DNA from: Hominimerdicola alba 8
Lineage (GTDB): Bacteria; Bacillota; Clostridia; Oscillospirales; Ruminococcaceae
Assembly: GCF_000178155.2 (NCBI RefSeq)
Contig: NZ_ADKM02000045.1
Span: 1 to 40,003, forward strand
Reading direction: 5' to 3'
Length of the DNA: 40,003 bases
Under the pieces are notes generated by a model. It ran no database searches. It was given only the letters and a program-made list of their open reading frames with translations, and was not told the origin of the DNA. Both the position numbers and the translations under genes were made by a program. Below, one piece after another: positions 1 to 40,003 of this stretch. How positions within the stretch are numbered: the first letter of the stretch is position 1; the number at the start of each line of letters is the position of its first letter.

Positions 1-184
1 GAGAACACGCAAGGTCACTACCGTATGCAACGACAAGAAAGAGATATGGGACGATCGTGAGGAAGCACAGGATTTCTTTCTCAGACAGATGATGACTACC
101 GACGGCGAGAAACATGAACGTGCAGAGTGTGTTTATATCCAACTGCTTCACGGGCTTGACGAGTGCAGCGATGAGGACGAATAA
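1..184 (+). CDS. Small DUF6061-like protein, 5' end outside window
   Basis: The open frame enters from the left edge (codons start at base 2) and ends with TAA at 182-184, giving 60 C-terminal residues. It is clearly homologous to the complete 69-aa gene at 14840-15049: both contain KVTTVC, then a W-D/T-D/Y stretch, and both end in HERAECVYIQL followed by HGLDECSDED. The family looks like a small acidic accessory protein (I believe DUF6061, not verified). Its function is unknown. In the second copy an ssb gene follows directly; here ssb is missing. The short downstream sequence (CGAACGGAAAT near 232) resembles the sequence after ssb in the other copy, which suggests that ssb was deleted here. 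Confidence 0.75.
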   Translation, partial: RTRKVTTVCNDKKEIWDDREEAQDFFLRQMMTTDGEKHERAECVYIQLLHGLDECSDEDE

Positions 185-296
185 TCAGCAGGGCGAGTTG
201 TTTCGGCAGCTCGCTCTTGTTATGCCTTCTGACGAACGGAAATACCCCTCAGAGCCGTCCGAGACTGCGGAGCGGAAAACTAACCGCCTGAAAAGA

Positions 297-338
297 AAAG
301 ACCTGAGAAGTGCTTGTGTGAGCAAATCTCAGGTCTTT
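297..338 (+). terminator. Hairpin terminator, probably bidirectional
   Basis: A perfect 12-bp inverted repeat (AAAGACCTGAGA / TCTCAGGTCTTT) surrounds an 18-nt loop. It follows the truncated small gene and precedes the ktr promoter, so it probably separates the two transcription units. Confidence 0.65.
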
Positions 339-469
339 GTCTGTTATTCAGTTCCAAAAGGGTATGCTGTCATTGTGGCGCGCGCCATAATGATGATATG
401 GACTTGTACGGAACGGTTTATGGTTGCGCCAATAGACTACAGTCAAGCAGCACACATCAATATTGTGCC

Positions 470-533
470 TTAACGAAATCTTAACACCGTAACCGTAATC
501 TTAACAGCACCTTAACCGCTCATGTGATATAAT
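470..533 (+). promoter_or_regulatory. ktr promoter with phased TTAAC direct repeats
   Basis: A -10 box TATAAT lies at 528-533. Directly upstream are TTAAC repeats starting at 470, 481, 501 and 512, with a weaker GTAAC near 489. The spacing of about 10-11 bp puts them on one face of the helix. No good -35 box stands 17 bp upstream of the -10, as expected for an activator-dependent promoter. OmpR/PhoB-type regulators, including Bacillus PhoP (TTAACA-type repeats about 11 bp apart), bind such arrays. The OmpR-type regulator encoded at 3861-4544 is the obvious candidate ligand, which is an inference. Confidence 0.6.
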
Positions 534-562
534 AAAGCTATCATTTGGACGAGAGGTGTACG

Positions 563-1906
563 ATGTTACATAATAATAGATTAAAAAACAGAAATCATAT
601 GACTTCATTTCAGGTCATCATTATCAGTTTCTTTTGCCTGATTCTGGTAGGTACGCTGCTTCTGATGCTGCCGATCTCATCAAGGCAGCGGTGTGTGACT
701 TCATTCCCTGATGCAATGTTCACAGCCGTTTCAGCTACCTGTGTGACAGGACTTGTTGTAAAAGATACTGCCACCTACTGGTCATTGTTCGGGCAGGCGG
801 TCATTCTGATGCTGATACAGATCGGCGGCATGGGCGTTATCACCATAGGTTTAGCTATTATCAGAGCATCAGGCAGGAAGATAGGTCTGTGGCAGCGCAG
901 TACGATGCAGGAATCCATCTCAGCACCGCAGGTAGGCGGTATCGTGAAGCTGACAGGCTTTATACTCAAAACCTCGCTCATCATAGAGCTGATCGGTGCA
1001 GCTTTGCTCGCACCTGTTTTCTGCAATGATTTTGGTATTGCAAAGGGACTATGGTATTCTTTATTTCACAGCATATCCGCTTTTTGTAACGCAGGATTTG
1101 ATCTGTTCGGAGTCAGGGAACCTTTCTCCTCTCTGACATCTTACCATAGCAATATCTATCTTAATATTATCATTATGCTGCTGATCATCACAGGCGGTAT
1201 CGGATTTCTAGTCTGGGGCGATATCGGCACACACAAGCACAGGTTCAAACGGTATTCTCTGCAAAGCAAGATCGTACTAATGACATCTGTTGTCCTGATC
1301 GTACTTCCTGCACTGTATTTCTTCTTTTATGAGTATGGCAGTGAACGGATACATGATCGGGTGATCCATTCCCTATTTCAGTCCGTTACTACCCGTACAG
1401 CCGGCTTTAACACAACCGATCTTGCCGCTATGGAGGAATCTGGCACGGCGGTAATGATAATACTTATGCTTGTCGGCGGATCGCCGGGCTCTACAGCAGG
1501 CGGCATGAAAACTGCCACTCTTGCGGTACTGTTCCTTTCTGCCATTACGGTTTTCAGCCGCAGGAACGATGTGCACTGTTTCAAAAGAAGAATATCCGAA
1601 GAAACAGTCCGCAGTGCGGGCGCTGTCCTGTTTATGTATCTTGTTTTGTTCTTCACAAGCGGTATCATTATCAGCAGGACAGAGGGACTTCCGCTTCTGA
1701 CCTGTCTGTTTGAAACAGGCTCGGCAATAGGCACAGTGGGGCTGACTCTCGGGATAACAAGCACGCTTTCGGGAATATCCCGTGCGATACTTATGGCACT
1801 TATGTTCTTTGGCAGAGTGGGCGGTCTGACGCTTATATATGCAGCTGTGCCGTCATCTGAAAGCTCAAAGATCAAGCTGCCTCTTGAAAAAATAACAGTC
1901 GGATAG
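563..1906 (+). CDS. ktrB: KtrB/TrkH-type potassium channel subunit
   Basis: The 447-aa integral membrane protein is the ion-conducting subunit of a Ktr-type K+ (or Na+-coupled K+) uptake system. It shows the TrkH/KtrB pattern of repeated membrane-pore-membrane units. Filter-like segments are visible at SATCVTGL, at FCNAGFDLF, at TTRTAGFN with the following GGSPGSTAGG, and at GSAIGTVGLT. Length is normal for KtrB. ATG 563 was chosen because GAGAGGTG (551-558) is spaced correctly for it; a TTG at 545 lies upstream of that site. The gene is 10 bp from ktrA, so the two are cotranscribed. The TTAAC-repeat promoter just upstream suggests control by a response regulator. Confidence 0.93.
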   Translation: MLHNNRLKNRNHMTSFQVIIISFFCLILVGTLLLMLPISSRQRCVTSFPDAMFTAVSATCVTGLVVKDTATYWSLFGQAVILMLIQIGGMGVITIGLAIIRASGRKIGLWQRSTMQESISAPQVGGIVKLTGFILKTSLIIELIGAALLAPVFCNDFGIAKGLWYSLFHSISAFCNAGFDLFGVREPFSSLTSYHSNIYLNIIIMLLIITGGIGFLVWGDIGTHKHRFKRYSLQSKIVLMTSVVLIVLPALYFFFYEYGSERIHDRVIHSLFQSVTTRTAGFNTTDLAAMEESGTAVMIILMLVGGSPGSTAGGMKTATLAVLFLSAITVFSRRNDVHCFKRRISEETVRSAGAVLFMYLVLFFTSGIIISRTEGLPLLTCLFETGSAIGTVGLTLGITSTLSGISRAILMALMFFGRVGGLTLIYAAVPSSESSKIKLPLEKITVG

Positions 1907-1916
1907 GAGAATGATC

Positions 1917-2561
1917 ATGACAACAGTACTGATATTGGGACTTGGCGAGTTCGGGAGCAACATCGCAAAACGAATGTCTGAATTCAAATGCGAGGTAATG
2001 GCGGTAGATATAAAAGAAGAACGTGTTGACGATATACTCCCCTTTGTGGGTAGTGCAAGGATAGGCGACAGCACAAATGAGGAATTTCTTCGTTCGCTGG
2101 GTGTGAACAGTTATGACGTGTGTATCGTAGCTCTTGGCGGGCTTTTCCAGTCATCACTTGAAACAACTAATCTTCTGAAAGAGCTGGGTGCGCCATTTGT
2201 TGTTTCGAGGGCGACAAACGATGTTCAGATGAAGTTCCTCAAAATGAGCGGAGCGGATGAGGTGGTCTATCCCGAGAAACAGACAGCCATACGCCTTGCC
2301 ACAAAGTACGCCTCCGAAAGCATACTGGATTTTATACAGCTTGACAACAACTATTCTATATATGAGATGAAAGCGCCGAAAGAATGGTTCGGCAAAACTC
2401 TCGCTCAGATCGACATACGCAAGAAATTCAAGATAAATATGCTGACGATAAAGCGTGGGAACGAAGTATTTATACCTGCTTACGATACGGTCATTCAGAA
2501 TGATGACGTGGCGTTTATCATAGGAGAGGTGCAGGATATACGCAAATGCTTCAAGGTTTGA
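1917..2561 (+). CDS. ktrA: KtrA/TrkA regulatory RCK protein
   Basis: This 214-aa cytosolic protein forms the nucleotide-binding ring that gates KtrB. The N-terminal RCK_N domain has a Rossmann motif (GLGEFGSN, about residues 7-14) and an acidic VDIKEERVD stretch after the second strand. A C-terminal RCK_C domain covers roughly residues 135-214. Length is typical for KtrA. Two ATGs (1911, 1917) are in frame; TAGGAGA at 1904-1910 abuts the first and is correctly spaced for the second, so 1917 is preferred. The stop codon lies exactly at the left edge of a MITE-like element, which may have shaped the 3' end of the gene. Confidence 0.92.
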   Translation: MTTVLILGLGEFGSNIAKRMSEFKCEVMAVDIKEERVDDILPFVGSARIGDSTNEEFLRSLGVNSYDVCIVALGGLFQSSLETTNLLKELGAPFVVSRATNDVQMKFLKMSGADEVVYPEKQTAIRLATKYASESILDFIQLDNNYSIYEMKAPKEWFGKTLAQIDIRKKFKINMLTIKRGNEVFIPAYDTVIQNDDVAFIIGEVQDIRKCFKV

Positions 2562-2723
2562 GAACCTGTCTTCACAAGACTCTGTACGTGTCTTTTCAAC
2601 GATATTCAGTCGCTTTCTGCGTTGAAAAACCTTGCAGTGCGACAGCACAACTGCGGTTTTTCGCCTTGAAATCGACTAAATCTCGCTGAAAATCCACGCA
2701 CATTTCTTGTGAAGACAGGTTCT
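2561..2723. mobile_element. MITE-like element, 163 bp, 19-bp perfect inverted ends
   Basis: The two ends are perfect 19-bp inverted repeats (AGAACCTGTCTTCACAAGA at 2561-2579 and its complement at 2705-2723). No coding frame of substance lies inside. A TGA trinucleotide borders both ends, which could be a 3-bp target duplication of the TNA type made by part of the IS5 family. The element sits between ktrA and the sensor kinase and overlaps the ktrA stop codon. It could alter termination or mRNA stability within the operon. Confidence 0.75.
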
Positions 2724-2773
2724 GATATTGACTATCGTAATATTTTGTGATAAGATTATTCAGGGGTGTTTGT

Positions 2774-3868
2774 TTGAATAATGCAAAGCTCTTTTTTAAA
2801 GACCTTTCCGTGTGTCTTGTGGTGCTGACCGCTGCAACCCTTGCCGGGTATGCTTTCAAAGCCTTTCATCTTGCCGACGCGGATATCATTATGCTGTATA
2901 TCATCGCTGTACTTGTGATATCCATTTTCACGTCTAAGATACAGTTTTGTCTGATCTCATCGGTAGTGGGCGTTGTGCTTTTTAACTACTTCTTCACCTA
3001 TCCTGAGTTTTCTCTTTCAGCTCACGATGCAGGCTATCCTGTCACATTTGTTACGATGTTTATTACAGCATTTATTGCAGGAACGCTTGCAAACAAGCTG
3101 AAACGCAATATCCTTATAGCCGAGCAGAATGCCCGTGAAAAGGAAGAAGCGGCACTGCTTGCACAGAATGAACAGTTAAGGGCAAATATGCTCCGCTCAA
3201 TATCCCATGACCTCAGAACACCGCTTACTTCCATATCGGGAAATGCAAGCACGCTCATTTCGGGCGGCGATACGCTTGATGAATCAGCACGTCAGCAGAT
3301 ATACACGGATATTTATTCCGAATCTATGTGGCTTATCGGAATGGTGGAAAATCTCTTATATGCCACACGAATTGAGGACGGCAGAATGCAGCTCAATATC
3401 TCGGTAGAGATACTTGATGACATCGTGCAGGAGGCTGTCAGACACACCGAACGCACTCACTCAAAGCGAAATATCATAGTAGATATGCTTGACGAGATAA
3501 TCCCTGTCATGGCAGATGCGAACCTTATCGTTCAGGTCATAGTCAATCTTATGGATAATGCAGTCAAGTACAGTGATGAAAATTCTGATGTTACCGTTAC
3601 TGTGCGCCGTGAAAATGCGTATGCAGTGATATCCGTGTCCGATCACGGCACAGGTATCTCCGATGAAGAAAAGGAAAAGGTATTTGATATGTTCTATACG
3701 GGCGGAAGCCGTTCCTCAGACAGCAGAAGAAGTCTGGGGCTGGGACTTGCACTGTGCAGGTCAATTATTACTTCACACGGCGGTACTATATCTGTCAGCG
3801 ACAACATACCAAACGGTACGATCGTCAGTTTTACTCTGCCGATAGGAGAGGTCGATCTGAATGAATGA
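2774..3868 (+). CDS. KdpD-like sensor histidine kinase without the N-terminal KdpD/Usp domains
   Basis: The 364-aa membrane kinase has about four N-terminal transmembrane segments in the DUF4118 arrangement of KdpD (HLADADIIMLY, then FNYFFTYP), a short coiled linker (EQNAREKEEAALLAQNEQLRA), a HisKA box with the phospho-acceptor His in SISHDLRTPL, and a HATPase domain with N, G1 and G2 boxes (NLMDNAVKYS, DHGTGIS, GLGLALC). Full KdpD carries extra K+-sensing N-terminal domains that are absent here. No ATG fits. A TTG at 2774 has AGGGGTG (2762-2768) 5 bp upstream; GTG 2747 is an alternative. It overlaps the next gene by 8 bp. Kinase and regulator probably control the ktr genes. Confidence 0.88.
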   Translation: MNNAKLFFKDLSVCLVVLTAATLAGYAFKAFHLADADIIMLYIIAVLVISIFTSKIQFCLISSVVGVVLFNYFFTYPEFSLSAHDAGYPVTFVTMFITAFIAGTLANKLKRNILIAEQNAREKEEAALLAQNEQLRANMLRSISHDLRTPLTSISGNASTLISGGDTLDESARQQIYTDIYSESMWLIGMVENLLYATRIEDGRMQLNISVEILDDIVQEAVRHTERTHSKRNIIVDMLDEIIPVMADANLIVQVIVNLMDNAVKYSDENSDVTVTVRRENAYAVISVSDHGTGISDEEKEKVFDMFYTGGSRSSDSRRSLGLGLALCRSIITSHGGTISVSDNIPNGTIVSFTLPIGEVDLNE

Positions 3869-4544
3869 ATATCTTGTTCTGGTGGTGGAGGATGACAAGC
3901 CTATCAGAAATCTTATAACAACCACTCTTAAAATGAATGATTATCGCTTTATCACCGCCGTCAGGGGCAGAGAAGCGGTCATGCTCAGCGCTTCGCATAA
4001 ACCTGACATCATCATACTTGACCTTGGACTGCCCGACATTGATGGCGTTGAGGTCATAGAGCATATACGCACTTGGAGCGATGTTCCTATCATCATAGTC
4101 AGTGCAAGGAGTGAGGACAGGGATAAGATAACAGCACTTGACAAAGGTGCAGATGATTACCTGACAAAACCTTTCTCTGTCGATGAGCTTCTCGCAAGGC
4201 TCAGGGTGATACAAAGGCGGCTTATGAAGTCCGAAAATATCTCGGTCACGGAGTTTGTCAACGGCAGATTGCGGATAGACTATGCTTCGGGCTGTGTTCA
4301 CCTTGATGATGAAGAACTTCACCTGACACCGATAGAATACAAGCTGCTTTGCCTGCTTGCAAAGAATGTCGGCAAGGTGCTGACACATAAGTACATTATC
4401 CAAAGTGTATGGGGAACTCCTGCGGATAACAGCGAAGCCTCCCTGCGTGTATTCATGGCTACCCTGCGAAAAAAGCTGAGTGACAGCAGTCAGGCGCTGA
4501 TACAGACACATATCGGCATTGGGTATCGTATGATGAAATTATAG
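3861..4544 (+). CDS. KdpE-like OmpR-family response regulator
   Basis: This 227-aa regulator has an N-terminal receiver domain with acidic residues E10-D12, phospho-acceptor D54 in ILDLGLPD, and the conserved Lys in LTKPFS. A C-terminal winged-helix OmpR/PhoB DNA-binding domain follows (from about residue 130; LTPIEYKLLCLLAKNVGKV). It overlaps the 3' end of the kinase gene, so the pair is translationally coupled. Sequence and gene order resemble KdpE, but no kdpFABC genes are present here. The TTAAC repeats before ktrB are the likely target (inference). Confidence 0.92.
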   Translation: MNEYLVLVVEDDKPIRNLITTTLKMNDYRFITAVRGREAVMLSASHKPDIIILDLGLPDIDGVEVIEHIRTWSDVPIIIVSARSEDRDKITALDKGADDYLTKPFSVDELLARLRVIQRRLMKSENISVTEFVNGRLRIDYASGCVHLDDEELHLTPIEYKLLCLLAKNVGKVLTHKYIIQSVWGTPADNSEASLRVFMATLRKKLSDSSQALIQTHIGIGYRMMKL

Positions 4545-4632
4545 CTTTAGGGAGCAGTACAAAGCAGACACTTTATTTGATGATCTGTATTGCCTTCAAT
4601 GGCTGCAAAAACAATTGAACTTATTTTTTCTA

Positions 4633-4684
4633 AAGGAAATAAGGGCAATGCCTTCCACTCACGGAGGACATTGCCCTTTTCCTT
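4633..4684. terminator. Bidirectional terminator between convergent genes
   Basis: A long hairpin (AAGG...AAGGGCAATG pairing with CATTGCCCTT...CCTT) lies between the regulator gene and the convergent 76-aa gene. T-rich sequence follows on both strands. Confidence 0.75.
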
Positions 4685-4698
4685 ATGCTGTGATTATA

Positions 4699-4929
4699 TT
4701 AGTCCTGAATCTCCTGCATCATAGTTGCACCGTCCTTGAAGCCGACCTTATAAGCAGCTCCCATCTCAGCGGCGGCGGTATCGCTCACGCAGTCCAGTAT
4801 CTTGTGGAATACATCGATCTGCTCCTCGTTCAGTGAATTTTCAAAGGGGATACAGAGCTTGTTAAAGTCGTCAGAGAACTCAGCGGAGTGGATTTCACCC
4901 TGTCTGTAACCCAACATCGCATCGATCAT
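4699..4929 (-). CDS. Small acidic hypothetical protein (possibly DUF6809-like)
   Basis: This 76-aa protein is not confidently recognised. It is helical and acidic, with a C-terminal YKVGFKDGATMMQEI segment that resembles the end of small Clostridial DUF6809-type proteins; this is from memory and unverified. A good ribosome site (AAAGGA) precedes ATG 4929 on the minus strand. It stands alone between the ktr terminator and a degraded SLOG-domain fragment, at the left edge of the accessory island. Confidence 0.6.
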   Translation of the reverse strand: MIDAMLGYRQGEIHSAEFSDDFNKLCIPFENSLNEEQIDVFHKILDCVSDTAAAEMGAAYKVGFKDGATMMQEIQD

Positions 4930-5042
4930 TTGTATCTGTCCTTTCGGTTTTTATCGTAAAACCAACTGTCCGAACATAACCAAAATAATCGTTGTTAAGG
5001 TGTTGCCTACGGACCGCTTGTGGCAATACCCATTTCACGCTC

Positions 5043-5284
5043 GTCCTGCCATACATGAAAGCAGAGTACCGTGACAACGAAAAGGAGTACCTTGAGTCGA
5101 GGTGTGTGCAGAATCGTCCGAAGCACACCCAAAGTCCGCTATCCAAGTACGCAACCGCAGTATGATAGACCGAGCAGACCTTGTGGTATGCTGTATACAG
5201 CATAAAAGCGGAGGAGCTTATGCCACGATACGCTATGCAGAGAAACAGGGCAAGAAGATAGTGAACCTCGCAGATGAAAACTGA
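5043..5284 (+). pseudogene. C-terminal fragment of a DUF1273/YpsA-like SLOG protein, frameshifted
   Basis: Two adjacent frames together reproduce the end of a DUF1273-type SLOG (nucleotide-sugar-binding) protein: LPYMKAEYRDNEKEYLESR from 5046, then after a frame change near 5100 HPKSAIQVRNRSMIDRADL, VVCCIQHKSGGAYATIRYAE and QGKKIVNL to the TGA at 5282-5284. The N-terminal half is missing. Such genes are often found next to mobile elements and phages. No upstream start or ribosome site fits, so I read it as a remnant. Confidence 0.7.
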
Positions 5285-5397
5285 ATAGGCATCTGAAAAG
5301 AAAAATAGGACGATACCTTTGAGCTATTAGGTATCACCCTTATTCGTTATTATAATGATTGTTCTTGTCGGTAGGTACTGTGTGGGTTTTCGTGTTA

Positions 5398-5490
5398 CTA
5401 TTTGGAACGGGGATAGTTATCGTCTTTCCCCATAGAAATACGACACTCCCAACGTCCGTCCCTGCGTTTGTATACTGTTCCTTTGCTCAT
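5398..5490 (-). CDS. 30-aa ORF resembling the N-terminus of a tyrosine integrase
   Basis: A strong ribosome site (GGAGGT 7 bp before the ATG, minus strand) precedes a 30-residue frame starting MSKGTVYKRRDGRWECRI. This matches the arm-DNA-binding (AP2-like) start of Tn916-type integrases, but the frame stops after DDNYPRSK. It is either a truncated integrase start or a small independent protein. Confidence 0.5.
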   Translation of the reverse strand: MSKGTVYKRRDGRWECRISMGKDDNYPRSK

Positions 5491-5555
5491 AATAATACCT
5501 CCGATATAGTCTTTATGATTATTCTACCAAACTGACAAAATCGCTTGATCTTTCC

Positions 5556-5584
5556 TTGACATACGGAGGGATTTTTGGTATAAT
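5556..5584 (+). promoter_or_regulatory. Consensus promoter with no gene downstream
   Basis: TTGACA at 5556-5561, a 17-bp spacer and TATAAT at 5579-5584. No coding frame follows before the hairpin terminator at 5754-5800. Confidence 0.7.
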
Positions 5585-5590
5585 TTATAA

Positions 5591-5800
5591 TATATAGTTA
5601 TATCCGGTTACGGCATTTTTGCCCGTATCGTCAAATCAATAATTTTGCGAAAAGATAGGATCAGTTTTGGCTTGATTTCTGCTTTCATGTTTTTTTAAAG
5701 CTATCTTGTTGTTTTTATCGAAGATATTGAAACTTACTATTGCATACAAGAATAAAAGAGTATCAGTCTCCCGTATTATAGGAGATTGATACTCTTTTTA
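5591..5800 (+). ncRNA. Putative orphan transcript (about 210 nt)
   Basis: The stretch between a consensus promoter and a strong intrinsic terminator has no convincing frame. It may be a small RNA, or a leader left behind when its gene was replaced. The 3' terminator is shared with the convergent truncated recombinase gene. I do not recognise an RNA family. Confidence 0.3.
5754..5800. terminator. Strong bidirectional terminator
   Basis: An 18-bp stem with one or two non-Watson-Crick pairs (AAAAGAGTATCAGTCTCC / GGAGATTGATACTCTTTT) and a 9-nt loop. T-runs follow on both strands. It serves the truncated recombinase gene on the minus strand and the orphan promoter on the plus strand. Confidence 0.8.
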
Positions 5801-5838
5801 GTTGTTATTTTGTTTTGGCGGTAAAGGTCACTTATGGG

Positions 5839-6249
<411 letters not shown>

Positions 6250-6288
6250 TTACCTCTCTTTCCGACAGATACAGCAAGCTATGTTATC

Positions 6289-6317
6289 ATTATAGCGCAA
6301 TATACTGTCAATGGCAA
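6289..6317 (-). promoter_or_regulatory. Promoter of the truncated recombinase
   Basis: On the minus strand TTGCCA (6312-6317), a 17-bp spacer and TATAAT (6289-6294). TTGCGC immediately precedes the -10 box, a feature shared with two other promoters in the island. Confidence 0.65.
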
Positions 6318-6335
6318 TGCGCTGAAATGACGATT

Positions 6336-6515
6336 TTACACAGCCTGCTTCTCAGGTTCTTGTCCGGATTCACCGAGCATTTCTTCACACTCACGATTAA
6401 TCAGCCTTTGCAGGATATCCGTGAGGTGTTCCTTTGAAGCAGGGTTGAATACTAACGTCACGATGTAAGTTGTTCGTCCGATCTTGTACTCGGACACATT
6501 GTTTTCTTTGTTCAT
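6336..6515 (-). CDS. tnpW: TnpW-like transposon protein
   Basis: This 59-aa protein carries the pattern of transposon-encoded TnpW proteins of Tn4451-type elements: EYKIGRTTYIVTLVF followed by LTDILQRLINRE. Its exact role in transposition is unknown. I chose ATG 6515, with GGAAAG upstream, because it gives the usual length of about 60 aa. An in-frame ATG at 6581 would add 22 residues rich in Lys and Arg. It lies upstream of, and in the same orientation as, the truncated serine recombinase, as expected for an element of this class. Confidence 0.65.
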   Translation of the reverse strand: MNKENNVSEYKIGRTTYIVTLVFNPASKEHLTDILQRLINRECEEMLGESGQEPEKQAV

Positions 6516-6664
6516 AGCGATCTTTCCAGCCTTGAAATTCAAGGCGTGCTTTCTTATCTCTCTACGCATTGGTGAGGGCATCGCTTTCTTTCTCTTACCC
6601 TCTACGCAGCCGCAAGGTCAGTATTTCTTCCTTTCGACCGACCGAGTATTTTGCGACTATGAAT

Positions 6665-6694
6665 ATTATAGCGCGCAATGAAGCCCATTGTCCA
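6665..6694 (-). promoter_or_regulatory. Promoter upstream of tnpW-like gene
   Basis: On the minus strand TGGACA (6689-6694), an 18-bp spacer and TATAAT (6665-6670). The bases just before the -10 box are CATTGCGCGC, as in the recombinase promoter at 7376-7404. Confidence 0.55.
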
Positions 6695-6729
6695 GCCGCA
6701 TTGCGCACGAACTTTGGAATGATTTTCAG

Positions 6730-6745
6730 TTTTCCCCAGTGCAAT
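6730..6745. repeat. Left copy of a 16-bp inverted repeat bounding about 8 kb
   Basis: TTTTCCCCAGTGCAAT at 6730-6745 is the exact complement of ATTGCACTGGGGAAAA at 14712-14727. The pair encloses the HEPN remnants, the recombinase, the oriT/MobC region and the 215/975-aa operon. It may mark the ends of one mobile unit or two copies of a regulatory element. Confidence 0.5.
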
Positions 6746-6803
6746 TTATACTGGTAATATGAAAAGCACCAAACTCCTGAATCGATTTAGTTATTCTGAT
6801 AAT

Positions 6804-6851
6804 AACAAAAACTACCACCTATGGGTATAATAAATTCCATAGGTGGTAGTT
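6804..6851 (-). terminator. Terminator of the HEPN gene remnant
   Basis: A perfect 15-bp stem (AACTACCACCTATGG and its complement) with a 12-nt loop, ending in TTTTTG on the minus strand. It lies 5 bp beyond the stop codon of the HEPN fragment. Confidence 0.8.
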
Positions 6852-6856
6852 AAATA

Positions 6857-7348
6857 CTAAGATTCCTGATTATTAGAATCAAGAGTTTCCATTGCTTTGT
6901 TAAATAAATCATGATGATGAAACAGGGATGAACTTATAATCAGTTTTATATCTGCAGGAGAAATTCCAGCTCTATCAAGCATTTGTGCATATATTATCAC
7001 TTCAAAAAGATTTATTAACTGACAATCTTCAAGCGAAAGAGCCGAATGCTCTCCTCCATGAACGATTGTTCCACGCATTTCCGTCAATTTCTTAGCAATA
7101 TCATTTATTTGTTTTTCTGTCAGCATCTTAACTGATCTGTATTTTTTATGCCTATATAATATGTCAGGAAGCAATTCTTCTATTGAAGAAGAAAGAATAC
7201 TATAAGCATTTACAATTTTAGCTTTCTGACCAAATTGTGTTCCAAGTTGAAGGATTCTTTGCCTGGAATTCTCTATAAATTGTTTTTCATCATTCCTCTT
7301 TTGAACGGGCTTTTTCCGAAGTAATGGCTCTGCACCGCAGACCTCAGA
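6857..7348 (-). pseudogene. C-terminal HEPN domain of an ApeA-like defence protein, 5' truncated
   Basis: The open frame runs on the minus strand from just after an in-frame TAG (7349-7351) to the TAG at 6857. It has no ATG or GTG start and no ribosome site. It is helical, and the motif RGTIVHGG gives the R-x4-H signature of HEPN ribonucleases, followed by a second long helical pair (LINLFEVIIYAQMLDRAGIS). The arrangement resembles the HEPN end of ApeA-like abortive-infection proteins. A natural terminator follows. The missing N-terminal sensor part may be the frame at 9308-9967, which lies in the opposite orientation. The start at 7174 (TTG) is unlikely to be real. Confidence 0.6.
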
Positions 7349-7375
7349 CTACCTGAAAAAATTTCCGAAAGGTAC

Positions 7376-7404
7376 TTGCTTTTTTCGGCATTGCGCGCTA
7401 TACT
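7376..7404 (+). promoter_or_regulatory. Promoter of the intact serine recombinase
   Basis: TTGCTT (7376-7381), a 17-bp spacer and TATACT (7399-7404). The -10 box lies inside the dyad GCTATACTTATAGC and is preceded by CATTGCGC, so a repressor could bind over it. Confidence 0.7.
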
Positions 7405-7448
7405 TATAGCAATGTTGAATTAGGCTGCTTTGGAAGAAAGGAGTAGTA

Positions 7449-9071
7449 ATGTTAGCAAAGCAGACTGATTATATCGTGGGGATATACCTGCGACTTTCAA
7501 AAGATGATGAACGTGCAGGCGAATCCCTTTCCATAGAAAACCAGAGAAGAATTCTCACAAACTATGTCCGTGAACAGGGCTGGACGATCTATGATGAGTA
7601 CGTCGATGACGGTATCAGCGGAACGTCCTTCAACAGACCGGGTGTGCAGAGAATGCTTGACGATGCCAAGAACGGCAAGATCAACCTTATCATCTGCAAA
7701 GACCTGTCCCGTTTCGGACGCAATTACATCCAGGTAGGTCAGTATACGGACTACATTTTTCCGATGTACAATATCCGTTTCATCGCACTGAACGACGGCA
7801 TTGATACGCTCAACTCTGACAGTGCCGATATGGATATGATGCCTATCCGAAATGTGTTCAACGAATGGCACGCAGCCAACACTTCCAAGAAGGTCAGGGC
7901 TGTTATCGCCGCTAATGCAAAGGCAGGCAAGATGATGACTCCCTATTGCCCATACGGTTATGTTAAGAGCGATGATGAAATGCGTACTCCGGTCATTGAT
8001 CCTTACGCCGCAGGAATCGTTCGCCGAATCTTTGAGATGTATGCCAGCGGTATGAAGCCTTTGCAGATTGCAACGGTCTTGAATGAGGAAGGTGTGCTGA
8101 CTCCGTTCGACTACTATTACAAGCGTATCGGCAAGCCTAATCCCTACAACCACTCGCATCTGTGGAGTGGCAGAAATCTCGAAAATATCCTGAAAAACCC
8201 GATATATATCGGGACGCTCGCTCAGCTCCGCACAACAACGGTGAGCTACAAAAATCATCAGCGTATTAACCGTGATGAATCAGAGTGGGCGGTCATTGAG
8301 AACAACCATGAGCCCATTATTTCAAAGGAGCTTTGGGATAAGGTTCGTGAAATCGAAAAGTCCGTCAGCAGAGGAAAGCGTGACAAGAAGGGAGAACTTA
8401 GTCCTCTGTCGGGATTGCTTTTCTGTGACGGCTGCGGCTGGAAAATGCGAAAAGCAAGCACAGGTGGCGGCGGATATATCTGCGGATACCACAACCGCTT
8501 CGGCAAAAACTATTGCTCAACGCATTACATCAATCGGGAGCTTATAGAGGGAATCATTCTTGCGGATATACAGGAGATGTGTGAGCTTGCCAAAGACGAA
8601 AAGGCTGCAACAGCAGAGTTCCTCAGACGCAAGAGAGCGTTTATTGATGTTCAGAGCATTTCCGATACCAAGCGTATGAAAACTGTCGGCAGCCGTCTTG
8701 CGGAGCTTGACAAGCTCATTCAAAGCGTGTATGAAGATAAGGTTGCAGGCAGGATCGAGCCGGATATGGCGTTTGATATGCTCGACAAGTATCAGGCTGA
8801 AAAGAAAGCTCTGAAAGAAGAGTATGATGAAATGAACGCCCGTTCCGAAGCAGAAATGCAGGACGAGGAAGATGTTGCGGAGTTCATCAGCCGCCTGAAA
8901 CGCTATGCAGGAGCGACAGAGCTTACCCGTGAGATGTGCCTTGACCTGATTGAATATGCAACAGTCGATGAGAACAACAAAGGTCACAAAGACCGACCTC
9001 GTGTGATACACGTCTATTACAAGCTGATAGACAAACCGCTTACCAACAAAAACAGACTTGCCCTGACATAA
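7449..9071 (+). CDS. Large serine recombinase, TnpX/TndX type, intact
   Basis: This 540-aa site-specific recombinase excises or integrates mobile elements through a serine-linked DNA intermediate. The N-terminal resolvase domain (about 1-150) has the likely catalytic Ser17 in YLRLSKDD plus VDDGISGTSFNRPG and CKDLSRFGRNY. The recombinase domain follows (PYGYVKSDDEM; LKNPIYIGTL). A zinc ribbon is visible as CDGC and later CGYHNRFGKNYC, and a coiled-coil is likely at about 395-480. Length is normal. AAGGAG lies 6 bp before ATG 7449. The gene sits between the two halves of a HEPN gene that face opposite ways, so it may have driven an inversion there (inference). Confidence 0.95.
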   Translation: MLAKQTDYIVGIYLRLSKDDERAGESLSIENQRRILTNYVREQGWTIYDEYVDDGISGTSFNRPGVQRMLDDAKNGKINLIICKDLSRFGRNYIQVGQYTDYIFPMYNIRFIALNDGIDTLNSDSADMDMMPIRNVFNEWHAANTSKKVRAVIAANAKAGKMMTPYCPYGYVKSDDEMRTPVIDPYAAGIVRRIFEMYASGMKPLQIATVLNEEGVLTPFDYYYKRIGKPNPYNHSHLWSGRNLENILKNPIYIGTLAQLRTTTVSYKNHQRINRDESEWAVIENNHEPIISKELWDKVREIEKSVSRGKRDKKGELSPLSGLLFCDGCGWKMRKASTGGGGYICGYHNRFGKNYCSTHYINRELIEGIILADIQEMCELAKDEKAATAEFLRRKRAFIDVQSISDTKRMKTVGSRLAELDKLIQSVYEDKVAGRIEPDMAFDMLDKYQAEKKALKEEYDEMNARSEAEMQDEEDVAEFISRLKRYAGATELTREMCLDLIEYATVDENNKGHKDRPRVIHVYYKLIDKPLTNKNRLALT

Positions 9072-9080
9072 TGTCAGGGC
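9060..9080 (+). terminator. Short hairpin overlapping the recombinase stop codon
   Basis: GCCCTGAC / GTCAGGGC with a 5-nt loop spans the stop codon. The following sequence is AT-rich but lacks a clean T-run, so termination may be weak. Confidence 0.5.
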
Positions 9081-9231
9081 ATACATTAAAAATTTATTTT
9101 ATCCATTTGGGATAGTTACCGTGCTTGCTGGAATAGAATCGCCACTCCGTTGGCGTGATAATATTTGACCGTTATAAGTATGTGTATTTTTAATCATGTT
9201 TGCAATCAAGTTATTATTTTCGCATTTTTAG

Positions 9232-9260
9232 TTGATAATACTGATAAAATATAGTATAAT
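9232..9260 (+). promoter_or_regulatory. Promoter of the 9308 gene remnant
   Basis: TTGATA (9232-9237), exactly 17 bp, then TATAAT (9255-9260). It is followed 48 bp later by ATG 9308 with AGGAG upstream. Confidence 0.75.
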
Positions 9261-9307
9261 TAAAATGTGCTCTTAGAGCCATACATCAATTTATGATAGG
9301 AGCTTTT

Positions 9308-9967
9308 ATGGAACAATATTCGTATTTTACTTTTCATAATATTCCATGTGTGCTTATTGAAAAAGAAGATAGAATAATTTTGATACCTTGTAATGAAGAA
9401 GATCACAAATTACTCTATAATTACCTGCAGGATTCTGACTATGAAATAGACTACTCAGGAAGCATCTATGAATATAAGCACGCATTCATTCATAAACAAA
9501 TTATTGGATCTGAGTCTGTTGATTTATATCCTGATTACATTATTCACTCAATATCTCCGAAAATCTGCTCTATGGAAATGACAGGTCCGGCGATAGATGA
9601 TTTTTTCAGCCCCCCAACATATTTCTACTATAAACATCGAAAAGGCGATAAAAACTTTGGAGATATTGTTTACAATAATGAGGTAGCTGATAAATGGATT
9701 ATTGAGTACAAAGATAGCAAGATTACGATTACTCTCTATTACGGCAGTGTGCTTAGAAGCGTTGCGGTAAAGCACTTGTTATGGGGATTTCAAAAAGCTC
9801 CAGTGTGTTCGGCTTCACTTTTACCACTAATGATACAGAGAAACTATGACCTTCTACATATCAATACCAAATTATTCTGCCATTCGTTAAGTACCGCCGA
9901 GATATTCTCCGTTATGCACAAACAGACTATCCAAAATTCAGTGAGTTTTTTCGCAGACTATGCTTAA
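9308..9967 (+). pseudogene. Putative N-terminal half of the ApeA-like gene, frame disrupted
   Basis: ATG 9308 has AGGAG 5 bp upstream and a good promoter, and the frame gives 219 aa. The first 160 residues look like a real protein, with MEMTGPAIDDFFSPPTYFYY and KWIIEYKDSKITITLYYGS. After LRSVAVKHLL the sequence appears to jump between frames: SSSVFGFTFTTNDTEKL is in another frame near 9803, and FVKYRRDILRYAQTDYPKF is in that frame near 9880. This suggests frameshifts. The ID-FFSP region reminds me of N-terminal sensor domains of ApeA-like proteins (from memory, unverified). The HEPN end at 6857-7348 could be its displaced C-terminus. Alternatively it is an intact unknown 219-aa protein. Confidence 0.45.
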
Positions 9968-10237
9968 CGAAGCTGTTATTATTTTGGTAATAACTATTGA
10001 GAAGAATTTTCACCAGATTGCCGCCCTCATTGCGCTGAAACTGCGCCGTACCAGATTACAATTTCAAGAGTGATGATGAATGAGGGCATCACGCAGGAGC
10101 GTGAGCGAGTATGACCGCCGACCGAAGCGGCGGAGAGATTGAAGTCGCATAGCTCCAAATTCGCTGACGGAGCATCGAAAGCCTGCGAGACACAGAGATA
10201 CAGCAGGCAAAAAACCGCGCGACAGCGCAACAAAAAT

Positions 10238-10328
10238 AACAAGCATTGTATTTTGCGCCGCACAGCGAACGAAAATACCAAATGCTTGTTGGGGACACCC
10301 CAAGCCCCGAAATGACCGCACAGCGGTC
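10238..10328 (+). other. oriT-like region upstream of mobC
   Basis: About 400 bp of G+C-richer non-coding DNA precede the MobC-like gene. Three nested inverted repeats are visible: AACAAGCATT / AATGCTTGTT (10238-10247, 10281-10290), TTGGGG-ACA-CCCCAA (10289-10303) and GACCGC-ACA-GCGGTC (10314-10328). Such dyads just before mobC are typical of transfer origins of mobilizable elements in Bacillota. The nick site cannot be fixed from sequence alone. Confidence 0.55.
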
Positions 10329-10374
10329 AAAAAATAATCGGCTAACGCCGAAATAAAACAAAGGAGACACCACT

Positions 10375-10959
10375 ATGGAAAATGCAAAACGCAAGAGGGG
10401 CAGACCGCTCAAGCGCAAGGTTATGGAGTTCGAGGGTATGACCTACGAGGGAGCAATCAACTATGCTCTGGACAAAGAGGTGCAGTCCGAGCTTGATGAT
10501 ACCCTTGCACACAAGTCTGAGGGCGAGCTTACCGATGATGAACGCAAGTATCTCAAACGCAAGAGGGAGAAGAAGTCTTACACGCTGAATGTTCGCTTTA
10601 CGGAATCGGAAATGCAGGATATTCTTGCAAGGTGTGAGCAGTACGGTTACAAGAACAAAACCGAGTATATCCGTGACTGTGTTCGGGCGAGGGTAGACCT
10701 CACTCCCGACCGCACCGAGATTGCCGAGTGCAAGCTGATGTTCCCAAATAACCACACTATCATTACCGTGCCCGAAAGTCCTATGTTCAACGCACCCGAA
10801 GCAGCAGAGGTAACTGCGCCGAGACTGGCACTTGTGAAACAGGCTGGAATGCAGTACGCTGAGATCGGAGAAATTGACGGTGATCTGCTTGCGGAGATAT
10901 GCTCTCCGATGATACCGGAAGATGTGTATGCAAGTATCTGTAATAATGAATCTGTATAA
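10375..10959 (+). CDS. MobC-like relaxosome accessory protein
   Basis: This 194-aa protein begins with a basic tail (KRKRGRPLKRK). Its central part, YTLNVRFTESEMQDILARCE followed by QYGYKNKTEYIRDCV, looks like the ribbon-helix-helix / MobC segment of plasmid mobilization proteins, which help the relaxase bind oriT. The C-terminal third is unusual for MobC and unrecognised. AAGGAG lies 9 bp upstream of ATG 10375. A relaxase gene normally follows, but here a hairpin and a convergent gene follow, so the mobilization module is incomplete unless the relaxase acts in trans. Confidence 0.7.
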   Translation: MENAKRKRGRPLKRKVMEFEGMTYEGAINYALDKEVQSELDDTLAHKSEGELTDDERKYLKRKREKKSYTLNVRFTESEMQDILARCEQYGYKNKTEYIRDCVRARVDLTPDRTEIAECKLMFPNNHTIITVPESPMFNAPEAAEVTAPRLALVKQAGMQYAEIGEIDGDLLAEICSPMIPEDVYASICNNESV

Positions 10960-10967
10960 GCAAAAAA

Positions 10968-11008
10968 CAGCAACAAGAAAGGATTTATACTCCTTCTCCT
11001 GTTGCTGT
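10968..11008. terminator. Hairpin between convergent genes
   Basis: ACAGCAACA / TGTTGCTGT, a 9-bp stem with a 23-nt loop, lies between mobC and the convergent 975-aa gene. A run of A (T on the minus strand) lies on the left side, so it suits the minus-strand gene best. Confidence 0.5.
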
Positions 11009-11067
11009 ATGTGTTGTGTTTTAAATGACTATCAACGCTGATAAGTTACATATACATAATACATTGA

Positions 11068-13995
11068 TTAGCATATATCACCTAATTGCTTTTTAATAAA
11101 ATCATCAAATGTGTTTATCTTCTCATCAACATTAATATGCTGATGCTCAATTAATATTGCATTGGACGATGAAATAAAGGATAAATGCATTTCACTTCTG
11201 TCCATAAATAGTTGCACTATCTTATCTGAATTGTTCTGAAGATAGAAGTATAGAACCAAAAACTCAATGTCATCATTCAAATAATAAAAATAATCAAGAT
11301 CATTTCTGGTTTTACTTACTCTTTGGAAAATATTATCAAATAACACATTCCAATCATTGATATCAAAGTAAGAATACACTTGTTTAATAATATACATTTG
11401 TCCATGTGAACGGAAGCCATAATCGCTATCAGAAACAAGGTACGGGATAACATATTTAGAAATAAACTCTTTCTTGCTTTGATCAGGAAGATGTTCTACG
11501 ATTTCAATGATTAAGCTATATAAACTGCCATTATGATACATCAAAATTCCAGCAATCTCTTTCTCGTTTTCAACTGTATAACCTTCTGTATCAAGCCGAT
11601 CAAGTATATATGAATATTGTTCATCTTTCTTTTCATGTGAGTGCAAATAATCCGCATCTTTCATATTAGGTGTGCAATTACCATTAGCTATTAGTTTGGT
11701 TTTAATATCAGCATCAGATATTGAATCGATGAGTCTATGGTTATAGTCGTATAGCGTTTCAAGTTCGTTGTTGTAAGGACGATGTTCATTGTTTTCTATT
11801 TCTGCTTTCAACCAAGCATTTGTCAGCTTATATAACAGTATTCTTTGATCATCATTTGTAAACAGTTTATCAATTTTATCATATAACACTGAAAGAACTT
11901 CTTGTCGCCAATACGTCAAATTATCTGGTGTGTTTTTTAACTCAAATAAGGCATCAAGATATTTAAAGCCGAGTTCGCATGCTACGTCAAATAATGCATC
12001 ATCTGCATTGACCCGATTATCTCCTATTTCGTTGGCATAATCACATAGGGTCAAGAGATTCATTCCATAAGACAGGATCTTCTCAGTATTATTTGGAAGA
12101 AACTTATAGCATTCTAAGAGGCCATTTAATGTGTAATCCTTTCTGCCAACATAGCCCAGAATTCGTAGGTTCATTATTTTTTGAATTTTATTTGCAAATT
12201 CAGTTTCGTTGAACTTGTTTAGTAAGGAAGCTATGTGCGTGCAGATATACTCCAAGTCATCATATTCGTTCTGCCATACTATTCCGTTTGAACCGCACCA
12301 AAACTCTGCTATTTGTAAGAATAATTCCTTTTTATCAAACAAATAGTAGAGTTGTGCAAGTTCATCGATGTAATGCGGATCTTTTCCAGTAAATATATTC
12401 AGCAAATCAGTACATAGTTTTGTATTTTCTGCATATTCAGGTGCATTGACAAAGTATTGTAAGAATACTCTCTTGAAATATGGGAGAACTTCAAATGTGC
12501 CGCAATCATTGCATGAGCCAGCTCTATTTCTTGTAAAGTACGTCAAATCACAGGCTATTCTTATTATATCACTATAGGTTCCTTCGCTATCATAAAAAAG
12601 CGAGTTTATATTTTCCGCTAATTCTTTTAGCTGTATTGCAGGCTCATAACCACGATTAGCAGCAGTAATGCGTTTGTTTTTCAGAGTCTCTTTATATAGC
12701 GTATCCCAGTCGATTGTATTATCATACTTATACAAACAAAAATATGCTTTAAAGAAGCCCTGAATACCGTGAATCTTATATTCTGAAATATCGCCACCTA
12801 ATGAACCAAAAAAATCCATTTTGATAACGGCTTCATGTAAGATAGATTGTATTTCCTCGGACGGAATCTTTTTCAATAACATAGAGAAACATAATTCTGT
12901 CAGAGTATGTATAGATATATGTTTAGAACTGCAAAGTTTCGTGGATAAAAAAGCAATTGTCTCATTACTGATATTAGGATTCTTGGTTATTACAGAAACA
13001 TAATTGTGTAGATCTGCAATACCATAAGTGTGAAAAGTGAAAGTTTGTTGTATGTCGGAAATAGAGCAAAAATTTGCACTTGCATCTAACCAACCTGTTA
13101 CAAATGCGACATAACAATCGTCAAGAGCAAGCTGTCGAAGTACATCCGGATTATAAAACCTACAAATATATCCTATTTTTTCAAACTCATTTTGATTGGC
13201 ATCGTCGTCTGTCAGCGTTTTTTCAATCTCCAAGCTGGAGAAATATTCGTCGTATAGTTTGTACGCCCTTTCACATTCATTCATTTTTAGGAGTTTATAA
13301 ATATCATCGATAATCTGTGTTATTGCGTCAGAAGATTTTAGTACATATTTTTCGGAATGAGTAAGCTTACTCGACATTTTTGCCTCTATAAATCTTTTTT
13401 CCTGCTCATAATAATTTACACACTCTATTAATTTTGAGATTGTAGTTGAAACTAAACTAAGCCTATGTGTCATTTCAAAATCATAATCGCCCTTAAATAA
13501 ATCAACTACATTACTGAATTGGTCTACCAATCTATCTATTGGAATCTGATAATTTATGGATCCAATAATATAATCGGGATTATAGAATTCAAAAATCTTA
13601 TCGAGATTATGTGTTTCAAGATTTAGGTTGAACAAAATATCGTATTTAAACTCGTCTAAAGTTTCGTTTTTTATAATTGATGAAGTTACAGAGTCTATGA
13701 CATTTGCAAAGTTGCTATTTGCACGTATAACTTCTTTAAAATAGAGCCTGACATCATTGTGAAAAACATAATATCCGAAGTCATCTGAAACAATAACAGG
13801 ATAAAGTTTGTGAAGTACTGCTTCAACAGTAAGCTTATCTGATTCACAAAGATCAACTAAGTTTTCAATTGATATTTTTCTGGAAGTAAATGCATAAATA
13901 GCTTCTAATTTTAATAACAAAATCTCAGATTCTGAGGATATGGAACTCACTATCCACTCATAGTAACGGTCAATATAGTTGCCAGCATTATACAT
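11068..13995 (-). CDS. Large helical-repeat protein resembling the C-terminal part of a STAND defence protein
   Basis: The 975-aa cytosolic protein lacks signal peptide and membrane segments. Residues about 1-95 look like the winged-helix segment that follows a STAND NTPase core (YEWIVSSISSESEILLLKLE, then ISIENLVDLC and VFHNDVRLYF). The remaining ~880 residues are alpha-helical, as in TPR-like sensor arrays. No Walker A or Walker B motif is visible, so the NTPase is absent. ATG 13995 was chosen because it overlaps the stop of the upstream gene (ATGTATAA) and has AAGGTGG upstream; ATGs further up lie inside the upstream gene. The region is markedly AT-rich compared with core genes, which suggests transfer. 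A defence role is inferred from context only. Confidence 0.8.
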   Translation of the reverse strand: MYNAGNYIDRYYEWIVSSISSESEILLLKLEAIYAFTSRKISIENLVDLCESDKLTVEAVLHKLYPVIVSDDFGYYVFHNDVRLYFKEVIRANSNFANVIDSVTSSIIKNETLDEFKYDILFNLNLETHNLDKIFEFYNPDYIIGSINYQIPIDRLVDQFSNVVDLFKGDYDFEMTHRLSLVSTTISKLIECVNYYEQEKRFIEAKMSSKLTHSEKYVLKSSDAITQIIDDIYKLLKMNECERAYKLYDEYFSSLEIEKTLTDDDANQNEFEKIGYICRFYNPDVLRQLALDDCYVAFVTGWLDASANFCSISDIQQTFTFHTYGIADLHNYVSVITKNPNISNETIAFLSTKLCSSKHISIHTLTELCFSMLLKKIPSEEIQSILHEAVIKMDFFGSLGGDISEYKIHGIQGFFKAYFCLYKYDNTIDWDTLYKETLKNKRITAANRGYEPAIQLKELAENINSLFYDSEGTYSDIIRIACDLTYFTRNRAGSCNDCGTFEVLPYFKRVFLQYFVNAPEYAENTKLCTDLLNIFTGKDPHYIDELAQLYYLFDKKELFLQIAEFWCGSNGIVWQNEYDDLEYICTHIASLLNKFNETEFANKIQKIMNLRILGYVGRKDYTLNGLLECYKFLPNNTEKILSYGMNLLTLCDYANEIGDNRVNADDALFDVACELGFKYLDALFELKNTPDNLTYWRQEVLSVLYDKIDKLFTNDDQRILLYKLTNAWLKAEIENNEHRPYNNELETLYDYNHRLIDSISDADIKTKLIANGNCTPNMKDADYLHSHEKKDEQYSYILDRLDTEGYTVENEKEIAGILMYHNGSLYSLIIEIVEHLPDQSKKEFISKYVIPYLVSDSDYGFRSHGQMYIIKQVYSYFDINDWNVLFDNIFQRVSKTRNDLDYFYYLNDDIEFLVLYFYLQNNSDKIVQLFMDRSEMHLSFISSSNAILIEHQHINVDEKINTFDDFIKKQLGDIC

Positions 13996-14635
13996 AATTA
14001 CCCGCCACCTTTTCATAAGCAAGTCGACTTATATTATATGCATATTTTTCTATGTCATTTTTAGAAAAATTAATGTGATAACCATTTATCAAGCTATCGA
14101 TAGTATACTTGAAACTCGTATCATAGTCTGGTGTAATATAGTCAAAGCGTATCAGATTGTAAACGCTTTGAGCGAAAGCATATAATTCCTGTTGGGATAT
14201 AGGATAAACGATGCTATCATTTGCTTTTGCAAAGCTATTTATTAATATTGGATTGTACATGATTTCGAAGCATAAATTTGCAAAACAATCGAATTCATCA
14301 ATATGCTTTTCTCCCATGTATAAACAAAGGAAAACAAACGACGGGCGATAATTGACATTATCAATCACATTATACTTTTCAATTTCTTTTTTACAAGCAT
14401 CAATCATATTGGAAAAGAATACTTCTGGAATCGCAACTATCTCATCATTAATATCTATGATGTGAATGCTTGTTCTTATTTTATCCAAATAAAAGTATCC
14501 GCATATGTTATAGTATTGTTTTAAAACAGAGACAGCAACACGTTTAAATAATACAAATCCTCCATCTGTCATTTTAGAATTAATATCTCTAAAATTGTTA
14601 CTTTGGATATCATAAACTTTAATCACTTCATTCAC
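13988..14635 (-). CDS. Unrecognised 215-aa protein, first gene of the 215/975 operon
   Basis: I do not recognise this protein. It appears to be soluble, AT-rich in codon use, mixed alpha/beta at the N-terminus (FVLFKRVAVSVLKQYYNICG; TSIHIIDINDEIVAIPEVFF) and helical towards the end. No nuclease or NTPase motif is evident. Its start is GTG 14635, because an in-frame stop lies just upstream and no later ATG has a better ribosome site; an ATG encoding M22 (MTDGGF) is an alternative. It overlaps the 975-aa gene by 8 bp and shares the promoter at 14666-14694. The tight coupling suggests that the two proteins act together. Confidence 0.75.
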   Translation of the reverse strand: MNEVIKVYDIQSNNFRDINSKMTDGGFVLFKRVAVSVLKQYYNICGYFYLDKIRTSIHIIDINDEIVAIPEVFFSNMIDACKKEIEKYNVIDNVNYRPSFVFLCLYMGEKHIDEFDCFANLCFEIMYNPILINSFAKANDSIVYPISQQELYAFAQSVYNLIRFDYITPDYDTSFKYTIDSLINGYHINFSKNDIEKYAYNISRLAYEKVAGNYV

Positions 14636-14665
14636 CTACTTTGCTGCTATATGCTTGTTTCCCAT

Positions 14666-14694
14666 ATCATAGCATAAATACCCGAAAAAGTCAA
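14666..14694 (-). promoter_or_regulatory. Promoter of the 215/975-aa operon
   Basis: On the minus strand TTGACT (14689-14694), exactly 17 bp, then TATGAT (14666-14671), about 30 bp before the GTG start. Confidence 0.75.
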
Positions 14695-14711
14695 TCTGCA
14701 TCACAGCGCAT

Positions 14712-14727
14712 TGCACTGGGGAAAATC
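14712..14727. repeat. Right copy of the 16-bp inverted repeat
   Basis: ATTGCACTGGGGAAAA, the exact complement of 6730-6745. It lies 17 bp upstream of the -35 box of the 215/975 operon, between that promoter and the divergent promoter of the small DUF6061-like gene. Confidence 0.5.
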
Positions 14728-14777
14728 CACATTTTGCTGCGCATTTCACAAGAATTATTACAATCATTTCAATGTGC

Positions 14778-14806
14778 TGGACTCCGGTAGTTTTATCGGA
14801 TATAAT
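14778..14806 (+). promoter_or_regulatory. Promoter of the DUF6061-like/ssb operon
   Basis: TGGACT (14778-14783), 17 bp, TATAAT (14801-14806), 33 bp before ATG 14840. Confidence 0.65.
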
Positions 14807-14839
14807 GGAGTCACGATAAAACTTTTGGAGGTAACGATT

Positions 14840-15049
14840 ATGTTGAAAACACCCGAATTGGCAATGCCGAGATTGCGCAAGGTCACTACTGTCTGTAACG
14901 GAAAGCGTGAGGTCTGGACGGACTATGAGGAAGCAAAAGCATATTTCCTGGAACTTATGATGTCAACTGACGGCGAGGAGCATGAACGTGCAGAGTGCGT
15001 TTATATCCAACTCACGCACGGGCTTGACGAGTGTTCTGATGAAGACTGA
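14840..15049 (+). CDS. Small DUF6061-like protein (complete copy)
   Basis: A 69-aa acidic protein, MLKTPELAMPRLRKVTTVC at the start and HGLDECSDED at the end. ATG 14840 has GGAGGT (14827-14832) 7 bp upstream. It is the full-length paralogue of the partial gene at 1-184. Function is unknown; the family name is from memory. It lies 12 bp before an ssb-like gene and shares its promoter, so a role in mobile-element DNA maintenance is plausible but only inferred. Confidence 0.8.
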   Translation: MLKTPELAMPRLRKVTTVCNGKREVWTDYEEAKAYFLELMMSTDGEEHERAECVYIQLTHGLDECSDED

Positions 15050-15061
15050 AAGGAGTAGACC

Positions 15062-15391
15062 ATGTTGAATAAGATCATGATGACAGGACGTATCACCACA
15101 GATTTGAACGTTGTAACCGAAGATAATCACAGTTACTGCAAATTCGGCATTGCCGTTGACCAGCCGAAACGAATTGGTATTGATACCGTTGAGACAGACA
15201 CGTTTACCTGTCTTGCATTTGATGACAACGCTAAATCAGTAAGTTTTCTCTACTCAAAAGGTGGAACGATCACATTTGTTGGTTCGCTCCGAAATGCTCC
15301 CGATAACGCCGCAGTTCTCATCGTGGAGGAGCTGCACTTCAAGAACAGGTTTGCTGTTAAGGTAGACATTAATTCGGAACAGCTTTTCTGA
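15062..15391 (+). CDS. ssb: Single-stranded DNA-binding protein, short form
   Basis: This 109-aa protein shows an SSB OB-fold: MLNKIMMTGRITTDLNV at the start, the YCKFGIAVDQPKR strand and the ITFVGSL strand. Chromosomal SSB has a flexible tail ending in acidic DDIPF residues for partner binding; this one ends soon after the OB-fold without it, as many mobile-element SSBs do. AAAGGAG lies 7 bp before ATG 15062. The gene follows the DUF6061-like gene in one operon and ends before a pair of hairpins. It probably protects single-stranded DNA during transfer or replication of an element. Confidence 0.85.
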   Translation: MLNKIMMTGRITTDLNVVTEDNHSYCKFGIAVDQPKRIGIDTVETDTFTCLAFDDNAKSVSFLYSKGGTITFVGSLRNAPDNAAVLIVEELHFKNRFAVKVDINSEQLF

Positions 15392-15482
15392 TAGTGCAGG
15401 CAGTATGCTCTCAGGCGAACGGAAATGGTCTGTAATGGCTTTCGGATATGCTTACCGTTTGTTAATCTATAAATATGAAACG

Positions 15483-15552
15483 AGGCTCTCAGAGTGTATT
15501 CTGGGAGCCTTATCTATTATGAAGCTCTCTGCAAGATCGTAGGGAGCTTTTT
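15483..15552 (+). terminator. Tandem terminator hairpins after ssb
   Basis: Two hairpins occur in series: AGGCTCTCAG / CTGGGAGCCT (15483-15510) and AAGCTCTCT / AGGGAGCTT (15522-15549). The second runs into a short T-run. Confidence 0.65.
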
Positions 15553-15598
15553 CACATATTCAGCGCACAAGTAGCGCAATACTGGCGCGCGTATCACA

Positions 15599-15626
15599 TT
15601 GATTCGGCGCAGTACCATTCTATAAT
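15599..15626 (+). promoter_or_regulatory. Possible promoter upstream of the truncated integrase
   Basis: TTGATT (15599-15604), 16 bp, TATAAT (15621-15626). The integrase start lies 210 bp downstream, so the leader would be long. No gene is visible at 15630-15835. Confidence 0.45.
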
Positions 15627-15835
15627 TACAATAGCCGATTTCTCAAAATAGATACTTTTACGAAATCCACATATTTTAACAGGTATTTGCATTGAAAGAC
15701 ATATTATCCCATAATGAAATTATACAAGATTTTCCGTAAAATTTCAAGTATCGGGCTGAAAATCGGCGGTTTGTATACAAGAGGACTGACTCAGATGTGC
15801 AGATTGCTATTCTGAGGGCGTTGGAGGGCTACTGA

Positions 15836-16444
15836 ATGGAGAAAACAGGTATAACTATTACAAAGCGTAAAGACGGGCGATATGTCGGGAAGTTCATCGC
15901 TGAATACGCCGATAACGGCAAAGCACAATATCACTATGTCTATGGCAAGACCTACGAAGAAGCCGAAAACAAGGTGCTGATAGGGCGTGAGATAGCTTCT
16001 CGCTATCTTTCGGGCAGATATATCACTGTCAGCAAGGTGTATCGGGAATGGCTGAATGCTGTGGTGAACCGAGTCAAGGAATCCACTCTTGCCAACTACC
16101 GGAACAAGTTTGAAAAGCACATTCTCCCTGAATTCGGAGATATTCCCTGTGCCGACCTGACCGCAGGCAGGATCAATGCCTTTATAAACAAAAAGCTCGC
16201 AGACGGGTTATCTGCAAGCTATGTTCGTGATATATTCACTGTTTTCAAAACGATGCTGAAATATGCTCAGGAAGAGTACGGATTTAGGCTTTCTCTGAAA
16301 AACGTCACACTCCCGAAAGCCGAAAAGAAACAGGTAGAGAAGATCAGCGATGAACAGCAGAAAAAGCTCGTTTCGTATCTGAAAGCAAATATGTCGATTA
16401 CTGCTTTCGGTAACTTGTTGTCAGAACAGCATCTTGAAAATTGA
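15836..16444 (+). pseudogene. Truncated tyrosine integrase (Tn916-like), catalytic domain lost
   Basis: The frame encodes 202 aa. Residues about 1-60 form the AP2-like arm-binding domain (ITITKRKDGRYVGKFI), and 65-150 form the SAM-like core-binding domain (VYREWLNAVVNRVKESTLAN). The catalytic domain begins with ISDEQQKKLVSYLKANMS but breaks at ITAFGNLLSEQHLEN, where relatives continue into the LxTGLRxGE box. The catalytic Arg-His-Arg-Tyr residues are therefore missing, and the product is probably inactive. GGAGGG lies upstream of ATG 15836. The break adjoins the PLD/SNF2 gene, so the junction is probably a recombination scar. Confidence 0.85.
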
Positions 16445-16609
16445 ATATTGGCAGGTTTACGATGTTTTGTGAGCATTCTCCTGAATGTATCTATTTCAAG
16501 AAAACTATCTTCACCCCGGATACTTTACATAGTATAACACCGCATTTATCAGGTATGCAGGTTGAATGAACAGTTATCTCTGAATTATGCAATAGTCAGG
16601 GGGATTGCA

Positions 16610-18787
16610 ATGGCACACGATACTTTATATATAGTTGACAACAGCAGCGAAAAGGCTTCTGTAAAGAATTATCTTTCCGAATGGTGTTCGATTTCCAAGC
16701 AGATGGATATTGCAACAGGATACTTCGAGATCGGCGGACTGCTCACTTTAGGGGAAGATTGGCAGAAACTCGATAAAATACGCATTATTCTTGGCAATGA
16801 AGTTACAAAACGCACAAAAGATATCATAGAAGAAGTAGCACAGACTATGATCGAGCGTTTCCGTACCAGTATGGAACGTGAGCAGGAAAAGAATGAGTTT
16901 CTGATAGGCGTTCCTGCTATCATCAAAGCTATGAAAGCAGGCAAAATTGAGTGCCGTGTATTTGACAGCAATAAATTTCACGCTAAGGCATATATCACAT
17001 ATTTCCGTGACGAATACAGAGATCAGTTTATCTCCGCTATGAATGTTCCTTCGGGATATGCCCTGGTCGGATCAAGCAACTTTACAAAGGCGGGACTGAC
17101 GCAGAATATCGAGCTGAATGTTCAGGTAAAAGATGAAGTTGAACAGCTTCAGAAGTGGTTTGATGAGCATTGGCAGAACGGCACGGATATTACCGAGGCT
17201 GTGTTAAAGGTCATGGAGATGCACTGCCGTGAGTTCAGTCCTTATGATGTTTATCTACGCTCCATGTATGAGTATTTCAAGAGTCATGAGGAAACTGTAT
17301 CCGAATGGGAAGAAAATGAATCGGTCGTGTATAAGGGCTTGTCGCAGTATCAGAAAGACGGCTATAACAGCCTTATCCAGATAGCAGAGCATTATTCCGG
17401 CGCTTTCCTTTGTGACGGTGTCGGTCTGGGCAAAACCTTTGTCGGAATGATGCTGATAGAGCGTTTCGTAAAGAAGGAGCGTAAAAATGTCGTACTGATC
17501 GTTCCTGCATCTGCAAGGGTATCCGTATGGGAAGTAACTATAAAACGCCTTATCCCTGAGATATTAGAGGGCTTCTACCCGTTCAAGATCATAAGCCATA
17601 CCGATCTGCTGCTTGATAAAAATCAGAATCTGATGAATCAGATTGCACAGCAGGCGGAAATTATAATCATAGACGAAGCACATCATTTCCGCAACCGTTC
17701 CTCCAACAGATACAGAAAGCTGTTTGATATGATGCAGGCAGGCTGTAAAAAGCAGATGTTTATGCTGACAGCCACACCGATCAATAACAGTTTCCTCGAT
17801 TTACAGCATCTTATTGAGTTGTTTACTCACAGAAAGGAAGATTATTTCTCCGCTGCTCCGTTGGGTATCCACAGCCTTGCAGGACATTTCAAAAAGATGG
17901 AGAAGCAGCTCGATCAGGTATCGGGTACAGCTATCAGCGATTCTCTTGATATATCCGGTGATATTATCCGCGCAGACAAACTTGTGACGGAGCTTGTTGT
18001 ACAGCGCAGTCGTGCCTACGTTAAGCGGAGTCTGCTGACTGAGCAAGGTAATAATGTCCTTTTCTCCGAGAGAAAACCGCCGACAGTTGCGAACTACTCC
18101 CTCGAAAAGTCATACGGCAGGCTGATAAAGGACTTCAAGGAGTCTTTTGACCGCAAGGACAAGAACGGAAAAACGATAACGATCTTGTCCCTTGCCATTT
18201 ATTCGCCATACAGCGATGATTATTTCATCGCGGACAAGTCCAAGATGGACGAGATGGTAACAGGTCGTCAGCAGCAGGTGGTAAACCTCATCCGTATCTT
18301 GCTTTTGAAACGCTTTGAAAGTTCTATCGAAGCATTCAAGGAGACTTGTATCAAAATATATATCCGTCTGAACAAGTTCCTTAACGATTACAAGGATACT
18401 GATGCGAGCAGTAAGCGACGTGTTGATAGAAAACAGGCTGAACAGGAAGACATTCTGCGGTACGCCGAGGAATATGCAGCTCTGAATCAGACCTCTATCG
18501 AAGATACCGCAGCTTACAGCTTTGTCGGTGACGGTACAAACGAGGTCGTCAAGCCCGAATACAAGAACGGCAGGGTGTACATCAGCAAAACACAGTATTT
18601 CGATAACGTACCGCAGGCACAGTGGGAGCAGTATATCGGCGGTTATCAGCCGTTACAGAAGTGGCTCAAAGACCGCAAGAAGACTGCGCTCTCCGCTGAG
18701 GACATCGAGCATTACAAGAAAATCATCGCAGCCCTCAGGCTCACCGAGGAGCTTATGACGGAGATAGATCAGGTTGTGGAGTTCTGA
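16610..18787 (+). CDS. PLD-nuclease / SNF2-helicase fused to the tail of a type ISP restriction-modification enzyme
   Basis: This 725-aa chimera has three parts. An N-terminal phospholipase-D-like nuclease domain comes first (FHAKAYITY and GSSNFTKAGL, about residues 135-185). A SNF2-type RecA1 domain follows, with Walker A GVGLGKTF, the DEAH box and TATPIN. Then come a helical stretch (LLLKRFESSIEAFKETC) and a C-terminal ~90 residues (GRVYISKTQYFDNVP; IGGYQPLQKWLKDR; MTEIDQ) that match the C-terminal specificity domain of type ISP restriction-modification enzymes. RecA2 helicase motifs V and VI and the whole methyltransferase are absent. A deletion fused two neighbouring genes in frame near 18500. 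ATG 16610 follows AGGGGG at the right spacing. The protein is probably a non-functional helicase; its nuclease domain could still fold. Confidence 0.8.
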   Translation: MAHDTLYIVDNSSEKASVKNYLSEWCSISKQMDIATGYFEIGGLLTLGEDWQKLDKIRIILGNEVTKRTKDIIEEVAQTMIERFRTSMEREQEKNEFLIGVPAIIKAMKAGKIECRVFDSNKFHAKAYITYFRDEYRDQFISAMNVPSGYALVGSSNFTKAGLTQNIELNVQVKDEVEQLQKWFDEHWQNGTDITEAVLKVMEMHCREFSPYDVYLRSMYEYFKSHEETVSEWEENESVVYKGLSQYQKDGYNSLIQIAEHYSGAFLCDGVGLGKTFVGMMLIERFVKKERKNVVLIVPASARVSVWEVTIKRLIPEILEGFYPFKIISHTDLLLDKNQNLMNQIAQQAEIIIIDEAHHFRNRSSNRYRKLFDMMQAGCKKQMFMLTATPINNSFLDLQHLIELFTHRKEDYFSAAPLGIHSLAGHFKKMEKQLDQVSGTAISDSLDISGDIIRADKLVTELVVQRSRAYVKRSLLTEQGNNVLFSERKPPTVANYSLEKSYGRLIKDFKESFDRKDKNGKTITILSLAIYSPYSDDYFIADKSKMDEMVTGRQQQVVNLIRILLLKRFESSIEAFKETCIKIYIRLNKFLNDYKDTDASSKRRVDRKQAEQEDILRYAEEYAALNQTSIEDTAAYSFVGDGTNEVVKPEYKNGRVYISKTQYFDNVPQAQWEQYIGGYQPLQKWLKDRKKTALSAEDIEHYKKIIAALRLTEELMTEIDQVVEF

Positions 18788-18796
18788 TAAGATGTA

Positions 18797-18837
18797 AAAA
18801 GGACAGATGCTTCTCTCGTGGAAGTATCTGTCCTTTT
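18797..18837. terminator. Terminator at the right end of the island
   Basis: AAAAGGACAGAT / ATCTGTCCTTTT, extended inwards by CTTC / GAAG with mismatches. It ends the chimeric gene and works in both directions. Confidence 0.8.
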
Positions 18838-18898
18838 GGCTGTTATAGCTCGCTGTTTTGGTCTTAATATAGTAGTTTGGATTATACTGCTATATCAG

Positions 18899-18923
18899 CG
18901 CCGCACTTTTGCAGGCGTTTTTT
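18899..18923 (+). terminator. Small hairpin with T-run
   Basis: CGCC-GCA / TGC-A-GGCG followed by TTTTTT. It lies just before the lepA promoter and would shield lepA from upstream transcription. Confidence 0.5.
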
Positions 18924-18935
18924 GATTGTTTCTCG

Positions 18936-18964
18936 TTGACAAGAGCACGTAAATATGCTATAAT
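18936..18964 (+). promoter_or_regulatory. lepA promoter
   Basis: A consensus promoter: TTGACA (18936-18941), 17 bp, TATAAT (18959-18964), 40 bp before ATG 19005. Confidence 0.85.
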
Positions 18965-19004
18965 AATTAGATGATAAACTATGACTTGTGAAAGGAATAT
19001 TACT

Positions 19005-20810
19005 ATGACCCCACAGGATAAAATAAGAAATTTCTGCATTATCGCACATATAGATCACGGTAAATCCACGCTGGCTGACCGTATACTCGAACTGACCGAA
19101 ACAGTCGAACTGCGCGAAATGGAAGACCAGCTGCTCGATAACATGGATATCGAACGTGAACGCGGCATAACCATCAAGGCGCGTGCCGTCAGGCTGACTT
19201 ATCATGCAGATGACGGCGAAGACTACTATTTCAACCTGATAGACACCCCCGGTCACGTTGACTTCAATTATGAGGTCAGCCGTTCACTGGCAGCTTGTGA
19301 GGGTGCTGTGCTGATAGTTGACGCTTCACAGGGCATCGAAGCTCAGACATTGGCGAACACATATCTCGCCATTGAGCATGACCTTGAAGTCCTGCCTGTC
19401 ATCAATAAGATCGACCTGCCATCTGCTGACCCCGACCGCGCATGCAGCGAGGTGGAAAATGTCATCGGCATTCCTGCGATGGACGCACCGCGTATCTCTG
19501 CAAAGATGGGTACAAATATCAAGGAAGTGCTTGAGAGGATAGTCACTGATATACCTGCACCAAATGGAGATGATGATGCGCCGCTTAAAGCGCTGATATT
19601 TGACAGCTACTACGATCAGTACAAGGGTGTTATCATCTATGTGCGCGTTATGGAGGGTCATATAAAAGCAGGTGATACCATTCGCCTGATGGCGGCTGAG
19701 GCTGAGTTCCAGACCGTTGAGGTGGGCTATATGGGCGCTAAGGATCTTGTGCCTGTAGGTGAACTGCACGCGGGCGAAGTCGGATATATAACTGCTTCGA
19801 TAAAAGATATCGGTGATACCCGTGTGGGTGACACTGTGACCAACGCAGAGCGTCCCTGTGCGGAATCTCTGCCGGGATATAAGAAAGTTAACCCGATGGT
19901 CTTCAGCGGCATATATCCTGCTGACGGTGCAAAATACGGCGACCTGAGAGATGCGCTGGAAAAGCTGATGCTCAACGATGCCTCGCTGTCTTTTGAGCCT
20001 GAAACTTCAATCGCACTAGGCTTCGGTTTCAGATGCGGCTTTCTGGGACTTCTCCACATGGAGATAATACAGGAACGCCTTGAAAGAGAGTATAACCTCG
20101 ATCTTATCACCACAGCGCCGTCTGTTATCTACAAGGTCACGCTTACAAGCGGTGAAACAAAATATATCGACAACCCGACAAATTTCCCCGATCCGGGTAC
20201 TATTTCTTCTGCGGAAGAGCCTGTGGTAAACGCGCATATCTACACGCCGTCGGAATTTGTTGGCAATATAATGGAACTTTGTCAGGACAGGCGCGGAACA
20301 TTCATGGATATGCAGTACATCGATGAGAACCGTGTCGATCTGCATTATGTTCTCCCGCTGAATGAGATAGTATACGATTTCTTTGATGCACTCAAATCAC
20401 GTACAAGGGGATATGCGTCATTTGACTATGAGTTGAAAGGCTATGAGCCGTCAAAGCTGGTCAAGCTGGATGTTCTGCTTAACGGTGAGATAGTCGATGC
20501 ACTGTCATTCATCGTACATGAGGAGAAAGCATACGCACGCGGCAGAAGGCTCACTGAAAAGCTGAAAGAGAACATACCGCGTCAGCTGTTTGAAGTGCCT
20601 GTTCAAGCGGCGATAGGCGGCAAGATAATCGCCCGTGAAACCATCAAGGCACTGCGCAAAGATGTCCTTGCTAAATGCTACGGCGGCGATATCACCCGTA
20701 AGAAGAAGCTGCTGGAAAAGCAGAAAGAGGGTAAAAAGCGTATGAGACAGCTGGGTACTGTTGCAGTACCGCAGGAAGCGTTCATGAGTGTGCTTAAGCT
20801 CGACGACTAA
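19005..20810 (+). CDS. lepA: Elongation factor 4 (LepA), ribosome-associated GTPase
   Basis: The 601-aa translational GTPase has the normal LepA length. The G domain shows [13 protein letters not shown] (G1), [10 protein letters not shown] (G2), DTPGHVDF (G3) and NKIDLP (G4). Domains II-IV resemble EF-G, and the LepA-specific C-terminal region ends [20 protein letters not shown]. LepA binds ribosomes and aids initiation or recovery of stalled elongation. I chose ATG 19005 because GAAAGGAA precedes it; ATG 18981 is 8 codons further up with no ribosome site. A small membrane-protein gene follows after 16 bp. The gene marks the return to core genome after the island. Confidence 0.97.
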
Positions 20811-20826
20811 AAGGAAGTGAGCGTTT

Positions 20827-21291
20827 ATGGAAGCCCTAATAATCCTTGTTATCATCATCGCGCTGCTTGTAATAGCGGGCATATCTGCTGAAGTGATAAT
20901 GTTGGGGATAATGTGTCTTATGGCACTGGGCATGCTGTTGCTTTTCGTATTTTTCGCGTTTTGCGTCATAAGACTTATAAAATGCGAAAAGACCGACGGA
21001 CGGCTTGCAAAGGTAGAAAAACACCCCAAATTCGGCTACAGCACTCCGCACTATGAAATAAGCGGTGATGTATACGCAAATGTTTTCCCCTGTGAGGTCG
21101 TTATGAAAAACAGACTATACGCAGAGGGACGCATCTGTAAACTCAGGCTGGATCGTAAACGCGGCAAAGTCTTCGATGGCAATGCTGCAATAAGTTCGGT
21201 GGCAGGGCTGTTTCTTAGCGGACTTTCGTTTTTTATGATACTCTCGCAGATCATTGAAGTGTTTGGCGAGGGTGTCGATATATTCAGATAG
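20827..21291 (+). CDS. Small membrane protein of unknown function
   Basis: A 154-aa protein with two closely spaced N-terminal membrane segments (about 4-24 and 26-50), a basic soluble middle of about 110 residues, and one C-terminal membrane segment (about 122-142). No family is recognised. GGAAGTGAG precedes ATG 20827. It is 16 bp from lepA and 21 bp from the next membrane-protein gene, so it is probably cotranscribed with both. Confidence 0.75.
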   Translation: MEALIILVIIIALLVIAGISAEVIMLGIMCLMALGMLLLFVFFAFCVIRLIKCEKTDGRLAKVEKHPKFGYSTPHYEISGDVYANVFPCEVVMKNRLYAEGRICKLRLDRKRGKVFDGNAAISSVAGLFLSGLSFFMILSQIIEVFGEGVDIFR

Positions 21292-21312
21292 ACAGAAAAA
21301 AGAGGTAAGATA

Positions 21313-21780
21313 ATGTTAGATCTGAGGAGATCAATGAAACTGGCTATAGGTTTCGGGCTGACAGGTGCGGTGCTTATGCCCGTGCTATATGAGATCTATG
21401 CGAATATTTCGGCAGGTATCGCGCTGGTACTTGTCTTGATCTGGGTGCTGTTTGCAGGTGTCAAGTTTTCATCATTGACATTCAAAGAGGCAGTCATCGG
21501 TATCACATGTACCATAGCATACAGCGGAATTCTGGGGTTTGTATGCTATTTTCTGATACACCCCGCTGTGATGAAACTGTTGGTAAAAAACTCGGTTTAT
21601 TTTCAGCTGGGGATAAGATCACAGCTGTTGTTCGTTGCGTACTGCTTCTTTATTTTTCTGGGAATGTACCTTGTATGGCTGATAAGGTTCTGCGGTCGCA
21701 AAACGTTAGAAAAGTTCCGCAGCAACAGTGAAAAGGCGGGCGAATATATCGATAACGCCTTTAATGATGAGGATAACTGA
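21313..21780 (+). CDS. Membrane protein of unknown function
   Basis: A 155-aa protein with four predicted membrane segments (about 8-27, 33-50, 58-82 and 96-121) and a charged C-terminal tail. No family is recognised. The ribosome site is AGAGGTAA. The stop codon is one base before the hemW start, so translation is probably coupled. Confidence 0.75.
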   Translation: MLDLRRSMKLAIGFGLTGAVLMPVLYEIYANISAGIALVLVLIWVLFAGVKFSSLTFKEAVIGITCTIAYSGILGFVCYFLIHPAVMKLLVKNSVYFQLGIRSQLLFVAYCFFIFLGMYLVWLIRFCGRKTLEKFRSNSEKAGEYIDNAFNDEDN

Positions 21781-21781
21781 G

Positions 21782-22900
21782 ATGCTCGGGATATATGTGC
21801 ATGTGCCGTTTTGTCTGCGCAAATGTCCGTATTGCAGCTTTTACTCACTGCCATATGACGAAGATACTGCTGAAAAATATGTGCAGGCGATCTGCCGAAA
21901 TATAGCATATTACAAAGATCGTGGTCTGCGGGCTGACACTTTGTATCTCGGTGGTGGAACACCATCTGTACTTACGGCTGAACAGCTGGGCAGAATACTG
22001 AATGAGTGCAGACAAGTTTTTTTGCTTGACAATGCTGAGATAACACTTGAAGCTAATCCCTGTACGGTCGATGAGCATAAAATGCGAGAACTCAGAGATG
22101 CAGGGTTTAATAGAATATCTTTCGGTATACAGTCGGTTGATAATGACAGACTGAGATTTCTGGGACGGCTGCACGACAGCAGTACAGCTGTCAATGCAGT
22201 GTTAAACGCTCAAAAAGCAGGATTTGAAAACATCTCAGGTGACATAATGCTTGGTGCTGCAAATGAAGATATAAACAGCTTGTGCTCATCGCTGGAAGCA
22301 ATTTGCAGTCTTCCGCTTAAACATGTGTCGGCTTACATGCTTAAGATCGAAAAAGGTACGCCTTTTTACGATGACAAGTATAAAAACTTGATAGCCGATG
22401 ATGACCTTATGAGCGAATTGTATCTGACAGCAGTCGAAATGCTGGAAAAGAAAGGTTTTAAGCAGTATGAGATATCAAATTTCGCGATGGACGGATATCA
22501 GTCACGCCACAATAACAAATACTGGCAAGGTGAAGAATATATCGGCTTCGGACCATCGGCGCATTCTTTCTTCAATTGTGTACGGTACTTCTGTCCGCCT
22601 GATCTGAAAGATTTTATTGAAAGTGATCTGCAAACCTGTGATATGGCCGAAGCAGATCCCGATAAAGCCGAAGAGTACATCCTATTAGGGTTGAGATTGC
22701 GTAAAGGTATTTCTCTTGACAAAGTATCAGAACTATATTCTACCGAAGCCGCTGAGAAAATACGCAAACTCGCAGAGATGTATAAACGACATGGTCTGGT
22801 TATTTGTGATGGCAACACAGTCAGTCTTACAGCTAAAGGATTTCTTGTATCAAACAGCATAATATCTGAATTTATCGGTGTTTGTGATGAAAAACGCTAG
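21782..22900 (+). CDS. hemW: HemW-like radical SAM protein
   Basis: The 372-aa protein belongs to the HemN/HemW family. The radical SAM cluster motif is Cys11-x3-Cys15-x2-Cys18 (VPFCLRKCPYCSF). Further family features are LGGGTPSVL, FGIQSVD, YEISNFA and IGFGPSAHSFF. HemW is thought to be a heme chaperone rather than a true coproporphyrinogen oxidase. The short N-terminus before the first Cys fits HemW. ATG 21782 has GAGGA 7 bp upstream; in-frame ATGs further up lie inside the preceding gene. It follows lepA with two small genes between, similar to the lepA-hemW order in many Bacillota. Confidence 0.9.
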   Translation: MLGIYVHVPFCLRKCPYCSFYSLPYDEDTAEKYVQAICRNIAYYKDRGLRADTLYLGGGTPSVLTAEQLGRILNECRQVFLLDNAEITLEANPCTVDEHKMRELRDAGFNRISFGIQSVDNDRLRFLGRLHDSSTAVNAVLNAQKAGFENISGDIMLGAANEDINSLCSSLEAICSLPLKHVSAYMLKIEKGTPFYDDKYKNLIADDDLMSELYLTAVEMLEKKGFKQYEISNFAMDGYQSRHNNKYWQGEEYIGFGPSAHSFFNCVRYFCPPDLKDFIESDLQTCDMAEADPDKAEEYILLGLRLRKGISLDKVSELYSTEAAEKIRKLAEMYKRHGLVICDGNTVSLTAKGFLVSNSIISEFIGVCDEKR

Positions 22901-22994
22901 GTGTACGGTTGATCTGCTTGATACAGTCCATCATTCATAATAGCTAAAATCAACACATTAAAGTTGTGCATGAACACGATTTTTCAGCACGATG

Positions 22995-23023
22995 TTGTCA
23001 AATCGAGCGAAAAGTGTTATAAT
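22995..23023 (+). promoter_or_regulatory. Promoter of the adaptor lipoprotein gene
   Basis: TTGTCA (22995-23000), 17 bp, TATAAT (23018-23023). Confidence 0.75.
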
Positions 23024-23071
23024 TAATTAGTTAAATCATGTACTTATCTGTGGAAAGGGCGGTTATGTGAA

Positions 23072-24067
23072 ATGAGAGCATTCAAGATTATCATGTGTGC
23101 AGCTGTTTTTGCTGCTTTATCCGTTCTTTCAGGCTGTGCCGAGAAAAAAGAACAGCAGGAGATAGCTGTGCCTATACTGGAAGCAAAGAGCGTTTCCTAC
23201 AAAACCAAGCCTGCGGAAATTCGCGATATCTCACAAAAATACGAACAGCCGGGTTTTTACGGTTATCCCTACTCTAAGTCAGTAAAGTTCTCAGTAAGCG
23301 GTCAGATCGAGTCCATCGAAGTTGAGTCACCGAGTGAAGTCACTGAAGGTCAGCTGCTCTGTACTCTCTATACCGACGATGTTCAGGAAGAGATAGAGAA
23401 AGAGGAAATAAGGCTCGAACAGGTGAAAAAGACCGTTGATACGCTGTATGAGAATGAAGCTGATGCAAATCAGATTAAAATGGCACAGTATGATGTTGAG
23501 ATCGAACAAATGCGCTATGACAGACTTGTAAAAAGTCTGGAAGATTACAATGTCTATGCGCCTTGTGACGGCGAGTTTTCTATGGAAATGGGAAGATATC
23601 CATATAATGTCAACAGCCGTGTTGATCAGGGTGCGATTTTCGGTCATACAATTGACAGGAGTGAAAAATTTCTGTGTGTTGAAGTCTATGACAACAAGCT
23701 GTCAAATGTTAATTTTGGTACCTCTGTTCGTCTTGAACAGGGCGCACAGTCATCGACGGGAACCGTGACCGACATCGTTTTCAATGATAACGGTGACTTT
23801 TCGACATACACATATGTCATCACTCCGGATAATGAAGATGAACTGCTCGATTTTGGCGATATCACAGTTGTCTTCGATATCTATTCACGGCTTGACACAG
23901 TTGTTATCCCGAAAAAAGCAGTTAAAGAACTTGGCGGCAGGACTTTTGTTTACCTGCTGATAGATGGAGTCAAAGTCGAACAGGATATCGAACTGGGTAT
24001 CGAAGATAACAATGACGTGGAGGTCATTTCAGGTCTGAGCGGCGGGGAAGAGCTTATAATGAATTGA
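23072..24067 (+). CDS. Efflux-type periplasmic adaptor (HlyD-like) lipoprotein
   Basis: This 331-aa exported lipoprotein has a signal peptide with lipobox LSGC (Cys22). A biotinyl-lipoyl-like half-motif (VKFSVSGQIESIEVESPSEV), a helical hairpin (about 105-155), the second lipoyl half (YNVYAPCDGEFS) and beta-barrel segments ending in GLSGGEELI follow. This is the architecture of membrane-fusion proteins for ABC or RND transporters. No partner permease or ATPase is nearby: the next gene is a membrane protein of another type, with its own promoter. GGGCGG lies 9 bp before ATG 23072. The transported substrate is unknown. Confidence 0.8.
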   Translation: MRAFKIIMCAAVFAALSVLSGCAEKKEQQEIAVPILEAKSVSYKTKPAEIRDISQKYEQPGFYGYPYSKSVKFSVSGQIESIEVESPSEVTEGQLLCTLYTDDVQEEIEKEEIRLEQVKKTVDTLYENEADANQIKMAQYDVEIEQMRYDRLVKSLEDYNVYAPCDGEFSMEMGRYPYNVNSRVDQGAIFGHTIDRSEKFLCVEVYDNKLSNVNFGTSVRLEQGAQSSTGTVTDIVFNDNGDFSTYTYVITPDNEDELLDFGDITVVFDIYSRLDTVVIPKKAVKELGGRTFVYLLIDGVKVEQDIELGIEDNNDVEVISGLSGGEELIMN

Positions 24068-24210
24068 CAAGTTGATCTCATTGACATTGCTTCTTGCGCG
24101 ACAAGTAATATTACTTGCTATATTGTTTGCATGTTTAGCAATATTTTTTGATAATAATGTTTCGCATTTTACCTGTGGGTTATGCAAATATACGAATTTT
24201 TTAAAATCGC

Positions 24211-24239
24211 TTGATTTTTGGGGAGAATTAGTGTAAAAT
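24211..24239 (+). promoter_or_regulatory. Promoter of the 24323 gene
   Basis: TTGATT (24211-24216), 17 bp, TAAAAT (24234-24239). The rest of 24068-24322 shows no gene. Confidence 0.65.
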
Positions 24240-24322
24240 AATATTATGTGGTGCTAGTGTTAATAAAGAGATGCACAGCACTGTCTGACTTCAAAACGAT
24301 GGCTGGGAGGAATTTTGGTAAA

Positions 24323-25177
24323 ATGAAGGAATTTTTATCAAACATCTGGGTCAAAAGGGCAGTCGGCGTGTTCAATTTGGTTTATTTTGCTGTAATTGGC
24401 TTGCTGACATTTGCTACTTTTTTGTATGACCTTGAATTCACTGAGGGACAGGAACAGTCTTTCTTTACGATCTACGTTGCGGCAAGCGTCATCTTCCTTT
24501 TGTTGATGATCTACTCCCGCGAAGTCATGGTTACGAAGATAATCAGTGTATTGATGCTGCTTGTGGTGTTCTGCTTGCTGCTGTTTAATATGTACGATTG
24601 GATACTGGTAATACCGCCGCTGGTAGTTGCGGTAATAATGTTCTTCGTATCAGGCACACATGAAACTGTCAAGGTCGTTATGGGTACGATCTATCTGCTG
24701 ATGTATGTTCTCGGTCTGGTAGCTTATTTTGTTTTCAACATGCTTTTCGGCGGTACTTCTACACTTACCGAACTCAATGCTAATCTTGACAGAGATAGTG
24801 ATGTGTTCAGAACATACGCTTCTGAGTACACCAAAATATGCGATGTCACAAGAGATAATAACGTACTCTCTCCCGATGGTGAATACAGGATCATTCTTTA
24901 CGATGTACAGAACAGTGATAAGGGCGGCGTTAGCATTTGTGTAGTACCTAATGGTCAGGATATTAAGCTGAGATTCTTTACACTTAAGCAGAAAGGTATC
25001 CGCAAGACAATATCCAATAAGGGTATCAGGGGTACTGTGCCCGATGTAGGCTGGACTAAAGAAGACGATGGTACTCTTGTTGTACTTTACAGGCTTTCTC
25101 CTGAGTCCGAACTAAAAAAGACTTCAGTTACGGTAATGCCTCAAAAACAATATCTGGAATTTCTGGGTATCTCATAA
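24323..25177 (+). CDS. Membrane protein with C-terminal soluble domain, unknown function
   Basis: A 284-aa protein with about five membrane segments in the first 150 residues (at approximately 12-32, 45-62, 65-85, 88-108 and 123-148). A soluble part with beta-rich sequence follows (VLSPDGEYRIILYDVQNSDK; VGWTKEDDGTLVVLYR). The soluble part recalls DUF5412-like domains, but I cannot confirm this. ATG 24323 was chosen because GGAGGAA lies 10 bp upstream. It stands alone with its own promoter and terminator. Confidence 0.75.
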   Translation: MKEFLSNIWVKRAVGVFNLVYFAVIGLLTFATFLYDLEFTEGQEQSFFTIYVAASVIFLLLMIYSREVMVTKIISVLMLLVVFCLLLFNMYDWILVIPPLVVAVIMFFVSGTHETVKVVMGTIYLLMYVLGLVAYFVFNMLFGGTSTLTELNANLDRDSDVFRTYASEYTKICDVTRDNNVLSPDGEYRIILYDVQNSDKGGVSICVVPNGQDIKLRFFTLKQKGIRKTISNKGIRGTVPDVGWTKEDDGTLVVLYRLSPESELKKTSVTVMPQKQYLEFLGIS

Positions 25178-25185
25178 TGGAACTG

Positions 25186-25215
25186 AGCGGTGCAGTTTAT
25201 CTGCGCCGCTTTTTT
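25186..25215 (+). terminator. Intrinsic terminator
   Basis: AGCGGTGCAG / CTGCGCCGCT with one G-T pair and a 5-nt loop, followed by TTTTTT. Confidence 0.85.
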
Positions 25216-25278
25216 GTCAATCTGTAAAAGTCCTGCATAGTATGATACTAACCAAAAGAAAGGAAGAGGACTTATACT

Positions 25279-26064
25279 ATGACAGGTTTGATGTGGACTG
25301 CCTGCGGTACAGGCTTTACATTTCTTATGACAGCACTTGGTGCTGCTGTTGTTCTATTTATGATCAGTGACGATTTCAACGACAAAACGCGGCGTGCATT
25401 TCTTGGATTTGCAGCCGGTGTTATGATCGCTGCATCGGTCTGGAGTTTGCTTATACCCGCTATCGAAGAAGCAGAAAAGTTGGGTAAAAAAGGCTGGATA
25501 CCCGCCGCAGGCGGATTCGCATGCGGTGTTATTTTTCTTATGCTGCTTGATAAGCTGCTGCCGTTTTTTCACCCAGAGCCTGACCGCGCAGAGGGTGTCA
25601 GCAGGGGACTTCGGCATACAGCAATGCTTGTTTTCGCCATAACTCTTCACAATATCCCTGAGGGGATGGCTGTCGGACTGGCATTTGCAGTCGCTGCAAA
25701 TAACGGCGATCCTGCGATGTTTGCGGCAGCGGTAGCGTTGGCAATTGGTATGGGTATACAGAATTTTCCGGAGGGCGCTGCCATATCCATTCCACTCAGG
25801 CAGCATGGAATGGGGCGTTTTAAATCTTTTTTATACGGCATGGCATCAGGTGTCGTTGAACCGATATTCGGTCTGCTGACAGTCCTCGTTGCGGGAACAG
25901 TTGAAGCAATACTCCCATGGATGCTGGCTTTCGCAGCAGGTGCTATGCTCTATGTGGTCGCTGATGAACTTATACCGGAAGCACATCTCGAAAACTCCCG
26001 CACAGGTACTATAAGTGTAATGATAGGTTTTATGCTGATGATGACCCTTGATGTGGCTCTGTAA
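25279..26064 (+). CDS. ZIP-family divalent metal transporter
   Basis: The 261-aa inner-membrane protein imports zinc or related metals, as ZupT does. It has about eight membrane segments. The ZIP metal-site motifs are clear: HNIPEG in segment IV and QNFPEG in segment V, plus VVEPIFG and ADELIPEAH. An acidic, His-containing loop (HPEPDRAEG) lies between segments III and IV. GAAAGGAAGAGG precedes ATG 25279. It stands alone. No Zur-like operator was recognised upstream, so its regulation is unknown. Confidence 0.92.
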   Translation: MTGLMWTACGTGFTFLMTALGAAVVLFMISDDFNDKTRRAFLGFAAGVMIAASVWSLLIPAIEEAEKLGKKGWIPAAGGFACGVIFLMLLDKLLPFFHPEPDRAEGVSRGLRHTAMLVFAITLHNIPEGMAVGLAFAVAANNGDPAMFAAAVALAIGMGIQNFPEGAAISIPLRQHGMGRFKSFLYGMASGVVEPIFGLLTVLVAGTVEAILPWMLAFAAGAMLYVVADELIPEAHLENSRTGTISVMIGFMLMMTLDVAL

Positions 26065-26076
26065 ATAAAGCGTTTA

Positions 26077-26118
26077 CAGGCGGATCGTATTCAATTTTAA
26101 TGTATTATCGTCCGCCTG
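26077..26118 (+). terminator. Hairpin after the ZIP gene
   Basis: CAGGCGGA / TCCGCCTG with a long AT-rich loop. No T-run follows, so its strength is doubtful. Confidence 0.4.
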
Positions 26119-26163
26119 AAATGACTTTCATGTTAAGAAACTATAAACAATTGTGACTGTGTA

Positions 26164-26192
26164 TTGACGTTCAGTCATAAACGTGCTAAAAT
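26164..26192 (+). promoter_or_regulatory. Promoter of the preQ1 operon
   Basis: TTGACG (26164-26169), 17 bp, TAAAAT (26187-26192). Transcription would begin near 26199 and give a leader of about 136 nt before queD. Confidence 0.75.
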
Positions 26193-26198
26193 AAATTA

Positions 26199-26317
26199 TT
26201 GACAGTTCGTTTGCGCCATCCTGTCATTAAACAAAACCAGGGCATACAAGAGAAATTTAAGTGGGGTCTTTGCTCCGCTGTTGTCTTGATGCGCCTGTTT
26301 TTACAGACGCATTTTTT
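26199..26317 (+). promoter_or_regulatory. Candidate preQ1-responsive leader with terminator and antiterminator
   Basis: The leader has a 6-bp stem (TGACAG / CTGTCA), a purine-rich middle, a second hairpin (AGTGGGG / CTCCGCT) and a terminator at 26289-26317. AAAACCAGG (26233-26241) can pair with CCTGTTTT (26294-26301), which is the left arm of the terminator, so the two structures exclude each other. This is typical of a transcription-attenuating riboswitch. Given the downstream genes, preQ1 is the expected ligand. The sequence does not match the short preQ1-I consensus as I know it, so the class is unassigned. Confidence 0.55.
26289..26317 (+). terminator. Leader terminator before queD
   Basis: ATGCGCCTGT / ACAGACGCAT (one mismatch) with a 4-nt loop and a run of six T. 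It lies 17 bp before the queD start. Confidence 0.8.
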
Positions 26318-26334
26318 GTTTTTCGGAGGGAAAA

Positions 26335-26757
26335 ATGTATAGATTAAAAACATCAGCGACCTTTGACAGCGCTCATTTTCTTGCAGGATATGATGGCAAG
26401 TGCGCTAACATACACGGGCACTGCTGGCGTATAGAGGCGGAGTTTTCCGGTGAAGAACTCGAACCGGTTGGTCAGGAACGTGGAATGCTAATGGATTTTT
26501 CTGTGATAAAAAAAGCAGTAAGAAGTCTTGCTGACAGCTTTGACCATACCTTTATCTTTGAGGAAGGTTCTCTCAGACCTGCTACGATAAGTGCGCTGAC
26601 CGATGAGGGATTCAGTCTGACTCCCGTTCCTTTCAGACCTACAGCAGAAAATTTTGCAAAGTGCTTTTTTGATAAATTTGCGGCTCAGGGTCTTCCTGTG
26701 ACTAAGGTCCGTGTTTACGAAACACAGGATAACTGCGCCGAGTATGAGGTGGACTGA
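26335..26757 (+). CDS. queD: 6-carboxy-tetrahydropterin synthase (QueD)
   Basis: The 140-aa enzyme converts dihydroneopterin triphosphate to 6-carboxy-tetrahydropterin, the second step from GTP to preQ0. The zinc ligands are His14 (FDSAHF) and His27/His29 (NIHGHCW), and catalytic Cys23 lies in GKCAN. A Glu in VYETQDN near the C-terminus binds substrate. CGGAGGG lies 4-5 bp upstream of ATG 26335. It is the first gene of the operon and overlaps queE by 1 bp (TGATG). Confidence 0.95.
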   Translation: MYRLKTSATFDSAHFLAGYDGKCANIHGHCWRIEAEFSGEELEPVGQERGMLMDFSVIKKAVRSLADSFDHTFIFEEGSLRPATISALTDEGFSLTPVPFRPTAENFAKCFFDKFAAQGLPVTKVRVYETQDNCAEYEVD

Positions 26758-27425
26758 TGGAACAGCTCTTCAGTCTGGCTGAACACTTTATCAGCATCAA
26801 CGGTGAGGGTCAACGTGCTGGCGAGTTGGCTCTGTTCCTGCGTTTTACAGGCTGTGACCTGCGCTGTGTCTGGTGTGACACACTTTGGGCTGTACCTAAA
26901 GATGCGCCCCACAAAGATAAGGATCTGAGGTCGCTTCTTGATATCGCACGCGATGCCGTGTCGCATGGGGTCAGGAATGTAACGCTGACAGGCGGTGAAC
27001 CTCTGATGCAGAAAGGTATCGTCAGACTATTTGAAGCACTTCTTGACATGGGTCTGAGGGTCGAGATAGAAACCAATGGTTCTGTTGCACTTGCGCCCTT
27101 TATCAGGGATAAGCGCCCCGACTTCAACATGGATTACAAACTTCCCGACAGCGGAATGGAATCACGGATGATAATAGATAATATCTCACTTTTGCAGGCG
27201 AACGATACGCTGAAATTCGTATGTGCATCACACCGAGATCTGCTTCGGGCGTATGAAGTCATACAACAGACCAAGCCCAAGTGTAAAGTGTATTTCAGCC
27301 CTGTTTTCGGGAAAATTGAACCCGCCGATATGGTTGAGTTTATTAAAGAAAAAGGACTGGGAGAAGTTCGGCTGCAATTACAGCTGCACAAATTTATCTG
27401 GGATCCGCAGAAGAGAGGAGTCTGA
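26757..27425 (+). CDS. queE: 7-carboxy-7-deazaguanine synthase (QueE)
   Basis: The 222-aa radical SAM enzyme rearranges 6-carboxy-tetrahydropterin to 7-carboxy-7-deazaguanine. The cluster motif is Cys33-x3-Cys37-x2-Cys40 (GCDLRCVWCDT), preceded by the family start HFISINGEGQRAG and followed by VTLTGGEPLMQ. Length and motif fit QueE. The start overlaps the queD stop, and folE follows 3 bp later, so translation is coupled throughout. Confidence 0.95.
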   Translation: MEQLFSLAEHFISINGEGQRAGELALFLRFTGCDLRCVWCDTLWAVPKDAPHKDKDLRSLLDIARDAVSHGVRNVTLTGGEPLMQKGIVRLFEALLDMGLRVEIETNGSVALAPFIRDKRPDFNMDYKLPDSGMESRMIIDNISLLQANDTLKFVCASHRDLLRAYEVIQQTKPKCKVYFSPVFGKIEPADMVEFIKEKGLGEVRLQLQLHKFIWDPQKRGV

Positions 27426-27428
27426 CTG

Positions 27429-27989
27429 ATGGACAGAGAAAAGATCGAATATCATATCAGAGGTCTTCTGGAAGCCATAGGCGAAGACCCCGACAGAGAG
27501 GGACTTAAGGAAACTCCTGCCCGTGTCGCACGTATGATGGAAGAAGTGCTGGAAGGCACTAAATACTCAAATCATGAGATAGCGCAGATGTTTTCAAAGA
27601 CTTTTGCAGAAGAAGGAAGCAGTGCTGATGAGGCTGTGGTAATGAAAGATATAACCGTTTTCAGTTATTGCGAACATCATATGGCACTGATGTATGATAT
27701 GACTGTCAATGTGGGATATATACCTCACGGAAAAGTTCTAGGGCTCAGCAAGATCGCGCGTATATGTGATATGGCAGCAAAGCGCCTGCAGTTGCAGGAA
27801 CGTCTTGGCAGAGATATCGCTGAGATAATCTCAGAAGCCGCAGGCACACCCGATGTTGGTGTAAAGATCGTCGGCTCGCACAGCTGTATGACAGCACGCG
27901 GTATAAAAAATGTATCCGCAAGAACAGAAACTCGTACATATCTGGGGCAGTTCAAAGAGCGGCAGGAACTCAAAGATATGTTGATCTAG
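27429..27989 (+). CDS. folE: GTP cyclohydrolase I (FolE)
   Basis: The 186-aa type I enzyme opens GTP to dihydroneopterin triphosphate, the shared entry to folate and deazapurine pathways. Zinc ligands lie in SYCEHHMAL and in the later SHSCMTARGI. GLSKIARI and RLQLQERL are typical of the family. In this operon it most likely supplies QueD rather than folate synthesis. A separate folate gene may exist elsewhere. Confidence 0.95.
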   Translation: MDREKIEYHIRGLLEAIGEDPDREGLKETPARVARMMEEVLEGTKYSNHEIAQMFSKTFAEEGSSADEAVVMKDITVFSYCEHHMALMYDMTVNVGYIPHGKVLGLSKIARICDMAAKRLQLQERLGRDIAEIISEAAGTPDVGVKIVGSHSCMTARGIKNVSARTETRTYLGQFKERQELKDMLI

Positions 27990-27999
27990 GGGGATAAAT

Positions 28000-28686
28000 A
28001 TGAAAGCATTGGTATTATTCAGCGGCGGACTTGACAGCAGTACATGTCTGGGGCTGGCTGTTGACAAATACGGCGCAGATAACGTTTTAGCGCTGTCTGT
28101 CTACTACGGGCAGAAGCATGATAAAGAGATCAGAGCATCCGAAAAGGTTGCCGCACATTACGGCGTAAAACAGCAGACTCTTGATCTGGCGAAAATATTT
28201 GAAGGCTCTGACTGCACTCTGCTAAAGGGTTCAGATGGAGATATACCTAAGGAAAGCTATGCTAAACAGATCGAAGAGTCGGCAGGGAAGCCTGTTTCAA
28301 CTTATGTTCCGTTCCGTAACGGACTTTTTCTTGCTTCCGCTGCGAGCATTGCGCTGTCTAATGGCTGCGATGTCATCTATTACGGCGCACACAGCGATGA
28401 CGCAGCAGGTAATGCCTATCCCGACTGCTCTGAAAACTTCAACCGCGCTATGAATGAAGCGATCTATCTCGGCAGCGGCGAACAGCTCAGGATAGAAGCA
28501 CCTTTCGTATCACTTACAAAGGCAGATGTGGTCAGAAAAGGTGTGGAACTGGGCGTTCCTTTTGAACTTACATGGAGTTGCTATGAAGGCGGAGATAAAC
28601 CCTGTGGTATCTGCGGTACCTGCCGCGACAGGATAGCAGCTTTTGAGGCTAACGGTCTTATCGACCCGCTTATGAAAGGAGAATGA
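28000..28686 (+). CDS. queC: 7-cyano-7-deazaguanine (preQ0) synthase (QueC)
   Basis: The 228-aa ATP-dependent enzyme turns 7-carboxy-7-deazaguanine and ammonia into preQ0. It has the PP-loop [10 protein letters not shown] near the N-terminus, the substrate segment [17 protein letters not shown], and a four-Cys zinc site (SCYEGG...CGICGTC). AGGGGGAT precedes ATG 28000. Its stop overlaps the first possible queF start. Confidence 0.95.
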
Positions 28687-28688
28687 AA

Positions 28689-29186
28689 ATGACAGGCAGA
28701 AAAGACAATGAACGCGGAGATATCTCTCTTCTGGGTCAGGCAGGTACTAAATACAGCAAGGATTATTCTCCTGAGGTGCTGGAAACTTTCCCGAATAAGC
28801 ACCCTGACAGAGATTATTTTGTAAAATTCAACTGCCCTGAGTTCACTTCGCTTTGCCCTATCACAGGTCAGCCTGATTTTGCGACAGTATATATTTCTTA
28901 CGTACCCGATGTTAAAATGGTCGAGAGCAAATCGCTGAAACTCTATCTGTTCAGCTTCCGCGATCATGGTGATTTCCACGAAGACTGTGTCAACATCATC
29001 ATGAATGACCTGATAAAGCTGATGGAACCCCGCTATATCGAGGTCTGGGGTAAATTTCTTCCTCGCGGCGGCATCTCCATCGATCCGTACTGTAATTATG
29101 GTAAACCCGGTACTAAATGGGAACAGGTCGCGTGGGAAAGACTTACTCACCATGACCTTTACCCCGAAACTGTCAATAACAGATAA
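28689..29186 (+). CDS. queF: NADPH-dependent preQ0 reductase (QueF)
   Basis: The 165-aa enzyme reduces the nitrile of preQ0 to preQ1, the base inserted into tRNA by Tgt. It is the short single-domain type. The catalytic Cys lies in [11 protein letters not shown], the cofactor motif is ESKSLKLY, and FHEDCVN and RGGISIDPY complete the signature. ATG 28689 was chosen because AGGAG (28677-28681) is 7 bp upstream; ATG 28683 is too close. This is the last gene of the operon, which therefore stops at preQ1; tgt and queA/queG are not in this window. Confidence 0.95.
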
Positions 29187-29249
29187 CGCTAAAACCTCCT
29201 GATACAGCCTAATGGTCATAGCTGATATTCATATTGTTCACTATTCATT

Positions 29250-29500
29250 TTACATATTCATAATGCCGAACATTCTCCGCATAAAGGCACGCCATGTGAT
29301 GTTCTTGGACTTCCATTCCCAATAGAATTGCCCGAACTTCGTCCGGTCGATTTAAATAGGCTTTCTGCGGCACGAAATTGTTCGTGCGGTATACATTTCC
29401 CGGGAAACGCTCCCCGGAAGTTTTCGCTTAGCGCTCTTGATGTCCTCACGCACAGACGGTCTGTAGCAAATTGCTAAGCATTCTGCGTGCTCACCGATAG
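29250..29500 (-). pseudogene. Possible degraded resolvase C-terminus
   Basis: On the minus strand one frame reads CRRKPI, a stop, then IDRTKFGQFYWEWKSKNITW and RAFMRRMF up to a TAA near 29250. The pattern (K-P-x-I-D, F, W-x-x-x-x-I-T) recalls the C-terminus of small serine resolvases/invertases. The frame is interrupted and its upstream part is unconvincing. No other gene is visible at 29190-29640. Confidence 0.3.
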
Positions 29501-29560
29501 CTTCTTGAAGAAGTTGTTCCTTTCTTATGTATAAATATTTTTCTTTCTGTTGATATATGA

Positions 29561-29589
29561 TTGACTTTTTTATTGTGGTGATGTATAAT
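29561..29589 (+). promoter_or_regulatory. Promoter of the 29648 gene
   Basis: TTGACT (29561-29566), 17 bp, TATAAT (29584-29589). GGTGATGTATAAT recurs at 29637-29649, overlapping the start codon; the repeat may be incidental or regulatory. Confidence 0.75.
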
Positions 29590-29647
29590 AGAAAAACAAG
29601 TCTAACCACATTTTTAACCATAAAACGGATTGGGCGGGTGATGTATA

Positions 29648-30115
29648 ATGCCACAAATGAATAAGGGCGGCAAGTTTATTGTTGGGAAGTCGCTCATTCG
29701 AGAAGATGGTGTATTGCAGTTTCCGGAACAAGCGATACAAGAGTATGACATTACTGCGGAAGGTCGAATTTATTTGATAACCGGAAGTAAAAAAACAGGC
29801 GGCTTTTGTGTTACCCGTAAAGGACTTCTTGCCCCTTCAAAACTTGGTCACATATTGTCCGATACTCCTGAATTGAAAGATTACTCGGTAAAACAGGGAG
29901 AATTCATTAAGTATAAGGGACGTTCCTACTCATGGGTTGAAATCAGCGATGACGGTAAAATCGTATTGACTGATGAAATGTTATCATTTCTGAAAATCAA
30001 ATCGGGCATGAAACTGCTTTCTATTCGCAGCAGTGATATAGCTTTCACTATGGGAGCATACGGTCCATTGATAGAAGAATCAATGAAGCATGAAGATGAA
30101 ATACCTGTATTCTAA
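29648..30115 (+). CDS. Small protein of unknown function, possibly AbrB-like
   Basis: A 155-aa soluble protein beginning MPQMNKGGKFIVGKSLIRED. Two related-looking stretches, one near the N-terminus (GVLQFPEQAIQEYDI) and one near the C-terminus (KIVLTDEMLSFLKIKSGMKL), resemble the swapped-hairpin pattern of AbrB-type DNA-binding proteins, so it could be a tandem AbrB fold. The middle SGSKKTGGF-like segment (LITGSKKTGGFCVTRKGLL) is distinctive, and I believe it recurs in Clostridia, but I cannot name the family. It has its own promoter and terminator; the ribosome site is poor. Confidence 0.6.
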   Translation: MPQMNKGGKFIVGKSLIREDGVLQFPEQAIQEYDITAEGRIYLITGSKKTGGFCVTRKGLLAPSKLGHILSDTPELKDYSVKQGEFIKYKGRSYSWVEISDDGKIVLTDEMLSFLKIKSGMKLLSIRSSDIAFTMGAYGPLIEESMKHEDEIPVF

Positions 30116-30137
30116 ATGTATGTACATATCATGTTAC

Positions 30138-30168
30138 AGCAAGGAGAAACTGTTCTCCTTGCTGATTT
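30138..30168 (+). terminator. Strong intrinsic terminator
   Basis: AGCAAGGAGAA / TTCTCCTTGCT, an 11-bp stem with a 4-nt loop, followed shortly by seven T. Confidence 0.85.
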
Positions 30169-30261
30169 TTTTATTCGAGTTGACCTTTTATATCCAAGAC
30201 TATTCGTTCTGTAAGTAGCATTTGAAGATTTGCTCATGTTTTTCCGAAAGTTTACAGATTA

Positions 30262-30369
30262 TTAATGGCGATTCTCTCTTTGAACTTCCTTTTCCTGTTC
30301 CGGTATCAGTATTCTTTTCTCACCTTTACTGCGCCCGCGTTTTTTAGGCTTTAGTGCAGCAAGACCGCC
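30262..30369 (-). pseudogene. Fragment of an IS630-family transposase (N-terminal HTH)
   Basis: The minus-strand frame reads GGLAALKPKKRGRSKGEKR followed by ILIPEQEKEVQRENRH and a stop. This is the end of the helix-turn-helix region of IS630-type transposases (G-L-x-A-L-x-P-x-x-R-G-R). The catalytic DDE part is missing. A MITE with TA-flanked ends at 32900 could have been mobilised by such a transposase. Confidence 0.6.
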
Positions 30370-30376
30370 TTATGCA

Positions 30377-30410
30377 GATAAGACCGACTGCTTTCACAAT
30401 CGGTCTTATC
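30377..30410. terminator. Hairpin next to the IS630 fragment
   Basis: GATAAGACCGA / TCGGTCTTATC, an 11-bp perfect stem with a 12-nt loop. No gene is visible between it and the kinase stop at 30512. It could end transcription of the kinase gene. Confidence 0.55.
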
Positions 30411-30511
30411 ATACACTTTTCTATTGCACTATTTTGCGTTTACACAGAATTTGGGATCGACTATCGGGGCGTATTGTGAGGTGTTGCCTAAAGATATGAT
30501 CATAATTCTTA

Positions 30512-31831
30512 CTATTCGGGGCGATACATAAGTATGCTTACATTAAATATACCATTGTGTGTTTCAATGACCATTGAGCCTTTGTAGCGTTTCACAATGT
30601 TTTTCACTGATCGCAGACCGATGCCATGTCCATCTCTATTGGTGACAGGAAATCCGTTCTTGTCAAGCTCTACCCTACCGTGATAGGCATTGTATATCGA
30701 TATAACCAGCGTTTTTGGATTGAGCAGACCGATGCGTACATTCACAAGGCGGTTATCACCATCAAGTTCAGATGCTGCACGAACAGCGTTTTCAACCAGA
30801 TTACCCATCACTGCACACATATCAGATTCTTTAACAGGCAGCTCATCATCCAGTTCTATAGACCAGCTTATGGTAACATCAAGCGACTTTGCTACTTCAT
30901 CATAGTGGCTTGCAATAGCATCGACCGCCTGATTCCGACATATCATCTTGTGACGCTGTGAGATGTGTTCGACCAGCGGTGCTAGGTATTCTTTGAGTTT
31001 ATCTGTCTGCCCTTGTCTAAGATAGTCGTTGATTATAAGAATATGTTGACGGAAATCATGACGAAGCTGTGAAGATTCCTGTAAATAGAGCCTTGTTTTT
31101 TTGTATTGGTTTTCTTCCATGTGAAAGAGGTCAAGGCTTTGCTCCAATTCTGCACGTTCGGTCAGCTTCTTAGAAAGCCACCATAGAATGTGGTATAGAA
31201 ACCATGTTATCAGCAGCATGGTCAGGAATAACACAAGGCTTATCTTTCGTAACCTGCCTGTCATGACATTTGCAGCACTGATGGGATTTGTCCAGATTAT
31301 CAAAAAAGATGCCACAACAGGGGCGATGGAGAGTACACGCCAAGCCTGATCGAGATTTTCGTTCTCAAACATTTCCGGAAACTTCTTAAATAACGTTCTC
31401 GAAAATATGAGCCCAACGATCATTACGACACCGATACAGATGAGCCCGGATAGCTGGTTATAAACGTTGTCTTTATTATTTAGCTCCAGCGGTGCGGTCA
31501 GAAATGTGTTGTATGTGGTTGAAAAACCGCTCAAAAACACTGAGTTTGCGAAGGCAAAGAGTTTTTTGTAGAAAGAAAGTCCAAAGCAGAAATCATAAAT
31601 TAAAAACAGTACTGCCATTGAAGGAAACAGTAGAGTATTCGCAGGCAGCATGAATGATGAACAAAATACAGCGCCGCCCACTGTAAACGCAGTGAGAAGT
31701 ATCGCCAGTGAACCGAACAGAAACGGCTTGTTGACCTTGCGGCTGCTGTATACAGGGATTATCGCGATAGCTGCGGCAGGTATAATCATTGCAAGCTCGG
31801 TAAAATATCTGAGCGTTAGGCTGAAATTCAT
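30512..31831 (-). CDS. GHKL-type sensor histidine kinase (AgrC-like)
   Basis: The 439-aa membrane kinase has six or more membrane segments in the first ~220 residues. A helical linker with the phospho-acceptor His in SQLRHDFRQH follows, then a GHKL ATPase domain with NLVENAVRAA (N box) and GHGIGLRSV (G box). This layout is typical of peptide-sensing kinases of the AgrC class. The start overlaps the regulator stop by 4 bp. No agrB or agrD-like genes were found beside it, so the signal is unknown. Confidence 0.9.
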   Translation of the reverse strand: MNFSLTLRYFTELAMIIPAAAIAIIPVYSSRKVNKPFLFGSLAILLTAFTVGGAVFCSSFMLPANTLLFPSMAVLFLIYDFCFGLSFYKKLFAFANSVFLSGFSTTYNTFLTAPLELNNKDNVYNQLSGLICIGVVMIVGLIFSRTLFKKFPEMFENENLDQAWRVLSIAPVVASFLIIWTNPISAANVMTGRLRKISLVLFLTMLLITWFLYHILWWLSKKLTERAELEQSLDLFHMEENQYKKTRLYLQESSQLRHDFRQHILIINDYLRQGQTDKLKEYLAPLVEHISQRHKMICRNQAVDAIASHYDEVAKSLDVTISWSIELDDELPVKESDMCAVMGNLVENAVRAASELDGDNRLVNVRIGLLNPKTLVISIYNAYHGRVELDKNGFPVTNRDGHGIGLRSVKNIVKRYKGSMVIETHNGIFNVSILMYRPE

Positions 31832-32568
31832 ATTTCAAGCCTCCTGCGCATACGTGATGCGGCATATTTTGTAAATTTTGCAAGAAGTTCCTTGCGTCCT
31901 CGTCTGCGAACAGGATATATCATATCGTCCTGCATGATGATCTGATCGTCCTTTACCTGTGTGGCGTAATCCATATTAACAATAACACCGCGGCTGCAAA
32001 ACAAGAAATTCGGCTCTTTTTCCAAAGCCGACACCAATTCGCTGAACAGCATTATGCTCTTTTTTACTTCACCGGTGATCAGTTTCAGATCAACCGAATG
32101 ATTATTTGAAAGCACCGCAATGATCTCAGACAGTGGTATCTCCAGTACCATATGAGGAACATTGACTTTTAGCAGCTTGTCCTCGACATTCAAGTCATGT
32201 ATTGTCCTGTCCATGATCTCTGCAAAAGCAGGATATTCAAAGGGTTTGCAAAGGTAGCCTTTTGGCTGTGATGAGAATGATTGAAAAACAAAGTCACGCG
32301 TGGTTGACATAAAAATGATGCCGATATCTCGATCAGCAATACGAAGTTGTTCAGCTAGTGAAAGTCCATCCATCTCACCCAAGCATACATCAAGGAAAAT
32401 GATCTCGAATATTCCTTTGCGATAGCTTTTAAGAAACTCCTCAGCTGATGAATAGTTCGATATCCTGAAAGAGCAATTGTGTCTGCCGTCAAAATAACGG
32501 TCAAGGCAATTTTTTATGACAATGCGATCATGTTCGAGATCATCTACGATCGCAATATTCAACTCCAT
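31828..32568 (-). CDS. LytTR-family response regulator
   Basis: This 246-aa regulator has a receiver domain with acidic D9-D10 and phospho-acceptor D60 (IIFLDVCLGEMDG). A LytTR DNA-binding domain follows from about residue 140 (LEIPLSEIIAVLSNNHSV; FLFCSRGVIVNMDY). AgrA, ComE and LytR share this architecture. It is the first gene of the pair; AGAGGTGAAA precedes ATG 32568. LytTR proteins bind two direct repeats about 21 bp apart; such a pair lies upstream at 32658-32690, which suggests autoregulation. Confidence 0.9.
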   Translation of the reverse strand: MELNIAIVDDLEHDRIVIKNCLDRYFDGRHNCSFRISNYSSAEEFLKSYRKGIFEIIFLDVCLGEMDGLSLAEQLRIADRDIGIIFMSTTRDFVFQSFSSQPKGYLCKPFEYPAFAEIMDRTIHDLNVEDKLLKVNVPHMVLEIPLSEIIAVLSNNHSVDLKLITGEVKKSIMLFSELVSALEKEPNFLFCSRGVIVNMDYATQVKDDQIIMQDDMIYPVRRRGRKELLAKFTKYAASRMRRRLEI

Positions 32569-32613
32569 AGTTTCACCTCTCCTAACTAAGATCTCACTTA
32601 ATTTAATATAAAT

Positions 32614-32642
32614 ATTATACCATAGTGCTAATTAAAAAACAA
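32614..32642 (-). promoter_or_regulatory. Promoter of the LytTR/GHKL pair
   Basis: On the minus strand TTGTTT (32637-32642), 17 bp, TATAAT (32614-32619). Confidence 0.65.
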
Positions 32643-32657
32643 GGTACAAAAACAACC

Positions 32658-32690
32658 TTTCACGTAAGTTTTATACAATTCACGCAACTT
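32658..32690 (-). promoter_or_regulatory. Candidate LytTR operator, two direct repeats
   Basis: CACGTAAGTT (32661-32670) and CACGCAACTT (32681-32690) repeat with a 20-bp period directly upstream of the -35 box of the regulator promoter. A divergent plus-strand promoter (TTGACA 32694-32699, CATAAT 32717-32722) starts just beyond, so both directions could be controlled. Confidence 0.5.
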
Positions 32691-32899
32691 CTATTGACAT
32701 TTTAGTATAACTGTATCATAATATCTAACATAGTAAGGAAATTTATTCTATTCTTTATTTATTCAAAAAGTTTAAATTTCAGCATCTGCATTTTAAAGGA
32801 TATAAATACCTAGACGAATACTGTTTTTAGGCAGATGTAATTATTCTGTCATCGTCAGACAGTTCTGAAGACACTTCAAAAAATGAAGCTGAGCCTTAC

Positions 32900-33002
32900 T
32901 ATAGCAATCCAACTGTTTAAATTCACAAAATCCGGTCGAAATAGCTAGGATTTATGGGCTTTATGACTGAATTTTGTCTGAATTTTAAGGCGGATTGCTA
33001 TA
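32900..33002. mobile_element. MITE-like element with TA-flanked inverted ends
   Basis: TATAGCAATCC (32900-32910) and GGATTGCTATA (32992-33002) form an 11-bp perfect inverted repeat. Inside it, AAATTCACAAAAT and ATTTTGTCTGAATTT extend the symmetry. TA at both borders fits IS630/Tc1-type insertion. No coding frame is present. Confidence 0.6.
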
Positions 33003-33070
33003 ATACACTTTAAAGGTTAAACGGGTGTCATTTGAAGTATCGTGGATGATGTCATTTTATTCTTGCTTTA

Positions 33071-33099
33071 TTGACAAGTAGTCTTATCATGTGTAAATA
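33071..33099 (+). promoter_or_regulatory. Promoter upstream of the FN3 secreted protein
   Basis: TTGACA (33071-33076), 17 bp, TAAATA (33094-33099). The leader to ATG 33400 would be about 295 nt and includes a 16-codon frame. Confidence 0.6.
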
Positions 33100-33167
33100 A
33101 AGTAAATAATTAAATAAGTCCACAAATCATTTGTATATGTTAAAATATATGGAGGTTATCATTTAAC

Positions 33168-33218
33168 ATGATAAACAAATTATATATATTAAACGACTTA
33201 TTATTAAAGTTTATATGA
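33168..33218 (+). CDS. Possible 16-aa leader or signal peptide
   Basis: ATG 33168 starts MINKLYILNDLLLKFI followed by TGA. GGAGGT lies 11 bp upstream, in a leader that is otherwise non-coding and very AT-rich. The spacing is long and the peptide has no known match, so it may be chance. Confidence 0.25.
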   Translation: MINKLYILNDLLLKFI

Positions 33219-33399
33219 AGTTTCTACGCCCATAAAGTATTTATATTAATAAACAAGAAATAAATAAACAAGAAATAAAACATGTGGAATATTTGATGTT
33301 TTTATGTGAAGTTGATTGGTTAATAAAAGCATATTCTTTTCAATGAAATATGAAGAATACGCTTTTAAATATATTTTACGTTATAGGAGGATATAAGAA

Positions 33400-34794
33400 A
33401 TGAACGAAAGAAGAAGTTGTAAAAAGGTAACAGCTGGTTTGATGGCACTTATAATGACAGCAGGTATGCTCAATGCCGGTGTCGGCAGTTTTGCAAGCAT
33501 GCAGACTGTAACTGCAAGTGCTATGGTTGTCAAACATACAGCCCTGTATGATGATGAAATAGTTACCGATGAAGAAACAACCGCAGACGGCGATGTTATG
33601 CTTAGTGAAGAGATGACTGAGCTCAACAGCGCAAATTACTTCGTTGACGGCGGCGTTGTTACCATCGACAGTGTTATCACTGTTAAAGGCGAAGTAAATC
33701 TTACACTGAACAACGGTGCAGAGCTGATCGCAGCTAACGGAATCGTTATTGAAGAGGGCGGCGTGCTCAACGTATACGGTGACGGCGTACTTACTGCAAC
33801 AGGTGCTCCAAATGCAGGCACAAATCAGTATGGTCATAACGCTATCAAGGGTACTATAAACATATACAGCGGTACTGTTGATGCTACAGCAAGTGATTCT
33901 GCACAGGGTTATGGCAGCACCGGCTGGCTGCACGGCAACACAGGTATTGAAGGCGTAGCTGCTATCGATGGTGATATAACTATCTACGGCGGTACTCTTA
34001 TTGCGAAGGGCGGCAACGCAGGTGATGGTGGTGATGGCTGGTATGCAGGCAACGGCGGACACGGCGGCTATGCTCTGGCAGGTAATATCACCATAAACGG
34101 CGGTAACTTTAAACTCGAAGGCGGCAAGGGCGGCGAAGGCAGACCAAGCAGTGGCCCCAAAAATAGCGGTTATACCGATGGTCAAAGAGGCGAGGACGGT
34201 GCAGCATTCGCTCCTGATGCTAAGGTAGTTGTAAATACTTCTAATGTCAGCACTTCCAAGACTCCTGAAATCGTATACGAAAAAGGCAGCGGTTGTGCTA
34301 AGCTGACATGGACAGCAGTTGCAGGCGCTGAAAAGTATGCTGTAGCCGCTTTCCAGAACGGTTCATGGACTCTGCTTGACCAGGGTTATCCTACATCTTA
34401 TGTACTCAATGGTCTGAAGGCAGGTACTGAGTACAAGGTAGCTGTTATAGCAATGTTCAACGGTGAGTGGAATATGGACTTCACCAATGCGATCACTGTA
34501 ACTGCAAATGCTGCAAAGAATGAAATGTATCCAAAGGTATCCAATATTGAATACAGCAAGGCAACACATCAGTTCAGACTGAACTGGAATGCTGTAGATG
34601 GCGCTTCGCAGTATGGTATTGCTACTAAGGTAGCCGGCAAGTGGAAGATCGTGTCATACACTGACAAGACTACATTCACATCGCCTAAGTTGACAGCAGG
34701 CAGTACATATGAGTTACTGGTATGCGCAAAGGTAGACGGTAAATGGGATATCAGCTCAATGAGCAGCAGAGTATTCACAGTTACTGTTAAATAA
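33400..34794 (+). CDS. Secreted protein with beta-helix-like Gly-rich domain and two FN3-like modules
   Basis: The 464-aa protein has a signal peptide (basic MNERRSCKK, hydrophobic core, cleavage probably near residue 40 after TASA). Residues about 80-270 contain repeated short beta-strand patterns and Gly-rich turns (GGNAGDGGDGWYAGNGGHGG), as in parallel beta-helix or adhesin-type folds. Two FN3-like modules follow (about 285-367 and 375-464). The first contains CAKLTWTAVAGAEKYAVA. There is no dockerin or LPXTG anchor. The FN3 pair is paralogous to that of the neighbouring dockerin protein. GGAGG lies 11 bp upstream of ATG 33400. A role in surface adhesion or polysaccharide handling is inferred. 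Confidence 0.8.
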   Translation: MNERRSCKKVTAGLMALIMTAGMLNAGVGSFASMQTVTASAMVVKHTALYDDEIVTDEETTADGDVMLSEEMTELNSANYFVDGGVVTIDSVITVKGEVNLTLNNGAELIAANGIVIEEGGVLNVYGDGVLTATGAPNAGTNQYGHNAIKGTINIYSGTVDATASDSAQGYGSTGWLHGNTGIEGVAAIDGDITIYGGTLIAKGGNAGDGGDGWYAGNGGHGGYALAGNITINGGNFKLEGGKGGEGRPSSGPKNSGYTDGQRGEDGAAFAPDAKVVVNTSNVSTSKTPEIVYEKGSGCAKLTWTAVAGAEKYAVAAFQNGSWTLLDQGYPTSYVLNGLKAGTEYKVAVIAMFNGEWNMDFTNAITVTANAAKNEMYPKVSNIEYSKATHQFRLNWNAVDGASQYGIATKVAGKWKIVSYTDKTTFTSPKLTAGSTYELLVCAKVDGKWDISSMSSRVFTVTVK

Positions 34795-34810
34795 GCTAAA
34801 CTACTTCGAT

Positions 34811-34847
34811 AAAGCCGACAGTTTCACAGTAAGCTGTCGGCTTTTTA
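34811..34847 (+). terminator. Strong intrinsic terminator
   Basis: AAAGCCGACAG / CTGTCGGCTTT, an 11-bp stem with a 12-nt loop, followed by a T-run. Confidence 0.9.
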
Positions 34848-34940
34848 TTGCAAAATAACATCAGAATATTTTGCCCCGAACCGATATTGACAAAAGCGAT
34901 CAATGCACATCAACAGATCATACTTTATGTTAAGACGCAC

Positions 34941-35060
34941 TTGACAATTTCTCATCTTTGTGGTACAATCCTTTCGTTGGTTTAATGTTTTTTGCAATTA
35001 TATTATACCACAAAAAGAAGAGCTTGGCACTACCTTTCAGGTCTGTGCCAGGCTCTTTTT
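34941..35060 (+). ncRNA. Putative small RNA with own promoter and terminator
   Basis: A consensus promoter (TTGACA 34941-34946, 17 bp, TACAAT 34964-34969) is followed about 50 bp later by a strong terminator (GAGCTTGGCAC / GTGCCAGGCTC, 35020-35055, then TTTTT). The predicted transcript is about 85 nt and contains no credible gene. An inverted repeat TTTGTGGTA / TACCACAAA also spans the start. It lies between two surface-protein genes. No RNA family is recognised. Confidence 0.4.
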
Positions 35061-35065
35061 CTTTG

Positions 35066-35089
35066 TTGGGGCTGCAACAGCCTCTTTTT
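35066..35089 (+). terminator. Second small hairpin with T-run, resembling an IS1182 end
   Basis: GGGGCTG-CAA-CAGCCTC followed by TTTTT. Read on the minus strand it starts GAGGCTGTTGCA, the same 12 bases that begin the IS1182 remnant at 37080, so it may be a solitary IS end. Confidence 0.45.
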
Positions 35090-35173
35090 ATCTTTGAAAT
35101 TTTGAATTTGTGTTTATTTAAGAGTATGTACCACTTTCACAAAATTCATCCGAAAAATTCATATTATTTGCTC

Positions 35174-35202
35174 TTGAAAAATTATTACGGTTGATGTATA
35201 AT
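35174..35202 (+). promoter_or_regulatory. Promoter of the dockerin protein gene
   Basis: TTGAAA (35174-35179), 17 bp, TATAAT (35197-35202), 42 bp before ATG 35245. Confidence 0.7.
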
Positions 35203-35244
35203 ACTGTTAATGTATTATTTACAAATAAAAGGACTGATACGATT

Positions 35245-37062
35245 ATGAAAAAAAGAATTATAAGCGGACTGGCTGCACTTGCAATTGTGCTTTCGGGCAG
35301 TGGCGCGGTCGTTGGGAACGTGGTCGATTTGCAGTTTGATATTGCGGCAAGCGCCGAAAGCGTTGCAAGCGGCACCTGCGGTGAAAATCTGACCTGGAGC
35401 CTCGATAACGAAGGCACGCTTACGATCAGCGGTACGGGAGAAATGAATAATTATGCCCATTCTTATGATTCAGATATCGGAAAAGGTTATTCAAGCTCCA
35501 TAAAAAGAATTGTTATTGAAGAAGGTGTTACAAGCATCGGAAACAACGCATTTACTACCTATTGTAACGGCATTACAGATGTAACCATCCCGGAGGGTGT
35601 CACAAGCATTGGAGCTAATGCGTTTGAAAGCTGCGGTCTGACAAGCATAAACCTCCCCGACAGTGTCACAAGCATCGGAGATTTTGCGTTTGCAGACTGC
35701 ACTAAGCTTAAAAGCGTAACTATTCCCCGCAATGTTTCCAGCTTTGGCGTGAATGTGTTCAAGTCGTGGTTTGATTCCGCTCTTGAAAGCATAAATGTTG
35801 ATCCCGACAACAGTTACTATTCCTCGGTAGACGGTGTTATGTATAATAAGGACATGACAAAACTCGTGGCTTTCCCGTGCGGCAAAACAAGCGTAACGTT
35901 GCCTGACACTCTCACTAGTATAGATGAAAATGCATTTTACGAATTTGAAAAGCTTGAAAGCGTAATTATCCCGAACGGCGTTAAAAGTATAGGTGAATCC
36001 GCTTTTGAGGGCTGCAGAAAGCTCAAAAGCATAACAATTCCGGAAAGCGTTGAGAGCATTGGAAAGAATGCGTTTTTTGACTGCACTGCTATGACAAGCG
36101 CGACTCTGCCGAAGAGTAATATAAAAATTGGCGAATACGCTATCGGTTACTACTATCATCTCGCGGAGGGATATCCTTGGTCTCCGAATTTCGTCGAGGA
36201 CGGACCCCGTGTGATGGAAAACTTCAAGATATACTGCTATGAAGGAACAAGCGGCGAACAGTACGCGAAAAACAACAAGATCGCCTATGAACTGCGCGAA
36301 GATATCGAACCTGCCAATCCCGTTGTTACATACACCCCGGGCGACGGCTGTGTCACACTCAAGTGGAAAGCTGTAAAAGACGCTGAAAAATACGCTGTCG
36401 CAGTCGAGGTCGATGGCGAATGGACTATTGTTGAAAATACTTCCGATACTTCCTTTGTGCTTAGAAATCTGAAACCGGGCGTGAATTACAGTGTTGCCGT
36501 GTTATCAATGTTTGACAGTGAGTGGTACGTCAATTACTCGAACATGATAACCGTCACACCGTATGCGAAAACACCAGTGTACCCGATCGTTACCAACACC
36601 GAATACAACGAAACATATAACCAGTTCAGAATCCACTGGTCGGAGGTCGAGGATGCGGAAAAGTACGGCGTTGCCGTATACATCAAAGGCAAGTGGAAGA
36701 TCGCAGATCAGAATATCCCCGCAACAAAGACCTCATTCACCTCGCCCAAACTCACACCGGGACACCAATACAAGGTAGCAGTCTGCGCCAAGGTTAACGG
36801 CAATTGGCAAACCGACAAGATCAACAGCAGAGCTGTAACAGTTACTATAGTAAAGGGAACGACATTATTAAAAGGTGATGTTAACGGTGATGGAGAGATA
36901 ACTGTTACCGACGTTACTAAGGTTGCAGCTCATATTAAAGGCAAGAAGCTACTGAGCGATGATGAAAAGTTACGAGCTGATGTTAACGGCGATGGAATTA
37001 TAAATATTACTGATATTTCAAAAATAGCAGCTCATATAAAAGGAGAAAAATTACTGAGTTGA
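35245..37062 (+). CDS. Secreted BspA-type leucine-rich-repeat protein with FN3-like pair and type I dockerin
   Basis: The 605-aa protein has a signal peptide (MKKRIISGLAALAIVLSG). LRR_5/BspA repeats follow at about 40-330 (recurring IPEGVTSIGANAFESC-type units), then a tandem FN3-like pair (about 340-525). The C-terminal dockerin (about 545-605) has two Ca-binding repeats, GDVNGDGEITVTDVTKVAAH and ADVNGDGIINITDISKIAAH. Dockerins bind cohesins of a scaffoldin, so the protein is probably a cellulosome or surface component with a binding role rather than a known catalytic domain. ATG 35245 has AAAGGAC 11 bp upstream and heads the signal peptide. The FN3 pair matches that of the gene at 33400. 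Confidence 0.9.
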   Translation: MKKRIISGLAALAIVLSGSGAVVGNVVDLQFDIAASAESVASGTCGENLTWSLDNEGTLTISGTGEMNNYAHSYDSDIGKGYSSSIKRIVIEEGVTSIGNNAFTTYCNGITDVTIPEGVTSIGANAFESCGLTSINLPDSVTSIGDFAFADCTKLKSVTIPRNVSSFGVNVFKSWFDSALESINVDPDNSYYSSVDGVMYNKDMTKLVAFPCGKTSVTLPDTLTSIDENAFYEFEKLESVIIPNGVKSIGESAFEGCRKLKSITIPESVESIGKNAFFDCTAMTSATLPKSNIKIGEYAIGYYYHLAEGYPWSPNFVEDGPRVMENFKIYCYEGTSGEQYAKNNKIAYELREDIEPANPVVTYTPGDGCVTLKWKAVKDAEKYAVAVEVDGEWTIVENTSDTSFVLRNLKPGVNYSVAVLSMFDSEWYVNYSNMITVTPYAKTPVYPIVTNTEYNETYNQFRIHWSEVEDAEKYGVAVYIKGKWKIADQNIPATKTSFTSPKLTPGHQYKVAVCAKVNGNWQTDKINSRAVTVTIVKGTTLLKGDVNGDGEITVTDVTKVAAHIKGKKLLSDDEKLRADVNGDGIINITDISKIAAHIKGEKLLS

Positions 37063-37079
37063 CGATAAATCCAATATAG

Positions 37080-37373
37080 AGGCTGTTGCAACCGCAGCAC
37101 CCTCTAACCATATCCGAACATCAGAGTAAAAAAAATATTAACTGGTGAAATAAGCTGTTTCAGTGCGCACACCCCCAAGCCCTCTTCAAAAAAGAGGACT
37201 CGGGGGTGTTATGTTCTGCTGTTTTTTTATGCCGTTTTCAGTTCAAAAAGATAAATTCCAAGTCGGTTTTCTGAGATCTTAGCAAAAAGCTTCTTTATGT
37301 TGTATGCAAGTCCCAGCAAAAGGAACTCAGTTCTGATGTTGTTTTTGCCCCTGCACAGGAATCTTCTGATTAA
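37080..37373 (-). pseudogene. IS1182-family remnant with C-terminal end of the transposase
   Basis: On the minus strand the frame from about 37370 to the TAA at 37227 reads IRRFLCRGKNNIRTEFLLLG then LAYNIKKLF, ending LGIYLFELKTA. This is the conserved end of IS1182-type transposases. GAGGCTGTTGCAACCGCAG at 37080 looks like the IS end. The other end and most of the transposase are missing, cut off near 37373. Confidence 0.75.
37168..37210. terminator. Large hairpin inside the IS1182 remnant
   Basis: CACCCCC...CCTCTT pairs with AAGAGG...GGGGGTG around an A-rich loop. It can end transcription of the dockerin gene and sits downstream of the transposase stop. Confidence 0.65.
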
Positions 37374-37384
37374 AAACAGTATTT

Positions 37385-37648
37385 GTGTTTTCTTTTACTA
37401 ATGGAAACACTTATTGTATTAACTTTGACCTTTATCTCAGCAAGGAACTGCGAGATCAAAGATACGACGTTATTTCGGATGTACTAACCAATGAACCGCA
37501 TAGAGAACTGAAGTACATACGTTGTAAAGAATGCGAAAAGCTATTCGCTCTTACTAAAAATGAGATCGAGTGGTTTGATAAAAAGAAATTTTCGTTACCC
37601 AAAAGATGTGAGGATTGCAGAAACAAAAGGAAGAACATGACAGGATAA
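37385..37648 (+). CDS. Zinc-ribbon domain protein, 5' end uncertain
   Basis: This 87-aa frame has a zinc-ribbon pattern typical of short proteins of the probable zinc-ribbon family: YIRCKECEKLFALTKNEIEW, then FSLPKRCEDCRNKRK, with Cys-x2-Cys pairs about 30 residues apart. The earliest start is GTG 37385 without a ribosome site. The IS1182 remnant ends a few bases upstream, so the gene may have lost its natural start. It overlaps the next gene by about 34 bp. Confidence 0.6.
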   Translation: MFSFTNGNTYCINFDLYLSKELRDQRYDVISDVLTNEPHRELKYIRCKECEKLFALTKNEIEWFDKKKFSLPKRCEDCRNKRKNMTG

Positions 37649-38184
37649 AGGCTATAACAGATAAGTATTCAACTGAACCGGTTCATGTAGAAATGAACTG
37701 CCTGTACGATTACGTCAAAAGAGGAACTATCACTCTGGATACAAGAGTAAGAGTATCCGACCCCTGTTATGACATGGGGACCTGGTGTGCAGGAAGTCTT
37801 GAGAATGTTCTTCCCGGAACATACAACTGCTTTTGTCAGAATACAGGAGAGGGGAGAGTCGCTGCTATCAAGGTAGTACACGAGAAGTACGCCCCTGAAG
37901 AGTATGAACCTGATGAACTTCAGAACATTGACGTAGGAGTGGATTCCGGTGAATGCGGAATTTATGACGAAGATTATTTTGCAAAAAAATGCAAGGATAA
38001 AGAATGGTACGAATCCACATTTGTGCAGAGAGGTGCAGCACCTTTAGATGATAAAGCATTCATCAGCAGTTCAGGCTACGGTGATGGTAGTTACGAATGC
38101 TTTGTTGCAAGAAATCCCGAAGGAAAGATCGTAGCTATAAAGATATTATTTATCAGCTTTGAGGAAGATGAGGAGGAAGAATAA
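37615..38184 (+). CDS. DUF4241-like protein
   Basis: A 189-aa soluble acidic protein. RVRVSDPCYDMGTWCAG, NVLPGTYNCF, EGRVAAIKVVHEKY and VDSGECGIYDEDYF follow one another as in DUF4241-type proteins, which are of unknown function and common in accessory regions. Two further halves of this pattern recur near the end (GYGDGSYECFVARN). The start is uncertain: TTG 37615 is the earliest, its AGGA is too close, and no good ATG exists before residue 27. The tail (EEDEEEE) is strongly acidic. It overlaps the next gene by one base. Confidence 0.6.
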   Translation: MQKQKEEHDRIKAITDKYSTEPVHVEMNCLYDYVKRGTITLDTRVRVSDPCYDMGTWCAGSLENVLPGTYNCFCQNTGEGRVAAIKVVHEKYAPEEYEPDELQNIDVGVDSGECGIYDEDYFAKKCKDKEWYESTFVQRGAAPLDDKAFISSSGYGDGSYECFVARNPEGKIVAIKILFISFEEDEEEE

Positions 38185-38474
38185 TGAAAAAATTTAACGT
38201 AATAATTACAGAAACACTGAGGAAGGTAGTCACTGTCGAGGCTGAAACTGCAGAAGATGCCGAAGAGATCGTTGATGCAGCATGGCATAATAGCGAATAC
38301 ATTCTTGAAGCTGAATAATTTGCAGGTGTCGAGTTCACAGTTCGGAACGACAAAGACGGAGTGGAGATAGAAGAGATCAATGTTGAAGATAATAGTATAG
38401 ATACATCGAAAGATCGTCCGTATGATAATTTGTATGATATGTATTACGATGAATTTGATGATTACGAAAAATAA
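38184..38474 (+). pseudogene. DpnD/PcfM-like gene interrupted by an in-frame TAA
   Basis: AGGAGG lies 7 bp before ATG 38184. The first 44 residues (MKKFNVIITETLRKVVTVEA; AEDAEEIVDAAW; YILEAE) match the start of DpnD/PcfM-type small proteins. A TAA at 38316-38318 then stops the frame, but the same frame continues sensibly with FAGVEFTVRNDKDGVEIEEI to the TAA at 38472-38474. Relatives run through this point. It is therefore a nonsense mutation, or a 44-aa protein followed by decayed sequence. Confidence 0.65.
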
Positions 38475-38496
38475 GATAAACCGATAACTTATAGCA

Positions 38497-38525
38497 AACA
38501 CTCTTCTTCGGAAGGGTGTTTTTTT
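38497..38525 (+). terminator. Intrinsic terminator
   Basis: AACACTCTTC / GAAGGGTGTT with a stable TTCG loop, followed by a long T-run. Confidence 0.85.
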
Positions 38526-38623
38526 ATTGGGGAAAATATTCAGGTATAATATAAGCAGGATCGGTTTTTGATAATTGGAGTCATTAAAAACTGAATCACT
38601 ATAATAATTAAGGAGGATAAAAA

Positions 38624-39370
38624 ATGAAAAAACGAATGAACTACATTTCATGGGACGATTATTTTCTCGGTATAGCCGAACTATCTGCTGCAAGGAGTAA
38701 AGATCCGAACACTCAGGTAGGGGCTTGTATCGTTTCTGAGGAAAACAAGATACTTTCATTGGGATACAACGGAATGCCTGCCGGATGTAATGATGATGAG
38801 ATGCCCTGGGGTAGGGAAGGGGACTTCCTTGATACTAAGTACCCTTTTGTCTGCCACGCAGAACTTAATGCTGTTTTGAACAGCAACCACGACCTTAAAG
38901 GGTCAAGGATCTATGTATCACTTTTCCCATGCAACGAATGCGCCAAAGCAATAATCCAGAGCGGTATAAAGGAAGTTATTTATACATGCGACAAATATGC
39001 AGATACAGACGGAACAAAGGCTTCAAAGATGATGTTTAAGATGGCGGGTGTAAAAACTCGTCAGATAAAGCAAGAACATCTTGTAAAGATATTGCCGAAT
39101 ATAAAGCCTAAGAGATGGTTTTTGATCTATAAGGGAGAAGGTTCAAAAATGAACATTACTCCATATAAGTCTGAAGCCGAGGCAAAAGAAGCAATGCGTA
39201 ACGAATACGGCATGTATTGCTTTTATAAAGAGGGATTTACCTGTTATGGAGACTGCTGGATCAGAGAACTCGATGCTTATGTAGATAGCCCTGATGATGG
39301 ATGGCAGAGGAGATGGGTGATCATTCCGGAAGACGAACTTTTCAAAAACTATGACACTATCGGTTTTTAG
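38624..39370 (+). CDS. dCMP deaminase-like protein with C-terminal extension
   Basis: The first ~160 of 248 residues form a deoxycytidylate/cytidine deaminase: [20 protein letters not shown] at the start, the zinc and proton-shuttle motif CHAELNAVL, and [13 protein letters not shown]. dCMP deaminase makes dUMP for thymidylate synthesis; phage- and element-encoded versions are common. Residues about 165-248 form an extra domain ([26 protein letters not shown]-like [22 protein letters not shown]) that is not part of typical deaminases. GGAGG lies 8 bp before ATG 38624. The deaminase is clear; the extension is unrecognised. Confidence 0.85.
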
Positions 39371-39389
39371 TGAAAAAGAGGTATTAAAT

Positions 39390-39566
39390 ATGAGTGATAC
39401 AAAGATCATCAGAAGACTTAAAGACTATAAGGGATTCCATATATGGAAAGATCACACAGTTAAAGGTGAAATCTACTATTATCTTTGTGATCCTGAAGAA
39501 GATGAAATCATAGACGTATTCCGAACTTTAAAAGATGTTAAGAAAGCTGCTGATAGACGCATTTAG
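39390..39566 (+). CDS. Small unknown protein, 58 aa
   Basis: The frame MSDTKIIRRLKDYKGFHIWK continues to DVKKAADRRI. GAGGT lies 7 bp upstream of ATG 39390. It is short, basic at the ends and not recognised. It follows the deaminase after 19 bp and belongs to the same run of small genes. Confidence 0.65.
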   Translation: MSDTKIIRRLKDYKGFHIWKDHTVKGEIYYYLCDPEEDEIIDVFRTLKDVKKAADRRI

Positions 39567-39608
39567 TAACGTATTAAAGACAAAAACACTGAATAGGAGA
39601 AATAAATT

Positions 39609-39986
39609 ATGAAAAAAAGAAAATTTACACTCAAAACAGAATTCGGAGCAGAAAAGGTCAAATTCGCGATCAGCGAATATCTCGAATCATTTATTCCCGG
39701 CGGTGGACTTTATCTGGGTCTGATGAGCTGGGACGAAGATCTCGGATGCTGGACCTCGTACTGTGATGTATCTACTAATCTTCCGGAAACAAGTTTTCTT
39801 CACGTTCCGCCTGAGAATGCCATCTATATAAGAGATGACAAGTACTGGTATCCTGCTTTGAAAGAGATACTTACAGATGAAAAGCTGGCGTTCCCAACAA
39901 ACAGAAAGCTAAGTTCCGGATATTGCACTTATGACGAATGGATCCTCAGCGATAAACTCAAAGAGATCGCTGAGGAGATCGAATAA
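39609..39986 (+). CDS. Unknown protein, 125 aa
   Basis: A soluble protein starting MKKRKFTLKTEFGAEKVKFA and rich in aromatic residues in the middle (YLGLMSWDEDLGCWTSYCDV). No family is recognised. TAGGAGAAATAAATT precedes ATG 39609, a strong ribosome site. It is followed 14 bp later by the start of another gene, so the operon runs on. Confidence 0.7.
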   Translation: MKKRKFTLKTEFGAEKVKFAISEYLESFIPGGGLYLGLMSWDEDLGCWTSYCDVSTNLPETSFLHVPPENAIYIRDDKYWYPALKEILTDEKLAFPTNRKLSSGYCTYDEWILSDKLKEIAEEIE

Positions 39987-39987
39987 A

Positions 39988-40003
39988 AAGGAGAAAAATT
40001 ATG
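39988..40003 (+). CDS. Ribosome site and first codon of the next gene
   Basis: AAAAGGAG at 39987-39994 and ATG at 40001-40003 mark the start of a further gene cut by the window end. Nothing can be said of its product. Confidence 0.5.

Follow-up and report, generated by a model that had tools for sequence, protein, structure and literature searches.

The described systems closest to the locus analysed here are the Avs (AVAST) STAND NTPases that have an N-terminal nuclease, and bacterial NACHT proteins. Avs proteins are described as tripartite, with an N-terminal effector, a central NTPase and a C-terminal sensor, and changes in the Walker A motif are reported to abolish Avs5 immunity (PMC12931631). 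The locus lies in a 40,003-nucleotide stretch of Hominimerdicola alba 8 (contig NZ_ADKM02000045.1, positions 1 to 40,003), the whole of which is called the window below. Its large protein has full-length relatives in Ruminococcus albus AR67 (L002) and in an uncultured Ruminococcus MAG (L003), which resemble the Avs and NACHT proteins in having a P-loop NTPase with a Walker A motif, a long C-terminal part, a place in mobile elements and, by mostly weak matches, a putative nuclease-like N-terminus. These relatives differ from Avs in having a 215-aa partner, in matching the Avs1b model over the NTPase part only and, for L002, in having no match in the PDB, whereas the window copy differs by having neither nuclease nor NTPase. 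Comparison of the sequences makes it highly likely that the large gene of the window arose by deletion from a gene for an Avs-like protein of nuclease-STAND-repeat layout, the pair being cargo of a mobile element; the remnant is most likely inactive.

The preliminary description had reported two tightly coupled genes overlapping by 8 bp, and both frames are indeed open, on the minus strand, at the following positions:

11068-13995, minus strand: 975-aa residual large protein (open reading frame; alignment to L002 and L003)
13979-13981, minus strand: deletion junction, a 3-bp CAA microhomology (DNA alignment to L003)
13988-14635, minus strand: 215-aa partner gene with a GTG start (open reading frame; intact; 99% identity to L003, 65% to L002)

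The large frame encodes 975 aa from its ATG; with the upstream TTG at 14022 as the start, the product would be 984 aa long. The residual protein consists of the first five residues of the full-length gene, followed in frame by the post-NTPase segment and the helical C-terminal (sensor) part. Searching both window proteins with a Walker A pattern gave zero matches, in agreement with the earlier claim that neither gene has a Walker motif; the same pattern matched the full-length L002 relative once (GLPGAGKT, residue 285). Against Pfam and NCBIfam, the 975-aa protein gave sub-cutoff rows only and the 215-aa protein zero rows. PADLOC returned nothing for either protein, and PDB sequences left the 975-aa protein unmatched at E up to 10 and the 215-aa protein unmatched at E up to 1. 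Scanning the window with Rfam and for tRNA gave no useful match. Judged by the motif and family searches, and by the 508 codons (Walker A included) that are absent relative to L003, the 975-aa protein of the window lacks the P-loop NTPase with Walker A that marks a STAND NTPase. The proposal that the rest of the protein is made of helical repeats fits the all-helix pattern of its predicted model (three-row alignment), a pattern that gives weak support because the mean pLDDT is only 38.6. The model of the 215-aa protein (mean pLDDT 39.6, three-row alignment) was not usable.

When the 975-aa protein was compared with genome contigs, 17 stretches matched, and two of these, L002 and L003, encode a relative. 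In both, a GTG-started 215-aa gene stands immediately before the large gene and overlaps it; the coupling of a STAND-type sensor part with a 215-aa partner, as first described, is upheld by these two close relatives. The R. albus AR67 pair consists of the same two genes and carries the nuclease-NTPase part that is absent from the window:

L002 423-1070: partner gene
L002 1036-5517: large gene, in the same overlapping order as in the window

The large frame of L002 is 1493 aa long; that of L003 is 1243 aa long and reaches the contig end, its final ~54 bases diverging from the window. Both large genes encode about 500 extra N-terminal residues, in the same frame and at the same place, comprising a Cap4/PDDEXK-like segment and a P-loop NTPase. 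Over the shared part of the large gene, identity to the window is 99.4% for L003 and about 89% for L002 (about 87% at the protein level in the common part for L002, against 65% for the partner).

DNA alignment with L003 located the difference precisely. Exactly 1524 bp, or 508 codons, are absent from the window, in frame, and a CAA is common to both sides. Window 13979-15393 aligned with L003 6584-7998 at 97.7% DNA identity and window 11859-13981 with L003 9520-11642 at 99.4%, the L003 alignment edges at the junction being 7998 on the left and 9520 on the right. The first five residues of the window protein match the beginning of the L003 gene, and from residue 6 the alignment continues at L002 residue 523, directly after the NTPase. 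This fits the preliminary description, in which the large protein begins with a segment like the winged helix that follows a STAND NTPase, and a distant Leptospira relative (below) spans that boundary. Neither protein nor DNA searches recovered the missing segment elsewhere in the window's genome (98.8% complete, not closed); as a control, the same queries matched two of three genomes, those of both relatives and not the window's. Removal of the missing part to another place in the genome by inversion or shuffling was rejected, since the part is absent as protein and as DNA and the controls worked. Because the near-identical L003 and the more distant L002 both keep the segment, we place its loss on the window's branch. 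The presence of the N-terminal part in both close relatives, the absence of 1524 bp and the lack of the segment anywhere else in the genome together argue that the window gene is a deletion derivative. The deleted form was seen in one genome and the full form in two. A new motor-free arrangement, the central suggestion of the preliminary description, was not borne out: the nuclease-like and NTPase parts are present in both close relatives, and what sets the window apart is a gap of exactly 1524 bp that has microhomology at its junction.

We then considered what the lost part encodes. Pfam AAA_22 and NPHP3_N scored above cutoff in the N-terminal part of L002 and L003, and Pfam Cap4_nuclease scored below cutoff in both (E 4.9e-4 in L003, 0.17 in L002). 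With PADLOC, the NTPase part matched Avs1b (1.6e-9 in L003, 6.1e-9 in L002) over model positions 201-395 of 1924 only, a SAVED-associated PDDEXK model matched L003 only (2.1e-6), and an 'Effector' endonuclease model matched L003 at 1e-5 and L002 at 0.0075. A D-x(n)-QxK pattern, which we take to be the nuclease motif, was seen by eye in the full-length relatives. The L002 full-length protein was unmatched among PDB sequences at E up to 1. L002 and L003 thus have the P-loop NTPase with Walker A of a STAND NTPase, and neither matches an Avs family model over its length.

Among plasmids, the full-length protein had matches in 18 records, none of which covered 80% of its length, and six of these were fetched (four Leptospira/Klebsiella loci, one Serratia and one Sphingobium). 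A Leptospira plasmid protein of 1963 aa, annotated 'ATP-binding protein' (NC_025136.1), is collinear with the full-length relative over residues 10-787 (26% identity, E 3e-68), yet it is longer, and no 215-aa partner was detected nearby. The collinearity begins at the same place and runs from the nuclease-like part and the NTPase through the segment after it to the first repeats, so covering the NTPase/post-NTPase boundary. From the domain matches and this collinearity, an Avs-type protein of nuclease-STAND-repeat layout is the most likely identity of the full-length form, which nevertheless has no Avs model match over its length. Two of the four Leptospira/Klebsiella plasmid loci hold shortened genes, so that the window is not unique in losing parts: in L014 (L. 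noguchii plasmid, 5070-10108) the nuclease-like part is missing and the gene is broken into two frames, and in L013 (Leptospira plasmid, 5004-6848) a 1845-bp gene, against 5892 bp in L012, is followed by an IS3-family transposase. By eye, a frame next to the split gene of L014 resembles a transposase.

At the three distant plasmid loci compared, L014 and L015 among them, the partner was not detected by tblastn (best E 0.009 in L015 and 0.011 in L014). The match in L015 falls in a short 108-aa frame whose end is about 1.5 kb short of the Klebsiella STAND gene, and no plus-strand frame of at least 60 aa lies between the two. At the Serratia plasmid locus, a 158-aa hypothetical gene precedes the STAND gene, and the Sphingobium locus carries no annotation. 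The idea of a partner that is diverged but conserved beside distant relatives was rejected on the weak tblastn results at the three loci. Among phylum genomes, the partner alignment found one of 398, the window's own. The 215-aa protein is a co-encoded partner that is recognised by no library searched. The preliminary description had held that a decayed STAND gene would show itself by homologues with an NTPase and by a 215-aa gene not conserved beside them; the homologues do carry the NTPase, whereas the 215-aa gene stands beside the close homologues and went undetected at the three distant loci.

The large protein is rare in the genome samples searched. The 975-aa protein was present in one of 396 family genomes, the window's own, and in 2 of 29 genus genomes, the window's own and G398, whose match is 100% identical to the L002 protein; judging by this identity, G398 and L002 are probably the same strain. 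With the full-length alignment, three of 394 order genomes were found at E 1e-10: the window's own, G725, with a C-terminal remnant of 345 aa, and G732, with an NTPase piece of 109 residues that contains five stops. No useful match was obtained in viral contigs (large protein, full-length alignment and partner alignment), in phages (residual large, full-length and partner proteins) or in plasmids searched with the residual large protein and with the L002 and window partners.

Between L002 and L003, dN/dS is 0.14 for the deleted part, 0.18 for the sensor part and 0.25 for the partner; all three are under purifying selection. The sensor parts of the window and L003 differ by 5 nonsynonymous and 6 synonymous changes over 700 codons (dN/dS 0.21), and the partners by 2 nonsynonymous changes and 1 synonymous change. 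The sensor differences are not clearly neutral, are too few to decide on selection after the deletion, and some of them may be older than the deletion. Within the partner gene (L002:423-1070 against L003:7342-7989), dS is 1.49 in the first 160 codons and 0.24 in the last 55, with about 0.34 in the large gene; the contrast suggests recombination within the partner gene or a far earlier divergence of its front portion.

The two genes are flanked on one side by a NikA-like gene and on the other by genes for a 112-aa protein and an SSB-like protein, in the following surroundings:

7449-9071: serine recombinase, near the pair
10375-10959, plus strand: NikA-like mobilisation protein (sub-cutoff Pfam match; L002 also has part of this flank)
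14711-15049, plus strand: 112-aa protein, found with the SSB-like gene in related elements
15062-15391, plus strand: SSB-like protein, found with the 112-aa gene in related elements
15836-16444, plus strand: truncated integrase of 202 aa (only N-terminal and central domains matched; the L003 copy is 315 aa)

At E 1e-10, 11 of the 29 genus genomes have a match to the SSB-like protein, and in seven of these the identity reaches at least 62%; matches below that level may be ordinary SSB relatives. Nine of the ten matches of at least 62% outside the window were fetched, and nine proteins from five of these loci (L032-L036), chosen from the stretch that runs from the recombinase, if there is one, to the 112-aa gene, were scanned with PADLOC. 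Three of the five loci gave matches. In L032, on contig C14 of the window's own genome, an AbiLi/AbiLii-like (RloA/RloB) pair lies between the recombinase and the 112-aa and SSB-like genes; L034 encodes a CHAT/coiled-coil protein on the far side of a NikA-like gene; and L035 gave a weak HEPN-like match. The scanned frames of L033 and L036 had no PADLOC match. These matches agree with the mobile, defence-like setting proposed at the outset, and they support an element family with variable, often defence-like cargo more than any particular role of the window pair in defence. A 741-aa frame in the window's element (16562-18787, plus strand) looks like a second deletion fusion: its PLD-Snf2 helicase part (PADLOC HKD+Snf2, residues 45-608 aligned to model positions 22-535 of 948) is followed by the final ~90 residues of a Type ISP/IIG restriction-methylation enzyme (model positions 982-1075 of 1096).

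In the explanation that we propose, the intact operon would comprise two genes, Avs-like and carried as defence cargo of a mobile element. From its N-terminus onward, the large protein would have a Cap4-like nuclease segment, then a P-loop NTPase of the STAND/NACHT type, then a winged-helix-like segment, and finally a long helical sensor. On the model of Avs proteins, the helical part would sense or bind an invader protein, upon which the NTPase would switch or oligomerise and the nuclease would cut DNA. In the window, an in-frame deletion of 1524 bp at the CAA microhomology would have removed the nuclease-like and NTPase parts, joining the 5 N-terminal residues to the sensor. The window copy, having no NTPase, is expected to be inactive, because Walker A changes are reported to abolish Avs5 immunity (PMC12931631); by the same analogy, the remnant is most likely inactive in defence.

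It seems to us unlikely that the motor-free sensor is a selected working form, in which it would serve, together with the partner, as a decoy, as a regulator or as a dominant-negative subunit, or in which the effector would be the partner itself. Such a form would account for a junction that is in frame, a start codon and an 8-bp overlap that are kept, 975 codons without a stop and an intact partner. However, one random deletion in three is in frame, the form was seen in one genome, the motor is present in both close relatives, and searches of the window's genome found neither another copy of the sensor part nor the missing part, on which it could act as a regulator. That the motor-free helical sensor and its partner bind invader proteins, or full-length STAND subunits from incoming elements, as a decoy or brake is improbable to a like degree; if true, one in-frame deletion could convert a bacterial immune receptor into a regulator.

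There is very little likelihood, too, that a fault of assembly produced the deletion and that the cell carries the gene at full length. An assembly of 136 contigs at 98.8% completeness leaves some room for such an error, but the junction is internal to a contig that spans 40 kb or more, the absent 1.5 kb, which a mis-join would usually leave somewhere, is on no other contig, and a 3-bp junction repeat should be too short to mislead an assembler. An ancestral motor-free form, to which the relatives added the nuclease-NTPase part, is extremely improbable: we found no point in its support, the N-terminal part is present in both L003 (99.4%) and L002 (about 89%), the distant Leptospira relative is collinear, and more than one gain, or a gain and then this exact loss, would be required.

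With loss of the nuclease-NTPase part as the preferred reading, the locus can be explained without invoking a motor-free STAND system, and a false lead is removed. The intact R. albus AR67 pair, a 215-aa protein with a nuclease-like STAND protein, is unrecognised as a system by the libraries searched and is a candidate for phage-defence testing. The window locus itself provides a base-resolved example of the loss of such genes within mobile elements.
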